Shown here: positions 1 to 64,000 of the stretch, one piece after another
How the letters are laid out: each line of letters opens with the position of its first letter
How positions within the stretch are numbered: position 1 is the stretch's first letter
Origin: Streptomyces akebiae
Lineage (GTDB): Bacteria; Actinomycetota; Actinomycetes; Streptomycetales; Streptomycetaceae
Direction of reading: 5' to 3'
NCBI RefSeq assembly: GCF_019599145.1
Contig: NZ_CP080647.1
Coordinates: forward strand, 2,666,001-2,730,000
Length of the DNA stretch: 64,000 bases
Position numbers and translations under genes: made by a program
The notes under the pieces: model-generated
Databases searched by the model: none
Told to the model about the DNA's origin: nothing
Seen by the model: the letters and a program-made list of their open reading frames with translations, nothing else

Positions 1-660
1 ACCCGGCCGGGGTTCGAGGATGACCTGGCGGTCCTGCGAACCCGTCGCCGCGATCGCGTCGATCGACGCCATGCCCGTCCAGTCGCGCTTCTCGATGCCC
101 AGCTCGGACACGCCCGGAGCCGCGATCATGCAGTGGTCGATCGGCTCGACCTCGTGCGAGCGGTGGCGGCGCAGACCGGCACGCCCCGACTCGTCCACCG
201 CGTACTGCACCCGCGTCCGCCACGCCGGGACCTCGCCCGCCGGCAGCTTGTCGCCCTCGGCGGGCATCACGGTGCCGTCCCAGCCCGCCTCCTCGGGGGT
301 GAGACCCGCGAGGCGCTGCAGCTGTTCGGCGATGACCTCGCCCTTGAAGCGGCGCTGGGCGCCCGGCTTGGCGTGCTGCCAGTCACAGCCGCCGCAGCGG
401 CCGGGGCCGGCGTAGGGGCAGGGGGCCTCGACCCGGTCCTTGGAGGCCGACAGGACCGAGACCGCGTCGGCCCGCAGGAAGCGGGCGCCCTCCTCGCCGT
501 CGGTCACCCGCGCCACGACCCGCTCGCCGGGCAGCGCGTGCCGGACGAAGAGGACCTGTCCCTCGGAGGTACGGGCGATGCAGTGGCCGCCGTGGGCGAC
601 GGGGCCCACCTCGACCTCGTACTCCTCTCCCACCAGCGATTTCTTCGGTTCTGCCTGCAT
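1..660 (-). CDS. Class I SAM-dependent RNA methyltransferase (TrmA/RumA type), 3' part missing
   Basis: The minus-strand frame opens at ATG 660 and runs 220 codons to the window edge without a stop, so the C-terminal catalytic part lies outside. The first 60 or so residues look like a TRAM RNA-binding domain (EVEVGPVAHGGHCIARTSEG). A cysteine-rich stretch CPYAGPGRCGGCDWQH follows, typical of the [4Fe-4S] site of the RumA/TrmA uracil-5-methyltransferase family. The expected role is methylation of uridine in rRNA or tRNA. The same gene precedes the APC permease gene in mycobacteria (Rv2689c), which supports the call. It is co-directional with the permease gene, 126 bp downstream of it. The methyltransferase motifs cannot be checked here. 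Confidence 0.85.
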   Translation of the reverse strand, partial: MQAEPKKSLVGEEYEVEVGPVAHGGHCIARTSEGQVLFVRHALPGERVVARVTDGEEGARFLRADAVSVLSASKDRVEAPCPYAGPGRCGGCDWQHAKPGAQRRFKGEVIAEQLQRLAGLTPEEAGWDGTVMPAEGDKLPAGEVPAWRTRVQYAVDESGRAGLRRHRSHEVEPIDHCMIAAPGVSELGIEKRDWTGMASIDAIAATGSQDRQVILEPRPG

Positions 661-786
661 GGTGGGGTGACTCCAGAGAGAGGAAAGCGAAAACGGCCGG
701 ACAACAGCCCACCAGTCTACGTGGGTGCCGTCCGACCGTTTACCACGAGCAGCGGCCCGCGGGTGAACTCCGGCTCCAGGTGCGCG

Positions 787-2862
787 TCAGTTCTCGTCGG
801 CCGAGGACGTGGTCGACGTCCTGGCCGGTGACTCCTTGGGGCGCTCGTCCGCCGGACCACGCCGTACCGACCCCGGCGCACTCCAGTCCTGCCGCTTGCG
901 CGCCCGGCGCTTGGCGACCTCGGAGGACTCCAGCTGGTAGGGCACGGAGGTCACCATGACACCCGGCGTGAAGAGCAGCCGACCCTTGAGCCGGAGTGCG
1001 CTCTGGTTGTGCAGCAGGTGCTCGTACCAGTGGCCGACCACGTACTCGGGGATGATCACCGACACCGCGTCGCGCGGGGACTCCTTGCGCAGCCCCTTGA
1101 CGTACTCGATCACGGGCCGCGTGACCTCGCGATACGGCGAGTCGAGGACCTTCAGCGGTACGTCGATGCCGCGCCGCGTCCACTCCTCCTGGAGTGCCTT
1201 GGTCTCCGCCGGGTCGACGTTGACGCTCAGCGCCTCCAGCGTGTGGGAGCGCATCAGCTTCGCGTAGGCGAGGGCCCGCAGGGTGGGACGGTGGATCTTG
1301 GAGATCAGCACCACCGAGTGGACCCGGGACGGTCGGACGACGTCGTCGCTCGGGCCGTCCGGCGCGGCGAGCTCCGCGGCGACCCGGTCGTAGTGCTTAC
1401 GGATGGCCGTCATCGTCGCGTAGAAGATCACCATGCCGAGGAGGGCGACCCAGGCGCCGTGCGTGAACTTGGTGCCGAGGACGACGATCAGCACCAGGCC
1501 CGTGAAGAAGGCGCCGAAGGTGTTGATCGCCCGCGAGCGGATCATGTGGCGGCGCTTGGCCGGGTCCTTCTCCGTCCGCAGGTGCCGGTTCCAGTGCCGG
1601 ACCATGCCGGTCTGGCTGAGCGTGAAGGAGACGAACACACCCACGATGTAGAGCTGGATGAGGCGCGTGGAGTCGGCGCCGTAGATCCACACCAGGAGCA
1701 CGGCGGCGCCCGCGAGGAGCACGATGCCGTTGGAGAAGGCGAGGCGGTCGCCGCGGGTGTGCAGCTGGCGCGGGAGGTAGCGGTCCTGGGCCAGGATCGA
1801 GCCGAGCAGCGGGAAGCCGTTGTACGCGGTGTTCGCGGCCAGGAAGAGGACGAGTGCGGTGGCGGCGGCCAGTACGACGAAGAGGAAGGTGCCGTCACCG
1901 AAAACGGCGGCCGCGACCTGGGAGATCACGGGGTTCTGGACGTAGGAGTCGCCGACCGGGGTGCCGTCGCGCACCAGGTCGACCGCCGGGTTCTCGGCCA
2001 TCCGCACGTTGGTGGCCATGGCCAGGCCGATGATGCCGCAGAACATGGTGACGGCGAAGAAGCCCATCAGGGCCAGAGTGGTGGCCGCGTTCCTCGACTT
2101 GGGCTTGCGGAAGGCGGGCACGCCGTTGGAGATGGCCTCGACACCGGTGAGCGCGGCACAGCCGGAGGAGAAGGCGCGCAGCAGCAGGAAGACCAGCGCG
2201 AAGCCGGCGAGCCCCTGGTGCTCGGCCTTGATCTCCAGATCGGCGGTGGGTGCCCGCATCGTCTCGTCGAGCACCAGCCCCCGGAACGCGCCCCACGCGA
2301 TCATCAGGAAGACGCCGACGACGAAGACGTAGGTCGGGATCGCGAAGAGCTTCCCGGACTCCTTCACCCCGCGCAGGTTCATCAGCGTGAGCAGCACGAT
2401 GATGCCGATCGCGCAGAGCACCTTGTGCTCGACGAAGAAGGGGACGGCCGAGCCGAGGTTCTCCACGCCGGAGGAGATGGACACGGCGACGGTGAGGACG
2501 TAGTCGACGAGGAGCGCGCTGGCGACGGTGAGGCCGGCCCGGGGGCCGAGGTTGGTGTTCGCCACCTCGTAGTCGCCGCCGCCGCTCGGGTAGGCGTGCA
2601 CGTTCTGCCGGTACGACGCCACCACGGTGAACATCAGCACGACGACCGCGACGGCGATCCAGGGGCTGAAGTGGTAGGCCGACACGCCCGCGATGGAGAG
2701 GACCAGCAGCACCTCGCCGGGTGCGTACGCCACGGAGGAGAGCGGGTCGGAGGCGAAGACGGGGAGTGCGATGCGCTTCGGCAGGAGCGTTTCGCCCAGC
2801 CGGTCGCTGCGCAGAGCGCGCCCGATCAGAATCCGTTTGGGCACGTCGGTCAGTTTGGACAC
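787..2862 (-). CDS. APC-superfamily permease resembling the potassium importer KimA
   Basis: About 690 residues with twelve predicted membrane segments and a soluble C-terminal domain of about 150 residues. Near the N-terminus is SDPLSSVAYAPGE, followed by YPSGGGDYEVAN and FSSGCAALTGVEAISNGVPAF, the pattern of the KimA branch of the APC superfamily. The C-terminal tail, ending near LLHNQSALRLKGRLLF, looks UspA-like as in Bacillus subtilis KimA, where it senses c-di-AMP. Annotation pipelines usually call such proteins amino acid permeases. Potassium transport is inferred from recalled sequence likeness and from the two TrkA genes divergently transcribed 475 bp away. The start is uncertain: GTG 2862 gives the family-like N-terminus VSKLTDVPKR, but the frame is open to 2901 and no clear Shine-Dalgarno precedes either. 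Confidence 0.85.
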   Translation of the reverse strand: MSKLTDVPKRILIGRALRSDRLGETLLPKRIALPVFASDPLSSVAYAPGEVLLVLSIAGVSAYHFSPWIAVAVVVLMFTVVASYRQNVHAYPSGGGDYEVANTNLGPRAGLTVASALLVDYVLTVAVSISSGVENLGSAVPFFVEHKVLCAIGIIVLLTLMNLRGVKESGKLFAIPTYVFVVGVFLMIAWGAFRGLVLDETMRAPTADLEIKAEHQGLAGFALVFLLLRAFSSGCAALTGVEAISNGVPAFRKPKSRNAATTLALMGFFAVTMFCGIIGLAMATNVRMAENPAVDLVRDGTPVGDSYVQNPVISQVAAAVFGDGTFLFVVLAAATALVLFLAANTAYNGFPLLGSILAQDRYLPRQLHTRGDRLAFSNGIVLLAGAAVLLVWIYGADSTRLIQLYIVGVFVSFTLSQTGMVRHWNRHLRTEKDPAKRRHMIRSRAINTFGAFFTGLVLIVVLGTKFTHGAWVALLGMVIFYATMTAIRKHYDRVAAELAAPDGPSDDVVRPSRVHSVVLISKIHRPTLRALAYAKLMRSHTLEALSVNVDPAETKALQEEWTRRGIDVPLKVLDSPYREVTRPVIEYVKGLRKESPRDAVSVIIPEYVVGHWYEHLLHNQSALRLKGRLLFTPGVMVTSVPYQLESSEVAKRRARKRQDWSAPGSVRRGPADERPKESPARTSTTSSADEN

Positions 2863-3107
2863 GGAGAGGATCGTAAGCGCCCCGACTGGTTCTGGGCACA
2901 TCCGGGTGAAATCCCGGCGGGCCCCGGGGTGAAATCGGTCCGCCGACGGTTGCGAAGTGCGTCACGTCACGCATCCTCCGGTCTGATGAACTGCGTCCTC
3001 ACGTCTGTATGACGAAATTCCGTCGGTCCCGTGTACGTGCCGTGTGTGCGCCGGGCGTCCGACGGAACCCGTGACGTTCCCGCCCCCCCTCACTCCCTGG
3101 AGGCCCC

Positions 3108-3218
3108 ATGCAGGCCGCGACCGCTGAGCTGATCGGCGCTCTCGCCTCCCTCGTCGGACTCGGCTTCCTGACGAGGACCAGCGTCCGCCGGATCAGTCGT
3201 CGACGTCCCACGATGTGA
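3108..3218 (+). CDS. Possible 36-residue hydrophobic small protein
   Basis: A short frame with start ATG 3108 follows a good Shine-Dalgarno (CTGGAGG, ending 4 bases before the start) and encodes 36 residues. Residues 6-22 form one hydrophobic helix (AELIGALASLVGLGFLT), followed by a very basic tail (RTSVRRISRRRP), a positive-inside arrangement fitting a single-pass membrane peptide. It sits in the divergent region between the KimA-like permease and the TrkA pair and is oriented with the TrkA genes, 118 bp before them. I do not recognise the family. It could be a leader peptide or chance; conservation across Streptomyces would decide. Confidence 0.4.
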   Translation: MQAATAELIGALASLVGLGFLTRTSVRRISRRRPTM

Positions 3219-3336
3219 CCCGTGGGTGCACGGGGGTGCCCCCGGCGGACCGCGCGTGTGTAGCTTGGGCGACGGTCTGAGACCCTGTTTTCGACGTTTC
3301 GGCTGAACAGTAGCTATTGACACCGGAAGGACGGTC

Positions 3337-4008
3337 GTGCACATCGTCATCATGGGCTGCGGGCGAGTGGGTTCCACCCTCGCCCAGACCCTGGAGCAAC
3401 AGGGGCACACGGTCGCCGTGATCGACCAGGACCCCACGGCCTTCCGTCGTCTGGGCTCGGGTTTCGGCGGCCGGCGCGTCACCGGGATCGGCTTCGACCG
3501 CGACACCCTGCGTGAGGCGGGCATCGAGGAGGCGGGCGCGTTCGCCGCCGTCTCCAGCGGCGACAACTCCAACATCATCGCCGCCCGGGTCGCCCGCGAG
3601 ATGTTCGGCATCGAGAACGTGGCGGCACGGATCTACGACCCCCGCCGCGCCGAGGTCTACCAGCGTCTGGGCATTCCGACGGTCGCCACGGTCCGCTGGA
3701 CCGCCGACCAGATGCTCCGCCGACTGCTGCCGTCCGGCGCCGAGCCGCTGTGGCGCGATCCCACCGGCGGCGTCCAGCTCGCCGAGGTGCACGCCTCGTC
3801 GGCCTGGGTGGGCCACAAGATCAGCAAGATGCAGGAGGAGACCGGTGTCCGGGTCGCCTTCCTGACCCGCCTGGGCGAGGCGATCCTGCCGACCTCGCAG
3901 ACGGTGCTGCAGGAGGGCGACCTCGTGCACGTGATGATGCGGACGGACGACGTGGAGAAGGTCGAGGCGTCCTTCGCCGAGGGCCCCGACGAGGAGGGCG
4001 GTCACTGA
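3337..4008 (+). CDS. ceoB: TrkA-family (RCK) potassium uptake regulatory protein, first of pair
   Basis: 223 residues from GTG 3337, with GGAAGG at 3325-3330 as ribosome binding site. The N-terminal RCK_N Rossmann domain begins with the nucleotide-binding motif MHIVIMGCGRVGSTLA and has an acidic residue after strand 2 (VIDQD). The C-terminal 80 residues form a TrkA_C/RCK_C domain (ILPTSQTVLQEGDLVHVMM), a fold that binds c-di-AMP in several Gram-positive proteins. TrkA proteins gate cation channels or carriers in response to NAD(H) or ATP/ADP. It overlaps the next TrkA gene by one base (TGATG), so the two are translationally coupled. This is the mycobacterial ceoB/ceoC arrangement. No TrkH/KtrB channel gene is adjacent; the divergent KimA-like permease is the nearest possible partner. 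Confidence 0.93.
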   Translation: MHIVIMGCGRVGSTLAQTLEQQGHTVAVIDQDPTAFRRLGSGFGGRRVTGIGFDRDTLREAGIEEAGAFAAVSSGDNSNIIAARVAREMFGIENVAARIYDPRRAEVYQRLGIPTVATVRWTADQMLRRLLPSGAEPLWRDPTGGVQLAEVHASSAWVGHKISKMQEETGVRVAFLTRLGEAILPTSQTVLQEGDLVHVMMRTDDVEKVEASFAEGPDEEGGH

Positions 4009-4685
4009 TGAGGGTCGCCATTGCCGGAGCCGGAGCGGTCGGCCGCTCGATCGCGGGCGAACTGCTGGAGAACGGCCACGAGGTCCTTCTCATCGACAAG
4101 GCGCCGACCGCCATCTCGGTCGAGCGCGTGCCCCAGGCGGAGTGGCTGCTGGCCGACGCCTGCGAGATCACCTCCCTGGACGAGGCGGCGCTGCAGCGCT
4201 GCAACGTCGTCATCGCCGCGACCGGTGACGACAAGGTCAACCTGGTCGTCTCGCTGCTGGCGAAGACGGAGTACGGGGTTCCGCGGGTCGTCGCCCGCGT
4301 CAACAACCCCAAGAACGAGTGGCTGTTCAACGAGTCCTGGGGCGTGGACGTGGCCGTGTCGACCCCCCGGCTTATGTCGGCACTGGTCGAGGAGGCAGTG
4401 AGCGTCGGCGACCTGGTCCGGCTGCTCCGTTTCAGCCACGGCGACGCCAACCTCGTCGAGCTGACGCTGCCGCCCGAGTCGGCCCTGGCCGGCACCCAGG
4501 TCGGTGAGGTCGAGTGGCCGGAGGACACCTCCCTGGTCACCATCATCCGCGGCACCCGGGTCCTCACCCCGACCTCGGACGACTCCCTGGAGGCGGGCGA
4601 CGAGCTCCTCTTCGTGGCCGCCCAGGCCCGCGAGGAGCAGTTGGAGGACCTGCTGTCGGTACGCCGCGAGGACGCGACGAGCTGA
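4008..4685 (+). CDS. ceoC: TrkA-family (RCK) potassium uptake regulatory protein, second of pair
   Basis: 225 residues. The start ATG 4008 shares one base with the stop of the preceding gene. The RCK_N domain starts MRVAIAGAGAVGRSIAGELL, a glycine-rich dinucleotide-binding loop, with an aspartate after the second strand (LIDKAP). The RCK_C domain occupies the last 80 residues (LEAGDELLFVAA). The region between carries FNESWGVDVAVSTPRLMSAL, typical of TrkA proteins. The two products probably form a hetero-oligomeric RCK ring. A strong hairpin terminator follows 36 bp after the stop, so the operon probably ends here. Confidence 0.93.
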   Translation: MRVAIAGAGAVGRSIAGELLENGHEVLLIDKAPTAISVERVPQAEWLLADACEITSLDEAALQRCNVVIAATGDDKVNLVVSLLAKTEYGVPRVVARVNNPKNEWLFNESWGVDVAVSTPRLMSALVEEAVSVGDLVRLLRFSHGDANLVELTLPPESALAGTQVGEVEWPEDTSLVTIIRGTRVLTPTSDDSLEAGDELLFVAAQAREEQLEDLLSVRREDATS

Positions 4686-4720
4686 CGCGAGGGCCCACGT
4701 TCAGGTGATTCCACGACGGC

Positions 4721-4754
4721 GAAGGGGCGCCCCGAGAATTCGGGGCGCCCCTTC
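4721..4754. terminator. Hairpin terminator between convergent TrkA and DUF3159 genes
   Basis: A perfect 15-bp inverted repeat (arms 4721-4735 and 4740-4754) with a 4-base loop lies between convergent genes. The T-run is weak, as usual in Streptomyces, and the element can act in both directions. Confidence 0.8.
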
Positions 4755-4816
4755 GCGTCATGTATCCGGGTGTCCAGTGCCGCGGCAGGCAGCGTTTGCG
4801 CGACGGGGCGAACGTT

Positions 4817-4856
4817 GGCCGGTCGCGGCACTAGTCGGCCGGTCGCGGCACTAGTC
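4817..4856. repeat. 20-bp perfect tandem duplication at the end of the DUF3159 gene
   Basis: Two adjacent identical 20-bp units (4817-4836 and 4837-4856) include the TAG stop of the minus-strand DUF3159 gene (4851-4853). The copy outside the gene repeats the same final codons and stop out of frame. It looks like a recent slippage duplication. Confidence 0.85.
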
Positions 4857-5609
4857 GGCCGACCGCGCCGCGGCCTTCCGCTCCTCCGCCGCCCGCTCCT
4901 CCGCCTCCATCTCCGCGAACACGTCGATCGGGGCCGGCGCCTTGGCCAGGAAGATCCAGGTCAGCCAGACGGCAAGCAGGAACGGCGGGATCTTCAGGGC
5001 GATGAGGACCCAGCCGAGCTGCGTCGTGTCGGCCCACCAGTAGAGCGGGAAGAGGATCGCGCACTTGCCGAGCAGGATCGCGCCCCAGGCGTAACTCGCC
5101 TTCGCGTACGCCTTCTTGCGTCCGGGGTTACGGGTCCGCCAGGAGAGGTTCTCCTTGAAGACCGGGCCGAGCATCAGACCGATCAGCGGCACGCCGGCCA
5201 GCGTCGTGATGATGTACGCGCAGCCGAGGCCCAGCGTGTAGAGCATGCCCGGCAGATAGAAGTCCTTGGCGTTGCCGGTCATCATCGCGAAGACCACACC
5301 GAAGGCGACCCCGAAGACACCGCTGAAGGCGTGCTTGACGGTGTCCTTCATGACCAGCCGCACCACGACCAGCAGGACGGAGACGCCGAGGGCCGCCAGG
5401 GCCGCCGAGTGCAGGTCCTTGTTGATCGTGTAGATGGAGACGAAGAGCAGGCCCGGGAGCACGGTCTCGACCATGCCGCGCACGCCGCCGAACGCCTCGA
5501 ACAGCGCGGCCTCCGTCACCGCCCTGGAGTCGTGCGAGCCGTCCTGTCCGCCCTCTGCGTCCTGGACGCCGCGCTGGGCGTCTTCCGTCGGCTTGTCGAG
5601 CGACGTCAC
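4851..5609 (-). CDS. DUF3159 integral membrane protein
   Basis: 252 residues from GTG 5609, starting 3 bases after the stop of the OB-fold gene, so the pair is probably one operon. Five to six predicted membrane segments lie between about residues 48 and 225, flanked by a polar N-terminus and a Glu/Ala/Arg-rich C-terminal helix (AEMEAEERAAEERKAAA). DUF3159 proteins are actinobacterial with no established function; the mycobacterial counterpart (Rv2693c) sits beside ceoC as here. The KPTEDAQ-like acidic N-terminus is probably cytoplasmic. A role in ion homeostasis would be guilt by association only. Confidence 0.88.
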   Translation of the reverse strand: MTSLDKPTEDAQRGVQDAEGGQDGSHDSRAVTEAALFEAFGGVRGMVETVLPGLLFVSIYTINKDLHSAALAALGVSVLLVVVRLVMKDTVKHAFSGVFGVAFGVVFAMMTGNAKDFYLPGMLYTLGLGCAYIITTLAGVPLIGLMLGPVFKENLSWRTRNPGRKKAYAKASYAWGAILLGKCAILFPLYWWADTTQLGWVLIALKIPPFLLAVWLTWIFLAKAPAPIDVFAEMEAEERAAEERKAAARSAD

Positions 5610-5612
5610 CGG

Positions 5613-6011
5613 CTACTCCCGTCCGAGCGGTCTGAGTTCGTACTTCGGATTGAACAGCACCCTACGGCCCCGGCTCATCGAGATCCGGCCGGATGCGATC
5701 AGCCTGCGCCCCGGCTCTATCCCGACGATGGAGCGTCTGCCCAGCCACACCACGTCCAGGGCGGCCGAACCGTCGAACAGCTCGGCCTCCAGGGCCGGGA
5801 CACCGGCCCGGGGGCGCAGCGTGACCGTGCGCAAGGTACCAGTAACGGTCACTATCTGTCGGTCGTGGCAGTCACATATACGCGTACAGCCCGCGGTGTC
5901 CGCGTCCTCGCGCAGCTCCTCCGACTCCAGGTCCGTCTGGGACGAGGAGAGCCGGTCGAGCATGCGCCGGAAACGGCCCGCCGGCTTGTCGGAACGAGGA
6001 ACAGCACTCAT
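5613..6011 (-). CDS. OB-fold nucleic acid-binding domain protein
   Basis: 132 residues. Residues 40-128 match a small OB-fold: a strand with IVTVTGTLRTVTLRP, then LEAELFDGSAALDVVWLGRRSIVGIEPGRR and a last strand IASGRISMSRGRRVLFNPKYEL. This resembles the OB domain of RecG/RecJ-like DNA-binding proteins and DUF4131-like modules. The N-terminal 35 residues are charged and probably helical. It lies immediately upstream of the DUF3159 membrane protein gene, as in mycobacteria (Rv2694c). Single-stranded nucleic acid binding is the likely activity, but the physiological role is unknown. Confidence 0.85.
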   Translation of the reverse strand: MSAVPRSDKPAGRFRRMLDRLSSSQTDLESEELREDADTAGCTRICDCHDRQIVTVTGTLRTVTLRPRAGVPALEAELFDGSAALDVVWLGRRSIVGIEPGRRLIASGRISMSRGRRVLFNPKYELRPLGRE

Positions 6012-6078
6012 GACAAAAAGCGTACCGGGGTCCGCCGACAGTCCAGCACCCCCGTACGCGGCCTCCGCGCACCGCGTC

Positions 6079-6762
6079 TCACTTCTCGAAGCGGTACCCC
6101 ATCCCCGCCTCGGTGATGAAGTACCGGGGCCGCGACGGGTCGCCCTCCAGCTTGCGCCGCAGCTGGGCCATGTAGACCCGGAGGTAGTTGGTCTCCGTCC
6201 CGTACGACGGCCCCCACACCTCCTGGAGCAGTTGCTTCTGGCTGACCAGACGCCCGGTGTTGCGGACCAGCACCTCCAGGAGGTGCCACTCGGTGGGGGT
6301 GAGCCGGACGTCCCTGCCGTCCCGGTTCACCTTCTTCGCGGCCAGGTCGACGGTGAAGTCGTCCGTCTCCACGATCACGTCGCCCTCCTCGCCGCCCACG
6401 GGCTCCGCGCGACGGACGGCGGCGCGCAGCCGGGCGAGCAGCTCGTCCATGCCGAAGGGCTTGGTGACGTAGTCGTCGGCGCCCGCGTCCAGGGCCTCGA
6501 CCTTCTCGTCGGATGTGTGCCGGGCGGAGAGCACGATGATCGGCACCCGGGTCCAGCCGCGCAGCCCCTTGATCACCTCGACGCCGTCCATGTCGGGCAG
6601 TCCGAGATCGAGGACGACAACATCGGGGTGCCGGGCGGCGGCGAGCGCGAGCGCGGTCGCCCCGTCGTGGGCGGCGTCGGCCTCGTACTCGCGGGCCTTC
6701 AGATTGATCACGAGCGCACGCACGATCTGCGGCTCGTCGTCGACCACGAGCACCCTGGTCAT
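6079..6762 (-). CDS. kdpE: KdpE, OmpR-family response regulator for potassium/turgor
   Basis: 227 residues from ATG 6762, starting 10 bp after the kdpD stop. The receiver domain (1-120) has the acidic pair D8/D9, phospho-acceptor D52 (VVVLDLGLP) and the conserved lysine in YVTKPF. The C-terminal winged helix (about 130-225) carries LTPTEWHLLEVLVRNTGRLVSQ and ends GMGYRFEK, diagnostic of the KdpE branch. It activates kdpFABC in other bacteria under low potassium or hyperosmotic stress. No kdpFABC genes are in this window, so the regulated pump must be elsewhere or the pair has another target. Confidence 0.95.
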   Translation of the reverse strand: MTRVLVVDDEPQIVRALVINLKAREYEADAAHDGATALALAAARHPDVVVLDLGLPDMDGVEVIKGLRGWTRVPIIVLSARHTSDEKVEALDAGADDYVTKPFGMDELLARLRAAVRRAEPVGGEEGDVIVETDDFTVDLAAKKVNRDGRDVRLTPTEWHLLEVLVRNTGRLVSQKQLLQEVWGPSYGTETNYLRVYMAQLRRKLEGDPSRPRYFITEAGMGYRFEK

Positions 6763-6772
6763 ATGGACCGCC

Positions 6773-9412
6773 TCATCCGGTTCGCCTCTCTGCCGATGTG
6801 GCCGTGCCGCCCGGCGCGTCGCCGGCCGTGTCCGCCGACGGGGCGGCGTCCGCCGACGTAGACGCGTCCACGGCCCGGTCGGTGCCCGACGAGGCCGTAT
6901 CGGGCCCGGAGCCGTTGGGCGCGGCCCGTACGGTGAGCACCATGGTGAGCCCTCCGCCGGGGGTGTCCTCGGCGTCGAGCGTGCCGCCCATGGCCTCGGC
7001 GAAGCCCCTGGCGACGGCGAGCCCCAGGCCGACGCCGGTTCCGCGCGGGGCGTCGCCGTGGCGCTGGAAGGGGGCGAAGATGCGGTCCTTGGCCTCGTCG
7101 GGTACGCCGGGGCCGCGGTCGGTGACCCGGACCTCGACACGGCCGCCGAGGGCGCTCGCGGAGACCTGGACGGGTGTGCCGGGCGGGCTGTACTTGACGG
7201 CGTTCTCGACGATGTTGGCGACCGAGCGCTCCAGCAGCCCGGGGTCGACGGCGACCATGGGCAGGCTCTCGGGGATCTCCAGCCCGACGCTGCCCTCCGG
7301 GACACCGCCGAGCGCCATCGGCACCACCTCGTCGAGGTCGATCTCGCGGATCAGCGTGGTGACCGTGCCGGTCTGCAGCCGGGACATGTCGAGGAGGTTG
7401 CCCACGAGGTGGTCGAGCCGGTCGGCGCCGTACTCGATCCCTGCGAGCAGTTCGGCCTCGTCCTCCCGTGACCAGGCCACGTCGTCGGAGCGCAGCGACG
7501 ACACGGCGGCCTTGATCCCGGCCAGCGGGGTGCGCAGATCGTGGCTGACGGCGGCGAGGAGCGCGGTGCGGATGCGGTTGCCCTCGGCCAGTGCCTTGGC
7601 CTGGTCGGCCTCCTGCTGGAGGCGTCGGCGGTCCAGGACGACGGCGGCCTGGGCGGCGAACGCGGCCAGCACCCGGCGGTCCTCGGCGGGCAGGACGCGT
7701 CCGGAGAGGGCGAGCGCCATATGGTCCCCGACCGGCATGTCCACGTCCGCGGCCTCGGGACGGTCCATCTGGCGGGGGCCCACGCTGCCCGCGCAGGTCC
7801 ACGGGTCGACGTCGCTCTCGCGCTCCAGCAGGGCCACGGACTCCATCCCGAAGGTCTCGCGCACCCGTTCGAGGAGGGCCTCCAGGCTGGTCTCACCGCG
7901 CAGCACACTGCCCGCCAGGAAGGACAGGATCTCCGACTCGGCGCGCAGCCGGGCCGCCTGGTGGGTGCGCCGGGCCGCGAGGTCCACCACGGAGGCCACC
8001 GCCACCGCGACGCCTATGAAGACCACGATGGCGACGATGTTCGTCGGGTCGTCGACCGTCAGCGTGTGCACCGGTGAGGTGAAGAACCAGTTGAGCAGCA
8101 GCGAGCCGAGCACGGCCGCGGCCAGGGCGGGCAGCAGACCGCCGAGCAGGGCCGCGGCCACCGTCAGCGTCAGGAAGAGCAGCATGTCGTTGGCGAGACC
8201 CAGGTCGGTCTCGAAGCCGGCCAGTAGCGGCGCCAGCAGCAGGGGCCCCAGCGTCCCGACCAGCCAGCCCCAGACCATCCGGGCGCGGCCGAGGCGCGCG
8301 CCCCGGGCGACGGGCAGTCCGCGTCCCTTGCCCGCCTCGTCGTGCGTGATCAGGTGGACGTCCAGGTCGGGCCCGGAGTCGCGGGCGACGGTGGCACCGA
8401 CGCCCGGCCCGAAGACGTACTGCCAGCTCTTGCGGCGCGAGACGCCCAGCACTATCTGGGTGGCGTTGACACCGCGCGCGAAGGCCAGCAGCGCGGCGGG
8501 GACGTCGTCGCCGACGACGTGGTGGAAGGTGCCGCCGAGGTCCTCGACGAGGGTGCGCTGGACGGCGAGTTCCTTGGGCGAGGCGGAGGTCAGCCCGTCA
8601 CTGCGGGCGATGTAGACGGCCATGACCTCGCCGCCCGCGCCCTTCTCGGCGAGCCGGGCGGCTCTGCGCAGCAGGGTCCTCCCCTCGCGGCCCCCGGTCA
8701 GTCCGACCACGATCCGCTCGCGGGAGCCCCAGATCCGCGACACCCGGTGCTCGCTGCGGTAGGCGTTGAGGTACTCGTCGACCCGGTCCGCCACCCACAG
8801 CAGTGCCAGCTCGCGCAGCGCGGTCAGGTTCCCGGGGCGGAAGTAGTTCGACAGCGCGGCGTCGACCTTGTCCGGCTGGTAGACGTTGCCGTGCGCCATC
8901 CGCCGTCGCAGGGCCTGTGGCGACATGTCGACCAGCTCTATCTGGTCCGCCCGCCGCACCACCTCGTCGGGGACGGTCTCGCGCTGCCGTACGCCGGTTA
9001 TCGACTCGACGACGTCACCGAGGGATTCCAGGTGCTGGATGTTGACGGTCGAGACCACGTCGATGCCGGCGGCGAGCAGGTTCTCGACGTCCTGCCAGCG
9101 CTTTTCGTTGCGGGAGCCGGGCACATTGGTGTGGGCCAGCTCGTCCACGAGGGCCACCCGGGGCCGTCGGGCGAGAACGGCGTCGACGTCCATCTCGGTG
9201 AAGACCGTGTCCCGGTACTCCAGCGTCCTACGCGGGATCTGCTCCAGTCCGTGCAGCATCACCTCGGTGCGCGGCCGGCCGTGGTGCTCCACGACGGCCA
9301 CCACGCAGTCGGTGCCGCGTTCGATCCGGCGGTGCGCTTCGGACAGCATCGCGTACGTCTTGCCGACGCCCGGTGCCGCACCGAGGTAGATCCGAAGCTT
9401 TCCGCGTCCCAT
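6773..9412 (-). CDS. kdpD: KdpD, potassium-responsive sensor histidine kinase
   Basis: 879 residues. The N-terminal KdpD domain carries a P-loop (GAAPGVGKT, residues 11-19) and a Walker-B-like ALVDELAHTN. A universal-stress-protein domain (about 235-365) is followed by four closely spaced membrane segments (about 385-480), a GAF-like region, and a HisKA/HATPase kinase core with phospho-acceptor H624 in SHDLRTPL, then ENAVKYSPPG and GVGLGLAVARGF. The last 50 residues are a low-complexity Ser/Ala/Asp tail. The Staphylococcus c-di-AMP motif SxS-X20-FTAxY is not evident in the Usp domain. It is co-transcribed with kdpE. Confidence 0.95.
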   Translation of the reverse strand: MGRGKLRIYLGAAPGVGKTYAMLSEAHRRIERGTDCVVAVVEHHGRPRTEVMLHGLEQIPRRTLEYRDTVFTEMDVDAVLARRPRVALVDELAHTNVPGSRNEKRWQDVENLLAAGIDVVSTVNIQHLESLGDVVESITGVRQRETVPDEVVRRADQIELVDMSPQALRRRMAHGNVYQPDKVDAALSNYFRPGNLTALRELALLWVADRVDEYLNAYRSEHRVSRIWGSRERIVVGLTGGREGRTLLRRAARLAEKGAGGEVMAVYIARSDGLTSASPKELAVQRTLVEDLGGTFHHVVGDDVPAALLAFARGVNATQIVLGVSRRKSWQYVFGPGVGATVARDSGPDLDVHLITHDEAGKGRGLPVARGARLGRARMVWGWLVGTLGPLLLAPLLAGFETDLGLANDMLLFLTLTVAAALLGGLLPALAAAVLGSLLLNWFFTSPVHTLTVDDPTNIVAIVVFIGVAVAVASVVDLAARRTHQAARLRAESEILSFLAGSVLRGETSLEALLERVRETFGMESVALLERESDVDPWTCAGSVGPRQMDRPEAADVDMPVGDHMALALSGRVLPAEDRRVLAAFAAQAAVVLDRRRLQQEADQAKALAEGNRIRTALLAAVSHDLRTPLAGIKAAVSSLRSDDVAWSREDEAELLAGIEYGADRLDHLVGNLLDMSRLQTGTVTTLIREIDLDEVVPMALGGVPEGSVGLEIPESLPMVAVDPGLLERSVANIVENAVKYSPPGTPVQVSASALGGRVEVRVTDRGPGVPDEAKDRIFAPFQRHGDAPRGTGVGLGLAVARGFAEAMGGTLDAEDTPGGGLTMVLTVRAAPNGSGPDTASSGTDRAVDASTSADAAPSADTAGDAPGGTATSAERRTG

Positions 9413-9563
9413 GTCCCCATTGTCTTCCCGTGATCACTGCCTGCGCAGCGTCGACCTTACGGCCAATAATCACGGCAAAACGGGCAGAGGCGACCGGAGG
9501 CCGCCTCTTTGACACAACCCTGACGCCGACACCCCTGCGGGGGCACGGCCCTGCGGGGGCACG

Positions 9564-9601
9564 GGGAACTGCGCGGCCGAGCGCGCGGACCCGCAGTTCC
9601 C
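9564..9601. terminator. Hairpin of the common Streptomyces GGGGAACTGCGCG repeat
   Basis: Arms GGGAACTGCG (9564-9573) and CGCAGTTCCC (9592-9601) form a 10-bp stem with further GC pairing possible inside. This sequence type, preceded by CTGCGGGGGCACGG, recurs at many Streptomyces gene ends and probably terminates the DUF3710 operon, whose stop is 22 bp away. Confidence 0.65.
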
Positions 9602-9622
9602 GGACGGCCCCAGCCGGAACGG

Positions 9623-10399
9623 CTAGCGGACCTCGGTGATCTCCGGCCCGCGCTGCAGCTGCCCCATGCCGCCGGAGAAGCGGGAACCGGCCTGCTCCTC
9701 CTGCTGGACTCCCTCGGGGACCATCTGCGCGTCGTTCGGCAGTTTCAGGACGATCGGGTCGCGCGGAGCCATCGGGCCCTCGCCGCGGACGACGACCGTG
9801 TCCCGGAAGATCTGCTCCAGCAGCCCGGCGGTCTGCGGCTCCACCGCGCCCCGCCCGGAGATCACCCCGCGCAGGAACCAGCGGGGCCCGTCCACACCGA
9901 CGAAGCGGACCACCTGGAAGCCACCCGTGCCGTCCGGCAACTGCACCGGCACCTGCGCGCGGAGCTCCCAGCCGAGCGGCCCCTCGACCTCGTCGATGAC
10001 CCCGCCCTGCTGGGTGATGCCGGAGGCGATCTCCTCGCGGACCTCGCCCCAGATGCCCTCACGCTTGGGCGCGGCGAAGGCCTGCAGCTGGACCGCGCTG
10101 TCGCGCAGCACGACGGTCGCGGCGACGATCGCGTCGCCCGCGACCTCGACCCGCAGCTCCATGCCGTCGACTCCGGGCACGAAGATGCCGCCGAGGTCCA
10201 CCCGGCCCTCGCCGGGCTCGCGCACCTCGGAGCTGTCCCACGGCCCGTCCGGCCGGGGCTCGGGCTCGAGCCGCACGCGCTCCCGCTCGACGTCCGCCTC
10301 AGCGTCGGCTTCCCCGGCAACGCCGTCGACCTGCTCGGCCTCGCTCGCCGCGTCCGCCGCGTCCTCAGCGGAACCCTTCTTCTTGCGACGTCCGAACAC
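9623..10399 (-). CDS. DUF3710 domain protein
   Basis: 258 residues from GTG 10399, chosen because GGGAAGGA lies 8-9 bases upstream and because it starts 1 bp after the dut stop. The N-terminus (FGRRKKKG) is basic; residues 12-60 are acidic and probably disordered. The DUF3710 body follows (VDLGGIFVPGVDGMELRVEV, then WEVREEI-like and LRGVISGRGA segments), predicted mainly beta. The family is actinobacterial and always near dut (Rv2696c in Mycobacterium tuberculosis). The function is unknown. Confidence 0.9.
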   Translation of the reverse strand: MFGRRKKKGSAEDAADAASEAEQVDGVAGEADAEADVERERVRLEPEPRPDGPWDSSEVREPGEGRVDLGGIFVPGVDGMELRVEVAGDAIVAATVVLRDSAVQLQAFAAPKREGIWGEVREEIASGITQQGGVIDEVEGPLGWELRAQVPVQLPDGTGGFQVVRFVGVDGPRWFLRGVISGRGAVEPQTAGLLEQIFRDTVVVRGEGPMAPRDPIVLKLPNDAQMVPEGVQQEEQAGSRFSGGMGQLQRGPEITEVR

Positions 10400-10400
10400 G

Positions 10401-10940
10401 TCACTGTCCTTCCCGGTCGGATACGACCGAAGCGTATCGATTCCCACCCGTTGTGCCGCTTGTGCTGCTTGCGCCGTCCACGGCGGCATGACCACCGGTG
10501 GACCCGAAGCCCCCCTCGGCCCGCGCCGAGTCGGGAAGCTCCGCCACCTCGTGGAAGCGCACCTTCTCGACCTGCTGGACGACCAGTTGGGCAATCCGGT
10601 CGAAGCGCTCGAACCGTACGGCTTCATACGGGTCGAGATTCACCACGATCACCTTGATCTCCCCACGGTACCCGGCATCAACCGTCCCCGGGGCATTCAC
10701 CAGGGCGACGCCGCAGCGGGCGGCGAGACCGGAGCGTGGGTGCACGAAGGCCGCGTACCCCTCGGGGAGCGCGATGGACACTCCCGTGGGCAGTACGGCC
10801 CGTTCGCCGGGCTTCAACTCCCGGCTCTCCGTGGTGCGCAGATCGGCGCCCGCGTCGCCGGGCCGCGCGTAGTCCGGCAGCGGCACGTCGGGGTCGACGC
10901 GCCGGATCAGGACGTCGAGAGGGGGACGTCCGCCGCTCAC
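10401..10940 (-). CDS. dut: dUTPase (deoxyuridine triphosphatase)
   Basis: 179 residues from GTG 10940, overlapping the upstream thioesterase stop by four bases (GTGA). It hydrolyses dUTP to dUMP and pyrophosphate, keeping uracil out of DNA and feeding thymidylate synthesis. The five trimeric dUTPase motifs are visible: PGDAGADLRT (1), HPRSGLAAR (2), VNAPGTVDAGYRGEIKV (3), ERFDRIAQLVV (4) and the C-terminal ARAEGGFGSTGGH (5). A 30-residue Ser/Thr/Gly-rich tail follows motif 5, somewhat longer than in mycobacterial Dut. Confidence 0.97.
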   Translation of the reverse strand: MSGGRPPLDVLIRRVDPDVPLPDYARPGDAGADLRTTESRELKPGERAVLPTGVSIALPEGYAAFVHPRSGLAARCGVALVNAPGTVDAGYRGEIKVIVVNLDPYEAVRFERFDRIAQLVVQQVEKVRFHEVAELPDSARAEGGFGSTGGHAAVDGASSTSGTTGGNRYASVVSDREGQ

Positions 10941-11521
10941 GGGTTCACCTCGAAGGCACGCGCCCGCCGGACCTGGTCCGGGTCGTTCATGGCCGCCTGG
11001 ATCTCCTCCTCGCGACCGTGGTCGATGAAGTGGTCGACCTTGACCTCGACGAAGAGCGCGTCGGCGCGGACGGCGAGCGGTCCGTCGGGGCTGCCGACGC
11101 GTCCCTCGGCGGTCGCGAAGATCTTCCGCCCGGCCACCGCCGTGACCTCGGCCCTCAGATGCAGCACGGTGCCCACGGGGACGGGCCGCATGAAGTCGGT
11201 CTCCAGCCGTCCGGTCACCGCGATGGTGCGCAGCAGCCAGTTGAGGGAGCCGAGGGTCTCGTCGAGGGCGCTGGCCAGGACCCCGCCGTGGGCGAGCCCC
11301 GGGGCGCCCTGGTGCGCGGGCCGTACGGTGAACTCGGCGGTGAGAGTGACGCCTTCACCGGCCCTCGCCTCCAGGTGCAGCCCGTGGGGCTGCTCGTCGC
11401 CACAGCCGAAACACTGCCCGTAGTGTGCGCCGAGCAGCTCACCCGGGGCGGGTGCCTCGGGATGGCGTACGGGCGCCGTGGCGTCCGCCGGGGGCCGCAG
11501 GGCCGCGGAAGTACCTCTCAC
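10937..11521 (-). CDS. PaaI-family hotdog-fold thioesterase
   Basis: 194 residues from a GTG at 11521. The hotdog signature is HQGAPGLAHGGVLASALDE, with the aspartate/glutamate pair used by PaaI-type acyl-CoA thioesterases, followed by VTGRLETDFMRPVPVG. A CFGCGDEQPHGL motif near residue 37 is typical of this subgroup. The expected reaction is hydrolysis of a small acyl-CoA; the substrate cannot be read from sequence. The four-base overlap with dut suggests coupled translation. The first 30 residues are Ala/Pro-rich and poorly supported, so a later start is possible. Confidence 0.88.
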   Translation of the reverse strand: MRGTSAALRPPADATAPVRHPEAPAPGELLGAHYGQCFGCGDEQPHGLHLEARAGEGVTLTAEFTVRPAHQGAPGLAHGGVLASALDETLGSLNWLLRTIAVTGRLETDFMRPVPVGTVLHLRAEVTAVAGRKIFATAEGRVGSPDGPLAVRADALFVEVKVDHFIDHGREEEIQAAMNDPDQVRRARAFEVNP

Positions 11522-11634
11522 AGCCGCAGACCTTACCCGTCCGTCAGCGTCCGGCCATCGCCCCTGCGGGCAGGGTTTCCCCTCGGACGCCCCTACTTCC
11601 GGGGCCGGAGGGTCCGCATGCCAAGCTTGACGCC

Positions 11635-12099
11635 ATGCAGCTCTCCGTCCCGCCGTACGAAGAACGCCTCACCGCTCCCCGCACCTGGTGGCTCGTCTGC
11701 TTCCTGGTCGGCGTCTCGATGGCCCTCATCCTGCTGCCGTTCGGCACGCTCCCCCTCCTGGGCGGCCTCGCCGGCGGAACCGCGGTCGCGGCGGTCGTCA
11801 CCAGCTCGTACGGCTCGGTCCGGATCCGCGTCGTGGGCGACTCCCTGATCGCGGGCGAGGCGAAGATCCCGGTGAGCGCCCTCGGCGAACCGGAGATCCT
11901 GGACCGGGAGGAGGCACAGGCCTGGCGCACCCACAAGGCCAACCCCCACGCCTTCATGCTCCTGCGCGCCTACATCCCGACGGCCCTCCGCATCCCGATC
12001 ACCGATCCGACGGACCCGACCCCGTACGTCTACTTGTCGACCCGGGAGCCGGAGCGCGTGGTCGCGGCCCTGGAAGCGGCGAAGAAGACGGCTGCGTAG
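11635..12099 (+). CDS. DUF3093 membrane protein
   Basis: 154 residues from ATG 11635. Two adjacent membrane segments span about residues 18-57 (WWLVCFLVGVSMALILLPFG and LLGGLAGGTAVAAVVTS), followed by a small soluble beta-rich domain ending in YVYLSTREPERVVAALEAA. DUF3093 proteins lie next to dut in actinobacteria (Rv2698). The soluble part resembles a PH-like fold. The function is not known. It is divergent from the thioesterase-dut operon with a 113-bp gap. Confidence 0.88.
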   Translation: MQLSVPPYEERLTAPRTWWLVCFLVGVSMALILLPFGTLPLLGGLAGGTAVAAVVTSSYGSVRIRVVGDSLIAGEAKIPVSALGEPEILDREEAQAWRTHKANPHAFMLLRAYIPTALRIPITDPTDPTPYVYLSTREPERVVAALEAAKKTAA

Positions 12100-12336
12100 C
12101 GCACGGCCTGGCCGGTCGGCGGCACGGCGCGTCGCCGGCCGCCCGGCGACGTGTAACAGCTCTCACCCGACCCGTCACCCACCGAGAAGTGCCCCGCCGC
12201 CGAGCCATTGCCTGCCGGCCGCGGCGGCGATCAGCCCCGGCGGCGCATTCCTGGCGGCGCATTCCCGGTGGCACCGGACACGGGCGCGCTCGATCACCGC
12301 TCACCCGCGCCCGCCCGGCGATCGGCGGCCCGCGGC

Positions 12337-13296
12337 TCAGCCCCCGCCGAGTTCCTCCGGCAGTTCCCCCACCGTCAGGGGATCTACCGGCTTCTCCAGC
12401 GGCGGCAGTTCCGGCAGCGCCTCCCACGGCACCTGCATACGCCGCAGGTCCTTACGGATCCGCTCGGCGAGGTGCTTGGTGTCCCGGCGGTTCATGACCG
12501 CCCCGACCGCGGCGCCGACCAGGAACGGCATCAGGTTCGGCAGGTTCCGCACCATCCGTTTCATGATCTGCTGCCGCAGCTGCCGCTTCATCTGCCCGCC
12601 GAGCGCCGAGTTGATCGTCGCCGGCTTGGTCACGTCGATCCCGCGCTCGCCGGACCAGGAGTCCAGATAGGCGGTGCTGCGCTGCCGCAGATTTCCGGGC
12701 GGCCGCACCCCGTACACCTCGTGCAGCTCGGCGATGAGCTTCAGCTCGATCGCGGCGACGCCGGTGATCTCGGCGGCCAGCTCCGCGGGCATGGCGGGCG
12801 GCGCCGGCAGCATCGCGGCGGCCCCGACCCCCGCGCCCACCGTGGAGGACGCGTTGGCGGCCCCCGCCACCAGCTTGTCGGCGATCTGCTCGGGCCCCAG
12901 CCCCGGGAACTGGGCGCGCAGAGTCGCGAGATCGCGTACGGGGATCCGCGGGGCGATCTCGATGAGGCGGTCGGTGATGTACGCGAGCCCCGCTCGGGCC
13001 CGGTCACCGCTCTTGCGGGCCCCGACCTTGAGGCCCTGTTTCACTCCGTCCCGGACGGCGGCGACGGCGGCCGCACGCCGTCTGGCGACCGGCGCCGGAT
13101 TCTCCACCGGAACGGGCAGGCGTCCCTGCTCGTCCGTGGCGCTCCCCGACGCCGTGCCGGACGCACGTTCGAGCGAGGCCGCTCCCTGTTCGGAGGAGCC
13201 CCGCTCGTCGTCACGCACGCCGTCGGAGCCGTCGTACGGCTCCTGGTCCGCCCCCTTGCGGGAGCGGCGCTTCCAAGGAGGGGTCGAGCCAGTCAC
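12337..13296 (-). CDS. EcsC-like protein of unknown function
   Basis: 319 residues from a GTG-type start, 13 bp after the DUF4193 region in the same direction of reading order. The first 75 residues are charged and disordered. The body is helical, with a Gly/Ala-rich amphipathic region (ANASSTVGAGVGAAAMLPA) and a hydrophobic helix NLMPFLVGAAVGAVMNRRDT followed by LAERIRKDLR, the pattern of EcsC-family proteins that associate with membranes. It ends in a proline/glutamate-rich tail. EcsC of Bacillus lies in a transport operon, but no such partner is here. I assign a family likeness only. Confidence 0.7.
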   Translation of the reverse strand: MTGSTPPWKRRSRKGADQEPYDGSDGVRDDERGSSEQGAASLERASGTASGSATDEQGRLPVPVENPAPVARRRAAAVAAVRDGVKQGLKVGARKSGDRARAGLAYITDRLIEIAPRIPVRDLATLRAQFPGLGPEQIADKLVAGAANASSTVGAGVGAAAMLPAPPAMPAELAAEITGVAAIELKLIAELHEVYGVRPPGNLRQRSTAYLDSWSGERGIDVTKPATINSALGGQMKRQLRQQIMKRMVRNLPNLMPFLVGAAVGAVMNRRDTKHLAERIRKDLRRMQVPWEALPELPPLEKPVDPLTVGELPEELGGG

Positions 13297-13309
13297 GGCC
13301 GACCCTGCC

Positions 13310-13606
13310 TCAGTCGCAGTCGCGGCAGATCGGCTGACCGTTCTTCTCGCGGGCCAGCTGGCTGCGGTGGTGCACCAGGAAGCAGCTCATGCAGGTGAAC
13401 TCGTCCTGCTGCTTGGGCAGCACCCGGACGGCCAGCTCCTCGTTCGAGAGGTCGGCCCCGGGCAGTTCCAGGCCTTCGGCAGCCTCGAACTCGTCTACGT
13501 CCACGGCGGAAGTCGACTTGTCGTTCCGGCGAGCCTTGAGCTCTTCCAGGCTGTCCGAGTCGACGTCGTCGTCGGTCTTGCGTGGGGTGTCGTAATCCGT
13601 TGCCAT
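13310..13606 (-). CDS. DUF4193 small zinc-ribbon protein
   Basis: 98 residues from ATG 13606, preceded by AGGGGGAGAG as Shine-Dalgarno. The N-terminal half is acidic (TDDDVDSDSLEELKARR). The C-terminal half has two Cys-X2-Cys knuckles (FTCMSC and PICRDC) separated by about 20 residues (FLVHHRSQLA between), a four-cysteine zinc ribbon. DUF4193 proteins are universal in actinobacteria and lie in the dut-to-sigma-factor block (Rv2699c). The function is unknown. It reads into the EcsC-like gene 13 bp downstream. Confidence 0.92.
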   Translation of the reverse strand: MATDYDTPRKTDDDVDSDSLEELKARRNDKSTSAVDVDEFEAAEGLELPGADLSNEELAVRVLPKQQDEFTCMSCFLVHHRSQLAREKNGQPICRDCD

Positions 13607-13771
13607 GTCGCTCTCCCCCTCTGGGTGTCTGCGGTGTCTCCAGCGCACGTAACGCGTGAGAGGCCGGACTTGTGCCCGACCTGAGGCGGAGATTTTGCCT
13701 CACATCAAGGTCTGTTACTCAATCGACACCCAACCGGACTCCCCATGAGTGATCGGCTTGGATGGCGAACG

Positions 13772-13787
13772 GGACCGTACACGGTCC
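13772..13787. promoter_or_regulatory. Operator-like inverted repeat (7-bp arms) upstream of DUF4193
   Basis: GGACCGT and ACGGTCC are perfect inverted arms separated by two bases, about 170 bp before the DUF4193 start. A two-base loop makes a hairpin unlikely, so a dimeric regulator site is more plausible. The regulator is not recognised. Confidence 0.35.
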
Positions 13788-13912
13788 TAAGGCTGCATAT
13801 CAAAGGCGCCTCAGCATGTACTTCCCGTGATCTCAACCCCCGAAAACCCGGATTTTCCCGGCTTTACGGCGGCCACATGATCACGCTCGGTAGATGGCTG
13901 GAAAATCGCCCA

Positions 13913-13926
13913 TGTGATCGATCACA
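13913..13926. promoter_or_regulatory. Perfect 14-bp palindrome TGTGATCGATCACA
   Basis: The sequence is its own reverse complement and resembles a CRP/FNR-type site (TGTGA-N-TCACA) but with a 4-base rather than 6-base spacer. It sits 307 bp upstream of the DUF4193 start and 85 bp after the cutS stop. The binding protein is unknown. Confidence 0.4.
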
Positions 13927-14010
13927 CATCGGTCGTGCACGACCGTTTCGATCAGGCCCCCGGGAAATTCCGCGCAAAGCGAACACGTCTCGGAACCGGG
14001 GGTCATGGTC

Positions 14011-15264
14011 TCAGACCGGCAGGGTCACTCGCATCACCAGCCCACCTCCCTCGCGTGGCCGGGCGGCGATGTGGCCGCCATGGGCGCGGGCCACGGACCG
14101 GACGATCGACAGGCCGAGGCCCACCCCCTTGTCGCTGCCCGTGCGTTCCGTACGCAGCCGCCGGAACGGCTCGAAAAGGTTGTCGATCTCGTACGCCGGG
14201 ACCACGGGCCCGGTGTTCGTGACCACCAGCAGGGCCTGTCCGTGCTGCAGCTCCGTGGTGACCTCCACCCAACCGCCCGCCCCCTGCACGTTGTACCGGA
14301 CGGCGTTCTGGACGAGGTTCAGGGCGATCCGCTCCAGCAGGACGCCGTTGCCCTGGACGACCGCCGGGGCCCGCTCGCCGCGGATCTCCACCTTCTTCGC
14401 GTCCGCCTCGGAGCGCACCTGGTCGATGGCCTGGGAGGCCACCTCGGCGAGGTCCACCGGCTTGCGCTCGACGATCTGGTTGTCGCTGCGGGCCAGCAGG
14501 AGCAGCCCCTCGACGAGCTGCTCGCTGCGCTCGTTGGTGGCCAGCAGCGTCTTGCCCAGCTGTTGCAGTTCGGTCGGGGCGTTCGGGTCGGAGAGGTGGA
14601 CCTCCAGGAGCGTGCGGTTGATCGCGAGCGGCGTCCTCAGCTCGTGCGAGGCGTTCCCGACGAAGCGCTGCTGGGCCGTGAAGGCCCGTTGCAGCCGCTC
14701 CAGCATCTCGTCGAAGGTGTCCGCGAGCTCCTTCAGCTCGTCGTCCGGGCCGTCCAGCTCGATGCGGCGGGACAGGTCCGAGCCGGCCACCGCGCGCGCG
14801 GTGCGGGTGATCCGGCCCAGCGGCGCGAGCACCCGGCCCGCCATCGCGTACCCGAAGGCGAAAGCGATCACGGCGAGCCCGAGCAGGGCCAGCAGGGACC
14901 GGCTGAGCAGGGTGTCCAGGGCGACCTGGCGCTGGGCGTCGATGCAGTCGGAGATGGCGGCGTTGAAGTCCGCCAGCCGCACATTGGTCGAGCCGGCGAC
15001 CGCGGGGCACTTCTCGCTGGTGACACTGATGTCCGTGCCGCCCACGATCTTGAACAGCGGCGCGTTTCCCGTGTTCACGGCCTGGGCGGCCAGCAGGTAG
15101 ATGATCGACAGCAGCAGGATCCCGGCGATGAGGAACATGCCGCCGTACAGCAGCGTGAGCCGTATCCGGATGGTCGGGCGCAGCCACGGGAGCGGGTTCT
15201 GGGGCCGCCTGGGGTCCCAGGTGGGTTTCGGGGGCGCCAGCGGGGGCGCGGGGGTCGTGGCCAT
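14011..15264 (-). CDS. cutS: CutS, sensor histidine kinase of the CutRS system
   Basis: 417 residues. A Pro-rich cytoplasmic N-terminus is followed by TM1 (about 36-60), an extracytoplasmic loop of about 60 residues, TM2 (about 121-142), a HAMP linker, HisKA with phospho-acceptor H207 (NASHELRTPLA), and HATPase_c (NLVQNAVRYNV, GVGLGLSIVRS). The loop carries exactly two cysteines, C86 and C107, which could form a disulfide that reports extracellular redox or folding state. CutRS was first described in Streptomyces lividans in connection with copper metabolism and antibiotic control. It starts 6 bp after cutR. Confidence 0.92.
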   Translation of the reverse strand: MATTPAPPLAPPKPTWDPRRPQNPLPWLRPTIRIRLTLLYGGMFLIAGILLLSIIYLLAAQAVNTGNAPLFKIVGGTDISVTSEKCPAVAGSTNVRLADFNAAISDCIDAQRQVALDTLLSRSLLALLGLAVIAFAFGYAMAGRVLAPLGRITRTARAVAGSDLSRRIELDGPDDELKELADTFDEMLERLQRAFTAQQRFVGNASHELRTPLAINRTLLEVHLSDPNAPTELQQLGKTLLATNERSEQLVEGLLLLARSDNQIVERKPVDLAEVASQAIDQVRSEADAKKVEIRGERAPAVVQGNGVLLERIALNLVQNAVRYNVQGAGGWVEVTTELQHGQALLVVTNTGPVVPAYEIDNLFEPFRRLRTERTGSDKGVGLGLSIVRSVARAHGGHIAARPREGGGLVMRVTLPV

Positions 15265-15270
15265 GGCGGA

Positions 15271-15924
15271 TCAGATTCGGTAGCCGGAACCGGGCACGGT
15301 GACGATGACCGGCGGTTCGCCGAGCTTGCGGCGCAGTGTCATGACCGTCACGCGTACGACGTTGGTGAACGGGTCGGTGTTCTCGTCCCAGGCCTTCTCC
15401 AGGAGCTGCTCCGCAGAGACGACCGCGCCCTCGCTGCGCATCAGCACCTCCAGGACCGCGAACTCCTTCGGCGCGAGCTGGACCTCCTTGCCGTCGCGGA
15501 AGACCTCGCGGCGGTTCGGGTCGAGCTTGATGCCCGCGCGCTCCAGGACGGGCGGCAGCGGCACGCTCGTACGCCGGCCGAGGGCCCGCACGCGTGCGAT
15601 GAGCTCGCTGAACGCGAAGGGCTTGGGCAGGTAGTCGTCGGCGCCGATCTCCAGGCCCTCGACACGGTCGCTGACGTCGCCGGACGCGGTGAGCATCAGC
15701 ACGCGCGTGGGCAGGCCGAGCTCGACGAGCTTGCGGCAGACGTCGTCGCCGTGGACCAGCGGGAGGTCGCGGTCCAGGACGACCACGTCGTAGTCGTTGA
15801 CGCCGATGCGTTCCAGGGCGGCCGCACCGTCGTACACGACGTCGACGGCCATGGCCTCCCGGCGCAGTCCGGTGGCCACCGCATCGGCGAGCAGCTGCTC
15901 GTCCTCGACGACGAGTACGCGCAC
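15271..15924 (-). CDS. cutR: CutR, OmpR-family response regulator of the CutRS system
   Basis: 217 residues from GTG 15924, chosen because AGGAAGGA lies just upstream and the length equals known CutR. The receiver has D8, phospho-acceptor D51 (YDVVVLDRDLP) and LPKPF. The winged-helix C-terminus ends VPGSGYRI and carries LAPKEFAVLEVLMRSEGAVVS. It is first in the cutRS operon. A direct-repeat candidate binding site lies about 100 bp upstream and may mediate autoregulation. Confidence 0.94.
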   Translation of the reverse strand: MRVLVVEDEQLLADAVATGLRREAMAVDVVYDGAAALERIGVNDYDVVVLDRDLPLVHGDDVCRKLVELGLPTRVLMLTASGDVSDRVEGLEIGADDYLPKPFAFSELIARVRALGRRTSVPLPPVLERAGIKLDPNRREVFRDGKEVQLAPKEFAVLEVLMRSEGAVVSAEQLLEKAWDENTDPFTNVVRVTVMTLRRKLGEPPVIVTVPGSGYRI

Positions 15925-16022
15925 GTCGCTTGTCCTTCCTCTGTCCACCCGCGTAGCGCGTCACAGGCGCGCATGGGCAGGGTGTTCGTGGGTGTGTGAC
16001 CTCCATCCTGCCTTTTTCGGCC

Positions 16023-16038
16023 GTAAGTCGGCTGTAAG
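16023..16038. promoter_or_regulatory. GTAAG direct repeat, one helical turn apart, upstream of cutR
   Basis: GTAAG occurs at 16023-16027 and again at 16034-16038 in the same orientation, 11 bp apart, within GTAAGTCGGCTGTAAGAC. Tandem half-sites at this spacing are typical for OmpR-family dimers. The element is 99 bp upstream of the cutR start. Binding by CutR itself is an inference. Confidence 0.45.
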
Positions 16039-16338
16039 ACGACCCACGGCAGGAAAGGCGGAGGCACTCGGGCGGGAATGCGGGACTTTTTCGTCCGGTT
16101 GAGGTTTCCATCGGAGAGACCGGGGGGAGGACGGCTTTACACCCCGCGATCACGCTCTGCTTGTGCCGCACCACCATGCGGTACGGGTGATCCGCTTTTC
16201 CGCAGAGTGGGCGTGGGTGTCCGGCACCGTCGCCGCCCGGCCGGGGTGGCGCTGGGCATCCACAGGAGACGTGATCGCCCCTTCCGAACGGCACACCCCC
16301 GTGCCAACGACCCACGACCCAGGACGAGGGGGCGCAGC

Positions 16339-16512
16339 ATGGACGCATTCACCGCAGGACTTCTGCAGCGCATAAGGGCGACCGAGTCCGACCTGACCAG
16401 GGCTCGCGACGAGGGCGACGACTTCCTCGTCGAGGTGGAGCAGGGCGAACTCGACGACCTGCGCCGCCTCGCCGCCGACCACGGTGTGGAGGTCGGCGCG
16501 TACAGCGTCTGA
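16339..16512 (+). CDS. Small acidic helical protein, 57 residues
   Basis: ATG 16339 follows GAGGGGG at a suitable distance and the frame ends 24 bp before a strong intrinsic terminator, so it is a self-contained small gene. The product is acidic and predicted all-helical (LLQRIRATESDLTRARDEG then VEVEQGELDDLRRLAADHG). I do not recognise a named family; it looks like a small conserved Streptomyces hypothetical. It lies divergent from cutR and convergent with the inositol phosphatase gene. Confidence 0.75.
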   Translation: MDAFTAGLLQRIRATESDLTRARDEGDDFLVEVEQGELDDLRRLAADHGVEVGAYSV

Positions 16513-16536
16513 TCCACGGCCCGCGCGCACGAAAAT

Positions 16537-16573
16537 CAAGACCCCGGCAATCCAGGCCGGGGTCTTGTTTTTT
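16537..16573 (+). terminator. Rho-independent terminator with six-T tail
   Basis: Arms CAAGACCCCGGC (16537-16548) and GCCGGGGTCTTG (16556-16567) form a perfect 12-bp stem followed by TTTTTT. This is an unusually classical terminator for Streptomyces and ends the 57-residue gene. Confidence 0.9.
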
Positions 16574-16621
16574 CGGGGCTCGGTTCGCCGCCGGGGCGCG
16601 GCTCACTCGCCTTGGGCGCCC

Positions 16622-17440
16622 TCAGTCGTGCCAGGCGCCCAAGGCGTCCAGGCGGGTCTGGAGCGCCTCGAAGAGGCCCGGTGGGGCCGCGATGGTCAGG
16701 TCGGTCGAGAGGGGCTCTCCGGGGCGGCCACCGGTCAGGGCGCCCGCCTCCCGGGCGATGACGTCGCCCGCCGCGTAGTCCCAGGGGTTCAGACCTCGCT
16801 CGTAGTACGCGTCCAGGCGGCCCACGGCCACGTCGCAGAGGTCGATCGCGGCCGAGCCGCCGCGCCGGATGTCCCGGACGTGGGGGATCAGCTCGCGCAA
16901 TACGTCGGCCTGCTTGGCCCGGCGCTCGGCAAGGTAGCCGAAGCCGGTGCCGACGAGGGCCAGCTCCGCCTCCGGAGCGGGTCGCACGCGCACGGGGCGG
17001 TCGTTCAGGAAGGCGCCCTCGCCGAGGACGGCCCGGAAGGTCTCGCCGCGCACCGGGGCGTGGACCACGCCCACGACCGTCTCGCCGTCCACCCGGACGG
17101 CGATGGAGACGGCCCAACTGGGCAGTCCGTAGAGGTAGTTGACGGTGCCGTCGAGGGGGTCTATCACCCACTGGACACCGCTGCTGCCCTCGACGCTGGC
17201 GCCCTCCTCGCCGAGCACGCCGTCGTGCGGCCTGCGCTCGGCCAGCAGACCGGTGATCAGCTTCTCGGAGGCGATGTCCATCTCGGTGACGACGTCGACC
17301 GCGCTGGACTTGGTGGCGGCGACGCCCAGATCGGCGGGCCGCCCGTCGCGCAGGAAGTCCCCCGCGCGGCGGGCGGCGTCCAGGGCGATCTCCAGAAGTT
17401 CGGCCTTCAGGCCGGCCGGACGCTCGGGCTGGTCGGTCAC
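16622..17440 (-). CDS. Inositol monophosphatase family protein
   Basis: 272 residues from GTG 17440, preferred because GAGGAG lies 3 bases before it; a GTG at 17452 overlapping the hemH stop is an alternative. The metal-dependent phosphatase motifs are complete: GEEGAS (E70 region), WVIDPLDGTVNYLYG, and the C-terminal GLNPWDYAAGDVIAREAGA. It hydrolyses inositol-1-phosphate or a related sugar phosphate with magnesium. It lies directly downstream of hemH with overlap or a gap of 8 bp, and corresponds in position to suhB of the mycobacterial block. Confidence 0.93.
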   Translation of the reverse strand: MTDQPERPAGLKAELLEIALDAARRAGDFLRDGRPADLGVAATKSSAVDVVTEMDIASEKLITGLLAERRPHDGVLGEEGASVEGSSGVQWVIDPLDGTVNYLYGLPSWAVSIAVRVDGETVVGVVHAPVRGETFRAVLGEGAFLNDRPVRVRPAPEAELALVGTGFGYLAERRAKQADVLRELIPHVRDIRRGGSAAIDLCDVAVGRLDAYYERGLNPWDYAAGDVIAREAGALTGGRPGEPLSTDLTIAAPPGLFEALQTRLDALGAWHD

Positions 17441-17448
17441 GGTGCTCC

Positions 17449-18579
17449 TCACGCGTACGGGCTGTCGGCGCCCGCGGCGGCGGGCTGCGGGGTCCTGGCC
17501 GGGCAGCAGCCGACCGGGCACAGGTTGTGGCTCGCGCCGAGCGTGCCGAGCGCGCAGGGGGTGACCGCGTCCTCGCCGCGCTCGACCGCCGCTCGCTCCA
17601 GGACCAGGTCGCGGATCGCGGCGGCGAACCGGGGGTCGGCGCCCACCGTGGCCGAGCGGCGGACCGGCAGGCCCAGTTCCTCGCCCTTGGCCATGGCCTC
17701 GGTGTCCAGGTCGTACAGGACCTCCATGTGGTCCGAGACGAACCCGATGGGTGCCATCACGACGGCCGGGACGCCGGCCGCGTGCCGCTCCTCCAGGTGG
17801 TCGCAGATGTCCGGCTCCAGCCAGGGAATGTGCGGGGCGCCGGAACGGGACTGGTAGACGAGCTGCCAGGGGTACTCGACACCGGTCCGCTCGCGCACGG
17901 CGTCGGCGATGAGCTTCGCGACGTCGAGGTGCTCCGCGACGTACGCGCCGCCGTCCCCGTGGTCCTCGACCGGGCCGGAGCTGTCCGCCGAGGCGTTCGG
18001 GATGGAGTGCGTGCAGAAGGCGAGGTGCGCGCCGTCGCGGACGTCCTCGGGAAGGTCGGCGAGCGACTCCAGGACGCCGTCGATCATGGGGTCCAGGAAG
18101 CCGGGGTGGTTGAAGTAGTGCCGGATCTTGTCGATCCTCGGCAGCTCCAGGCCCTCGGCCTCCAGCGCGGCGAGCGAGTCGGCCAGGTTCTCGCGGTACT
18201 GGCGGCAGCCCGAGTACGAGGCGTACGCGCTGGTGGCGAGGACCAGGATGCGGCGGCGGCCGTCGGCGACCATCTCGCGCAGGGTGTCGGTCAGATAGGG
18301 CGCCCAGTTGCGGTTGCCCCAGTAGATCGGCAGGTCCAGGCCGTGCTCGGCGAAGTCCTTGCGGAGGGCGTCCAGCAGGGCGCGGTTCTGGGCGTTGATG
18401 GGGCTGACCCCGCCGAACAGGAAGTAGTGCTGCCCGACCTCCTTGAGGCGCTCCTTGGGGATGCCGCGACCCCGTGTCACGTTCTCCAGGAACGGGACCA
18501 CGTCGTCCGGGCCTTCCGGGCCGCCGAAGGAGAGCAGGAGCAGGGCGTCGTAGGGGGTGGCGTCGTGCGCGTGTGGCAT
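17449..18579 (-). CDS. hemH: Ferrochelatase (coproporphyrin type)
   Basis: 376 residues from ATG 18579, with GGAG 4 bases upstream. It inserts ferrous iron into coproporphyrin III in the Gram-positive heme pathway. Typical features are [14 protein letters not shown] at the start, [12 protein letters not shown], the catalytic histidine region [11 protein letters not shown], and [16 protein letters not shown]. The C-terminus has a cysteine cluster ([18 protein letters not shown]), which together with an internal cysteine matches the [2Fe-2S] site of actinobacterial ferrochelatases. It leads an operon with the inositol phosphatase gene. Confidence 0.96.
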
Positions 18580-18729
18580 GTCTCCGATCCTGCCACCCGG
18601 CACCGACGTGCGGGATCCCGGCCCATCCCCGCAGATGACTTAGGGTTACCTCACTCGTAAGCTGTATCGACGGAGTTCGCGCCTTACGAGGAACTCACCT
18701 CTCCGCTTACCGGAACGACCGGAGCCCCC

Positions 18730-19971
18730 GTGCCCAGCCCCTACACCGCCCTGTTCGCCACCCCCGGCACCAAGGGCTTCACCGCCGCGGGTCTCCTCGG
18801 CCGGATGCCGCTGTCCATGATGGGCATCGGCGTGGTCACGATGATCTCCCAGCTCACCGGCCGCTACGGCCTGGCCGGCGCGCTCTCGGCGACCATCGCG
18901 CTGTCCGCCGCGGTGCTCGGCCCGCAGATCTCGCGCCTGGTGGACCAGTACGGGCAGCGGCGGGTGCTGCGCCCGGCGACCCTGGTGGCGCTGGCCGCCG
19001 CCGCGGGACTTCTGGTCGCCGCCCACTACGGCTGGCCGGACTGGGTGCTGTACCTCTGCTCGGCCGGCATCGGTTGTGTACCGAGTCTCGGGGCGATGAC
19101 CCGGGCGCGCTGGGCGGCCCTCTACCGGGACACCCCGCGACTGCACACCGCGTACTCCTTCGAGTCGGTCCTCGACGAGGTGTGCTTCATCTTCGGGCCG
19201 ATCATCTCCATCGGGCTGTCCACGGCGTGGTTCCCGGAGGCCGGACCGCTGCTCGCCGCCTGCTTCCTCGCGGCCGGCGTCTTCTGGCTGACCGCCCAAC
19301 GCGCCACCGAACCGGCGCCGCACCCGCGCGAGCGGGACGACAAGGGGCGATCGGCGCTGCGCTCACCCGGGCTGCAGGTCCTGGTGGCGACGTTCGTGGC
19401 GACGGGAGCGATCTTCGGAGCCGTAGACGTGGTCACCGTGGCCTTCGCCGAGGAGCGGGGCCACAAGGCCGCCGCGAGCGTGGTCCTCGCCCTCTACGCG
19501 ACCGGTTCCTGCGCCGCGGGCATCGTGTTCGGGCTGTTGCGCTTCTCCGGGGCGGCGGAACGTCGATGGCTGCTGGGCGTGTGCGGCATGGCCGTGAGTA
19601 TGATCCCCCTCCTACTGGTCGGAAACTTGCCGTTTCTGGCCGTGGCGCTCTTCGTGGCGGGCCTGTCCATCGCACCCACGATGATCACGACGATGTCCCT
19701 CATCGAAGAGCACGTACCACGCACGCAACTGACCGAGGGCATGACCTGGGTGGGCACCGGGCTCGCGGTCGGGGTCGCGCTCGGGTCCTCGGTCTCCGGC
19801 TGGGTGATCGACGCGGCCGGGGCGAAGGCGGGGTACGTGGTTCCGGCTGCGTCCGGAGCCGTCGCGGTCGCGGTCGGTTTTCTCGGGTACCGCCGGCTGC
19901 GCAGGCCGGCTCCAAGGCGGGGAGGGCCCCATGAGCACCACAGTGATCGGGAAGAGCGGCACGTGGCGTAA
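18730..19971 (+). CDS. MFS transporter
   Basis: 413 residues from GTG 18730. About twelve membrane segments are predicted in two halves separated by a charged loop near residues 195-210 (HPRERDDKGRSALRS). A typical MFS motif-A-like sequence DQYGQRRVLRP is found after TM2. It resembles drug or sugar efflux MFS proteins with no obvious substrate. Its last 41 bases overlap the start of the lactone oxidase gene, so the two are probably one operon. A weak iron-box-like sequence lies about 80 bp upstream. Confidence 0.88.
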   Translation: MPSPYTALFATPGTKGFTAAGLLGRMPLSMMGIGVVTMISQLTGRYGLAGALSATIALSAAVLGPQISRLVDQYGQRRVLRPATLVALAAAAGLLVAAHYGWPDWVLYLCSAGIGCVPSLGAMTRARWAALYRDTPRLHTAYSFESVLDEVCFIFGPIISIGLSTAWFPEAGPLLAACFLAAGVFWLTAQRATEPAPHPRERDDKGRSALRSPGLQVLVATFVATGAIFGAVDVVTVAFAEERGHKAAASVVLALYATGSCAAGIVFGLLRFSGAAERRWLLGVCGMAVSMIPLLLVGNLPFLAVALFVAGLSIAPTMITTMSLIEEHVPRTQLTEGMTWVGTGLAVGVALGSSVSGWVIDAAGAKAGYVVPAASGAVAVAVGFLGYRRLRRPAPRRGGPHEHHSDREERHVA

Positions 19972-21250
19972 CTGGGCGGGGAACGTCACCGCCCGCCCCG
20001 TACGGGAGGTCACCCCGGCCACCGTCGAGGAACTCGCCGCGGCCGTACGGCAGGCGGCCGAGGACGACCTCCGGGTGAAGGCCGTCGGGACGGGCCACTC
20101 CTTCACCGCGGCCGCCGCGACCGACGGCGTGCTGATCCGCCCTCAACTGCTGACGGGCATACGCAAGATCGACCGTGAGGCCATGACCGTCACGGTCGCC
20201 GCCGGCACTCCGCTCAAGAGGCTCAACCTGGCGCTCGCGCGTGAGGGGCTCTCGCTCACGAACATGGGCGACATCATGGAGCAGACGGTCTCCGGCGCGA
20301 CCAGCACCGGCACCCACGGCACCGGCCGCGACTCGGCCTCGATCGCCGCCCAGATCCGTGGGCTCGAACTGGTCACCGCCGACGGCTCGGTGCTGACGTG
20401 TTCCGCGACGGAGAACCCCGACGTCTTCGCGGCCGCCCGTGTCGGCATCGGCGCCCTCGGCATCGTCACCGCGATCACCTTCGCCGTGGAGCCGATCTTC
20501 CTGCTCACGGCACGCGAGGAACCGATGCCGTTCGAGAGGGTGCTGGCCGAGTTCGACCAACTGCACGCCGAGAACGAGCACTTCGAGTTCTACTGGTTCC
20601 CGCACACCGGCAACACCAACACCAAGCGCAACAACCGCAGCGCGGGCCCCGAGAAGCCGGTGCCGCAGCTGAACAGCTGGTTCGAGGACGAGTTCCTCTC
20701 CAACGGCGTCTTCCAGGTGGCCAACTGGGTCGGCCAGGCGGTCCCCGCCACCATCCCGACGATCGCGCAGATCTCCAGCCGCGCCCTGTCCGCGCGGACC
20801 TACACCGACATCCCCTACAAGGTCTTCACTTCTCCGCGCCGAGTGCGGTTCGTGGAGATGGAGTTCGCCGTTCCCCGCGAGGCCGTGGTGGACACGCTGC
20901 GTGAACTCAAGGCGATGGTCGACCGTTCGAAGCTGCGCGTCAGCTTCCCCGTCGAGGTGCGCACCGCACCGGCCGACGACATCACGCTCTCCACCGCCTC
21001 GGGCCGCGAGAGCGCCTATGTCGCCGTGCACATGTTCAAGGGCACGCCCTATCAGGCGTACTTCACCGCCGCCGAGCGGATCTTCACCGCCCACGAGGGA
21101 CGTCCGCACTGGGGAAAGGTGCACACGCGGGACACGGACTACTTCGCCAAGGTGTACCCCCGCTTCGGCGAGTTCACCGCGCTGCGTGACCGGCTCGACC
21201 CCCAACGGCGTTTCCAGAACGACTACTTGCGCCGAGTGCTCGGCGCGTAG
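19931..21250 (+). CDS. FAD-linked D-arabinono-1,4-lactone oxidase-like oxidoreductase
   Basis: 439 residues from ATG 19931 with GGAGGG upstream, inside the end of the MFS gene. The N-terminal FAD_binding_4 domain contains VGTGHSFTAAA, whose histidine is the usual covalent FAD attachment site, and QTVSGATSTGTHGTG. The C-terminal ALO domain has HWGKVHTRD and ends FQNDYLRRVLGA. Relatives oxidise aldonolactones or alditols such as xylitol with oxygen. The substrate is unknown. Pairing with a transporter suggests that the exported or imported compound is related to the oxidase. Confidence 0.9.
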   Translation: MSTTVIGKSGTWRNWAGNVTARPVREVTPATVEELAAAVRQAAEDDLRVKAVGTGHSFTAAAATDGVLIRPQLLTGIRKIDREAMTVTVAAGTPLKRLNLALAREGLSLTNMGDIMEQTVSGATSTGTHGTGRDSASIAAQIRGLELVTADGSVLTCSATENPDVFAAARVGIGALGIVTAITFAVEPIFLLTAREEPMPFERVLAEFDQLHAENEHFEFYWFPHTGNTNTKRNNRSAGPEKPVPQLNSWFEDEFLSNGVFQVANWVGQAVPATIPTIAQISSRALSARTYTDIPYKVFTSPRRVRFVEMEFAVPREAVVDTLRELKAMVDRSKLRVSFPVEVRTAPADDITLSTASGRESAYVAVHMFKGTPYQAYFTAAERIFTAHEGRPHWGKVHTRDTDYFAKVYPRFGEFTALRDRLDPQRRFQNDYLRRVLGA

Positions 21251-21651
21251 CCGGGCGGGCGGTTCTGGTGACCATGTGAAGCACGTCCCTCCCGGGGTCA
21301 CGAAATGGTCCGTTCCGGCCGCGGATCGACGTCTGTCGTGAGAAGTTGGGCGGCGTGCCGATCCACGCAAGTGGCCCGAATGGAGTACTGTTGCGAGCCC
21401 TGGGTCCGGACTCCCGCCAGGGTGTCCGGGGCCTTCGAGGACCGCCGGGAGGGGGATCGTTGCACAGGGTGATGAGGTTCGTCACTTAGCGTTGCGAATT
21501 GATAACCGTGCCATAACGGCGACCTCGGGCCCACGCCCGACACGCCGGGCAACTCGGCAAGGTTGTGGCAGGCTGCACCCGGGCAGGCCACACTCGACTA
21601 GCGGAAGCAGCGACGCACGTGACGTCGGCAGGCACCACCCGGGAGGTCCCC
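21251..21651. other. 401-bp region upstream of sepH
   Basis: No gene is seen. The region includes an AT-richer patch near 21480-21515 (GCGAATTGATAACC) that could hold a promoter, but no -10/-35 pair with good spacing was recognised. It should contain the sepH promoter and the end of the preceding operon. Confidence 0.5.
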
Positions 21652-22674
21652 ATGCCCGAACTGCGTGTCGTGGCCGTCTCCAATGACGGCACACGGCTGG
21701 TGCTGAAGGCTGCCGATTCCACGGAGTACACGCTTCCGATCGACGAACGGCTGCGTGCCGCCGTGCGCGGCGACCGTCCCCGCCTCGGTCAGATCGAGAT
21801 CGAGGTGGAGAGCCATCTCCGCCCCCGTGACATCCAGGCGCGGATACGCGCGGGCGCCACGGCCGAGGAGGTCGCGCAGCTCGCCGGCATCCCCGTCGAC
21901 CGGGTCCGCCGCTTCGAAGGTCCCGTTCTCGCCGAGCGCGCCTTCATGGCCGAGCGGGCGCGCAAGACGCCGGTCCGCCGGCCCGGCGAGAACGCCGCCG
22001 GGCCCCAGCTCGGCGAGGCCGTCCAGGAGCGACTGCTGCTGCGCGGCGCCGAGAAGGACACCGTCCAGTGGGACTCGTGGCGCCGCGACGACGGCACCTG
22101 GGAAGTGCTGTTGGTGTACTGCGTCGCGGGCGAACCGCACTCGGCGAGCTGGACGTACGACCCGCCCCGGCGGCTCGTCCAGGCCGTCGACGACGAGGCC
22201 CGTTCGCTGATCGGCGAGTCCGACGACCTCGGGACTCCCGAGCCGAGCTTCCCGTTCGTGCCGAGGATCGCGCGGCTGCCCCGTGACCGCCAGGCGGAAC
22301 GTCCCGTCCTGCCGGCGCCGTCCGAGGCCGACGAGGAGATCGTGAGCGAGCGCGACTCGCTCACCAGCATCCTGGAGGCCGTCCCCAGCTACCGGGGCGA
22401 CCTGGTGGTGCCCGAACTGCCCTCCGCCGAACCGCAGGAGGAGTCCGTCTCCGTCGAGGAAGTGGCGGAGGAGGAGTCCGCGGCCCCCGCGGCCTCGGCC
22501 GGTTCCGCCTACGCGGACGTCCTCATGCCGCGGTCGGTCAACGGCCACCGCGACCGTCTGATCGGCGCGACCGACCGCCAGGCCGAGGCGGACGGCGTCC
22601 GACCGGGGCGGCGCGCGGCGGTGCCGAGCTGGGACGAGATCGTGTTCGGGACGAGACGCAAGAAGCAGGAGTAG
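21652..22674 (+). CDS. sepH: SepH, FtsZ-regulating septation protein
   Basis: 340 residues from ATG 21652 with GGGAGG 5 bases upstream. The N-terminal DUF3071 domain (about 1-170) starts MPELRVVAVSNDGTRLVL and includes a helix-turn-helix-like region (PRDIQARIRAGATAEEVAQLAGIPVDRVRRFEG in part). The rest is acidic and disordered, ending in the conserved short C-terminal motif PSWDEIVFGTRRKK. In Streptomyces and mycobacteria SepH binds FtsZ and stimulates its assembly for septation, especially sporulation septa. It is monocistronic, ending at a strong bidirectional hairpin. Confidence 0.94.
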   Translation: MPELRVVAVSNDGTRLVLKAADSTEYTLPIDERLRAAVRGDRPRLGQIEIEVESHLRPRDIQARIRAGATAEEVAQLAGIPVDRVRRFEGPVLAERAFMAERARKTPVRRPGENAAGPQLGEAVQERLLLRGAEKDTVQWDSWRRDDGTWEVLLVYCVAGEPHSASWTYDPPRRLVQAVDDEARSLIGESDDLGTPEPSFPFVPRIARLPRDRQAERPVLPAPSEADEEIVSERDSLTSILEAVPSYRGDLVVPELPSAEPQEESVSVEEVAEEESAAPAASAGSAYADVLMPRSVNGHRDRLIGATDRQAEADGVRPGRRAAVPSWDEIVFGTRRKKQE

Positions 22675-22769
22675 CGGGCCCACGGCGGTGGTGAGTCGGA
22701 GCGGTCACTCCTTCGCTCCGTCCAGCAGATCCGTTTCTCTCGGGTGCGGGATCGGTCATTCATACGTGT

Positions 22770-22802
22770 GTGGGGCCCACGTCGTTCAGACGTGGGCCCC
22801 AC
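22770..22802. terminator. Bidirectional hairpin between sepH and the rhodanese gene
   Basis: A perfect 14-bp stem (22770-22783 with 22789-22802) and a 5-base loop lie between convergent genes. It probably terminates both. Confidence 0.85.
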
Positions 22803-22822
22803 GGCATGCCGTCAGCGCCGGG

Positions 22823-23650
22823 TCACTGGGGGTCCGGTCCGGTGGCCACCGGACGGTCACCGTCCCGGGACCACTCCGACCACGAGCCCACGTACAGGGC
22901 CGCCGGGATGCCCGCCACGGCCAGCGCCAGCACCTGGTGGGCGCCGGAGACACCCGAGCCGCAGTACACGCCGACCTCGGAGTCGGGCCTCGCGCCAAGT
23001 CCCTTGAAGCGGTCGGTCAGTTCGGCGGCGGTCCGGAAGAGGCCGGATTCGGCCACGTTCTCCGTAGTCGGGGCCGACACCGCGCCCGGAATGTGCCCGC
23101 CGACCGGGTCGATGGGTTCCACATCGCCTCGGTAGCGTTCGGCGGCCCGCGCGTCCAGGAGCAGTCCGGTGCGGGCCAGCGCGGCGGCGCCGTCCGCGTC
23201 GAGCAGCGGCAGCGCGCCGGGGACGGGCTCGAAGGTACCGGGCGCGGGCTCCGGGATCTCGGCCGTCAGCTCGCCCGCCCAGGCCGCCAGACCGCCGTCC
23301 AGGACCCGTACCGAGGGGTGGCCGGCCCAGCGGAGCAGCCACCACGCCCGCGCGGCAGCCCAGTTGAGCCCGCCGTCATACACGACGACGGCACGGTCGG
23401 CGGAGACTCCGGCCGCCCGCATCGCCGTACCGAAGGCACCGATGTCGGGCAGCGGATGACGGCCGCCCGAGCCCGCCGGACCGGCGAGTTCGGCGTCCAG
23501 ATCGACGAAGACGGCTCCCGGGATGTGCGCCTTCTCGTACTCGGGGCGCAGGTTCGGGCCGCCCAACTGCCAGCGGACGTCCAGGATCACCGGCGGGTGG
23601 TCGCCCGCCAGTTCGTTCGCGAGGTCGGGGGCCGAGATGATGGCGTTCAT
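22823..23650 (-). CDS. Two-domain rhodanese sulfurtransferase
   Basis: 275 residues from ATG 23650. Two rhodanese domains are present: an inactive N-terminal one (LDVRWQLGGPNLRPEYEKAH) and a C-terminal one with active-site loop CGSGVSG. The RxEYxxGHIPGA-like sequence appears as GGHIPGAVSAPT. The CGSGVSG-type loop suits a thiosulfate or 3-mercaptopyruvate sulfurtransferase that transfers sulfane sulfur to a thiol or cyanide. It stands alone, convergent with sepH. An ATG 9 bases earlier is possible. Confidence 0.92.
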   Translation of the reverse strand: MNAIISAPDLANELAGDHPPVILDVRWQLGGPNLRPEYEKAHIPGAVFVDLDAELAGPAGSGGRHPLPDIGAFGTAMRAAGVSADRAVVVYDGGLNWAAARAWWLLRWAGHPSVRVLDGGLAAWAGELTAEIPEPAPGTFEPVPGALPLLDADGAAALARTGLLLDARAAERYRGDVEPIDPVGGHIPGAVSAPTTENVAESGLFRTAAELTDRFKGLGARPDSEVGVYCGSGVSGAHQVLALAVAGIPAALYVGSWSEWSRDGDRPVATGPDPQ

Positions 23651-23969
23651 GGCCCCCATCCTCGCGCACGGGGTGGCCGCCTCGCCCGGCTCGGGCTACT
23701 CTGCCCGCCGGGCGGTGCCGATCACCGGGCGTACGGGATCGGGCACAAGCCGTACAACGGTGGACACACACTCCGGCGGCGCGGACGACGACCGGGATCG
23801 GCGAGCCGGGCTCCTCGCGTACCGACGGGTCGCGCGGCGGTGCAGCGCGGGCCCGTGACGCCACGGGTGGTGCGAGCATCGGCACGGGGCGTGACCGCGC
23901 GTGGACGCGGTACACGCGTACCGAGGGCGACGGACACGGCCACCGCGAGGGGCCGAGGAGAGAGTGACG
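23651..23969. other. 319-bp divergent intergenic region
   Basis: The region separates the divergent rhodanese and VOC genes. I see no gene or clear palindrome. It should contain promoters for both. Confidence 0.5.
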
Positions 23970-24797
23970 ATGACCGAGGCACGGGGGTCGGCCGGCCTGA
24001 ACGGCGCGGTGTATCCACCGGGCACACCTTGCTGGGTGAGTCTGATGGTGCACGGGATGGCCACGACCCAGGAGTTCTACGGAGCGCTGTTCGGCTGGGA
24101 GTTCCAGCCCGGCCCCCAGCAGCTCGGCCCGTATGTGCGGGCACTGCTCGACGGGCGCCAGGTGGCGGGGATCGGTCAGCTGCCGCCCGACCGTCATCTC
24201 CCCATCGCCTGGACGCCGTACTTCGCCTCGGCCGACGCGGACCGGACGGCGGAGACGGTGCGGCACTGTGGCGGCACCGTCGGCGTGGGCCCGCTGGACG
24301 CCGGTGAGGCGGGCCGTCTGGTGATCGCCTCCGACCCCGCGGGCGCCGTGTTCGGCATCTGGCAGGCGGTGGAGCATCTCGGCGCGGACATCACCGGCGT
24401 CCCCGGCACGCCCGCCTGGGACGAACTCCTCACCGTCGACAGCTCGCTGGTCGCCAAGTTCTACGAGACGGCGTTCGGCTACGAGGAGGAGCCGGTGGTC
24501 TCCGCCGACCTCGACTACGTCACCCTGCGCATCGGGGGCCGTCCGGTGGCCGGCATCCATGGTGTCGGCAGCGCGCTCCCCCGTGACCGGGGCCCTCACT
24601 GGCTGACCTACTTCGAGGTGACCGACCCCGACGAGGCAGCCGATCGCGTCGTCGAACTCGGCGGCCATGTGCTCGAACCGGTCCGTGACACCCCTCATGG
24701 CCCGGTGGCGACCGTGGCCGACCCGGAGGGCGCGAAGTTCGCGGTGGTGCGCACGGAACACCGAGCCGCCGGCGGGGACGGTCGCACGGTCGGGTGA
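23970..24797 (+). CDS. Two-domain VOC (glyoxalase/dioxygenase superfamily) protein
   Basis: 275 residues from ATG 23970, with GAGGAGAG upstream. Two vicinal-oxygen-chelate domains are seen: residues 10-135 (GTPCWVSLMVHGMATTQEFY to DPAGAVFGIWQ) and 145-262 (TPAWDELLTVDSSLVAKFYE to DPEGAKFAVVR). This architecture matches Streptomyces proteins annotated as hydroxylases near secondary metabolism, but metal ligands cannot be assigned with confidence. The reaction is unknown. It is convergent with tdk. Confidence 0.85.
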   Translation: MTEARGSAGLNGAVYPPGTPCWVSLMVHGMATTQEFYGALFGWEFQPGPQQLGPYVRALLDGRQVAGIGQLPPDRHLPIAWTPYFASADADRTAETVRHCGGTVGVGPLDAGEAGRLVIASDPAGAVFGIWQAVEHLGADITGVPGTPAWDELLTVDSSLVAKFYETAFGYEEEPVVSADLDYVTLRIGGRPVAGIHGVGSALPRDRGPHWLTYFEVTDPDEAADRVVELGGHVLEPVRDTPHGPVATVADPEGAKFAVVRTEHRAAGGDGRTVG

Positions 24798-24834
24798 ACC
24801 GGGGCGCGGGCCCGGGTCGCGACCGGCGTCGGGG

Positions 24835-25482
24835 TCAGGCCGTCTCGACCGGCAGGACGTCCGGGGAGAGGGCGCCCGCGTGAGCGGTGGCGGCCGTCAT
24901 GCGGCGGCGGTGGTGACGGCGGCACAGGACCTCGTAGCCGATGTCGTCCGGCTGGTTGACGTCGCCGACGACGACCTGGGCACCCTCGACGACCATCTGA
25001 CCGCCTATGGTGCGGGCGTTGTGGGTGGCGCGGGCGCCGCACCAGCACAGGGCCTCGACCTGGAGGACCTCGACGCGGTCGGCCAGCTCGACCAGACGCT
25101 GGGAGCCTGGGAAGAGCTTGGAGCGGAAGTCGGTCGTGATGCCGAAGGCGTAGACGTCCAGGCCCAGGTCGTCCACGACGCGGGCGAGTTGGTCGATCTG
25201 CCCCGGAGCGAGGAACTGGGCCTCGTCGGCGATCACATAGTCCGCGCGACGGCCCTGGGAGAGGTGGTCGACCAGGTACGCGTAGAGGTCCTGGCCGTCC
25301 TCGACCTCGACGGCGTCGGTGACCAGGCCCAGCCGCGACGACAGCTTGCCCTCACCGGCACGGTCGTCACGCGTGAAGATCATGCCCTGGAGTCCGCGCG
25401 CCGAGCGGTTGTGCTCTATCTGGAGCGCCAGCGTCGACTTCCCGCAGTCCATGGTTCCGGAGAAGAACACGAGCTCGGGCAT
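24835..25482 (-). CDS. tdk: Thymidine kinase
   Basis: 215 residues. It phosphorylates thymidine with ATP in the salvage pathway. The P-loop is FFSGTMDCGKSTLALQ, the catalytic and DEAQ motifs are VIADEAQFL, and the zinc-binding cysteines are in CWCGARATHNARTIGG and VLCRRHHRRR. The length agrees with the type II (TK1-like) family. It sits 79 bp downstream of the phosphodiesterase-like gene, in the same direction. Confidence 0.96.
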   Translation of the reverse strand: MPELVFFSGTMDCGKSTLALQIEHNRSARGLQGMIFTRDDRAGEGKLSSRLGLVTDAVEVEDGQDLYAYLVDHLSQGRRADYVIADEAQFLAPGQIDQLARVVDDLGLDVYAFGITTDFRSKLFPGSQRLVELADRVEVLQVEALCWCGARATHNARTIGGQMVVEGAQVVVGDVNQPDDIGYEVLCRRHHRRRMTAATAHAGALSPDVLPVETA

Positions 25483-25561
25483 GTTGAGTTGAGCACCTTT
25501 CGGCGAGGAGGGCGAGGTTCCGGATCCGGCGGGAGGGCGGGGTGAGCGGCGGCAGGACCTC

Positions 25562-26749
25562 TCAGGAGCGTACTTCGAGCAGCGGGACCAGCTGTTCGAC
25601 GGGGGTCATCGAACCGTGGTTGCCGACCATCGCCGACTCCTTGGGCTCCCGCTCGGAGGCGACGATCAGGACGTCGTCATGGGCCGCCGCGACCACATCG
25701 CCCAAGCGGGCGTACACGCGTTCGTCGATGTGCGGGCCGAACCAGCCCGCCGCGATGGCCTCGTCGCGCGAGGCGATCCAGAACTGCTCGCCGAGCACCT
25801 CGCGCCAGCAGGTCAGGACGTCCGACTCGGCGCCCGGCACCGCGTACACATGGCGGGCCCGGCCCTCGCCGCCCAGCAGGGCGACCCCGGCACGCAACTC
25901 CCAGTCCTCGTCGAAGTCGATGCGGTGCTGCTCGTCGAACGGGATGTCGATCATGCCGTGGTCGGCGGTGACGTACAGGGCGGTGCGCGGCGGGAGTTGC
26001 TCGGCCAGACGCTGGACCAGCCGGTCGACGTGCATGAGCTGGCCGCGCCAGGCGTCGGAGTCGACACCGAAGCGGTGCCCCGCGCCGTCCAGCTCGGAGT
26101 AGTAGGTGTAGATCAAGGCGCGGTCCCCGGCGGACAGCTGCTCGGCGGCCAGGTCCATGCGGTCCTCGCCGGAGAGGCGGCCGTGGAAGGTGCCGCCGCT
26201 CAGCGCGATCTGGGTGAGCGGCGTGTTCTGGAAGGCCGGGGAGGTGACCTGGGCGGTGTGCACACCCGCCCGGTCGGCGAGCTGGAAGATCGTGGGGTAC
26301 GGCTGCCACACCTTCGGCGACGTCCACGGCTGCCAGCGGAGCTGGTTCATCAGCTCCTGGGTCCGCGGGTCGCGGACCGTGTAACCGGGCAGTCCGTGCG
26401 CGCCCGGGGGCAGACCGGTGCCCACGGAGGCGAGGGAGGTCGCGGTGGTGGCCGGGTATCCCGCGGTGATGGGGCGGCCCGTGCCGCCGCGTGAGGACGC
26501 CAGCAGCGCCGTCAGGTAGGGCGCCTCGTCGGGGTGTGCCTTCAGCTGCTCCCAGCCCAGGCCGTCGACCAGGAAGACACACACGCGGTCGGCCGCCGTC
26601 AGTTCCGGTATCGAGGCGGTCGTACCGGGGACCCCCATGCCCGCCGCGACGGTGGGCATGAGGTCGGCGAGCGAGCCGACGCCGTACTCGGGGACGGGGG
26701 CGGAGCCGAGAGCCAGCGGTTCCGGGTGGTCCCAGGTGGGCAGCGCCAT
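25562..26749 (-). CDS. Alkaline phosphatase-superfamily nucleotide pyrophosphatase/phosphodiesterase
   Basis: 395 residues. The alkaline phosphatase superfamily core is present: metal-binding aspartate in CVFLVDGLGWEQL, a nucleophilic threonine in YPATTATSLAS, and histidine/aspartate ligands in YYSELDGAGHRFG and VTADHGMIDIP. This matches the type I phosphodiesterase/nucleotide pyrophosphatase domain. The protein is probably cytoplasmic, as no signal peptide is seen. Its ATG shares one base with the stop of the DUF5998 gene, so the two are translationally coupled. The substrate is unknown. Confidence 0.9.
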   Translation of the reverse strand: MALPTWDHPEPLALGSAPVPEYGVGSLADLMPTVAAGMGVPGTTASIPELTAADRVCVFLVDGLGWEQLKAHPDEAPYLTALLASSRGGTGRPITAGYPATTATSLASVGTGLPPGAHGLPGYTVRDPRTQELMNQLRWQPWTSPKVWQPYPTIFQLADRAGVHTAQVTSPAFQNTPLTQIALSGGTFHGRLSGEDRMDLAAEQLSAGDRALIYTYYSELDGAGHRFGVDSDAWRGQLMHVDRLVQRLAEQLPPRTALYVTADHGMIDIPFDEQHRIDFDEDWELRAGVALLGGEGRARHVYAVPGAESDVLTCWREVLGEQFWIASRDEAIAAGWFGPHIDERVYARLGDVVAAAHDDVLIVASEREPKESAMVGNHGSMTPVEQLVPLLEVRS

Positions 26750-27336
26750 CAGCGGGTGGTGTCCGCGGTCGCCTCGGAGAGGGACTGGGCGAAGGCGAGG
26801 GCCTGGCGCACGGTCTCCGGGCCGTCACCGGCCTCGCTGACGCGCAGGCTGAGGTCGTCCGCCGTCGAGCTGCCCGTGTACCCGTGGTCCGCCTCACAGT
26901 TGGGGTCGCCGCAGGCGGCGGGCTCCAGGTCGATGCGCGAGACCGCACCCCAGCCGATGGTCAGGACGACCTCACGGGGCAGGGTGCCCGGGGTGTACGA
27001 CTCGGGATTGGCGACGACCCGGCTGAGCACGACCGACGAGATCCGGCCGAGCTTCACCGACTCGGTCGACGTCGTGGCGTACGGCGTGGGCGACGTGGTG
27101 TCCGCGGCCTGCTCGTCGGTGTGGCTCACGATGAAGCGGTTGCCCGTGAGGACGAGGACGGTGACGTGCCTCCGCACCTCGTTCGCGTCGAACGTCGTCT
27201 CCTGGTGGACCAGGTACGACTTGATGGCCTCGCCGCCGACAGCGGCCTCCACCGCCTCGGCCACGAGGGCCGGGTAGTAGCCGCTGCGCTCGATCGCCGC
27301 ACGCAGCCCCTGGGTCGTCGTACTGGTCTTGGCCAT
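26749..27336 (-). CDS. DUF5998 family protein
   Basis: 195 residues from ATG 27336. The fold looks alpha/beta with an N-terminal helix (LRAAIERSGYYPALVAEAVE), beta strands (HVTVLVLTGNRFIVSHTDE) and a conserved CGDPNCEADHGYTG loop, possibly metal-binding. The family is actinobacterial, without known function, and resembles phosphodiesterase partner proteins only by position. It overlaps the next gene by one base (TGATG on the minus strand). Confidence 0.85.
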   Translation of the reverse strand: MAKTSTTTQGLRAAIERSGYYPALVAEAVEAAVGGEAIKSYLVHQETTFDANEVRRHVTVLVLTGNRFIVSHTDEQAADTTSPTPYATTSTESVKLGRISSVVLSRVVANPESYTPGTLPREVVLTIGWGAVSRIDLEPAACGDPNCEADHGYTGSSTADDLSLRVSEAGDGPETVRQALAFAQSLSEATADTTR

Positions 27337-27432
27337 GACGTCCATCCTACGGTGGCGCACTGACTGCGAGGGACCGCTCTGCCGTCTCCGTTCTGTCGTG
27401 GACGGATCAATACGGGGGCCGTCTGCCGCGCC

Positions 27433-30400
27433 TCAGTACGCCGGCAGCGTCCTCGGGCCGAGGTCGTCGCGAGCGGGCGGGCGCGCGAGCCGGACGGTGG
27501 CGCCGAGCACGCTGAGGCCCTGCGGGGCGACGACGACGGGCTCCAGGGAGACCGCCACGACCTCGGGGTGGTCGTCGACCAGCCGCGACACCCGCAGCAG
27601 CAGCTCCTCCAGCGCCTCCGTGTCGACGGGGGCCGAGCCCCTCCAGCCGAAGAGGAGGGGTGCCGTCCGGATCGATCGGACCAGTGCGGCCGCGTCCCGC
27701 TCGGTGGCCGGAATCAGGCGGTGCGCCATGTCCCCGAGCAGCTGCGACGCGGGACCGGCGAGCCCGAACGAGAGCACCGCTCCGGCCGCCGGGTCCACCA
27801 CGGTCCGCACGATCGTGTCGACCCCGCGCGGAGCCATGCCCTGCACGACCGGGCGCAGTTCGTCCGGCCCTCCGAAGAGGTCCGTCAACTCCGCGTACGT
27901 CCGACGCAGTTGCTCCTCGTCCGCCAGGTCGAGCCGTACGCCGCCCAGGTCGGCCCGGTGTCGCAGGTGCGGGGCGGTCGTCTTGAGGGCGACGGGATAG
28001 CCGATGAGCTGCGCCGCCTTCGCGGCCTCGTCGGGCGTCGGCGCGGGGCGCGCCTGCCACAGGCGAATGCCGTACCGCGCGAGCAGCGCGCCCGTCTCGT
28101 CCGCCCCGAGAGTGAGTCCCTCGCCGCTGGCCAGCAGCGCGTCGATCTGCTCGGCCGCCCCCTTCTCGTCGATGTCCTCGTACTCGGGCACCCGGCCCGG
28201 CTCCGCCGCCTCCCGCCGCCACTGGGCGTAGTTCACGGCTTCGGAGAGCGCCCGAACGGCCCGCTCGGCGGCGGGGTAGGCGGGGATGAGGCGGGAATCA
28301 GCCGACTCCGGAGGGGCCATCGCCCCGGCCTCGTCACCTGTACCTACGCCTGCACCCGTACCTGAACCGGCCGTGCCGGGACCTGTCATGTCCGGACCTG
28401 CCGCGCCGGGGCCTCCGGGGCTTGCCGCGCCGGCAGGCGACGATGTGTCCGCGCCCGTTCCTGCCGTCCTCGGGGTCGCTTCGGCCCCCTCGCTCTCCTC
28501 GGTGGGCGATCGGCGGAGCGGGTGGTCCGAGGCCGAGGGGCCGGGGGGCCTCTCGGTGGCGTGGGGTGCCGTGCTGGCCGCGGCGGACAACGCCTCCGCG
28601 AGCCCGCCCAACTCGACGTGGACGACCAGCACCGGCTTCGACGGGTTGGCGGCGGCAGCCGACCGCAGGGCCTCCGCCAGGGCCGCGTCCCCCGGAGACG
28701 TCTCCCCCAGCGCGGGTATCGCCGTCACCACCACCGCGTCGCACGAGTCGTCCGCCAGCGCCCTCGACAACGCCGCGTGGAAGTCCCCCGCCGAGGCCCC
28801 GGTCGTCAGATCCAGCGGCGGCAGCGGTCGCAACCCCTCGGAGAGACACGCGTCGTAGGTGAGCATCCCGAGCGACTCGGAGTTCCCCAGGATCGCCACC
28901 CGCGGCCCCGCCGGCAGCGGTTGCCGGGCCAGCAGCAACCCCGCGTCGACCAGTTCCGTGATCGTGTCGACCCGGATCACCCCTGCCTGCCGCAGCAGGG
29001 CGGACACGGTGGTGTGGGGCAGCTGGGTGGCGCGCACGGCATGACCCAGGGGCGCGGAGCCATGGCGCGCCCCCTGCACCACCACGAGCGGCTTGACCGC
29101 CGCCGTGCGTCGGGCGAGGCGGGTGAACTTGCGCGGGTTGCCGATGGACTCCAGGTACATCAGGACGACATCGGTGTCCGGGTCGTCGTACCAGTACTGG
29201 AGGACGTCGTTCCCGGACACGTCCGCGCGGTTGCCGGACGAGACGAACGTGGAGACGCCCGTGACCCCGGTGACCCCTCCCCCGCGCCGGTGCAGCCGGG
29301 AGAGCAGGGCGATCCCGATGGCGCCGGACTGGGCGAAGAGGCCGATGCGACCGGAGCGCGGTGTCTCGGGGGCGAGCGAGGCGTTGAGCCGTACGTCGAG
29401 GGCGGTGTTGATGATGCCGAAGGCGTTCGGCCCGATGATGCGCATGCCGTACGAGCGGGCCTGGCGCACCAGTTCGCGCTGGCGTTCGCGCCCGTCGGGC
29501 CCGCTCTCCGCGTATCCGGCGGAGACGACCACGAGGCCCTGCACACCGTGCTCGCCGCACTCGGCGACGACCTCGGGGACATGGGCGGCGGGGACGGCGA
29601 CCACCGCGAGGTCGACGGGTCCCTCGATGTCGGTGACGGACCGGTGCGCGGGCACCCCGGCGAGTTCCTTCTCGTCCTCCCCGAGCGCCTTGTTGACCGC
29701 GTAGAGCCGCCCCGTGAAGCCCGCGTCCCGGAGGTTGGCGAGCACGCCGCGGCCCACTCCGCCCGGCGTGCGCCCGGCGCCGACGACCGCGACCGCGCCG
29801 GGGGCGAGCAGTCGCTGGACGGACCTGGCCTCGGCGCGCTGCTCCCGGGCGCGCTGGACGGCGAGGGAGCGGTCGGTGGGTTCCAGGTCGAACTCCAGCC
29901 GGACGACGCCGTCCTCGAAGCTGCGCTGCTGCTGGTACCCGGCGTCGGTGAACACCTTGATCATCTTGCTGTTGGCCGGCAGCACCTCGGCGGCGAAGCG
30001 TCTGATGTCGCGCTCGCGGGCGACGGCGGCGATGTGTTCGAGCAGGGCGGAGGCGACGCCGCGGCCCTGGTGGGCGTCCTGCACGAGGAAGGCGACCTCG
30101 GCCTCGTCGGCGGGGGCGGACGCGGGCATCCCGTCGGCGCCGATGCGGTCGTAGCGTACGGTGGCGATGAACTCGCCGCCGACCGTGGCGGCGAGCCCCA
30201 CCCGGTCCACGAAGTCGTGGTGCGTGAAGCGGTGGACGTCCTTGGCGGACAGGCGAGGGTACGGCGCGAAGAAGCGGTAGTACTTCGACTCGTCCGAGAC
30301 CTGCTCGTAGAAGCTGACGAGACGCTCGGCGTCATCAACGGTGATGGGCCTGATGCGTGCGGTGCCGCCGTCGCGCAGCACCACGTCGGCCTCCCAGTGG

Positions 30401-30435
30401 GCGGGGTACTCGTGCCGGTCCGACGAGGTCTGCAT
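27433..30435 (-). CDS. Fused GNAT acetyltransferase and ADP-forming acyl-CoA synthetase-like protein (PatA type)
   Basis: 1000 residues from ATG 30435. Residues 25-185 are a GNAT domain with the acetyl-CoA-binding loop DAHQGRGVASALLEH (about 120-134). Residues 205-345 form the CoA-binding domain (VAVVGAGRTPGGVGRGVL), followed by a succinyl-CoA-synthetase-like flavodoxin domain (IGLFAQSGAIGIALLSR). After a Pro/Gly/Thr-rich linker of about 90 residues comes an ATP-grasp domain (LLARYGIRLWQARPA, GYPVALKTTAPHLRHRADLGG). This GNAT-first order matches Streptomyces lividans PatA-type lysine acetyltransferases that acetylate and inactivate acyl-CoA synthetases. Synthetase activity is probably lost. 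The function is inferred. Confidence 0.88.
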   Translation of the reverse strand: MQTSSDRHEYPAHWEADVVLRDGGTARIRPITVDDAERLVSFYEQVSDESKYYRFFAPYPRLSAKDVHRFTHHDFVDRVGLAATVGGEFIATVRYDRIGADGMPASAPADEAEVAFLVQDAHQGRGVASALLEHIAAVARERDIRRFAAEVLPANSKMIKVFTDAGYQQQRSFEDGVVRLEFDLEPTDRSLAVQRAREQRAEARSVQRLLAPGAVAVVGAGRTPGGVGRGVLANLRDAGFTGRLYAVNKALGEDEKELAGVPAHRSVTDIEGPVDLAVVAVPAAHVPEVVAECGEHGVQGLVVVSAGYAESGPDGRERQRELVRQARSYGMRIIGPNAFGIINTALDVRLNASLAPETPRSGRIGLFAQSGAIGIALLSRLHRRGGGVTGVTGVSTFVSSGNRADVSGNDVLQYWYDDPDTDVVLMYLESIGNPRKFTRLARRTAAVKPLVVVQGARHGSAPLGHAVRATQLPHTTVSALLRQAGVIRVDTITELVDAGLLLARQPLPAGPRVAILGNSESLGMLTYDACLSEGLRPLPPLDLTTGASAGDFHAALSRALADDSCDAVVVTAIPALGETSPGDAALAEALRSAAAANPSKPVLVVHVELGGLAEALSAAASTAPHATERPPGPSASDHPLRRSPTEESEGAEATPRTAGTGADTSSPAGAASPGGPGAAGPDMTGPGTAGSGTGAGVGTGDEAGAMAPPESADSRLIPAYPAAERAVRALSEAVNYAQWRREAAEPGRVPEYEDIDEKGAAEQIDALLASGEGLTLGADETGALLARYGIRLWQARPAPTPDEAAKAAQLIGYPVALKTTAPHLRHRADLGGVRLDLADEEQLRRTYAELTDLFGGPDELRPVVQGMAPRGVDTIVRTVVDPAAGAVLSFGLAGPASQLLGDMAHRLIPATERDAAALVRSIRTAPLLFGWRGSAPVDTEALEELLLRVSRLVDDHPEVVAVSLEPVVVAPQGLSVLGATVRLARPPARDDLGPRTLPAY

Positions 30436-30572
30436 GGGCCCCAGAGTACGGCTCGCGTCCGACAACGGCGCGGGGCAGTCTGGGGGACGCACGACAGAAG
30501 CACAACAGAAGTGCGACAGCCGGTTCGCGGTCAGGCCGTGGGCCCGTTCCGGTACGTCGCCCCATATGGGAA

Positions 30573-30602
30573 ACTGGTCTAGACAACCCGGTCTAGACCT
30601 CT
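30573..30602. promoter_or_regulatory. Two tandem DasR-responsive elements upstream of ptsH
   Basis: ACTGGTCTAGACAACC (30573-30588) and CCCGGTCTAGACCTCT (30587-30602) each contain the core GTCTAGAC, with centres 14 bp apart. The known DasR dre consensus is A(G/C)TGGTCTAGACCA(G/C)T. The sites lie 36-65 bp before the ptsH start, where DasR is known to control the PTS genes in response to GlcNAc-derived phosphosugars. Confidence 0.88.
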
Positions 30603-30637
30603 CTGCAGCACCCGAGACACCTGAAGGGCAGCATCAC

Positions 30638-30919
30638 ATGGCTGAGCGCCGCGTCAACGTCGGCTGGGCCGAGGGCCTCCACGCCCGACCCGCATCCATC
30701 TTCGTCCGGGCCACCACGGCCTCCGGTATCCCCGTGACGATCGCCAAGGCCGACGGGAACCCCGTCAACGCGGCCTCCATGCTCGCGGTCCTGGGCCTCG
30801 GCGCCCAGGGCGGCGAGGAGATCGTGCTCGCCTCCGACGCCGAGGGCGCGGACGCCGCGCTCGACCGTCTGGCGAAGCTCGTCGCCGAGGGGCTCGAAGA
30901 ACTCCCCGAGACGGTCTGA
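30638..30919 (+). CDS. ptsH: HPr, phosphocarrier protein of the PTS
   Basis: 93 residues from ATG 30638. The active-site histidine H15 is in GLHARPAS, where it is phosphorylated by enzyme I and passed to EIIA proteins. The regulatory-serine region reads NAASMLAVLGLGAQ (S47). The length is typical for HPr. It is monocistronic: two dre operators precede it and a hairpin terminator follows. It is the general phosphocarrier for N-acetylglucosamine and fructose uptake in Streptomyces. Confidence 0.97.
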   Translation: MAERRVNVGWAEGLHARPASIFVRATTASGIPVTIAKADGNPVNAASMLAVLGLGAQGGEEIVLASDAEGADAALDRLAKLVAEGLEELPETV

Positions 30920-30971
30920 GCGACCGGGTAACCGAAGCGGAAAGGCCTGAAAAGCCGCCCCGCAGACACAC

Positions 30972-31007
30972 CGAAGGGCTCGTCCGATTTATCGGGCGAG
31001 CCCTTCG
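30972..31007 (+). terminator. ptsH terminator hairpin
   Basis: CGAAGGGCTCG (30972-30982) pairs with CGAGCCCTTCG (30997-31007), extended inward with one mismatch to a loop of about 2-4 bases. It lies between convergent ptsH and the GntR gene. Confidence 0.8.
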
Positions 31008-31088
31008 CATTTCCGTCCGGTTTCCGTTCTGCGGGCAGCAGAAATAATGCCCTTCGGAATTCTTCCCTCTTTGTATACGGCGCCTGTG

Positions 31089-31793
31089 TTAATGCCGCAG
31101 GCTCGGCATGTTTACGGGGTGTTGCGAAGTCCTCACACGCTCCGGCCGCTCCGCCCCGCCGGCCCCGGCCGGAAATCGGAGCCGGTGCGCGGCGGTGGCC
31201 CGCTCGGTGTGCAGGGACGTGATCGCCCGGGCCCGGTCGCTGTCGCCGCGCGCGACCGCGTCCACGATGCCGCCGTGGTCCGCCCAGGACTCCACGGGGT
31301 CGGCCGGCGCCTCGACCGCGTACATCCAGGCGATCTTGTGCCGCAGCTGGGCGAGTGTCGAGGTCAGGGCGGGGCTGCCGGAGGCCTGCGCGAGCGTCTC
31401 GTGGAACCAGCCGCCCAGCGAGCGCAGATCCTCGCTGTTGCCCCTCCTGGCCCGCTCCTGGCCCAGCCTGACCAGGCCCCGCAACACCTTCAGGTGGGCC
31501 TCCGTACGCCGCTGCGCGGCGCGGGCGGCCCCCAGGGGCTCCAGCAGCATGCGCATCTCCAGCAGGTCGGCGGCCTCCTGCTCGGTCGGCTCGGCGACGC
31601 ACGCGCCCGCGTGCCGACGGGTCACCACGAAGCCCTCGGCCTCCAGCGTGCGCAACGCCTCACGCACGGGCACCCGACTGACGCCGTAACGGCGGGCGAG
31701 CAGTTCCTCGGTGAGCCGGCTGCCGCGCTCGTAGACACCCGCGACGATGTCATCACGGATCGCCGTGCATACCGAGTGCGCCGGAATACGCAT
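31089..31793 (-). CDS. GntR-family (FCD-type) transcriptional regulator
   Basis: 234 residues from ATG 31793, with GGAGG 6 bases upstream. The N-terminal winged helix (about 5-75) reads AIRDDIVAGVYERGSRLTEE and RYGVSRVPVREALRTLEAEG, and a C-terminal helical FCD domain (about 85-215) contains LEMRMLLEPLGAARAA and WADHGGIVDAVARGD, where ligand or metal may bind. Its target is unknown. It is convergent with ptsH and co-directional with the M23 peptidase, so regulation of sugar metabolism is possible but unproven. Confidence 0.9.
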   Translation of the reverse strand: MRIPAHSVCTAIRDDIVAGVYERGSRLTEELLARRYGVSRVPVREALRTLEAEGFVVTRRHAGACVAEPTEQEAADLLEMRMLLEPLGAARAAQRRTEAHLKVLRGLVRLGQERARRGNSEDLRSLGGWFHETLAQASGSPALTSTLAQLRHKIAWMYAVEAPADPVESWADHGGIVDAVARGDSDRARAITSLHTERATAAHRLRFPAGAGGAERPERVRTSQHPVNMPSLRH

Positions 31794-31975
31794 GACCGAC
31801 CTCCGCCTTAATCCCCGTGAAACGTCGATGATTGACGTGTGTTCCAGCGACTCTATTGCAGAGAGCCGGAATTTCCGATGGCGGACCGGAATCCATGGAT
31901 ATTTTTTGGACAGGAGGTACGTCACAAGAGGTGCGTCGCAACAGGTTTGCGCAGCAGGTACGCACAACGAGGAAA

Positions 31976-31998
31976 GCCCCGGCTCGGTGAGCCGGGGC
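31976..31998 (-). terminator. Hairpin terminator after the M23 peptidase gene
   Basis: GCCCCGGCTC (31976-31985) and GAGCCGGGGC (31989-31998) form a 10-bp stem with a GGT loop. It lies 25 bp after the M23 gene stop. Confidence 0.8.
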
Positions 31999-32022
31999 CT
32001 CCTGCGAAGCGTCGGAAGCGCG

Positions 32023-32811
32023 TCAGACGTTCACGCCGTGCGAGCGCAGGTACGCGGCGGGGTCGATGTCCGAGCCGTACTCGGCCGTCGTCCGGGCCTC
32101 GAAGTGCAGGTGGGCGCCGGTGACGTTGCCGGTCGCCCCGGAGAGGCCTATCTGCTGGCCGGGGGTGACCGTCTGGCCGACGGAGACGCCGATGGACGAC
32201 AGGTGGCCGTACTGGGTGTACGTGCCGTCGTTCATCTTGATGACGATGTTGTTGCCGTAGGCGCCACCCCAGCCCGCCTCGACGACGGTGCCGGAGCCGA
32301 CGGCGACGACGGCCGTACCGGACGCGGCGTGGAAGTCGACACCGGTGTGGCTGCCGGAGGACCAGACGGCGCCGCCGGTCTTATAGCCGGTGGAGATGTA
32401 GGAGCCGCTGATGGGGGCGACGTAGGCGTTGAGGCGCTCGCGCTCGGCCGCGCGGGCGGCGCGGGCCTTGATCTCCTCGCGCTCCTTGGCGGCGGCACGT
32501 TCCTGCTCGGCCTTCTCGGCGGCGGCCTTCCTGGCCTCCTCCTGCGCCTTCTTCTTGACGGCGGCCACCTCGGCGGCCTGCTGCTGGGCCACGGCCTGGG
32601 CGTCGACCTGGTCCGCGACCGTGTCGCCGAGGGTGATGATCTGGTTCAGGCCGGTCTGCTCGACGGCGGGCTCTTCCGCGGCGAGCGCGGGGCCGGCCAG
32701 AGTGCCGAGGACACCGGTGGTGGTGAGAGCGGCTACGCCCACGTTCCTCGTGGTCGTGCGCTGCACACGGCCGGGACGGCGGTGCTTCCCGGGGGCGCGG
32801 GTGAACGCCAT
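32023..32811 (-). CDS. Secreted M23 (LytM-type) peptidoglycan peptidase
   Basis: 262 residues. A long signal peptide with basic N-terminus is followed by a hydrophobic core and likely cleavage after ALA (residues about 43-45, AGPALAAEEPA). Residues 60-125 form a Lys/Ala/Glu-rich coiled coil. The LytM domain carries the zinc ligands in SHTGVDFHA and AHLHFEA. It should cleave peptide cross-links in peptidoglycan during growth or spore germination. Its 5' leader contains a c-di-AMP riboswitch, as for other Streptomyces cell-wall hydrolases such as rpf genes. A terminator follows the stop. Confidence 0.93.
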   Translation of the reverse strand: MAFTRAPGKHRRPGRVQRTTTRNVGVAALTTTGVLGTLAGPALAAEEPAVEQTGLNQIITLGDTVADQVDAQAVAQQQAAEVAAVKKKAQEEARKAAAEKAEQERAAAKEREEIKARAARAAERERLNAYVAPISGSYISTGYKTGGAVWSSGSHTGVDFHAASGTAVVAVGSGTVVEAGWGGAYGNNIVIKMNDGTYTQYGHLSSIGVSVGQTVTPGQQIGLSGATGNVTGAHLHFEARTTAEYGSDIDPAAYLRSHGVNV

Positions 32812-32844
32812 GAAGTGGCTGGTCCTTTCCTTCCTTCTCGCCTA

Positions 32845-33003
32845 CCGGGTTAGCTGACGGGTTCGGAGCAGGAAGGTCTCCTACGGCTACCCCTCGTTTC
32901 GCGTCGCTCCGCGAAGGGCACCCGATTCACCCCAGGGACTGTGATGGGTCCCCGGCTCCCCTGGCTCGCGCCATGCGGGGACTCGGCGATGACTGTCCGG
33001 TGC
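32845..33003 (-). promoter_or_regulatory. Cyclic-di-AMP (ydaO-yuaA) riboswitch
   Basis: Reading the minus strand, the leader contains GAGCCGGGGACC, then GGGGTGAATCGGGT, GGGGTAGCCGTAGGAGACC, and GAACCCGTCAGCTAACC, the conserved blocks of the actinobacterial ydaO class. It lies immediately upstream of the M23 peptidase gene. In Streptomyces these elements switch cell-wall hydrolase genes off when c-di-AMP is high. The boundaries are approximate; no folding was computed. Confidence 0.9.
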
Positions 33004-33140
33004 CGCGGCTGCGGCGAACTTCTGACGAACAGCCGGACCGACGCTAAGTGGGCCGTCTTCGAAATAACAAACGGATCACAGGATTTGTTGCGTACGCCAC
33101 AGGTCAGACACGCAACCTCCGCCATCAATAGGGACAAACG

Positions 33141-33174
33141 GGGGCCCTGGTGACTCTTCCGTCACCAGGGCCCC
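33141..33174 (-). terminator. Terminator after the M16 peptidase operon
   Basis: GGGGCCCTGGTGAC (33141-33154) and GTCACCAGGGCCCC (33161-33174) form a perfect 14-bp stem with a six-base loop, 27 bp after the stop at 33202. Confidence 0.85.
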
Positions 33175-33201
33175 ACTGACACGCGTCCGTACGGTCAGCC
33201 C

Positions 33202-34590
33202 CTACTCGGCCGGGACGACGGTGACTTCGCCGATTCCGAGGGCCCTGACGGGCTCCTCGATCTGCGCGGCGTCCCCGACGAGGACGGTCACCAGACGGTC
33301 CACCGGGAAGGCGCTCACGGCCGCGGCGGTGGCCTCCACGGTGCCGGTGGCGGCGAGTTGGCGGTACAGCGTCGACTGGTAGTCGTCCGGCAGGTACTGC
33401 TCGACCTGGTCGGCCAGCGTGCTCGCCACGGCCGCGGCCGTCTCGAACTTGAGGGGGGCGACCCCGACGAGGTTCTGCACGGCGACGTCACGCTCGGCGT
33501 CGGTCAGGCCCTCGGCGGCGAGGGTGCGCAGCACCGTCCACAGGTCGTCGAGCGCCGGCCCGGTGTTGGGGGTGTCGACGGAGCCGCTGATGGCGAGCAT
33601 CGCGATGCCCGAACCGTCGGGCGCGGCCCGCAAAACCTGGCCGAACGCCCGCACGCCGTAGGTGTAGCCCTTCTCCTCGCGCAGGACGCGGTCCAGGCGG
33701 GAGGTGAGGGTCCCGCCGAGGCAGTAGGTGCCGAGCACCTGGGCCGGCCACACGCGGTCGTGCCGGTCGGCGCCCACCCGGCCGATGAGCAACTGGGTCT
33801 GCACGGAACCGGGGCGGTCCACGATGATCACGCGGCCGGTGTCGTCCGCGCTCACCGACGGCACGGGGCGCGGCGCCGCCGAGGAGCCGGTCCAGGCGCC
33901 CAGGGTGTCGCCGAGCAGCGCGTCGAGGTCGACCCCCGTGAGGTCGCCGACGACCACGGCGGTGGCCGTCGCGGGGCGTACGTGCCGCTCGTAGAAGGCG
34001 CGTACGGCCGCGGAGTCGATGCCCTCGACGGTCTCCTCGGTGCCCTGGCGGGGCCGCGACATCCGGGAGGTGGCCGGGAACAGCTGCTTGGAGAGCTCCT
34101 TGGCGGCCCGGCGACCGGGATTGGCGGTCTCGTGCGGGATCTCGTCGAGCCGGTTGGCGACCAGCCGCTCGATCTCGGCGTCCTCGAAGGCGGGGGCCCG
34201 CAGGGCGTCGGCGAGCAGGCCGAGGGCCTTCTCCAGCCGCGACACCGGCACTTCGAGGGACAGGCGTACACCGGGGTGGTCGGCGTGCGAGTCGAGGGTG
34301 GCGCCGCAGCGCTCCAGCTCGGCGGCGAACTCCTCGGCCGTGTGCTTGTCGGTGCCCTCGGAGAAGGCCCTGGTCATGATGGTGGCGACGCCCTCGATGC
34401 CGGCGGGCTCGGCGTCCAGGGGCGCGTCGAGGAGCACCTCGACGGCGACGACCTGCTGGCCGGGGCGGTGGCAGCGCAGCACGGTCATGCCGTTGTCCAG
34501 GGTGCCGCGCTCGGGCGCCGGGAACGCCCAGGGCCTGGCCTCGCCGGCCTGGGGCTGCGGGTGGAAGTCCATGGTCGCGAGCTCGGTCAC
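33202..34590 (-). CDS. M16-family metallopeptidase homologue without zinc motif
   Basis: 462 residues. Two M16 domains are visible (about 30-240 and 250-450; [19 protein letters not shown] begins the second half). At the position of the HxxEH motif the sequence is [13 protein letters not shown], so the zinc ligands are missing and the protein is probably the non-catalytic partner, like the R/Y motif subunit of heterodimeric M16B peptidases. The last half retains the [12 protein letters not shown] substrate-binding-like motif. Its ATG overlaps the stop of the active M16 gene by four bases. Confidence 0.92.
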
Positions 34591-35960
34591 TTCGCCGACT
34601 CCTCGGTCTCGTCGGTGGTTTCGGCGGCCTCGGCCGCGGCGGTCTCCTCGTCGGCCTCTTCACCCGCGACGGGCTCGTAGACGAGCACCGCGCGGTTGTC
34701 GGGCCTCAGGCGGGCCTTGGCGATCTCCTGGACCTCGTCGGCCGTCACCTCCAGGACCCGGTCGACGGCCGTCAGGGCGAGTTTCGGGTCACCGAACAGC
34801 ACCGCGTACCGGCACAGTTCGTCGGCGCGGCCCGCGACGGTGCCGAGCCGGTCCAGCCACTCGCGCTCCAACTGGGCCTGCGCCCGCTCCATCTCCTCCG
34901 CCGTGGGACCCTCCGCGGCGAACCGGGCGAGCTCCTCGTCGACGGCGGCCTCGATGACCGGCACCTCGACGTCACCGGAGGTCTTGACGTCCATCCACGC
35001 CATGGAGGGCGCGCCGGCCAGCCGCAGCAGGCCGAATCCGGCCGTCACGGCCGTACGGTCACGTCGTACGAGCCGGTTGTAGAGGCGGGACGACTCGCCG
35101 CCGCCGAGGATCGTGAGCGCCAGGTCGGCCGCGTCGCACGCGCGCGTGCCGTCCTCCGGCAGCCGGTAGGCGGCCATCAACGCGCGCGCGGGCACGTTCT
35201 CCTCGACGACCTCGCGCCGCTGCTCACCCATGACGTCCGGCAGCGAGCCGTCGCGGGGCGCGGGCTTGCCGTCGTAGGCGGGGATGGAGCCGAAGTACTT
35301 CTCCACCCACGCGAGGGTCTGCTCCGGGTCGATGTCGCCGACGATCGACAGGACGGCGTTGTTGGGCGCGTAGTACGTCCGGAAGAACTGCTGGGCGTCC
35401 TCCAGGCTCGCCGCCTCCAGGTCGTCCATCGAGCCGATCGGCGTGTGGCGGTAGGGGTGGCCCTCGGGGTAGGCCAGGCGGAAGATCTTCTCGAAGGCGG
35501 TGCCGTAGGGCACGTTGTCGTACCGCTGGCGGCGCTCGTTCTTGACGACGGCCCGCTGGTTGTCCAGGTTCTTCTGGTCGAGCGCGAGCAGCAGGCTGCC
35601 CATGCGGTCGGCCTCCAGCCACAGCGCCAGTTCCAGCTGGTGGGTGGGCATGGTCTCGAAGTAGTTGGTGCGCTCCCAGCTGGTGGTGCCGTTCAGCGAA
35701 CCGCCGGCGCCCTGGACCAGCTCGAAGTGGCCGTTGTCCTTGACCTGGCCCGAGCCCTGGAACATCAGGTGCTCGAAGAGGTGGGCGAGGCCCGTACGGC
35801 CCTCGACCTCGTGGCGCGATCCGACGTCGTACCAGAGGCACACCGCGGCGACCGGGGTCAGGTGGTCCTCGGAGAGCACCACGCGCAGGCCGTTGTCCAG
35901 GCGGTGCTCCCTCACTGTCAGGCCTTCGGAGCCGGCCTCGGCTGTGGCCGTGTGACCCAT
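34587..35960 (-). CDS. M16-family zinc metallopeptidase, catalytic subunit
   Basis: 457 residues. The zinc-binding HxxEH motif is H60-L-F-E-H64 in [14 protein letters not shown], and a downstream glutamate-rich helix ([12 protein letters not shown]) supplies the third ligand. Two M16 domains follow, and the C-terminus is an acidic Glu/Thr-rich tail. It probably degrades small peptides with the downstream inactive homologue. The first gene of a two-gene operon, it is divergent from parC across a 381-bp region. No signal peptide is evident, so action is likely cytoplasmic. Confidence 0.94.
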
Positions 35961-36341
35961 GGGCGGTACGTCCCTTCGATCGCTGTGCTGTGGTCGCGGA
36001 ATCCGTGGCGGTCGCCGTCGGGGAATCGCCGCGGAAACCGCTGTTTTCCTGCCGGTCCTGCCACTGTATGCAAGCGCGCGGACCCCTGGAGAAGTTCCCG
36101 GGGCTCGTACGCCGAGAGCGAGACGGGGGTTGCGTTCGACGGTCGCTGGTTAAAGTCGGCGCACGCTGTTGACGCGGCGGCTCGGGAGGCGAGCCCGGCG
36201 GTCGGTGCCGGGTCGTGTCGGGCTTGTCAGTGCGGCAGTCCACAATGGTGCGCGTCAGTTCCCGTTCACGTCTCGGTGAGAGTGAGCCGGACACGTGAGC
36301 GCCCCGTAGGTGAGCGACCAGAAAAAGAGGAGCCGGCAGCG
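35961..36341. other. 381-bp divergent region between M16 and parC
   Basis: No gene is seen. The region should hold promoters for the M16 operon and parC. A Shine-Dalgarno AGAGGAG at 36326-36332 belongs to parC. I recognise no operator. Confidence 0.5.
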
Positions 36342-38798
36342 ATGGCCCGCCGCAGCACGAAGACCCCGCCGCCCGACGACGCGTTCGAGGAGCGGATCCT
36401 CGACATCGACGTCGTCGACGAGATGCAGGGCTCCTTCCTGGAGTACGCGTACTCGGTCATCTACTCCCGAGCCCTGCCGGACGCCCGTGACGGTCTGAAG
36501 CCGGTACACCGCCGGATCGTCTACCAGATGAACGAGATGGGCCTGCGCCCCGACCGCGGCTATGTGAAGTGTGCCCGCGTCGTCGGCGAGGTCATGGGTA
36601 AGTTGCACCCGCACGGCGACTCGTCGATCTACGACGCCCTGGTGCGCCTCGCCCAGCCCTTCTCCATGCGGCTCCCCCTGGTCGACGGCCACGGCAACTT
36701 CGGCTCGCTGGGCAACGACGACCCGCCGGCCGCCATGCGGTACACCGAGTGCCGGATGGCCGACGCGACGAGCCTGATGACGGAGTCGATCGACGAGAAC
36801 ACGGTCGACTTCGCGCCGAACTACGACGGCCAGGAGCAGGAGCCGGTGGCGCTGCCCGCCGCCTTCCCGAACCTGCTGGTCAACGGCGCGTCCGGCATCG
36901 CCGTCGGTATGGCGACCAACATGCCGCCGCACAACCTGAGCGAGGTCATCGCGGCCGCCCGCCACCTCATCAGGCACCCGAACGCCGACCTGGACACGCT
37001 GATGAAGCACGTCCCGGGCCCCGACCTGCCGACCGGCGGCCGGATCGTCGGCCTCTCCGGGATCAAGGACGCGTACGCCACGGGCCGCGGCACCTTCAAG
37101 ATCCGCGCCACGGTGTCGGTGGACAACGTCACGGCTCGCCGCAAGGGCCTGATCGTCACGGAACTGCCGTTCACCGTCGGCCCGGAGAAGGTGATCGCCA
37201 AGATCAAGGACCTGGTCGGCGCGAAGAAGCTGCAGGGCATCGCCGACGTCAAGGACCTCACCGACCGCGCGCACGGCCTGCGCCTGGTCATCGAGATCAA
37301 GAACGGCTTCGTGCCGGAGGCCGTCCTGGAGCAGCTGTACAAGCTCACGCCGATGGAGGAGTCCTTCGGCATCAACAACGTGGCCCTGGTCGACGGCCAG
37401 CCCCTCACCCTGGGCCTCAAGGAACTGCTGGAGGTCTACCTCGACCACCGCTTCGAGGTCGTCCGGCGCCGCTCGGAGTTCCGCCGCGGCAAGAAGCGCG
37501 ACCGGCTCCACCTGGTCGAGGGCCTGCTCACCGCGCTGGTGGACATCGACGAGGTCATCCGTCTGATCCGCTCCAGCGACAACTCCGCGCAGGCCAAGGA
37601 GCGCCTGATCGAGCGCTTCTCCCTGTCGGACATCCAGACGCAGTACATCCTCGACACGCCGCTGCGCCGCCTCACCCGGTTCGACCGCATCGAGCTGGAG
37701 TCCGAGAAGGACAGGCTCAACGCCGAGATCACCGAGCTGACCCGGATCCTGGAGTCGGACGCGGAGCTGCGCAAGCTGGTCTCCGGCGAACTGGCCGCAG
37801 TGGCGAAGAAGTTCGGCACCGAGCGCCGTACGGTCCTGCTGGAGTCCTCGGGCAGCCCGGTGGCGGCCGTTCCGCTCCAGGTCGCCGACGACCCGTGCCG
37901 GGTTCTGCTGTCGTCCACGGGGCTGCTGGCCCGTACGGCCAACGGGGAGCCCTTCGCGGCGGACGCGGACGCCAAGCGCGTCAAGCACGACGTCATCGTC
38001 TCCGCGGTCCCCGCGACGGCCCGGGGCGAGGTGGGCGCGGTGACCTCGACCGGCCGCCTGCTGCGCCTGAACGTGGTCGATCTGCCGCAGCTGCCGGACA
38101 CGGCGGCGGCCCCCAACCTCTCGGGCGGCGCCCCGCTCGCGGAGTTCCTCTCCCTCCAGGACGGCGAGACGGCCATCTGCCTGATGACGCTCGACGAGTC
38201 GTCGCCCGGGCTGGCCATCGGCACCGAGCAGGGCGTCGTCAAGCGCGTGGTCCCCGACTACCCGTCCAACAAGGAGGAGCTGGAGGTCATCACGCTCAAG
38301 GAGGGCGACCGGATCGTCGGCGCGGTCGAGCTGCGCACCGGCGAGGAGGACCTGGTCTTCATCACGGACGACGCCCAGCTGCTGCGCTACCAGGCCGCTC
38401 AGGTCCGCCCGCAGGGCCGTCCGGCCGGTGGTATGACGGGCATCAAGCTCACCGAGGGCGCGAAGGTCATCTCCTTCACGGCCGTCGACCCGGCCGTGGA
38501 CGCGGTGGTGTTCACCGTCGCCGGTTCCCGGGGCACCCTGGACGACTCCGTGCAGACCACGGCCAAGCTGACCCCGTTCGACCAGTACCCCCGCAAGGGC
38601 CGCGCCACGGGCGGTGTCCGCTGCCAGCGGTTCCTCAAGGGCGAGGACTGCCTGTCCGTCGCCTGGGCGGGACCGGCTCCGGCCCGCGCCGCGCAGAAGA
38701 ACGGCATGCCGGCGGACCTCCCGGAGATGGACCCGCGCCGCGACGGCTCGGGTGTGTCCCTGGGCAAGACGGTGTCGTCGGTGGCGGGACCTGTGTGA
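36342..38798 (+). CDS. parC: Topoisomerase IV subunit A
   Basis: 818 residues from ATG 36342, with AGAGGAG nine bases upstream. The winged-helix/tower domain has the catalytic tyrosine Y134 in [10 protein letters not shown] and the quinolone-resistance region [14 protein letters not shown]. The C-terminal beta-pinwheel occupies about 505-800 and lacks a clear GyrA box, which separates it from GyrA. It decatenates replicated chromosomes with ParE, whose gene is 8 kb away in the opposite direction. In Streptomyces parC and parE are non-essential but affect segregation into spores. An earlier in-frame start is not supported. Confidence 0.95.
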
Positions 38799-38831
38799 GC
38801 GGGAGTCCGAGGGGTCGGTGAGCGGGGCCCC

Positions 38832-39974
38832 TCACAGGGTGTCGTAGGAGGCCTCGGGTTCCTCGGCCTCCGCCTCCCGTACGTAGCGAAGGACGCCCCA
38901 CATGCCGTGCTCGTCGGTGTGCGGGGCGTCCTTCGTGCTCCTGCACGCCTCCAACGCCTTGGTCAGGGCCGGGGCGTCGATTCCGGCCCCGATGAGCACG
39001 AGCTGACTGACCCGGCTGTCGTCGCCGCCCCCGTCCCCGTCCGCCCAGGGCTCGGGGTAGAACCGCAGGAACCGCCCGACGGCGTGCACGGCGTAGCGGT
39101 TCACGGGGTCGTACGGCCCGAAGTCCACGTAGCCCTTGATGCGGTAGAGCCCCTCGGCCCTCCCGTCCAGGAACTCCATGAGCCGCCGGGGATCGATCGG
39201 CGCGTCGGAGACGAAGGCGACGCTGTCGTAGCCGGTGTGCAGGTGCCCACCGTGATCGTCCCCCTCCGCCCCGGGGTGCCCGTCGTGGTCGTGCCGGTGC
39301 AGGTCGTCGAAGGAGAGCTGGCCGATGCGCTCCTCGGAGGGCCTGCAGTCGAAAAGGAACTCGGGGTCGATACGCCCGTAGGTCGCGGGTACGACCGCCG
39401 CACGGTCACTGAGCGAGCGGACGAGCGCCAGGATTCCCGTCCGGTCCTCGGCCCGGTCGAGCTTGTTGACGACCACGAGGTCGGCGAGGGCGAGATGGCG
39501 GTCGATCTCGGGATGCCGCTGCCGGGTCTGCGCGAACTCGGCCGCGTCGACGACCTCGACGAGCCCGCCGTACACCACCCGGGGGTTCTCGCTGGCGAGC
39601 ACCATCCGCACGAGTTCCTGCGGCTCGGCGAGCCCGCTCGCCTCGATGACGATGACGTCGATCCCGGCGGCGGGATCGGCGAGGCGCTCCAGATACTGAT
39701 CCAGTTCCCCGACGTCGACGGCACAGCACAGGCATCCGTTGCCCAGTGACACGGTGGAATCCCCGAGCGCCCCGGCCACGGCCATCGCGTCGATCTCGAT
39801 CGCGCCGAAGTCGTTGACCACGGCGCCGATACGGCTGCCGCCGCTGCGGTGGAGCAGGTGATTCAGCAGGGTGGTCTTGCCGGATCCGAGGAACCCGGCG
39901 AGGACGACCACAGGGATCTGGGGCGCATGCCGTGGACTCGGTTCCAGGCCCCGGCTCGACGACTGACTCAACAC
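38832..39974 (-). CDS. CobW/COG0523-family GTPase, putative metallochaperone
   Basis: 380 residues from GTG 39974. The G-domain has Walker A GFLGSGKT (27-34), the family CxCC motif C81-L-C-C84 in GNGCLCCAVD, and NKLD at 170-173. A histidine-rich loop (226-246: HRHDHDGH then HGGHLH) probably binds metal. The C-terminal CobW_C domain follows. COG0523 proteins deliver zinc or other metals to client enzymes; the loop suggests zinc or nickel. No Zur box was recognised upstream. Convergent with parC. Confidence 0.92.
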   Translation of the reverse strand: MLSQSSSRGLEPSPRHAPQIPVVVLAGFLGSGKTTLLNHLLHRSGGSRIGAVVNDFGAIEIDAMAVAGALGDSTVSLGNGCLCCAVDVGELDQYLERLADPAAGIDVIVIEASGLAEPQELVRMVLASENPRVVYGGLVEVVDAAEFAQTRQRHPEIDRHLALADLVVVNKLDRAEDRTGILALVRSLSDRAAVVPATYGRIDPEFLFDCRPSEERIGQLSFDDLHRHDHDGHPGAEGDDHGGHLHTGYDSVAFVSDAPIDPRRLMEFLDGRAEGLYRIKGYVDFGPYDPVNRYAVHAVGRFLRFYPEPWADGDGGGDDSRVSQLVLIGAGIDAPALTKALEACRSTKDAPHTDEHGMWGVLRYVREAEAEEPEASYDTL

Positions 39975-40270
39975 GCGTCCTCACTCACCCCGTTGCTCTC
40001 CCGCGTCGATCGAATGCCGCACCAGGATACGAGGGGTGCCACACCCCGCCGAGGGAGAGATTGTCAGCGGCGCCCGTGGGGCACACGATGGGCATGGCGC
40101 CGGGTCACGCGACCCACGCATCCTTCCGTGCGCCTCCTCTCCGCCTCCCGGTGGACGGGCGCCTCTCGGCGACACTGGGAGACGGCAAGCGCCGCCCACC
40201 GCTCGCCGGTCCCCGACCTGTCGACCCACACCCGACGACCGGCGGACGGCCGCCTGAATCGGGGATTGAC

Positions 40271-40819
40271 ATGGCCACACAGAATCATGGGGCGCGGGGA
40301 CTCGGCCCCGCCGCGGCAGCGGGTCTCGCCTTCGCGGTGGGAGCGCTGGGCGCGTTCGTCATGGAGCGGCGCATCAGCGTCCTGCTCCGGCGCCTGGAAA
40401 GGCTGGAACGCGAGACGGAACAGCGCACGGCACTGACCGCCTACCAGCGGCACAACTTCGACCTGGTCATGAAGGCGGCCTCGGACCCTACCCTGCTGCC
40501 CGTACTGAACGCCTACGAAGAGGAACTGTCCACGGACCGGCAACGGCAGTACCTCTTCGCCAACCTGCTGTACACCCATGTCCTCCAGGGGTACCGGGTG
40601 GGCGTCTTCAGCCGGGCCGAGCTGTACGGGCACCTCCGCGGCATCTTCCAGAGCACCCTGATGCGGGACTACTGGGCCGCCACGCGCCACCACCGGTCAA
40701 GCCTGAAGGAGGGCTCGGAGGAATCGGAGATCGGCAGGATGGTGGACGCGTTGATCAACGACCTGGAGGAGGCGAGCACGGACGAGTGGTGGGTCGTGGG
40801 CGAACCTCCCGCCGAATGA
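40271..40819 (+). CDS. DUF6082 family protein
   Basis: 182 residues from ATG 40271. A hydrophobic N-terminal helix (PAAAAGLAFAVGALGAFVME) is followed by a long charged helix (RISVLLRRLERLERETEQRT) and a soluble helical domain (NFDLVMKAASDPTLLPVLNAY, then LYTHVLQGYRVG, YWAATRHHR). The N-terminal segment could be a membrane anchor. DUF6082 proteins are abundant in Streptomyces with no assigned function; many are paralogous. It stands alone between CobW and a small hypothetical gene. Confidence 0.82.
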   Translation: MATQNHGARGLGPAAAAGLAFAVGALGAFVMERRISVLLRRLERLERETEQRTALTAYQRHNFDLVMKAASDPTLLPVLNAYEEELSTDRQRQYLFANLLYTHVLQGYRVGVFSRAELYGHLRGIFQSTLMRDYWAATRHHRSSLKEGSEESEIGRMVDALINDLEEASTDEWWVVGEPPAE

Positions 40820-40960
40820 GGGCGGGGCCTGTCCTCACTCCCCACGGCGCTCGCTTCGTGCAGCGCGACCCCCGCCTCCCGCTTCACTCCATCGCGCCTT
40901 CGACGCATACGCATCAACCAGGTTCATGAGGCAAAGTTGTCCCCGCTCACATCACTACTC

Positions 40961-41218
40961 ATGACCCAAGGATCGAACCCGTTGAAAATCGTGCGCCGCA
41001 TCGGTGCCTCGCCCCGCGAGAGGGGCAGCGCCGCGGGGCAGACGTGCCCAGACATCTTCGAACTGCAAGACGGCAACTTCGCAGTAATCGGGACAGATCG
41101 GACAGAGAAACTCGACCCCGAGCTTCCCGCCGACGCCTCGCGCGCTGACTACGAGAGGATCGTGGTCATCAGCCGCGAGACTCTCATCCGGGCAAAGTCG
41201 GACATCCCCGACGCCTGA
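40961..41218 (+). CDS. Small conserved hypothetical protein, 85 residues
   Basis: The frame starts at ATG 40961, but no Shine-Dalgarno precedes it. A TTG at 40982 preceded by AAGGA would give the alternative N-terminus LKIVRRIGASPRERG. The product resembles small Streptomyces proteins with the pattern CPDIFELQDGNFAVIGTD and YERIVVISRETLIRAKSDIP, often found near helix-turn-helix regulators. The function is unknown. No regulator gene is adjacent here. Confidence 0.7.
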   Translation: MTQGSNPLKIVRRIGASPRERGSAAGQTCPDIFELQDGNFAVIGTDRTEKLDPELPADASRADYERIVVISRETLIRAKSDIPDA

Positions 41219-41345
41219 TCCTGAACAGGGGCTCGCCTGCACTACAGCGCGGGCCCCTCGCGCCGCCGCCCCGCACCGCCGCCCCGCGACATCCAGCCGC
41301 ACCCCCGCCCCCCTTCGGCCCAGCCGGAATCCGGTCGCGAGGAAG

Positions 41346-41364
41346 TCAGGTTAGGCTCACCTCT
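41346..41364 (+). promoter_or_regulatory. DmdR/IdeR iron box overlapping a -10 element
   Basis: TCAGGTTAGGCTCACCTCT matches the actinobacterial iron-box consensus TTAGGTTAGGCTCACCTAA at 16 of 19 positions. It ends at the base before the GTG start of the ferredoxin-like gene. TAGGCT (41352-41357) fits a -10 hexamer placed for a leaderless transcript. Repression under iron sufficiency is expected. Confidence 0.8.
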
Positions 41365-42300
41365 GTGAGTACGTGCACATCCGCGTCCCGACACCTCGAC
41401 GAGCCTCTCGCGGGGACCGCCGCCACGGCGAGGACATGGCTGCTGCTGGAACAGCCGGGCCCCTGGGGCGTCAAAGCGCTCACCTCGAGCCACCTCGACC
41501 CCGTGCTCGGCCGCGCCCTGGAAGCCGCGGCGGAGGGCACCGGCGTCCGCGTGGCGCTCATCCGGCGCCCCGGCCGCCACGCGGACTGCCGCGAGGTCCG
41601 CGAGCGCCAGGTGTACGTGGCCCACACCGCTCCCGGCAACGTCTGGCTGCACAGTGCCGCGACGTCCGAGCCCGAGCGGCTGCTCGACCTCGATCTTGCC
41701 GCGCTCGGCCGGGGCGATCACCACACCTTCGGGACGGTTCTGCGGGGGCGGCCCCACACCGGTGACCCGCTCGCGCTCGTCTGCACCAACGGCAAGCGCG
41801 ACCGCTGCTGCGCGGTCCTCGGCCGCCCGCTCGCCGCCGAACTGGCCGCCTCCGGGGTCGAGGGGACCTGGGAAGTCACCCATCTGGGTGGTCACCGCTT
41901 CTCCCCGACTCTCCTCGTGCTGCCCTTCGGATACGTGTACGGCCGCGCCGAGGCCCACCACGTCAAGGAGGTCCTGCAAGGCGTACGGGAAGGCCGTGTC
42001 GTCGCCGAGGGGTGCCGCGGAAGTTCCGCCTGGGAACGCCCCGGGCAGGCTGCCGAGCTGGCGGTGCGCACGACGTCCGGCGAGGACACCGCCGGCGCCC
42101 TGACCGTGGTCCGCACGGACGGCGCGGCTCCCCGCTGGGACGTCGTCGTCGCCCACACCGACGGCCGCCGCTGGACCGTCGCCGTCGCCCAGGGCACCGC
42201 CGAGCCGCCCCGCCGGGAGAGCTGCGGTTCCGCGCTGGGCTCCCCGACGAGGATGGACGTGCTGGCCGTACGCCGGCTGACGCCCACGGCCGCGCGCTAG
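41365..42300 (+). CDS. Sucraseferredoxin-like (thioredoxin-like ferredoxin) family protein
   Basis: 311 residues from GTG 41365. The family signature is seen twice: an N-terminal part beginning WLLLEQPGPWG, and the C-terminal thioredoxin-like ferredoxin module with CTNGKRDRCCAVLGRPLA and THLGGHRFSPTLLVLPFGYVYGR. The cysteines at C139 and the CC pair are candidates for [2Fe-2S] binding. A role in electron transfer or siderophore-iron release is inferred. No separate ribosome-binding site exists, consistent with leaderless translation, and an iron box overlaps the promoter. A 40-bp palindrome terminates it. Confidence 0.88.
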   Translation: MSTCTSASRHLDEPLAGTAATARTWLLLEQPGPWGVKALTSSHLDPVLGRALEAAAEGTGVRVALIRRPGRHADCREVRERQVYVAHTAPGNVWLHSAATSEPERLLDLDLAALGRGDHHTFGTVLRGRPHTGDPLALVCTNGKRDRCCAVLGRPLAAELAASGVEGTWEVTHLGGHRFSPTLLVLPFGYVYGRAEAHHVKEVLQGVREGRVVAEGCRGSSAWERPGQAAELAVRTTSGEDTAGALTVVRTDGAAPRWDVVVAHTDGRRWTVAVAQGTAEPPRRESCGSALGSPTRMDVLAVRRLTPTAAR

Positions 42301-42304
42301 CCAC

Positions 42305-42344
42305 CGGACGGCCCCGGCCGCAGGCCTGCGGCCGGGGCCGTCCG
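42305..42344 (+). terminator. Perfect 40-bp palindrome terminator
   Basis: The sequence from 42305 to 42344 is its own reverse complement, with half CGGACGGCCCCGGCCGCAGG. It starts 5 bp after the ferredoxin-like stop. Confidence 0.85.
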
Positions 42345-42456
42345 AGGAACCGCCACCCCCACCGAATCGCGACGGCTGTGCCGTCGTGCAAACACCGGGC
42401 GGCTGAGATACGCGCCACACCCCACTACGACCGGCCCACCCCGTCCACGTACCGTC

Positions 42457-44130
42457 ATGGGTATGAGCCCCACTCCCCCCGCACGCCGTCTGCGCCTCGG
42501 TATGCCGCGGCGGGTGTTCTCGCAGGTCCTGCTGATGCAGGTGGCGATCGCCGCCGGTGTCGCCGTCCTCGCGACCGGGCTGTTCCTCGCACCGCTCAGC
42601 GATCAGCTGGACGACCAGGCGATGCGCCGGGCCCTCGCCATAGCGCAGACCACGGCGGCCCAGCCGCAGGTCGCGGAGGACCTGGTCTCGACACGGCCGT
42701 CCGTCAACGGCCCCGTCCAGGTCGAGGCGGAACGGATCCGGAAGGCCAGCGGGGCCGAGTACGTGGTCGTGATGGACCGCGACGGGGTGCGCTGGTCGCA
42801 CCCCGATCCGGCGGAGATCGGCGGGCTCGTCTCCACCGACCCGCGCCGCGCCCTGGCCGGCAACGAGGTCATGGAGATCGACTCGGGCACCCTCGGGCGC
42901 TCGGCCCGGGGCAAGGTGCCGCTGCGCGACACCGACGGGAAGATCGTCGGCGCCGTTTCGGTGGGGATCGAGTACGACAGCGTGCGTGCCCGGCTGATCC
43001 ACGCGATCCCCGGCCTCCTGGCGTACGCCGGCGGCGCTATGGCGGTCGGGGCTCTGGCCGCGTATCTGATCTCCCGGCGGGTTCATCGCCAGACCCGCGA
43101 CCTGGCCTTCTCCGACATCGCGGGGTTGTTGGCGGAGCGCGAGGCGATGCTGCACGGCATCCGGGAGGGCGTGGTCGCGCTGGACCGCGCCGGGCACGTG
43201 CGCCTCCTCAACGACGAGGCACGGCGGCTGCTCGGGATCGGTGACGAGGCGGTCGGCAGGTCGCTCGACGACGCGCTCGGCCCCGGCCGTACGACCGATG
43301 TGCTGGCCGGCCGGGTCACGGGCACCGATCTGCTGACCGTGCGCGGCCACCGGGTGCTGGTCGCCAACCGGATGCCCACGGACGACGGGGGCGCCGTCGC
43401 CACCCTCCGCGACCGCACCGAGTTGGAGCAGCTGGGCCGTGAACTCGACTCCACGCGCGGTCTGACGGACGCCCTGCGCGCCCAGGACCACGAGCACGCC
43501 AACCGGATGCACACGCTCCTCGGGCTCCTCGAACTGGAGCTGTACGACGAGGCCGTGGAGTTCGTCGGCGAGGTGGTCGGCGACCACCGGGCGACCGCCG
43601 AGCAGGTCACCGAGAAGATCCACGATCCTCTGCTGGCCGCGGTACTGGTCGGCAAGGCGACCGTCGCGGCCGAGCGCGGAGTGGCCCTGTCGGTCGCGGG
43701 CGGCACCCTGCTGCCGGACCGGTTGATCGATCCCCGAGGACTGGTCACCGTCGTCGGCAACCTCGTCGACAACGCCCTGGACGCCGTCGCGGGCACACCC
43801 CACGCGCGCGTGGAGGTCGATCTGCGCGCCGAGGGCCGTACGGCGATCCTCCGGGTCCGGGACACGGGCCCCGGAGTCCCACCCGACAAACGGGAGTTGA
43901 TCTTCACGGACGGCTGGTCCACCAAGACGCGCCCGGCCCATCGCGAACGCGGCATCGGGCTCTCCCTGGTGCGCCGGCTCGCCGAGCGACAGGGAGGCAG
44001 CGCCCAGGTCGGCGAGGCGGCGGGCGGGGGCGCCGAGTTCACCGTCGTCCTGCCCGACGCACTCGCCGAACCGGGTCCGCAGCAGGAAACCGAAGCCGCC
44101 GTCACTGTCGCCGACAAGGAGTCGCGATGA
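42457..44130 (+). CDS. DcuS/CitA-type sensor histidine kinase
   Basis: 557 residues; ATG 42463 is an equally good start and would suit a leaderless message since TACCGT ends 7 bases upstream. Two membrane segments (about 25-48 and 188-208) flank a periplasmic PAS-like domain with SGAEYVVVMDRDGVRWSHPDP. A cytoplasmic PAS domain (about 225-320) precedes the kinase region with phospho-acceptor H345 in RAQDHEHANRMHTLLGLLELE, and HATPase motifs GNLVDNALDAVAG and GIGLSLVRRLAERQGG. This family senses C4-dicarboxylates or citrate. It overlaps the regulator gene by four bases. Confidence 0.92.
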   Translation: MGMSPTPPARRLRLGMPRRVFSQVLLMQVAIAAGVAVLATGLFLAPLSDQLDDQAMRRALAIAQTTAAQPQVAEDLVSTRPSVNGPVQVEAERIRKASGAEYVVVMDRDGVRWSHPDPAEIGGLVSTDPRRALAGNEVMEIDSGTLGRSARGKVPLRDTDGKIVGAVSVGIEYDSVRARLIHAIPGLLAYAGGAMAVGALAAYLISRRVHRQTRDLAFSDIAGLLAEREAMLHGIREGVVALDRAGHVRLLNDEARRLLGIGDEAVGRSLDDALGPGRTTDVLAGRVTGTDLLTVRGHRVLVANRMPTDDGGAVATLRDRTELEQLGRELDSTRGLTDALRAQDHEHANRMHTLLGLLELELYDEAVEFVGEVVGDHRATAEQVTEKIHDPLLAAVLVGKATVAAERGVALSVAGGTLLPDRLIDPRGLVTVVGNLVDNALDAVAGTPHARVEVDLRAEGRTAILRVRDTGPGVPPDKRELIFTDGWSTKTRPAHRERGIGLSLVRRLAERQGGSAQVGEAAGGGAEFTVVLPDALAEPGPQQETEAAVTVADKESR

Positions 44131-44807
44131 TCGAGGTCCTGATCGTGGACGACGACATCAGAGTCGCCCGCGTCAACGCCGCCTACGTGGAGAAGGTCGC
44201 CGGTTTCCACGTCGCCGGTGTGGCCCACAACGCGGCGGAGGCGTTGCACCTGCTGGAGACGCTGCCCCACGTGGACCTGGTCCTCCTGGACCACTATCTG
44301 CCGGACGACACCGGCCTCGTGGTCGTCCAGGAGATGCGTCGTCGGGGTCATGAGACCGACGTCATCATGGTGACGGCGGCCCGTGACGTCTCGACCGTCC
44401 AGGCCGCGATGCGCCAGGGCGCGCTCCAGTACCTGGTGAAGCCGTTCGCGTTCGCCGGGCTGCGGGCGAAGCTGGAGGCGTACGCGGAGCTGCGGCGCAC
44501 CCTGGACGGCGGCGGTGAGGCCGAACAGGCCGAGGTCGACCGGATCTTCGGCGCACTCTCGGCGGGCGGCGAGCCGGACCTGCCCAAGGGGCACTCCCCC
44601 ACGACCACCGAGCTCGTGCGCCGTGCCCTGATGACCGCCGAGGGGGCGTTGTCCGCCCAGGAGATCGCCGAGCGGACGGGCCTGAGCCGCCAGACCGCCC
44701 AGCGCTATCTGAAGCTCCTGGAACGCACGGGACGGGCCCGGCTGACCCTCAAGTACGGCGACGCCGGCCGCCCGGAACACCGCTACGAGTGGGCGACCCG
44801 CTCCTGA
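44127..44807 (+). CDS. CitB/DcuR-type response regulator
   Basis: 226 residues, ATG 44127 in an ATGA overlap with the kinase stop. The receiver has D8-D10, phospho-acceptor D55 (VDLVLLDHYLPD) and LVKPFAF. The C-terminal helix-turn-helix (about 160-226: LSAQEIAERTGLSRQTAQRYLKLLE) fits the DcuR/CitB group. With the kinase it probably senses carboxylates outside the cell. It converges with a symporter gene for acetate-like substrates 75 bp away, a plausible target. Confidence 0.93.
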   Translation: MIEVLIVDDDIRVARVNAAYVEKVAGFHVAGVAHNAAEALHLLETLPHVDLVLLDHYLPDDTGLVVVQEMRRRGHETDVIMVTAARDVSTVQAAMRQGALQYLVKPFAFAGLRAKLEAYAELRRTLDGGGEAEQAEVDRIFGALSAGGEPDLPKGHSPTTTELVRRALMTAEGALSAQEIAERTGLSRQTAQRYLKLLERTGRARLTLKYGDAGRPEHRYEWATRS

Positions 44808-44882
44808 GGGACCTCCAGGGTGCGCATGCGCTCTGGCGAACCCGCAAGGTGAGCAAGCAGGTCTGGGGCGCCTCCGAAGCGC

Positions 44883-46475
44883 TCACACCGCCCCCGCTCC
44901 CGTGAGCGACCGCACCTCGGTCTCCGCGTGCTTCGCCTCGTCCGGCGGCTCGGCCGAGGTGACCGTGCCCAGCCAGCCGGCGAGGAAGCCCAGCGGGATG
45001 GAGACGAGGCCGGGGTTCTGCAACGGGAAGTACTGGAAGTCGACGTCGGGGAACAGCGAGTCGGCACTCCCCGAGACCACCGGCGACAGCAGCACGAGGA
45101 CCACGGAAGGGACCAGTCCGCCGTACACGGACCACACCGCCCCACTGGTGGTGAACCGTCGCCAGAACAGCGAGTACAGCAGGACGGGCAGGTTGGCGGA
45201 GGCGGCGACCGCGAAGGCGAGGCCGACCAGGAAAGCCACGTTGAGGTCCTTGGCCAGCAGCCCGAGCGCGATAGCGACGACGCCGATACCGACGGCGGCC
45301 GTACGCGCCACCGCGACTTCACTGTGCGGCTTCGACCGCCTGCGCCGCAGCGACGCGTACAGGTCATGGGCCACGGACGCCGACGACGCGAGGGTGATTC
45401 CGGCGACGACCGCGAGGATCGTGGCGAACGCGATGGCCGCGACGATCGCGAACAGAACCGTTCCGCCCGTGGAGTCGGCGCCGCCGCCCAGGTCCAGGGC
45501 CAGTAGCGGCACCGCGGTGTTCCCTGCCGCGTTGGAGCCCCGTACGGCCTCCGGGCCGACGATGGCGGCCGCGCCGAAACCCAGCACGATCGTCATCAGG
45601 TAGAAGCCGCCGATGAGACCGATCGACCAGACGACCGAACGGCGTGCGGCCCGTGCCGTGGGCACGGTGTAGAAGCGCGAGAGGATGTGCGGGAGTCCGG
45701 CCGTCCCCAGCACCAGGGCGAGCCCGAGGCTGATGAAGTCGAACCGCGCGATCCAGTCCTCGCCGTACCTCAGTCCGGGCGCGAGGAACGCGTCGCCATG
45801 TCCGCTGCGTTCGGCCGCCGTCCGCAGCAGCTGGTCGAAGTCGCCGTGGAACCGCACCAGGACGAGCACGGTCAGTGCGATCGCCCCGCCCATCAGCAGG
45901 ACCGCTTTCACGATCTGGATCCAGGTGGTGGCCCGCATCCCTCCCAACGACACATAGACGACCATGAGCGCGCCGACCCCGATGACCGTCCAGGTCTGCG
46001 CCCCCTCGCCCTCTCCTCCCAGCAGCAGGGCGACGAGGGTGCCCGCTCCGACCATCTGCGCCACCAGATACAGAACGGACACCGTCACAGAGGAAGTTCC
46101 CGCCGCGATCCGCACCGGCCGTTCGCTCATCCGCGACGCCACGACGTCGGCGAGGGTGAACCGCCCGCAGTTGCGCACCAGTTCGGCCACCAGGAACAGC
46201 ACCACGAGCCAGGCGACCAGGAAGCCCACGGAGTAGAGCAGGCCGTCGTACCCGAAGAGCGCGATGAGCCCGGAGATGCCGAGGAAGGAGGCGGCGGACA
46301 TGTAGTCGCCCGCGATGGCAAAACCATTCTCCATCGGCGAGAACAACCGGCCGCCCGCGTAGAACTCCTCGGCGGAGCCGTGCCGACTGCGGCTCACCCA
46401 CGTCGTGATGCCCAACGTGACCGCCACGAACGCGCTGAACAAGACCAGCGCCAGCGTCTGATGATCGACGGTCAC
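44883..46475 (-). CDS. Sodium:solute symporter, acetate permease-like (ActP type)
   Basis: 530 residues from GTG 46475, four bases inside the end of the DUF485 gene. About thirteen membrane segments are predicted. SSS-family signatures include YAGGRLFSPMENGFAIAGDYMSAASFLG, typical of the ActP/cation acetate symporter subgroup, and FATILAVVAGITLASSASVAHDLYA. It probably imports acetate or another short monocarboxylate with a sodium ion or proton. The paired DUF485 protein is its usual companion. Confidence 0.93.
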   Translation of the reverse strand: MTVDHQTLALVLFSAFVAVTLGITTWVSRSRHGSAEEFYAGGRLFSPMENGFAIAGDYMSAASFLGISGLIALFGYDGLLYSVGFLVAWLVVLFLVAELVRNCGRFTLADVVASRMSERPVRIAAGTSSVTVSVLYLVAQMVGAGTLVALLLGGEGEGAQTWTVIGVGALMVVYVSLGGMRATTWIQIVKAVLLMGGAIALTVLVLVRFHGDFDQLLRTAAERSGHGDAFLAPGLRYGEDWIARFDFISLGLALVLGTAGLPHILSRFYTVPTARAARRSVVWSIGLIGGFYLMTIVLGFGAAAIVGPEAVRGSNAAGNTAVPLLALDLGGGADSTGGTVLFAIVAAIAFATILAVVAGITLASSASVAHDLYASLRRRRSKPHSEVAVARTAAVGIGVVAIALGLLAKDLNVAFLVGLAFAVAASANLPVLLYSLFWRRFTTSGAVWSVYGGLVPSVVLVLLSPVVSGSADSLFPDVDFQYFPLQNPGLVSIPLGFLAGWLGTVTSAEPPDEAKHAETEVRSLTGAGAV

Positions 46476-47011
46476 CGCGCGCCCCCTCTGACGCCACGCG
46501 TCAACTCCTGGGTGTCCCAGCGCAGATCGAGCGCCGCCCGGTCCCGCCGCAGCCTGGCGTGCCGCGCGTACGCCCAGGTGAACAGGAACGTCGTGAGGAA
46601 CTGCCCGAGCCCCGCCAGCATGGCGACGTTCACCGCGCCCGCCACCGGCCGCGCCATCAGCCCCGGGGCAGTCGTCGCCGTCACGACGTAGGCCAGGTAC
46701 CAGCTGAAGAAGACGGCGACACCCGGGATCACGAACCTGCGGTAACGACTGCGGACCTCCTGGAAGGCCGCGCTCCGCTGGACCTCCAGATAGACGTCCG
46801 CCGCGCCCTCGCTCCGGCTCTCCCGCGCATCGACCGCGGCCTGGGCCGGTCCGCCGGTGCCGTCCAACTCCCCCCAGCCGGAGGCCAGCGCGTCGTACCA
46901 GGGATCGTCGAACCGCACGTCCGCGCTGGCGAGGCCGTGCCCCTCGTGCTGCTCAACCGGGCTCTCAGAACCACCCCCGCGTCGGCGGGGACGGCCGGTT
47001 CTTGACTGCAT
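46472..47011 (-). CDS. DUF485 membrane protein, companion of ActP-type symporter
   Basis: 179 residues from ATG 47011; a TTG at 47017 is a weaker alternative. The N-terminal 60 residues are charged and disordered. The DUF485 domain (about 75-165) has two membrane segments (FVIPGVAVFFSWYLAYVVT and VNVAMLAGLGQFLTTFLFTW). DUF485 proteins are encoded next to ActP-type symporters in many bacteria (YjcH in Escherichia coli). The unusually long N-terminal extension is typical of actinobacteria. The overlap is a GTGA. Confidence 0.88.
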   Translation of the reverse strand: MQSRTGRPRRRGGGSESPVEQHEGHGLASADVRFDDPWYDALASGWGELDGTGGPAQAAVDARESRSEGAADVYLEVQRSAAFQEVRSRYRRFVIPGVAVFFSWYLAYVVTATTAPGLMARPVAGAVNVAMLAGLGQFLTTFLFTWAYARHARLRRDRAALDLRWDTQELTRGVRGGAR

Positions 47012-47211
47012 GCCCAAGCATGGACAGAACGGGAAGACCCCTGACGTACCTCTTCACGATTGTTCACCCCATCAGGTGAAACCCCGGCCAGCCTCCCGCA
47101 CTTGCGGCAGAAGAGACCCACCGGGTCCACGTACAGGCCACGCGTCCGGGAGAAGCGCGCCCACCGCCCACCCGCCGGGCCGAGGGCACCCGCCTCGGCC
47201 CGGCGCAGCGG

Positions 47212-49335
47212 CTACGCGTCGATGCGCGACCGGTCCAGCGTGGCCGCGGAGCTGGAGATGAACTCCTTGCGCGGTGCGACGTCGTTCCCCATCAGCAGGT
47301 CGAAGACCTGCTCCGCCGCCTCCAGGTCCGAGAGGTTGATCCGCCGCAGCGTGCGGTGCCGCGGGTCCATCGTCGTCTCCGCCAGCTGATCGGCGTCCAT
47401 CTCGCCGAGGCCCTTGTAGCGCTGGATGGAGTCCTTGTACCGGACGCCCTTGCTCTGGAACTCCAGCAGCTTGTCGCGCAGCTCACGGTCCGAGTACGTG
47501 TAGACGTACTTGTCCTGCCCCTTCTTGGGCTGGACAAGCTCGATCCGGTGCAGCGGGGGGACCGCCGCGAAGACGCGTCCGGCCTCGACCATCGGCCGCA
47601 TGTACCGCTGGAAGAGCGTCAACAGCAGACACCGGATGTGCGACCCGTCCACATCGGCGTCGGTCATCATGATGATCTTGCCGTACCGGGCCGCGTCGAT
47701 GTCGAAGGTGCGCCCCGAGCCCGCCCCTATGACCTGGATGATCGCGCCGCACTCGGCGTTCTTGAGCATGTCGGTCACGGACGACTTCTGGACGTTGAGG
47801 ATCTTGCCCCGGATCGGCAGCAGCGCCTGGAACTCGGAGTTCCGGGCGAGCTTCGCCGTACCGAGCGCCGAGTCCCCCTCGACGATGAAGAGCTCGCTGC
47901 GTTCCACGTCGTCGCTGCGGCAGTCGGCGAGCTTGGCCGGCAGCGAGGACGACTCCAGCGCCGTCTTACGACGCTGCGCGTCCTTGTGCTGACGTGCGGC
48001 GATACGCGTACGAGCGGCGGCGACGGCCTTCTCCATGACGACCCGCGCCTGGGCGGCCGCGTCCCGCTTGGTGGAGGTCAGGAACGCCTTGAGCTCCTTG
48101 GCGACCACCTGCGTCACGATGCGCCGGGCCGCCGAGGTGCCGAGGACCTCCTTGGTCTGGCCCTCGAACTGCGGCTCGGCGAGCCGTACGGTGACGACGG
48201 CGGTGAGGCCTTCGAGGGCGTCGTCCTTGACGATGTCGTCCTCGGCCACGCGCAGCATCTTCTTGGTGCGCAGCACCTCGTTCATCGTGGTGGCCACGGC
48301 CTGTTCGAAGCCCGCGACATGGGTGCCGCCCTTGGGGGTGGCGATGATGTTCACGAACGACTTGAGGGTCGTGTCGTAGCCGGTGCCCCAGCGCATGGCG
48401 ACATCCACGCCGAGCTCGCGGGTGACCTGGGTGGGCGTCATCTGGCCGTGCTCGTCCAGGACGGGCACGGTCTCCCTGAAGGTGCCCTGTCCGGAGAAGC
48501 GGAGGACGTCGCAGACCGGCTTGTCGGAGGCCAGGTACTCGCAGAACTCGCTGATGCCGCCGTCGAAGCGGAACGACTCCTCGCCCTTGCTCCCGCCCTC
48601 ACCGAGGCCCAGCTCGTCCCGGACGACGATCGTGAGACCGGGCACGAGGAAGGCGGTCTGGCGGGCGCGCTGGTGCAGGTTCTCCAGGGAGAGCTTGGCG
48701 TCCTTGAGGAAGATCTGGCGGTCGGCCCAGTAGCGCACGCGCGTGCCGGTGCGCGTCTTCGGAATCCGCTTGCCCTTGCGCAGGCCGCCGGTCGCCTCGA
48801 ACTTGGCGTCCGGACCGTTGCCCGCGAAGGCGCCGGGCACGCCGCGCCGGAAGCTGATGGCGTGGGTGGCGCCGTTGCGGTCGACCTCGACGTCCAGGCG
48901 GGCGGAGAGCGCGTTCACCACGGAGGCGCCCACGCCGTGCAGACCGCCGGAGGCCGCGTACGAGCCGCCGCCGAACTTTCCGCCGGCGTGCAGCTTGGTC
49001 ATGACGACCTCGACGCCGGACAGACCGGTCTTGGGTTCGACGTCGACCGGGATGCCGCGGCCGTTGTCCCGCACCTCCACGGAGGCGTCGTCGTGGAGGA
49101 TCACCTCGATGTGGTCGCAGTAGCCCCCGAGGGCCTCGTCCACGGAGTTGTCGATGATCTCCCATAGGCAGTGCATCAGGCCTCGACTGTCGGTCGAGCC
49201 GATGTACATGCCGGGGCGCTTCCGCACGGCCTCGAGCCCCTCGAGGACGAGCAGGTGCCGCGCGGTGTAGTTGGAACCGTCCCGGTCTGCTCCGGTCAGC
49301 AGCGCTGTGGACGGCACGGACGTATCGGCGGTCAC
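47212..49335 (-). CDS. parE: Topoisomerase IV subunit B
   Basis: 707 residues from GTG 49335. The GHKL ATPase domain has WEIIDNSVDEALGGYCDH, DNGRGIPVDV and GGLHGVGASVVNALS; the transducer follows; and the TOPRIM domain has EGDSALGTAK and the metal-binding DADVDGSHIR, then YKGLGEMDADQLAETTMDP. Together with parC it forms the decatenating enzyme. It belongs to the type seen in Streptomyces next to hrdB, distinct from gyrB near the origin. It is divergent from the DUF7455 gene. Confidence 0.95.
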   Translation of the reverse strand: MTADTSVPSTALLTGADRDGSNYTARHLLVLEGLEAVRKRPGMYIGSTDSRGLMHCLWEIIDNSVDEALGGYCDHIEVILHDDASVEVRDNGRGIPVDVEPKTGLSGVEVVMTKLHAGGKFGGGSYAASGGLHGVGASVVNALSARLDVEVDRNGATHAISFRRGVPGAFAGNGPDAKFEATGGLRKGKRIPKTRTGTRVRYWADRQIFLKDAKLSLENLHQRARQTAFLVPGLTIVVRDELGLGEGGSKGEESFRFDGGISEFCEYLASDKPVCDVLRFSGQGTFRETVPVLDEHGQMTPTQVTRELGVDVAMRWGTGYDTTLKSFVNIIATPKGGTHVAGFEQAVATTMNEVLRTKKMLRVAEDDIVKDDALEGLTAVVTVRLAEPQFEGQTKEVLGTSAARRIVTQVVAKELKAFLTSTKRDAAAQARVVMEKAVAAARTRIAARQHKDAQRRKTALESSSLPAKLADCRSDDVERSELFIVEGDSALGTAKLARNSEFQALLPIRGKILNVQKSSVTDMLKNAECGAIIQVIGAGSGRTFDIDAARYGKIIMMTDADVDGSHIRCLLLTLFQRYMRPMVEAGRVFAAVPPLHRIELVQPKKGQDKYVYTYSDRELRDKLLEFQSKGVRYKDSIQRYKGLGEMDADQLAETTMDPRHRTLRRINLSDLEAAEQVFDLLMGNDVAPRKEFISSSAATLDRSRIDA

Positions 49336-49813
49336 GCGGTTCGCTCCTCGCTGAATTTCAAGTGAGGCCCATTTGGGTAAGGGGCCGGGCTCTGTTGCCG
49401 GTCCGAGGGTACCGAGGCCTGGTAGAGCCGTTGTAACGCCACCCTCGTCCGAAACTCAGAGTAGTCCAGAGTCGCATACACGTTCGATCCCTCGATGGGG
49501 TGAAGTACATATCACGTTCCCTTCGAGGCATGAACCATTTAGGCTCCGGGCACGTCCTCATGAACAACCGGCAACCCAGCCGGGAGGACCGTACAACCGA
49601 AAGAACAACCACCAGAACCACCGAAGAACCACCGATAGACAGCGCGAACCCGTACGACACGAAGACACGCACTACGGCTCATTCGCCGCCAACCGGCAGC
49701 AGACAGCCGGCCCGGAAAGATTTTTTCGAGTTAAAGCCGCGAGCGGGAACGTTTTCGGCCTGGTTGGATGTTGACCCTGGTACGACAGCTCGTCGAGCTA
49801 GAGAAGAGGCGAC
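49336..49813. other. 478-bp divergent region between parE and DUF7455
   Basis: The region is less GC-rich than its surroundings and has a strongly T-poor, A/C-rich stretch near 49560-49650 (AACAACCACCAGAACCACC). No gene is convincing, though an open frame reaches the DUF7455 start. TTGACC at 49771-49776 could be a -35 element but I find no well-spaced -10. Confidence 0.5.
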
Positions 49814-50044
49814 GTGACTACTGTTCTGACCCCCGCGACCCCGCTGACGGCCGCTGACCGATGCGACCGCTGCGGCGCCCAGGCCTATCTGCGCGTCGTC
49901 CTGCTGAGCGGTGGAGAGCTGCTGTTCTGCGCCCACCACGGCCGCAAGTTCGAGCCGGAGCTCAAGAAGATCGCCGCGGAGATACAGGACGAGACGGAGC
50001 GGCTCACGGCCGTTCCCGCGACTCCAGAAGAGGACGAGCGCTGA
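49814..50044 (+). CDS. DUF7455 small zinc-ribbon protein
   Basis: 76 residues from GTG 49814, with AGAAGAGG about 7 bases upstream. A zinc-ribbon-like motif CDRCGAQAYLRV and FCAHHGRKFEPEL supplies Cys-X2-Cys and Cys-X2-His ligands. A charged helix follows (LKKIAAEIQDETERL). It is conserved next to the principal sigma factor or topoisomerase genes in Streptomyces, but the function is unknown. A hairpin follows. Confidence 0.88.
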   Translation: MTTVLTPATPLTAADRCDRCGAQAYLRVVLLSGGELLFCAHHGRKFEPELKKIAAEIQDETERLTAVPATPEEDER

Positions 50045-50090
50045 CGCTTCGCACCTGACGACGAGCCGCCACCGGCTCAAGGCCGGTGAC

Positions 50091-50127
50091 CGGGCGGCCA
50101 CTCCCGTACCCACGGGGTGGCCGCCCG
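50091..50127 (+). terminator. Terminator after DUF7455
   Basis: CGGGCGGCCAC (50091-50101) pairs with GTGGCCGCCCG (50117-50127), an 11-bp stem with a 15-base loop that could pair further (CCGT with ACGG). Confidence 0.75.
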
Positions 50128-50187
50128 CTCTCGTCCCGCACCCCACTCACCAAGGGCGCGCGGCCGCGTACGGCGCTCAGCGCCGTC

Positions 50188-51003
50188 TCAGCGGCTCTCC
50201 GCCAGCACCCGGGCCACGTACGAGCCCCTGGTGTAGACGCCGGGATTCCCGGCGAGCCCACAGCCGCTGCCCCACGACACGAGGCCGATCAGCTTGCCCC
50301 GGGCGACCAGCGGTCCTCCGCTGTCCCCCTGGCACGCGTCCCGGCCGCCCTTCTGCTCCCCGGCGCACACCATGGAGCCGGACTGGTACCGGCCTTCCGC
50401 GCTGCCCGGATAGGCCCGCTCGCAGACGGCGTCGGCCAGTACCTCCACCGAGGCGGCCCGCAGGCCCTGTGTGTAGTCCCCGGCGCCAGTGGTGTCCCCC
50501 CAGCCGTAGACCGCGGCCGGCGTGCTCGGCGCGTACGCCGCGTCCCCGGCGCCCGCCAGTCCGATGACGGAGCTCTCGGGCAGCGGTGTGGCGAGGGTCA
50601 CCACGGCGAAGTCCCCCGCGTTCGTATAGGGGTCGTACTCGGGGTTGACCCAGGCGCCGCTCACCGGGATCTCCTCTCCCTCGGTCGACTGCAGCTCGGC
50701 GCGGCCGGCGATGACCCGGAGATCGGGGACGCGTTCCGGCGGACCTCCCAGCACGCCCTCACTGAGGCAGTGGGCGGCCGTCAGCACCGTCGTGGGGCCG
50801 ATCACGACACCGCCGCAGAACTGCCCGGCCCGGGTACCCCCGAACCGGTCACGACTGGACAGCGCCACCGTCCAGGGCGCCTGGGAGATCTCGACCGGAT
50901 GACCGCCGATGACGACCTCGGCCGTCGCCGACGGCGGTGAGACCAGCGGTATGACGGCCGTGGTGGCCGCGACGGCCAGCAGTCGGGCGAACGATCGACG
51001 CAT
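50188..51003 (-). CDS. Secreted trypsin-like serine protease (S1 family)
   Basis: 271 residues. A signal peptide (RRSFARLLAVAATTAVIPLV) ends near residue 28 (SATAEVV), and the mature protein begins VIGGHPVEIS, close to the activated form of trypsins. The catalytic triad is seen as TAAHC (His), GDFAVVTL (Asp) and CQGDSGGPL (Ser), with six cysteines suitable for disulfides. The S1 pocket aspartate lies at DACQGDSGG, indicating trypsin-like specificity for Lys/Arg. It stands between hrdB and the DUF7455 gene. No propeptide is evident, so activation might be by the signal peptidase alone. Confidence 0.93.
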   Translation of the reverse strand: MRRSFARLLAVAATTAVIPLVSPPSATAEVVIGGHPVEISQAPWTVALSSRDRFGGTRAGQFCGGVVIGPTTVLTAAHCLSEGVLGGPPERVPDLRVIAGRAELQSTEGEEIPVSGAWVNPEYDPYTNAGDFAVVTLATPLPESSVIGLAGAGDAAYAPSTPAAVYGWGDTTGAGDYTQGLRAASVEVLADAVCERAYPGSAEGRYQSGSMVCAGEQKGGRDACQGDSGGPLVARGKLIGLVSWGSGCGLAGNPGVYTRGSYVARVLAESR

Positions 51004-51080
51004 GCGCGCTCCTCACTCCGGGTCTTGGATGGCACACCCAGAGTGATCCACGGGATCGGCTTTCGCATGCCGCACACACG

Positions 51081-51118
51081 CCGAAGGCCCGGCTCCTTCG
51101 AGGGAACCGGGCCTTCGG
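51081..51118 (-). terminator. hrdB terminator hairpin
   Basis: CCGAAGGCCCGG (51081-51092) pairs with CCGGGCCTTCGG (51107-51118), extended by two further pairs inside. It lies 30 bp after the hrdB stop. Confidence 0.85.
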
Positions 51119-51147
51119 ACCGACCACACGCGCCGGTGGTGTGCTGC

Positions 51148-52692
51148 CTAGTCCAGGTAGTCGCGCAGAACCTGCGAGCGCGACGGGTGACGCAGCTTGG
51201 ACATCGTCTTGGACTCGATCTGGCGGATGCGCTCACGCGTGACGCCGTACACCTTGCCGATCTCGTCGAGGGTCTTCGGCTGACCGTCGGTGAGACCGAA
51301 ACGCATGGAGACGACGCCTGCCTCGCGCTCGGAGAGCGTGTCGAGAACGGAGTGCAGCTGCTCCTGCAGGAGCGTGAAGCTGACCGCGTCGGCCGGGACG
51401 ACGGCCTCGGAGTCCTCGATGAGGTCACCGAACTCGCTGTCGCCGTCCTCGCCCAGCGGCGTGTGCAGGGAGATGGGCTCGCGGCCGTACTTCTGGACCT
51501 CGATGACCTTCTCGGGGGTCATGTCGAGTTCCTTGGCCAGTTCCTCCGGGGTGGGCTCGCGGCCCAGGTCCTGGAGCATCTGACGCTGCACACGCGCCAG
51601 CTTGTTGATGACCTCGACCATGTGCACCGGGATACGGATGGTGCGGGCCTGGTCGGCCATGGCGCGGGTGATCGCCTGCCGGATCCACCAGGTGGCGTAG
51701 GTGGAGAACTTGTAGCCCTTGGTGTAGTCGAACTTCTCGACCGCGCGGATCAGACCGAGGTTGCCTTCCTGGATCAGGTCCAGGAAGAGCATGCCGCGGC
51801 CGGTGTAGCGCTTGGCCAGGGAGACCACCAGACGGAGGTTGGCCTCCAGGAGGTGGTTCTTGGCCCGGCGGCCGTCCTCGGCAATGATCTCCAGCTCACG
51901 CTTGAGCTTGGGGGCAAGCTTGTCCGCGTTGGCCAGCTTGTCCTCGGCGAACAGACCGGCCTCGATGCGCTTGGCGAGCTCGACCTCCTGCTCGGCGTTG
52001 AGCAGGGGGACCTTGCCGATCTGCTTGAGGTAGTCCTTGACCGGGTCGGCGGTGGCACCGGCGGCCGCGACCTGCTGGGCGGGCGCGTCGTCCTCGTCCT
52101 CGTCGGACAGGACGAAGCCGGCGCTCTCGGTGCCCTCGGGCTCCTCGCCCGGCTTGCCGCCCGGGGTCTCCTCGAGGACCTCTTCGTCGATCAGCTCGAC
52201 GTCGTCCTTCTTGCCGGTCGTCTTCTTGGCCGCCGTCTTCTTGGCGGCGACGGTCTTCTTGGCGGGGGCCGCCTTCTTGGCGACCGCCTTCTTGGCGGCG
52301 GCCTTCTTGGCGGGTGCGGCGTCCTCGGCGGAGGCGTCGGCCGCGGGCACCGCGGGGGCGGCTGTGGCGGTGGCCTTCTTGGTGGTCACCGTCTTCGCCG
52401 CGACCGTCTTGGTGGCGGTGCGCTTGGCCGGACTCTTCGCTGCGACGCTCTTTCGGGTGCGCTTGGGCTCCGCGGCACTGACCATCAGCGTCACACCCTC
52501 TTCCTCGAGGATCTGGTTGAGGCTGCGCAGTACGTTCTTCCACTGAGTGGCCGGAATCTGGTCAGCTTCGAAGGCCCGACGCACATCGTCGCCGGCGATC
52601 TGCCCCTCAGCCTTTCCCCGCTCAATGAGCGCCATGACAGAGACGGACTCGGCGATCTCCGGCGGGAGCGTACGGGATGTGCTGGCCGACAC
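51148..52692 (-). CDS. hrdB: Principal vegetative RNA polymerase sigma factor HrdB
   Basis: 514 residues from GTG 52692, with AGAGG seven bases upstream; Streptomyces HrdB is about 511. The N-terminus (1-70) is region 1.1-like. Residues 127-162 are a Lys/Ala repeat ([12 protein letters not shown]), followed by an acidic stretch (163-203). Region 1.2 begins near 215 ([11 protein letters not shown]), region 2 has [20 protein letters not shown] and [18 protein letters not shown], region 3 [13 protein letters not shown], and region 4 ends [19 protein letters not shown]. It directs RNA polymerase to housekeeping promoters. A hairpin terminates it and an ECF-type promoter candidate lies upstream. 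Confidence 0.98.
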
Positions 52693-52855
52693 GAACAACC
52701 TCTCGGAACGTTGGAAAACGGCTTCCGGCCCCGTCCACTGCGGACAGGAGCCGACCACCGGCTTGGGAGTGGGCCGACGGTGCGGGCGGGGGCCGGGAAG
52801 AGGCACAGCGCCGTGAACGGCGTCCGTATTCCCTCCGCGGCTGTCACCTCTTAGG

Positions 52856-52882
52856 TCATCGCACTGCTCCCACGAGCGTTAC
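52856..52882 (-). promoter_or_regulatory. ECF-type (ShbA-like) promoter candidate for hrdB
   Basis: On the minus strand GTAAC (52882-52878) and CGATGA (52861-52856) are separated by 16 bases, the layout of ECF sigma promoters. In Streptomyces griseus the ECF factor ShbA drives hrdB. A start point near 52849 would give a leader of about 157 nt. Confidence 0.6.
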
Positions 52883-53065
52883 GCCCAATCTGCGTGGCCC
52901 GAGTCACACCCCGTAAGCACTCAAAAACGGTCAGACACTGCCAGAGGTGATCGACCAAGGCCACAACTGCTTCCGTCCGGACGAGTACCCGAACGATTTC
53001 CGAATGAACTCCTCGATATGGATCACCGTCCTCGTGGGATCCGGGGTCCCCTCCCGCGTACCCGC

Positions 53066-53094
53066 GCCCGCCGGGACAACCCCTCCCGGCGGGC
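53066..53094 (-). terminator. Candidate hairpin downstream of whiH
   Basis: GCCCGCCGGGA (53066-53076) pairs with TCCCGGCGGGC (53084-53094), an 11-bp stem with a seven-base loop. It is 194 bp after the whiH stop, so it may instead act in the hrdB leader region. Confidence 0.5.
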
Positions 53095-53287
53095 CCATCG
53101 CACCGGCCGGGACGAGCCGAGGCGTCCCGGCACGAGGATCACTCCACCGCTCCGGCGTCGTGCCGCCGGACCCCGCCGAATCCCAGGAGGATCCGATGGG
53201 GCCCGGCGGCACTGATCCGCCGGTCGAGCGACGCCACGGAAGGGCCCGCACCCCGGCCGCACCGCCCTTGTCCCGCTCCGAGCGCCC

Positions 53288-54175
53288 TCAGTGCTCGCGC
53301 GGCGCGGGCACCACACGTTCCACCTCGGGGTGGACGGTGAGCAGTTGACGCATGGCCGCCTCGGCCGCCCCTCCGTCGCCCGCGGCGAGGGCGTCGACGA
53401 TCCGGGCGTGATGACCCAGCGCCGACTCGGTCGGCCGGTCACATCCGGTGACCGGTCCGCCGGAGACCTGGAGGGCCGCGGAGACGATTCCGGAGAGGTG
53501 CTCCAGCATGCGGTTGCCCGCGAGCTGGATGAGCAGCGAGTGGAACTCGGCGTCCGCCCGCGAGAAGGTCAGCGGGTCACCCTGGGCCATGGCGTGGCCC
53601 ATGAGCTCGACCATGTCGCCGAGACGCTGCTGGACGTCGTCGCGGCCGTGTCCGGCGGCGAGGCGAGCGGCGAGCGGCTCGATCGTCCAGCGCAGTTCAT
53701 TGAGCTCGCGCCGCTGGTCGTCACGCTGCGGGCCGAAGGCCCGCCACTCGATGATGTCCGGGTCGAGCAGGTTCCAGTCACTGACGGGACGGACGCGCGT
53801 GCCGACGTTCGGCCGGGCGCTGACCAGGCCCTTGGCCTCCAGGACACGCAGGGATTCACGGACGACGGTGCGGGAGACCTCGAACCGCTGGCCGATCTCC
53901 TCGGGCACGAGCGGGCGATCCGCGCCCAGGTCCCCGGAAACGATCATCTGGCCGAGCTGCTGGACGAGTTGGCCGTGCAGTCCGCGTCCGCGGCTCCCGG
54001 CGGCGCGTCGGCCCACGCGCCCCAGCTCGGGCTCCGCGCCGTCCCAGGCGGGGAGGCCTACGCGGTCGACACCGGAGTGCTCGGCGTAGGGGTAGCGGTC
54101 GAGTTCGCCCGGTCCTGCGAGGCCGGAGTCGGCGGAGCGGGCGGCGGTCATCATGGTGTGCGCAAGGGTACTCAC
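53288..54175 (-). CDS. whiH: WhiH, GntR-family sporulation regulator
   Basis: 295 residues from GTG 54175, with AAAGGA four bases upstream; this length agrees with Streptomyces WhiH, and whiH adjoins hrdB in S. coelicolor. The winged helix (about 65-130) carries EEIGQRFEVSRTVVRESLRVLEAKGLV. A C-terminal FCD domain (about 140-285) has LNELRWTIEPLAARLAAGH and HHARIVDALAAGDGG. The first 60 residues are variable. WhiH is needed for efficient septation of aerial hyphae and is normally transcribed by sigma WhiG; a matching -10 sequence is found upstream. Confidence 0.95.
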   Translation of the reverse strand: MSTLAHTMMTAARSADSGLAGPGELDRYPYAEHSGVDRVGLPAWDGAEPELGRVGRRAAGSRGRGLHGQLVQQLGQMIVSGDLGADRPLVPEEIGQRFEVSRTVVRESLRVLEAKGLVSARPNVGTRVRPVSDWNLLDPDIIEWRAFGPQRDDQRRELNELRWTIEPLAARLAAGHGRDDVQQRLGDMVELMGHAMAQGDPLTFSRADAEFHSLLIQLAGNRMLEHLSGIVSAALQVSGGPVTGCDRPTESALGHHARIVDALAAGDGGAAEAAMRQLLTVHPEVERVVPAPREH

Positions 54176-54267
54176 GCATCCTTTGTCGGCTGCGTTCTCA
54201 ACTCCCTTGAGGTCTTTGGTGAAAAGCACACGAAAGGGTGATCGCTCACCCCGTCGCAATTGACGCC

Positions 54268-54292
54268 TTATCGGAAAGAAATGGGCGTTCTA
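54268..54292 (-). promoter_or_regulatory. Sigma-WhiG-type promoter candidate for whiH
   Basis: Minus-strand TCCGATAA (54275-54268) matches the -10 GCCGATAA of FliA/WhiG sigma factors at seven of eight bases. A TAGA (54292-54289) lies 13 bases upstream, an imperfect -35 with short spacing. The -10 is about 93 bases from the whiH start. Confidence 0.5.
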
Positions 54293-54357
54293 AGAGGAGT
54301 TGCGCGCATTGCGTCGACGGAAGAGCACGGACGGTGAGCACGAAAGGATGACGACGA

Positions 54358-56400
54358 TCATCCGCGGACCCGACCGCGCAGGTTCGTGAGCAGGTAGGCC
54401 CCCAGCAGCGCGGTCAGCGACAACAGCAGCGCCCCGCCCACGGGTTGGATGATCGCCCGCGCCACCGCTTCCAGATAGCGCTCTCCCCCGAACGGCCACT
54501 GCACCAGCACGAGCTCGCGCAGCCGCATCGGAAACCCGATCGCACTGCGCACGGACGATCCCTCCAGCAGCTTCTGCACCAGGGGTACGACGAGGAGGGG
54601 CACGGCGACCACGGCGGCGAGCCCTGCGGACGTGGACCGGAAGACCCCCGCCGCGAGCACCCCTGCCCAGGCGCACCCCACGACGAGCCCGACCCAACTC
54701 GCCCCGAGCGGCAGCCAGTCAGCCGGGACGGAGATGAGTTCCGGCCCGTAGACGAGGTAGAGCACTTCGAGGTCGCAGCCCACGGCGAGGATCGCCAGGA
54801 GCAGCGCGGTGGCCGCCGCGACTAGGAGCTTCGCGACGAGCAGTCCCAGCCGACGGGGCACGGTGCCACGGTCCGCGGCCAGCGCGGGGTGGCGGAACTC
54901 GTCGCCGAACGCGAAGGCCCCGAGCAACCCCGCGCCGATGGCGGCGGGCGGCAACGGCAGCTCCCGCGGCCACGCGGCCAGCAGTCGCGGCTGCGGGGTG
55001 TGCCCGATCCTGGCCAGGGCCACCGCCATGAGGGCGGACGTGACGAGCACGGCCGCGGCGGTGACATACGCGGTGCCGACGCCGCCAGCCCGCCGCAACT
55101 CGTACCGCAACGGACGCAACGGGCTCGGCGCCGACCGCACGGTAATGGGCGGCGGGAGCGCCGGCAGTGCCGGCGAAGGCGGCAGCGGGCCCGCTTCCGA
55201 CGGGCGATCCTGGGGCGGCGCCGCGAGAGCGGCATCGGTCGCGAGAGCGGCATCGGTCGCGAGAGCGGCATCGGTCGCGAGAGCGGCATCGGTCGCAAGA
55301 GCGGCATCGGTCGCAAGAGCGGCATCGGTCGCAAGAGCGGCATCGGTCGCGAGAGCGGTTCGGGGCTCGGTCACGGTCACGAACGCGCTCCCCTTAGGCC
55401 CCTCGGCGGCCGTCCAGTGCGCCTCAAGCGGCCCCTGGGCCTCATGGAGCGAGTCGGGCGCGCCCTCGGCACACACCGGATCGTTCTCCACCGCCACCGG
55501 CGGCATCTGCGACATGGGCCCCATGTCACCGATCTCGTCCGCGAGTTGGTGCACGAGGATGCCGTGCCGGAACGCGACCTCACCGATCTCCGCACACGTA
55601 CTGCCGTACACCGACAGCCGATTTCCTCCCTCCGGCACGATCTCCACGGAACGCCGTGCGGTCCGGGCCTCCTTGGTGAGCAGCGCCTCGAGCCGGGCGG
55701 CGTACGGGGTACGGACGGCCACCCTGGGCCGCAGCCGGGTCCGGGAGAAGTCGGCGACCTCCTGGTCGGCGACGAGCCTGCCCTGTTCGAGAGTGAGGAC
55801 CCGGTCGGCGGTCCGCGCGGCCTCCTTGGGGTCGCCGGTGGTGAACAGGACCGTGCCGCCCTGATCGGCGTGCGCCCGCATGATCCCGTGCAGCCACCTG
55901 CCTTCACGAACGGCCAGCCCGTGAGCCGGCTCGTCCAGCACGAGGGTGTGCGGGTCGGACAGCAGCGCACAGGCCAGACCGAGGCGGCGGTCCATGCCCC
56001 GCGAGAGCGTGCGCAGCCGCGCATCGCACAGGCTGACCAGGCCCACGACCTCCAGGACTTCGTCGGCCCGCCGCGTGGGCAGCCCCGCGGCCGCGCACAG
56101 CATGCGCAGATGGCCTCGGACGGTGCGGGCCGGGTGGCCGGGCACGTCACCGAGAAGCACGCCGACCTCGCGCGAGGGGTGGGCGATGCGGTGCAGGGGG
56201 CGCCCTCTGAAGTAGGCAACGCCACGGCCCGGTTGAAGTTCGAGCATGAGTTTCAGCGCTGTCGACTTGCCCGCTCCGGGGGCCCCGAGGAGTGCGGTGA
56301 CGTGACCGGAGTGCGCCTCGAAGGACACATCGTCGACGGCAAGCGGAAACTCCTTGCGAGGATTGCTGGTCAATCCGATGGCCTGGATCACCCTAGGCAA
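54358..56400 (-). CDS. ABC transporter with fused ATPase and permease domains
   Basis: 680 residues. The N-terminal ATPase (1-220) has Walker A GAPGAGKST (39-47), a signature-like LSRGMDRRLGLACAL, and Walker B LVLDEPAHGLA. Residues about 350-395 are built by a hexapeptide repeat (ATDAAL). The C-terminal part (about 425-675) has six membrane segments (for example AYVTAAAVLVTSALMAVALA), characteristic of an ABC-2 permease. An exporter of unknown substrate is inferred. In S. coelicolor an ABC gene with the same neighbours lies beside whiH. The ATPase-permease fusion is unusual but may be normal for this subfamily. Confidence 0.88.
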   Translation of the reverse strand: MPRVIQAIGLTSNPRKEFPLAVDDVSFEAHSGHVTALLGAPGAGKSTALKLMLELQPGRGVAYFRGRPLHRIAHPSREVGVLLGDVPGHPARTVRGHLRMLCAAAGLPTRRADEVLEVVGLVSLCDARLRTLSRGMDRRLGLACALLSDPHTLVLDEPAHGLAVREGRWLHGIMRAHADQGGTVLFTTGDPKEAARTADRVLTLEQGRLVADQEVADFSRTRLRPRVAVRTPYAARLEALLTKEARTARRSVEIVPEGGNRLSVYGSTCAEIGEVAFRHGILVHQLADEIGDMGPMSQMPPVAVENDPVCAEGAPDSLHEAQGPLEAHWTAAEGPKGSAFVTVTEPRTALATDAALATDAALATDAALATDAALATDAALATDAALATDAALAAPPQDRPSEAGPLPPSPALPALPPPITVRSAPSPLRPLRYELRRAGGVGTAYVTAAAVLVTSALMAVALARIGHTPQPRLLAAWPRELPLPPAAIGAGLLGAFAFGDEFRHPALAADRGTVPRRLGLLVAKLLVAAATALLLAILAVGCDLEVLYLVYGPELISVPADWLPLGASWVGLVVGCAWAGVLAAGVFRSTSAGLAAVVAVPLLVVPLVQKLLEGSSVRSAIGFPMRLRELVLVQWPFGGERYLEAVARAIIQPVGGALLLSLTALLGAYLLTNLRGRVRG
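55223..55348. repeat. 18-bp minisatellite inside the ABC gene, seven units
   Basis: Seven tandem copies of GCGAGAGCGGCATCGGTC (plus strand), the last three with GCAAGAGC, and an eighth degenerate copy follow each other from 55223. The unit keeps the reading frame and encodes repeated Ala-Thr-Asp-Ala-Ala-Leu in the linker between the ATPase and permease. Confidence 0.95.
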
Positions 56401-56495
56401 GATAGCGCGGTATGTCCGTTTTTTCGGGCACCTTGAGGCTCACCGCACGGCCAAGGCAGCCGAACGCGGCGGAGAGGGCTCCGGCCGCGTGCGCG

Positions 56496-57254
56496 TCAGA
56501 CCTCCGGGCGCAGCATCGGCGGGTTGAGGAGGGTGGCGCCGCCGGCGCGGAAGAGCTGGGCGGGACGGCCGCCCTGCCGCGTGGTGGTGCCACCGGTGGG
56601 CACCAGGAAGCCCGGCGTGCCCGTCACCTTGCGATGGAAGTTGCGTGGATCGAGGGCCACCCCCCACACAGCCTCGTAGACACGCCGCAGCTCGCCGACC
56701 GTGAACTCCGGCGGACAGAAGGCCGTGGCCAGCGAGGAGTACTCGATCTTGGAACGGGCACGCTCCACCCCGTCCGCGAGGATCTGCGCGTGATCGAAGG
56801 CCAACGGCGCCATCGGCTCGCCGTCACGCGCGTAACCACCCTGCTCCAGCAGTTCCTCGACGGGTGCCCAGCGCGCGCTGTGGGCGTCTCCGCCCGGCCG
56901 GGGCGCGGGCAGGTCCGGGGCGAGGGCGAGATGGGCGACGCTGACAACCCTCATCCTCGGGTCGCGCTTCGGGTCACCGTAGGTCGCCAACTGCTCCAGG
57001 TGCGCGCCGTTGTCCTGCGCGGGCTCGGACGGTTCATGAGCGGTGAGCCCGGTCTCCTCCGCCAGCTCCCTCGCCGCTGCCTGCGACAGATCCTCGTCCG
57101 GCCGGACGAAGCCACCGGGCAACGCCCATCGCCCCTGGAACGGCTGTTCGCCCCGTCGTACCGTCAGTGCGCAGAGCGCATGACGACGGACGGTCAGCAC
57201 GACCAGGTCCACGGTCACAGCGAAGGGCGGATAGTCCGACGGGTCGTAGGGCAT
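56496..57254 (-). CDS. NUDIX hydrolase with C-terminal winged helix (NrtR-like)
   Basis: 252 residues from ATG 57254. The NUDIX box is complete (GGFVRPDEDLSQAAARELAEETGL, residues about 48-71) following TVRRGEQPFQGRWALP. The C-terminal 80 residues (YSSLATAFCPPEFTVGELR, then VYEAVWGVALDPRNFHRKV) look like the winged helix of NrtR regulators, in which the NUDIX domain binds ADP-ribose and controls NAD biosynthesis genes. The enzymatic motif is intact, so it may be an ADP-ribose pyrophosphatase, a regulator or both. No NAD biosynthesis gene is nearby. Confidence 0.85.
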   Translation of the reverse strand: MPYDPSDYPPFAVTVDLVVLTVRRHALCALTVRRGEQPFQGRWALPGGFVRPDEDLSQAAARELAEETGLTAHEPSEPAQDNGAHLEQLATYGDPKRDPRMRVVSVAHLALAPDLPAPRPGGDAHSARWAPVEELLEQGGYARDGEPMAPLAFDHAQILADGVERARSKIEYSSLATAFCPPEFTVGELRRVYEAVWGVALDPRNFHRKVTGTPGFLVPTGGTTTRQGGRPAQLFRAGGATLLNPPMLRPEV

Positions 57255-57404
57255 GCCGCGATCATAGTCGTCTGCCTGACGATAAACACTCCCTTCGTGG
57301 TCGCTTCCCCACTTGATCCACTTCTGCCCGACACCGGACCCACGGCACGGCCGCCGACCCCGTGCACCAGGCATCGCCTGCCGTTCCCTCGCACGTCACG
57401 GTGG

Positions 57405-59618
57405 TCACACTCCCAGCTGCAACCCGTCGGCCGCCTCCTCGACCATCGCGAGCCCCAGCCTGCTGACACGTACGGCGAACGGAGCGCCCGCGACGCGCAG
57501 TCCCGTCATACCGATCTCTCCCAGCGGCGCACTGCGAACCGGCCGCAGGGTCACCGTCCGGGCGGGGGCGTCGGGACGGATTCCGACAAGGGTGGTGAGC
57601 AGCAGCACCCCCGCGGCCGCCGCCGTCGCGGCCGGTCTGCAGGACGCGGGGTGGGGCAGCGGGGCACTTCCCGCCGTCCGCTGCTCACCCGCGTACATCT
57701 CTGGCAGCCGACGGTCGAAGTTCTCCGCCGCCGCCAGCACCCCCCGCAGAAGCGCGCCTGCCTCCTTCTCGTACCCGGCTGCCGCCAGCCCCGCGACCGC
57801 GATCGCCGTCTCCTGCACACGCACGGCGCCGCTGCGATGGCCGAAGGGGTTGTATCCGGCTTCCTTCGCGCCCAGGCTCCGCAATCCCCACCCCGAGTCC
57901 ATGGCCGGCCCTCCGAGCAGCCGCGCCAGTTGTTCGGTCCGTACCTTGTCGAGAAGCCCCGGGGCCTGCTCCCCGGCACCGAGCAGCCCGGTGTCCAAGA
58001 GGTGTGCGGTACCGGCTCCCAGATGCGGCACGACCCGCCCGTCCGGGGTACGGGCGGCCGCCGGTCTGCCACCGCCCCGTTCCTCGACCCAGAAGTCCAT
58101 CGCGAACCGGGCCCGCAGTTCTCTCGCCCAGTCCCGTAGCTCGTCCCCGCTCGGTCGGCCGTACGCATCGAGGAGATCCGCGCCCAGCAGCGCGGCCCGG
58201 TGAGCGTGCGCCTGGGTCTCGCAACGCAGCGGACCTCCTGGGCGCGGGTCGGGCAGATAGGCGCCGCTTCCGACAGCGCCCCGAAGCCATCGCAGGCAGC
58301 GCTCAGCCGCGGGCAGCAGTTCCTCGGTCTCCTGCTCGGGCAGTCCCCATCTCCTGGCCTCCGCGAGGAGCACGGGGAACAGGAGGGTCGCCTCGGTGCC
58401 GGTGCAGACCGGCGGCAGATGAGGGCCCGCGTCCCGCCGCGGACCCGGGATCATGCCGGACTGTGCTTCCCGGCCCACGAGTTGGGTGCGGGCGAGGATG
58501 CGCAAGGTGCCCGCGGCGAGGCGGGTGCCGAGTGGCAGGGTCATCCGGGCCGCGACCAGTGCGTCGGCCGGGGCCATGCCGCAGCGCCAGGGCGCGCCCG
58601 CCGCGAGATGGGTGTCGGACGGATTCCTCGGGTCACGCAGCAACAGTGCTTCGAGGTCCTCGAGGCAGGTGTGCAGGAAGGGCTGCACCGTCGGGTCGTC
58701 GCCCGCCGCCCCGGCCTGGGAGAGGGGGCTCGTGGCCCCCCGCCCCACCGGCCTGATGGGGCCCGCGCCGTCCGGTCGTACCCGCAGCTCCACGCTCCGG
58801 GTGCCGCCGGGCGGCAGCTCCAACTCCCAGCGCAGCAGCCCCGCGGAGGCCAGGGCGTCAGTGGGCGGCGGATGCGCCGTCACCGTGGAGTGCCCATGCG
58901 CACTGGACCACCGAAGGCCGGAGTCGTGCACACTCGCCGGCAGTTCCGCGCCGGCGCTGCCGGAGGCGACGGCGCCCAGCTCCGCGAGATCCGTTCCCAG
59001 GGACACCTCGAGGGGGAGGCGCAGTGGGCGGCGGGCCGTGCTGTGCAGGGTGATCCGCTCGGTACCGTCGGCATACCGTGTGCGCTCGACCATGACGTCC
59101 GGGTCCGGCCCGGCCTCGGCGGACATGCGCAGCGTCGCCATGAAGCGGGCTCGGTCGGCCGAGACCATCCGCGCCTGCACGGCGAGCGGTTCCCGTCCGG
59201 CCACCCTCACCTGGCAGCGGGAGAGCATGCGCCGTCCGGAGCGGTAGAAGCCCTCCAGTCCCCGGCCGTTCAGTTGGCCTTGCTCCGTCGAGATCGCAAG
59301 GCCCGGCAGGGCGACACAGATCAGCGTCGTGTGGGCCGGTGGCAGCTCCGCTGGGCGGCGGGGGACAGGGGACGACGCCTGCCGGGGCGAAGGGCTTCCG
59401 GTGACCGTGTGCGGCAGCCCGGGCGGGCCGCCCGCACCGGGCACTGCGCCCACCGGGCCGCTGCGGCCCGGTGGGCGTGAGCCCGTGACGCGGGGCACCG
59501 GACCGCGGACGTCCGTGGGTGGAGCGCCGCTTCCCTCCTCACGGGCCCGGGCGGAGGGCGGGACCGGCCTGAGGAAGGACGGGACTTTGTCGGCATCGGA
59601 CATGGAGGGCAGGGGCAT
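57405..59618 (-). CDS. Glycogen debranching enzyme-like protein (GDE N-terminal domain type)
   Basis: 737 residues from ATG 59618. The first 95 residues are Pro/Ser/Arg-rich and disordered. The GDE N-terminal-like domain starts near TTLICVALPGLAISTEQGQLNGRGLEGFYRSGRRMLSRC in short segments (STEQGQLNGRGLEGFY). The C-terminal half is an (alpha/alpha)6-like domain with WLRGAVGSGAYLPDPRPGG and GWGLRSLGAKEAGYNPFGHRSGAVR. Related proteins are amylo-alpha-1,6-glucosidase-like, but no neighbouring glycogen genes exist, so substrate and activity are uncertain. The start could also be ATG 59603. Confidence 0.82.
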   Translation of the reverse strand: MPLPSMSDADKVPSFLRPVPPSARAREEGSGAPPTDVRGPVPRVTGSRPPGRSGPVGAVPGAGGPPGLPHTVTGSPSPRQASSPVPRRPAELPPAHTTLICVALPGLAISTEQGQLNGRGLEGFYRSGRRMLSRCQVRVAGREPLAVQARMVSADRARFMATLRMSAEAGPDPDVMVERTRYADGTERITLHSTARRPLRLPLEVSLGTDLAELGAVASGSAGAELPASVHDSGLRWSSAHGHSTVTAHPPPTDALASAGLLRWELELPPGGTRSVELRVRPDGAGPIRPVGRGATSPLSQAGAAGDDPTVQPFLHTCLEDLEALLLRDPRNPSDTHLAAGAPWRCGMAPADALVAARMTLPLGTRLAAGTLRILARTQLVGREAQSGMIPGPRRDAGPHLPPVCTGTEATLLFPVLLAEARRWGLPEQETEELLPAAERCLRWLRGAVGSGAYLPDPRPGGPLRCETQAHAHRAALLGADLLDAYGRPSGDELRDWARELRARFAMDFWVEERGGGRPAAARTPDGRVVPHLGAGTAHLLDTGLLGAGEQAPGLLDKVRTEQLARLLGGPAMDSGWGLRSLGAKEAGYNPFGHRSGAVRVQETAIAVAGLAAAGYEKEAGALLRGVLAAAENFDRRLPEMYAGEQRTAGSAPLPHPASCRPAATAAAAGVLLLTTLVGIRPDAPARTVTLRPVRSAPLGEIGMTGLRVAGAPFAVRVSRLGLAMVEEAADGLQLGV

Positions 59619-59896
59619 GGAGTGGCTTCTTCTGTCTTCGGCGCGCGTGGGGTGCGCTCGGCACCAGGTGGGGAGCCGGAGAGGGACGGGGTGCGACGGT
59701 GGCGAGGCCAGGCCACGGGTACCGCCACTCAGGTGAACGGAGCGGCTCCGCTCCGGGTCACGCCCCTGCCCCGGGAAGCCGAGCGACCAGAGGTTCGGCG
59801 AGGTGCCTGGGACGGCGCTGAGGGGGAACAGCGCGCTCAGGTGCGCCACGATCCATGACAGCGCCTCCCTCCACGCCCTGTGCCGGACCGGCGCGG

Positions 59897-61438
59897 TCAC
59901 GTCTCCCCCTCGGTGGGCCGCCCACCGCCACCGCGGCGGGCCCGCGCCCGACCGCGCGCGCCGTCGACCGTGCTCCCCGGCCGTCGGCCGGCGGGTGCAC
60001 TGCCGTCAGCGGAGCGCGATCGGCGGGCGTGAGCGGCGCCGGGTGATCGCCGGACGGGGCGGGTGTCGGCGTTCCCGTCCGGGTGTGACCTGCGTCGGCG
60101 CCGGGAGCCGGTCGCGACGCAGGGCTCAGCCGAGGTCGACTGCATGACCGGAGGCTGGTCGGGACGGCTCTCCTCGCCGCCGGCTCCGGCGTTGGCAGGG
60201 GGCGACGCCAAGCCACGTCCCTTGCGTTCGGCGCGCAGGCAGCGGCGAATGGACTCGGGGTCGAGGCCCTCGTTGCAGGCCTGGTGCAGGAGGCGGGCGA
60301 AGAGGTAGTCGGGATCTGCGGCGAGGGCCATGGCCAAGGCCTCGCGGGCCTCCAGTTCGTCTCCCGAGGACCAGGCGACCCAGCCCGCAAGCGTGAGGGG
60401 GGCGGCCGCGTGCTCGCCGTAGGGGCCGACGCAGCGGCGGGCGAGGGCGCGCCAGAGACGGAGGGCCGGGCCCGCTTCGTCGCCTTCCATCCATTCGGCG
60501 GCGCGGTCGCGGGTGGCGCGGTCCTGGAGTCCGAGGATCATTGTGGCCGCGTCCCCGTGTCCGACGAGTTCGTCGTCGTGGAGGTCCGCGTCCAGCGTGC
60601 CGGACACGGACGGAGCGGCGGCCAGTCGCTCGATGGCGCACTGTGCCACGGCGAGAGTCTCCTCGGCGACGTCCGCACGACTCTCCGCGTGCAGAATGCG
60701 GGGGACGAGCGCGGACTGCGCGGCGTCGAGGGCGGCCTCCTGCTGCAGCGCGGCAGCGCTCTCCCAGGGCAACAGCCTGGCCCTCATCTCTTTCAGTGTG
60801 CCGCGCACCTGGAGGCCGGCGTAGGTCGCGGCGGCGGCTAGCACAGAGGTGCCCGGTAGCCCCATCGGCTGCCCGTCGGCAGAACAACATCCGTTGCCGG
60901 GACAGCAGTAGGACCAGTAGCGATTTTCGGAGATGCACAGGGCCTCGACCACCGGCACGTCCAGGGTGCCGCAGGCCCTGCGCAGCAGTTGGGCGAGCGG
61001 CCGCAGGCGTTCCATGACCTCGTGCGGCGACTCACCGCTCGCCGGATCCTGGCAGAGGAAGGCGACCATGCTCTCCGGCCTGGCACCTCGACGCTCACTT
61101 CCGGTCACCAGCCCGTGGGCCAGTTGTTGGGCCACGGCCGGCCAGTCGTCCGTCTGGGCCGGGATGCCCAGTCGTGCGCGTCCGCCGAACCGTCCTCGGG
61201 CGTCCCGGTCGTGCAGTGCGACGAGGACGATACTGTCCTCGGGGCGATATCCGAGCAGGTAGGGCAGGGCGTCGGCGAGTTCTGCCGGGGTGCGGAGGGT
61301 GACCTGCTGGCCGTCGGGAGGTCCGGTGGTCGCGCCGTGCCCCAAGTAGGCGGAGGGCTCGCCCGCGCGCCCGTGGCCGTTCTGCCCGCTGATGTCACTG
61401 TTGCCGGAGGTCCCGGCCGCTTCGCTGTGATTCGTCAT
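59897..61438 (-). CDS. DUF4192 family protein
   Basis: 513 residues from ATG 61438. Residues 45-400 carry the DUF4192 pattern: LRTPAELADALPYLLGYRPEDSIVLVALHD, then a cysteine-rich patch YCCPGNGCCSADGQPMG, and a helical TPR-like tail (LEAREALAMALAADPDYLFARLLHQA). The last 110 residues are basic and low-complexity. DUF4192 is an actinobacterial family of unknown function that lies near helicase genes in several Streptomyces. It is divergent from recQ with DnaA-box-like sequences in the gap. Confidence 0.85.
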   Translation of the reverse strand: MTNHSEAAGTSGNSDISGQNGHGRAGEPSAYLGHGATTGPPDGQQVTLRTPAELADALPYLLGYRPEDSIVLVALHDRDARGRFGGRARLGIPAQTDDWPAVAQQLAHGLVTGSERRGARPESMVAFLCQDPASGESPHEVMERLRPLAQLLRRACGTLDVPVVEALCISENRYWSYCCPGNGCCSADGQPMGLPGTSVLAAAATYAGLQVRGTLKEMRARLLPWESAAALQQEAALDAAQSALVPRILHAESRADVAEETLAVAQCAIERLAAAPSVSGTLDADLHDDELVGHGDAATMILGLQDRATRDRAAEWMEGDEAGPALRLWRALARRCVGPYGEHAAAPLTLAGWVAWSSGDELEAREALAMALAADPDYLFARLLHQACNEGLDPESIRRCLRAERKGRGLASPPANAGAGGEESRPDQPPVMQSTSAEPCVATGSRRRRRSHPDGNADTRPVRRSPGAAHARRSRSADGSAPAGRRPGSTVDGARGRARARRGGGGRPTEGET

Positions 61439-61478
61439 GCGGCGACCATCTCGCGGATCTTGAGATTCCGCTTTGCCC

Positions 61479-61520
61479 TGTGGATAAGTCCGACCATGAT
61501 CACGTCAGAAGCTGTCCACA
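61479..61520. promoter_or_regulatory. Pair of DnaA-box-like nonamers upstream of the RecQ gene
   Basis: TGTGGATAA at 61479-61487 is the exact reverse complement of the DnaA box TTATCCACA. CTGTCCACA at 61512-61520 differs by one base from the Streptomyces box TTGTCCACA. The two face each other across 24 bp in the 133-bp divergent gap. Confidence 0.55.
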
Positions 61521-61571
61521 GTTCACTCCTCCCGTTCGCGCGATGTCCGAGGCATCGGGTTGCATGGGGCC

Positions 61572-63752
61572 ATGAGCGACGAAGACCTGCCCCCCACGGA
61601 CCGCCAAGATCTGCGTACGGCCGCCGACGCCGTGCTCGCCCGCCTCGTGGGCGCGCCGACGGGCGCCGCGCGACTGCGCGAGGACCAGTGGCACGCCATC
61701 GAGGCGCTGGTCGCGGAGCAGCGCAGAGCCTTGGTGGTGCAGCGCACGGGCTGGGGCAAGTCCGCGGTGTACTTCGTCGCGACCGCGCTGCTGCGCGAGC
61801 GGGGCGCGGGACCCACCGTCATCGTCTCCCCGCTCCTCGCCCTCATGCGCAACCAGGTCGAGGCGGCCGCCCGCGCCGGCATCCACGCGCGGACCATCAA
61901 CTCATCGAACACGGAGGAGTGGGACTCGATCCGCCAGGAGGTCACCGCGGGCACGGTCGACGTACTCCTGGTCAGTCCGGAGCGGCTCAACAACCCCGAT
62001 TTCCGTGACCAGGTCCTTCCCGAGCTGGCGGCCGCGACCGGGCTGCTCGTGGTCGACGAGGCGCACTGCATTTCGGACTGGGGCCATGACTTCCGCCCCG
62101 ACTACCGCCGACTGCGCACCATGTTGGCCGACCTGCCGTCGGGTGTCCCGGTGCTCGCCACGACCGCGACGGCCAACGCGCGCGTGACGGCCGACGTGGC
62201 GGAGCAGCTGGGCACCGGCGGCGGCACGGACGCCCTGGTCCTGCGCGGGCCCCTGGACCGCGAGAGCCTGAGCCTCGGCGTGCTCGAACTGCCGGACGCC
62301 GCCCACCGGATGGCGTGGCTCGCCGACCACCTGGACGAGTTGCCGGGCTCCGGGATCATCTACACGCTCACCGTGGCCGCCGCCGAGGAAGTCACCGCGT
62401 TCCTCCGCCAGTGCGGGCACACCGTGACGTCGTACACCGGGAAGACGGAGAACGCCGACCGGCAGCAGGCCGAGGAGGACCTCCTCGCCAACCGGGTCAA
62501 GGCCCTGGTCGCCACCTCCGCCCTGGGGATGGGCTTCGACAAGCCCGACCTGGGGTTCGTGGTGCACCTGGGCTCACCCTCCTCCCCCATCGCCTACTAC
62601 CAGCAGGTGGGCCGCGCGGGTCGCGGTGTCGAGCACGCGGAGGTGCTGCTACTGCCCGGCAAGGAGGACCAGGCGATCTGGGAGTACTTCGCCTCGGTCG
62701 CGTTCCCTCCGGAGGAGCAGGTGCGCCGGACCTTGGACGTCCTGGCACACGCGGAGCGACCGATGTCCCTGCCCGCCCTCGAACCGCTGGTGGAACTGCG
62801 CCGCTCCCGGTTGGAGACGATGCTGAAGGTCCTCGACGTGGACGGTGCGGTCCGCCGGGTCCAGGGCGGTTGGGTCTCCACCGGCGTCCCCTGGACGTAC
62901 GACACCGAGCGCTACGCCTGGGTCGCCAAGCAGCGCGCGGCCGAGCAGCAGGCCATGCGCGACTACGTGACGACTCCGGGCTGCCGGATGGAGTTCCTGC
63001 GACGGCAGTTGGACGACGAGGAGGCCGTGCCGTGCGGGCGCTGCGACACCTGCACGAAGCCCAGGTTCACGGACTCCGTCTCCGCGGCGGCGCTGGACGC
63101 GGCGCGCGGCGAGTTGGGGCGGGCGGGGGTCGAGGTGGAGCCCCGCAAGATGTGGCCCACCGGGCTGCCGACGGTCGGCGTCAATCTGAAGGGACGTATT
63201 CCGGCCGGTGAACAGGCGGCTCCGGGGCGGGCGTTGGGACGGCTGTCGGACATCGGCTGGGGTAACCGACTGCGGCCGATGCTCGCGCCCCAAGCACCGG
63301 ACGGGCCGGTTCCGGACGACGTGGCGAAGGCGGTGGTAGCCGTCCTGGCCGACTGGGCGAAGGGCCCCGGCGGCTGGGCCTCCGGGCAGGCCGACGCGCA
63401 GCCCCGTCCGGTGGGTGTCGTCACCATGCCATCCCGTACCCGGCCACAGTTGATCGGTTCCCTCGGTGCGCGGATCGCCGAGATCGGTCGTCTGCCGCTG
63501 CTGGGCTCGCTGGCGTACACCGGCGCGGTTTCCCAGGTCACCCGCAGCAACAGCGCACAACGCCTGAAGGCACTCGACGGGGCACTGACCGTGCCACCCG
63601 AACTGGCCGCCGCTCTCATGAGGGCAGACGGGCCGGTACTGCTGGTCGACGACGCCACGGAGACCGGCTGGACGCTCGCGGTCGCCACGCGCGTGCTCCG
63701 GCGCGCGGGCGCACAGGGGGTGTTGCCCCTCGTTCTCGCCGTCCGGGGGTGA
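61572..63752 (+). CDS. RecQ-family DNA helicase with phosphoribosyltransferase-like C-terminus
   Basis: 726 residues from ATG 61572; the upstream TTG 61560 is less likely. Helicase motifs are Walker A-like [11 protein letters not shown] (57-67), [18 protein letters not shown] and [10 protein letters not shown]; motif VI is [10 protein letters not shown] cysteine cluster near residue 490 (CGRCDTC) suits the RecQ zinc-binding domain. The last 40 residues contain [14 protein letters not shown] (about 689-702), the PRPP-binding loop of type I phosphoribosyltransferases such as ComF. ATP-dependent 3'-5' unwinding is expected; the role of the PRTase tail is unknown. Confidence 0.9.
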
Positions 63753-64000
63753 CCGGTCGTCAACCAGGCGTGAGCCCCCTCCCGCTTGGGCGTTACCGAC
63801 GCGTCCTATGCGCAGGGATATAAGCGGTGGATCACCACAAAACTGTCAGTGGCCCCAATTGCTCGTTGCCGCAACCAAGTTCGCCAGGAAGAATTGGAGT
63901 CCGCTCCCCGCACGGCCCACTCGTCAATCGGTAGGGCTTCTGCTGCGGCGTGCGCTCCCCCAAGTCCGACCCCCGCCCGCTGTGTGGGCGCGTAGCCGAA
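63753..64000. other. 248-bp unassigned right edge
   Basis: The stretch 63810-63900 has lower GC than its surroundings (GGATATAAGCGGTGGATCACC). I recognise no tRNA, terminator or gene. A plus-strand frame of 69 residues at 63786 lacks a Shine-Dalgarno and a known family. Confidence 0.4.

What the first reader, a model, noticed from the sequence alone, without database searches (positions are those of the whole stretch)
787..9412. Potassium homeostasis block: KimA-like permease, twin RCK proteins and KdpDE in one locus
The APC permease at 787-2862 is likely to be labelled an amino acid permease, but its motifs (SDPLSSVAYAPGE, YPSGGGDYEVAN, HNQSALRLKGRL) and UspA-like tail resemble the potassium importer KimA of Bacillus subtilis. 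It is divergent from two translationally coupled TrkA genes that have no TrkH/KtrB channel nearby, and KdpDE follow within 2 kb. The hypothesis is that the RCK pair regulates this permease, a combination not described for KimA as far as I know. RCK_C and KimA tails are c-di-AMP targets in other bacteria.
Basis: partly seen in the sequence, partly recalled or inferred. Interest (0 to 1): 0.72.

Follow-up and report, generated by a model that had tools for sequence, protein, structure and literature searches.

The report
RCK pair beside KimA potassium importer
A soil bacterium carries a potassium importer of the KimA type next to two potassium-sensor proteins that lack their usual channel partner, and the same trio recurs across distant actinobacteria, which suggests that the sensors control this importer and may explain a puzzling potassium system of mycobacteria.

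The parts
787..2901 (-). KimA-type K+ permease (APC fold plus cytosolic domain); alternative GTG start at 2862
3337..4008 (+). CeoB-type RCK protein (TrkA_N + TrkA_C), divergent from the permease
4008..4685 (+). CeoC-type RCK protein (TrkA_N + TrkA_C), overlapping stop/start with CeoB
2902..3336 (.). shared divergent intergenic region (435 bp, or 474 bp if the permease starts at 2862); no ydaO/kimA riboswitch found
4851..5609 (-). DUF3159 membrane protein, convergent neighbour and rival partner of the RCK pair
6079..6762 (-). KdpE response regulator (linked to this locus only in Streptomycetaceae among the named loci seen, apart from one KdpE-like hit in L114)
6773..9412 (-). KdpD sensor kinase with KdpD, Usp, DUF4118, HisKA and HATPase domains

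Best explanation
The permease is a KimA-type K+/H+ symporter, the only K+ importer found by the searches run (KimA, TrkH, Kup; Kdp was not searched). CeoB and CeoC are the two halves of a split TrkA: soluble nucleotide-binding (GxGxxG) RCK proteins that assemble with each other and dock on the cytosolic face of the dimeric permease in place of the missing TrkH channel, raising its activity when their bound adenine nucleotide and the K+ state call for uptake. c-di-AMP would be a second, independent brake acting on the permease's own cytosolic domain. Shown: homology, K+-site residues, absence of TrkH and of Kup over cut-off, deep genomic linkage in two arrangements. Taken from published work: ceoBC deletion lowers internal K+ in M. 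tuberculosis, and ceoB and Rv2690c appear together in one transposon screen and one variant list. Inferred: that Rv2690c is the orthologue of this permease, docking, direction of control, ligand, and the pairing itself.
Against: CeoBC is kept without KimA in 7 of 114 CeoC genomes, 8 if G205 is counted, whose only match is E 9.4e-4; of the five whose TrkH locus I read (G239, G164, G209, G236, G247), a KtrA-like RCK next to TrkH was scored in four (L191, L192, L194, L195) and none in L193, so CeoBC is not obviously needed by TrkH there. KimA needs no RCK in B. subtilis (established knowledge), and five genomes of family f22 have KimA with no RCK pair found next to it, their pair being beside a P-type ATPase (for some only 1.5 kb flanks were held). 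In a further 17 of 114 genomes both exist but are not adjacent (some are contig breaks). Two other M. tuberculosis screens list Rv2690c but no ceo gene in the text searched, and ceoC is not named in the rifampicin paper. The ceoBC mutant is reported to have no growth defect at low K+ and to be only slightly more sensitive to it by reporter (PMC6375644 passages). DUF3159 is next to CeoC in 94 of 114 class genomes, as often as KimA. A second KimA-like paralogue of a Streptomyces relative (L059, G128), with no RCK pair found next to it, has F for Y377 and H for R337. No fusion of permease and RCK was seen, but none was searched for systematically. A Trk/Kdp triple mutant still grows and takes up K+, and its authors suggest other transporters than Rv2690c (PMC13163235 passages).
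Confidence: 0.6

Rival explanations
1. The three genes are parts of one potassium regulon but do not touch: the RCK pair senses nucleotide or redox state and acts on some other target, and KimA is only a co-regulated neighbour controlled by c-di-AMP through its own tail, as in Bacillus.
For: KimA acts alone in B. subtilis (established knowledge; its c-di-AMP control in passages of PMC10284832); pocket residues R337, H579, N580, Q581, S582 are identical in the window protein; CeoBC persists in 7 or 8 genomes without KimA.
Against: The pair stays with KimA when the rest of the neighbourhood has changed (35 of 80 named loci, 17 of them with flanks held on both sides) and in co-directional runs in 9 of 31 cases; related RCK pairs lie beside other cation transporters.
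Confidence: 0.22
2. The membrane partner of CeoB/CeoC is the convergent DUF3159 protein, which would be a new kind of K+ pathway; KimA is a bystander.
For: DUF3159 is next to CeoC in 94 of 114 class genomes and in all 25 where KimA is not adjacent; outside the class one genome (G146) has DUF3159 beside CeoBC with KimA about 80 kb away.
Against: Outside the class DUF3159 is found in 8 of 137 genomes, next to CeoBC in 1 of the 6 whose CeoB place was printed, while KimA is adjacent in 31; 20 of 114 class genomes have KimA but not DUF3159 adjacent, some from contig breaks. Its model has no PDB match at E <= 0.001, which neither supports nor excludes a transport role.
Confidence: 0.12
3. The permease is an ordinary amino-acid permease, as databases label it.
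For: Pfam assigns AA_permease_2 and source names include amino acid transporter.
Against: KimA is the only PDB sequence match at E <= 1, the four K+-coordinating residues are kept, and fold scores put KimA far ahead of amino-acid transporters.
Confidence: 0.03

Closest known systems
KimA (YdaO) of Bacillus subtilis, K+/H+ symporter of the KUP family
   Same: 38.5% identity over 598 aligned residues, same fold, identical K+ site, R337 and HNQS of the c-di-AMP pocket kept
   Different: No ydaO riboswitch at the locus; paired with two RCK genes; P479, A481, F565, F568, R587 and W592 differ
CeoB/CeoC (Rv2691/Rv2692), the so-called Trk system of Mycobacterium tuberculosis
   Same: Two overlapping TrkA genes next to Rv2690c, an integral membrane gene; no TrkH in four CeoBC papers searched for the term; genomes of family f3 in the sample show the divergent layout
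   Different: The CeoBC papers treat CeoBC itself as the uptake system, though PMC12216072 calls Rv2690 a gene of the Trk system; the Rv2690c sequence was not fetched here, so its orthology rests on position and on relatives
Vnz_27465 / Vnz_27460 of Streptomyces venezuelae
   Same: A review names Vnz_27465 as KimA-like (39%) and Vnz_27460 as an RCK_C protein, and could not find TrkH, KtrB or KtrD (passages of PMC10117811)
   Different: The passages seen do not link the two genes; that they are the counterparts of this locus is inferred from locus numbers and identity
TrkA/TrkH and KtrA/KtrB
   Same: RCK regulators with TrkA_N and TrkA_C domains
   Different: No TrkH in this genome; RCK halves are separate proteins; neighbour is an APC-fold symporter
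KhtTU / CpeAB, RCK_C-regulated K+/H+ antiporters
   Same: Precedent for RCK_C-type proteins regulating a secondary transporter rather than a channel (passages)
   Different: Cation/H+ exchanger-type transporters, with RCK_C domains that bind c-di-AMP; here an importer, and no c-di-AMP signature in the RCK_C domains

Membership tests
KimA-type K+ importers | Sequence and fold of KimA (APC fold plus cytosolic domain) | tested here: met
KimA-type K+ importers | K+-coordinating residues D36, Y43, T230, Y377 | tested here: met
   D52, Y59, T252, Y418
KimA-type K+ importers | c-di-AMP pocket of the cytosolic domain | tested here: inconclusive
   R337 and H579-S582 identical (R378, H631-S634), V457, L461, V506 identical; P479, A481, F565, F568, R587, W592 differ
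KimA-type K+ importers | K+/H+ symport activity | not testable with these tools
   needs uptake assays
TrkA/RCK regulators | TrkA_N and TrkA_C domains with GxGxxG nucleotide motif | tested here: met
   GCGRVG and GAGAVG in the sequences
Trk/Ktr K+ uptake system | TrkH/KtrB membrane subunit encoded in the genome | tested here: not met
   0 matches to PF02386 in the genome, control rings in 11 of 14
c-di-AMP-binding RCK_C proteins | signature (I/L)(I/L)X2DXRX5N(I/L)(I/L) | tested here: not met
   0 of 100 CeoB-like and 0 of 100 CeoC-like sequences, window pair included; the pattern comes from PMC10117811 and had no positive control in my set
RCK-regulated KimA (proposed) | physical interaction of CeoB/CeoC with the permease | not tested
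   no complex prediction or experiment was run
KdpDE | KdpD sensor, kinase and KdpE regulator domains | tested here: met
KdpDE | kdpFABC target operon in the genome | not tested
   not searched

The most novel reading that the evidence does not exclude
The CeoB-CeoC twin RCK is a portable cation-transport governor that has been fitted to structurally unrelated transporters: the KimA-type symporter, P2-type (Na,K/H,K-like) ATPases and TrkH. In this genome one pair would control KimA and a second, paralogous pair a P2-type ATPase; the mycobacterial Trk system would be RCK-controlled KimA, not a Trk channel.
Probability: 0.4. Interest if true: 0.8.

Novelty: new variant of a known kind. Interest (0 to 1): 0.6.

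Why it matters
RCK proteins are known as gates of TrkH/KtrB and other K+ channels and of K+/H+ antiporters (established knowledge). An RCK pair serving an APC-fold importer would extend that principle, and would name the missing membrane part of the mycobacterial CeoBC system, whose deletion is reported to alter pH, chloride and cholesterol responses. It turns an unexplained annotation (a Trk system without a channel) into a directly testable pair of genes.

Tried and rejected
Amino-acid permease reading: rejected on residues and fold. TrkH or Kup elsewhere as partner in this genome: none found. ydaO riboswitch control: no hit at E <= 1 in 1-12000. c-di-AMP sensing by the RCK_C domains: signature absent, but no positive control in my set. 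KdpDE as a functional part of the unit: kdpD linkage only in Streptomycetaceae among the 80 named loci. DUF3159 as a channel: AlphaFold model good (pLDDT 90), but Foldseek gave no match at E <= 0.001 and VIA only helical-bundle rows of middling Z, which settles nothing. Two homologue searches listed only near relatives and no fused architecture among the 120 rows each; this is not a search for fusions. A drop of CeoC identity to about 50% in four f62 genomes (G180, G209, G236, G247) with no KimA or only a diverged one was not pursued, because other KimA-less genomes (G164, G239) show no such drop. The 43% identity band was chosen after seeing the data; 93 of 130 CeoB-hit genomes outside the class had a place in the printed list and were compared, 37 were not. 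Hit lists were capped in print, and contig breaks lower the adjacency counts. Gene counts treat related genomes as independent. Of the 12 papers holding Rv2690c I saw passages of 5.

Full report
What is there. The window lies in a 10.5 Mb genome (G000); the 120 nearest relatives of its permease are 88-98% identical and those shown with an organism name are Streptomyces. Around 787-9412 lie a KimA-type permease (-), two overlapping TrkA/RCK genes (+), a DUF3159 membrane gene (-), a short OB-fold gene (-, below Pfam's cut-off), KdpE (-) and KdpD (-). The CeoB stop and the CeoC start share one base.

No channel for the RCK pair. TrkH has 0 matches in the genome, Kup none over its cut-off, and the permease is the only KimA match. 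Kdp was not searched. Twelve TrkA_N matches exist, among them a second tandem RCK pair at C1:9,079,127-9,080,430 directly behind a P2-type ATPase.

Depth of the linkage. In 118 genomes of the class, CeoC has a match in 115 and KimA in 108. Of the 114 genomes whose CeoC place was printed, 89 have a KimA match within 3 kb, all divergent. In 149 genomes of the phylum KimA is found in 71, CeoB in 142 and TrkH in 83. Outside the class, 93 best CeoB places were compared: of 49 at >= 43% identity, 31 have KimA within 5.5 kb (22 divergent, 9 co-directional; one of them, G073, by a weak 29%-identity match) and 3 TrkH; of 44 below that, 0 have KimA and 18 TrkH (band chosen after the fact; 37 further CeoB-hit genomes not compared). 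Only 2 of the 31 KimA-linked genomes have TrkH at all. Among 80 named CeoB loci, KimA is in the held stretch in 70; in 35 of these neither the RNA methyltransferase nor DUF3159 of the class is found, and 17 of the 35 have at least 2.5 kb held beyond both ends, so there KimA is the neighbour that stays; one of the 17 is labelled Candidatus Dormiibacterota. One named locus with full flanks (L131) has no such transporter next to the pair.

Results that count against an exclusive pairing. Seven CeoC genomes lack KimA (eight with G205, whose only match is E 9.4e-4) and 17 more have both but not adjacent. In the class TrkH is in 7 of 10 KimA-less genomes against 31 of 108 KimA-bearing ones (Fisher p 0.012, not corrected for relatedness), and 77 of 80 TrkH-less genomes have a KimA match; of the other three, one has Kup and two are 93% and 60% complete. 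Of five TrkH loci read in KimA-less genomes with CeoC, four carry a single KtrA-like RCK next to TrkH and in one none was scored, so CeoBC does not obviously serve TrkH. One genome (G254) has a KimA match but no CeoC match. DUF3159 is beside CeoC in 94 of 114 class genomes, including all 25 without adjacent KimA; outside the class it occurs in 8 of 137 genomes, and beside CeoBC in 1 of the 6 whose CeoB place was printed.

Other partners. Of 100 loci with a CeoB-like protein that I labelled by nearest transporter within 4.5 kb, 58 have KimA, 27 a P-type ATPase, 1 TrkH and 14 none (the loci were gathered partly by KimA and CeoB searches, so the proportions are not a census). On a tree of these proteins the ATPase label needs 3 changes (24 if shuffled) and the KimA label 11 (32 if shuffled); two genomes of one family (G134, G102) differ in partner. 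Of the six ATPases tested against NCBIfam, three score best with the Na,K/H,K model and three with the PMR1-type Ca model, all below those models' cut-offs, so the ion is open; the reading of PEGLL and IDLGTD motifs as Na,K-ATPase-like is my recollection.

Literature. The Streptomyces review (passages) names two KimA-like proteins, could not find TrkH, KtrB or KtrD in S. venezuelae, and reports that of six RCK_C domains two bind c-di-AMP and the others, Vnz_27460 among them, do not (partly unpublished). In M. tuberculosis CeoBC is described as the low-affinity Trk uptake system; the main texts searched hold neither TrkH nor Rv2690c. ceoBC deletion is reported with decreased intrabacterial K+ (passages) but no growth defect at low K+ (passages). 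ceoB and the adjacent Rv2690c appear together among thirteen enhanced-survival mutants and are there called genes of the Trk system, and both are on a list of regions enriched in within-host variants. Two other screens list Rv2690c without any ceo gene in the text. My searches showed no paper that, in the listings and passages seen, calls Rv2690c a KimA or proposes RCK control of KimA; subscription papers are not held, and 7 of the 12 Rv2690c papers were not opened.

Conclusion. The identity of the permease and the age of its link with the RCK pair are shown. That CeoB/CeoC regulate it is the best explanation of a TrkH-less RCK pair next to a K+ importer, but remains inference, and DUF3159 is a live rival.

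Noticed in passing
L043 4291-8431 (own genome C1:9,076,290-9,080,430): A second twin-RCK pair (44% and 42% identical to CeoB and CeoC) directly follows a 944-aa P2-type cation ATPase on the same strand.
   Followed up: partly
L043, L055, L056, L057, L058, L211, L212, L214-L218, L223-L236, L240: P-type ATPase next to tandem RCK genes on the same strand in 27 of 100 labelled loci, mostly deep actinobacterial lineages; one paper search for RCK, P-type ATPase and TrkA together gave 2 papers, seen as a listing only.
   Followed up: partly
window 4851-5609; G146 C44 (L054 9050-9697): DUF3159, a membrane family of unknown function, is a persistent convergent neighbour of ceoBC in the class and appears beside it once outside the class.
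   Followed up: partly
L031, L032, L034, L039: In deep lineages the KimA cytosolic domain is duplicated in tandem; the first copy has lost the HNQ(S/T) c-di-AMP motif, the second keeps it in three of the four.
   Followed up: partly
L111-L115, L119, L122, L123, L125, L127, L140, L141, L153: A gene like the H+-pyrophosphatase of L049 (PF03030) lies near the kimA-ceoBC block in 13 of 80 named loci.
   Followed up: no
L148: A MAG record titled Bifidobacterium breve has a CeoBC locus whose CeoB groups with that of a 1.3 Mb genome (G170); the label may be wrong.
   Followed up: no
window 4817-4856: A 20-bp unit repeated twice in tandem at the 3' end of the DUF3159 gene (read).
   Followed up: no
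L106 (G074), L107 (G219): Two genomes of family f3 carry an extra CeoC-like gene (53-56% identity) away from ceoBC with no CeoB-like gene found beside it; in L106 a 547-aa ORF with about 10 predicted TM segments lies divergent from it.
   Followed up: no
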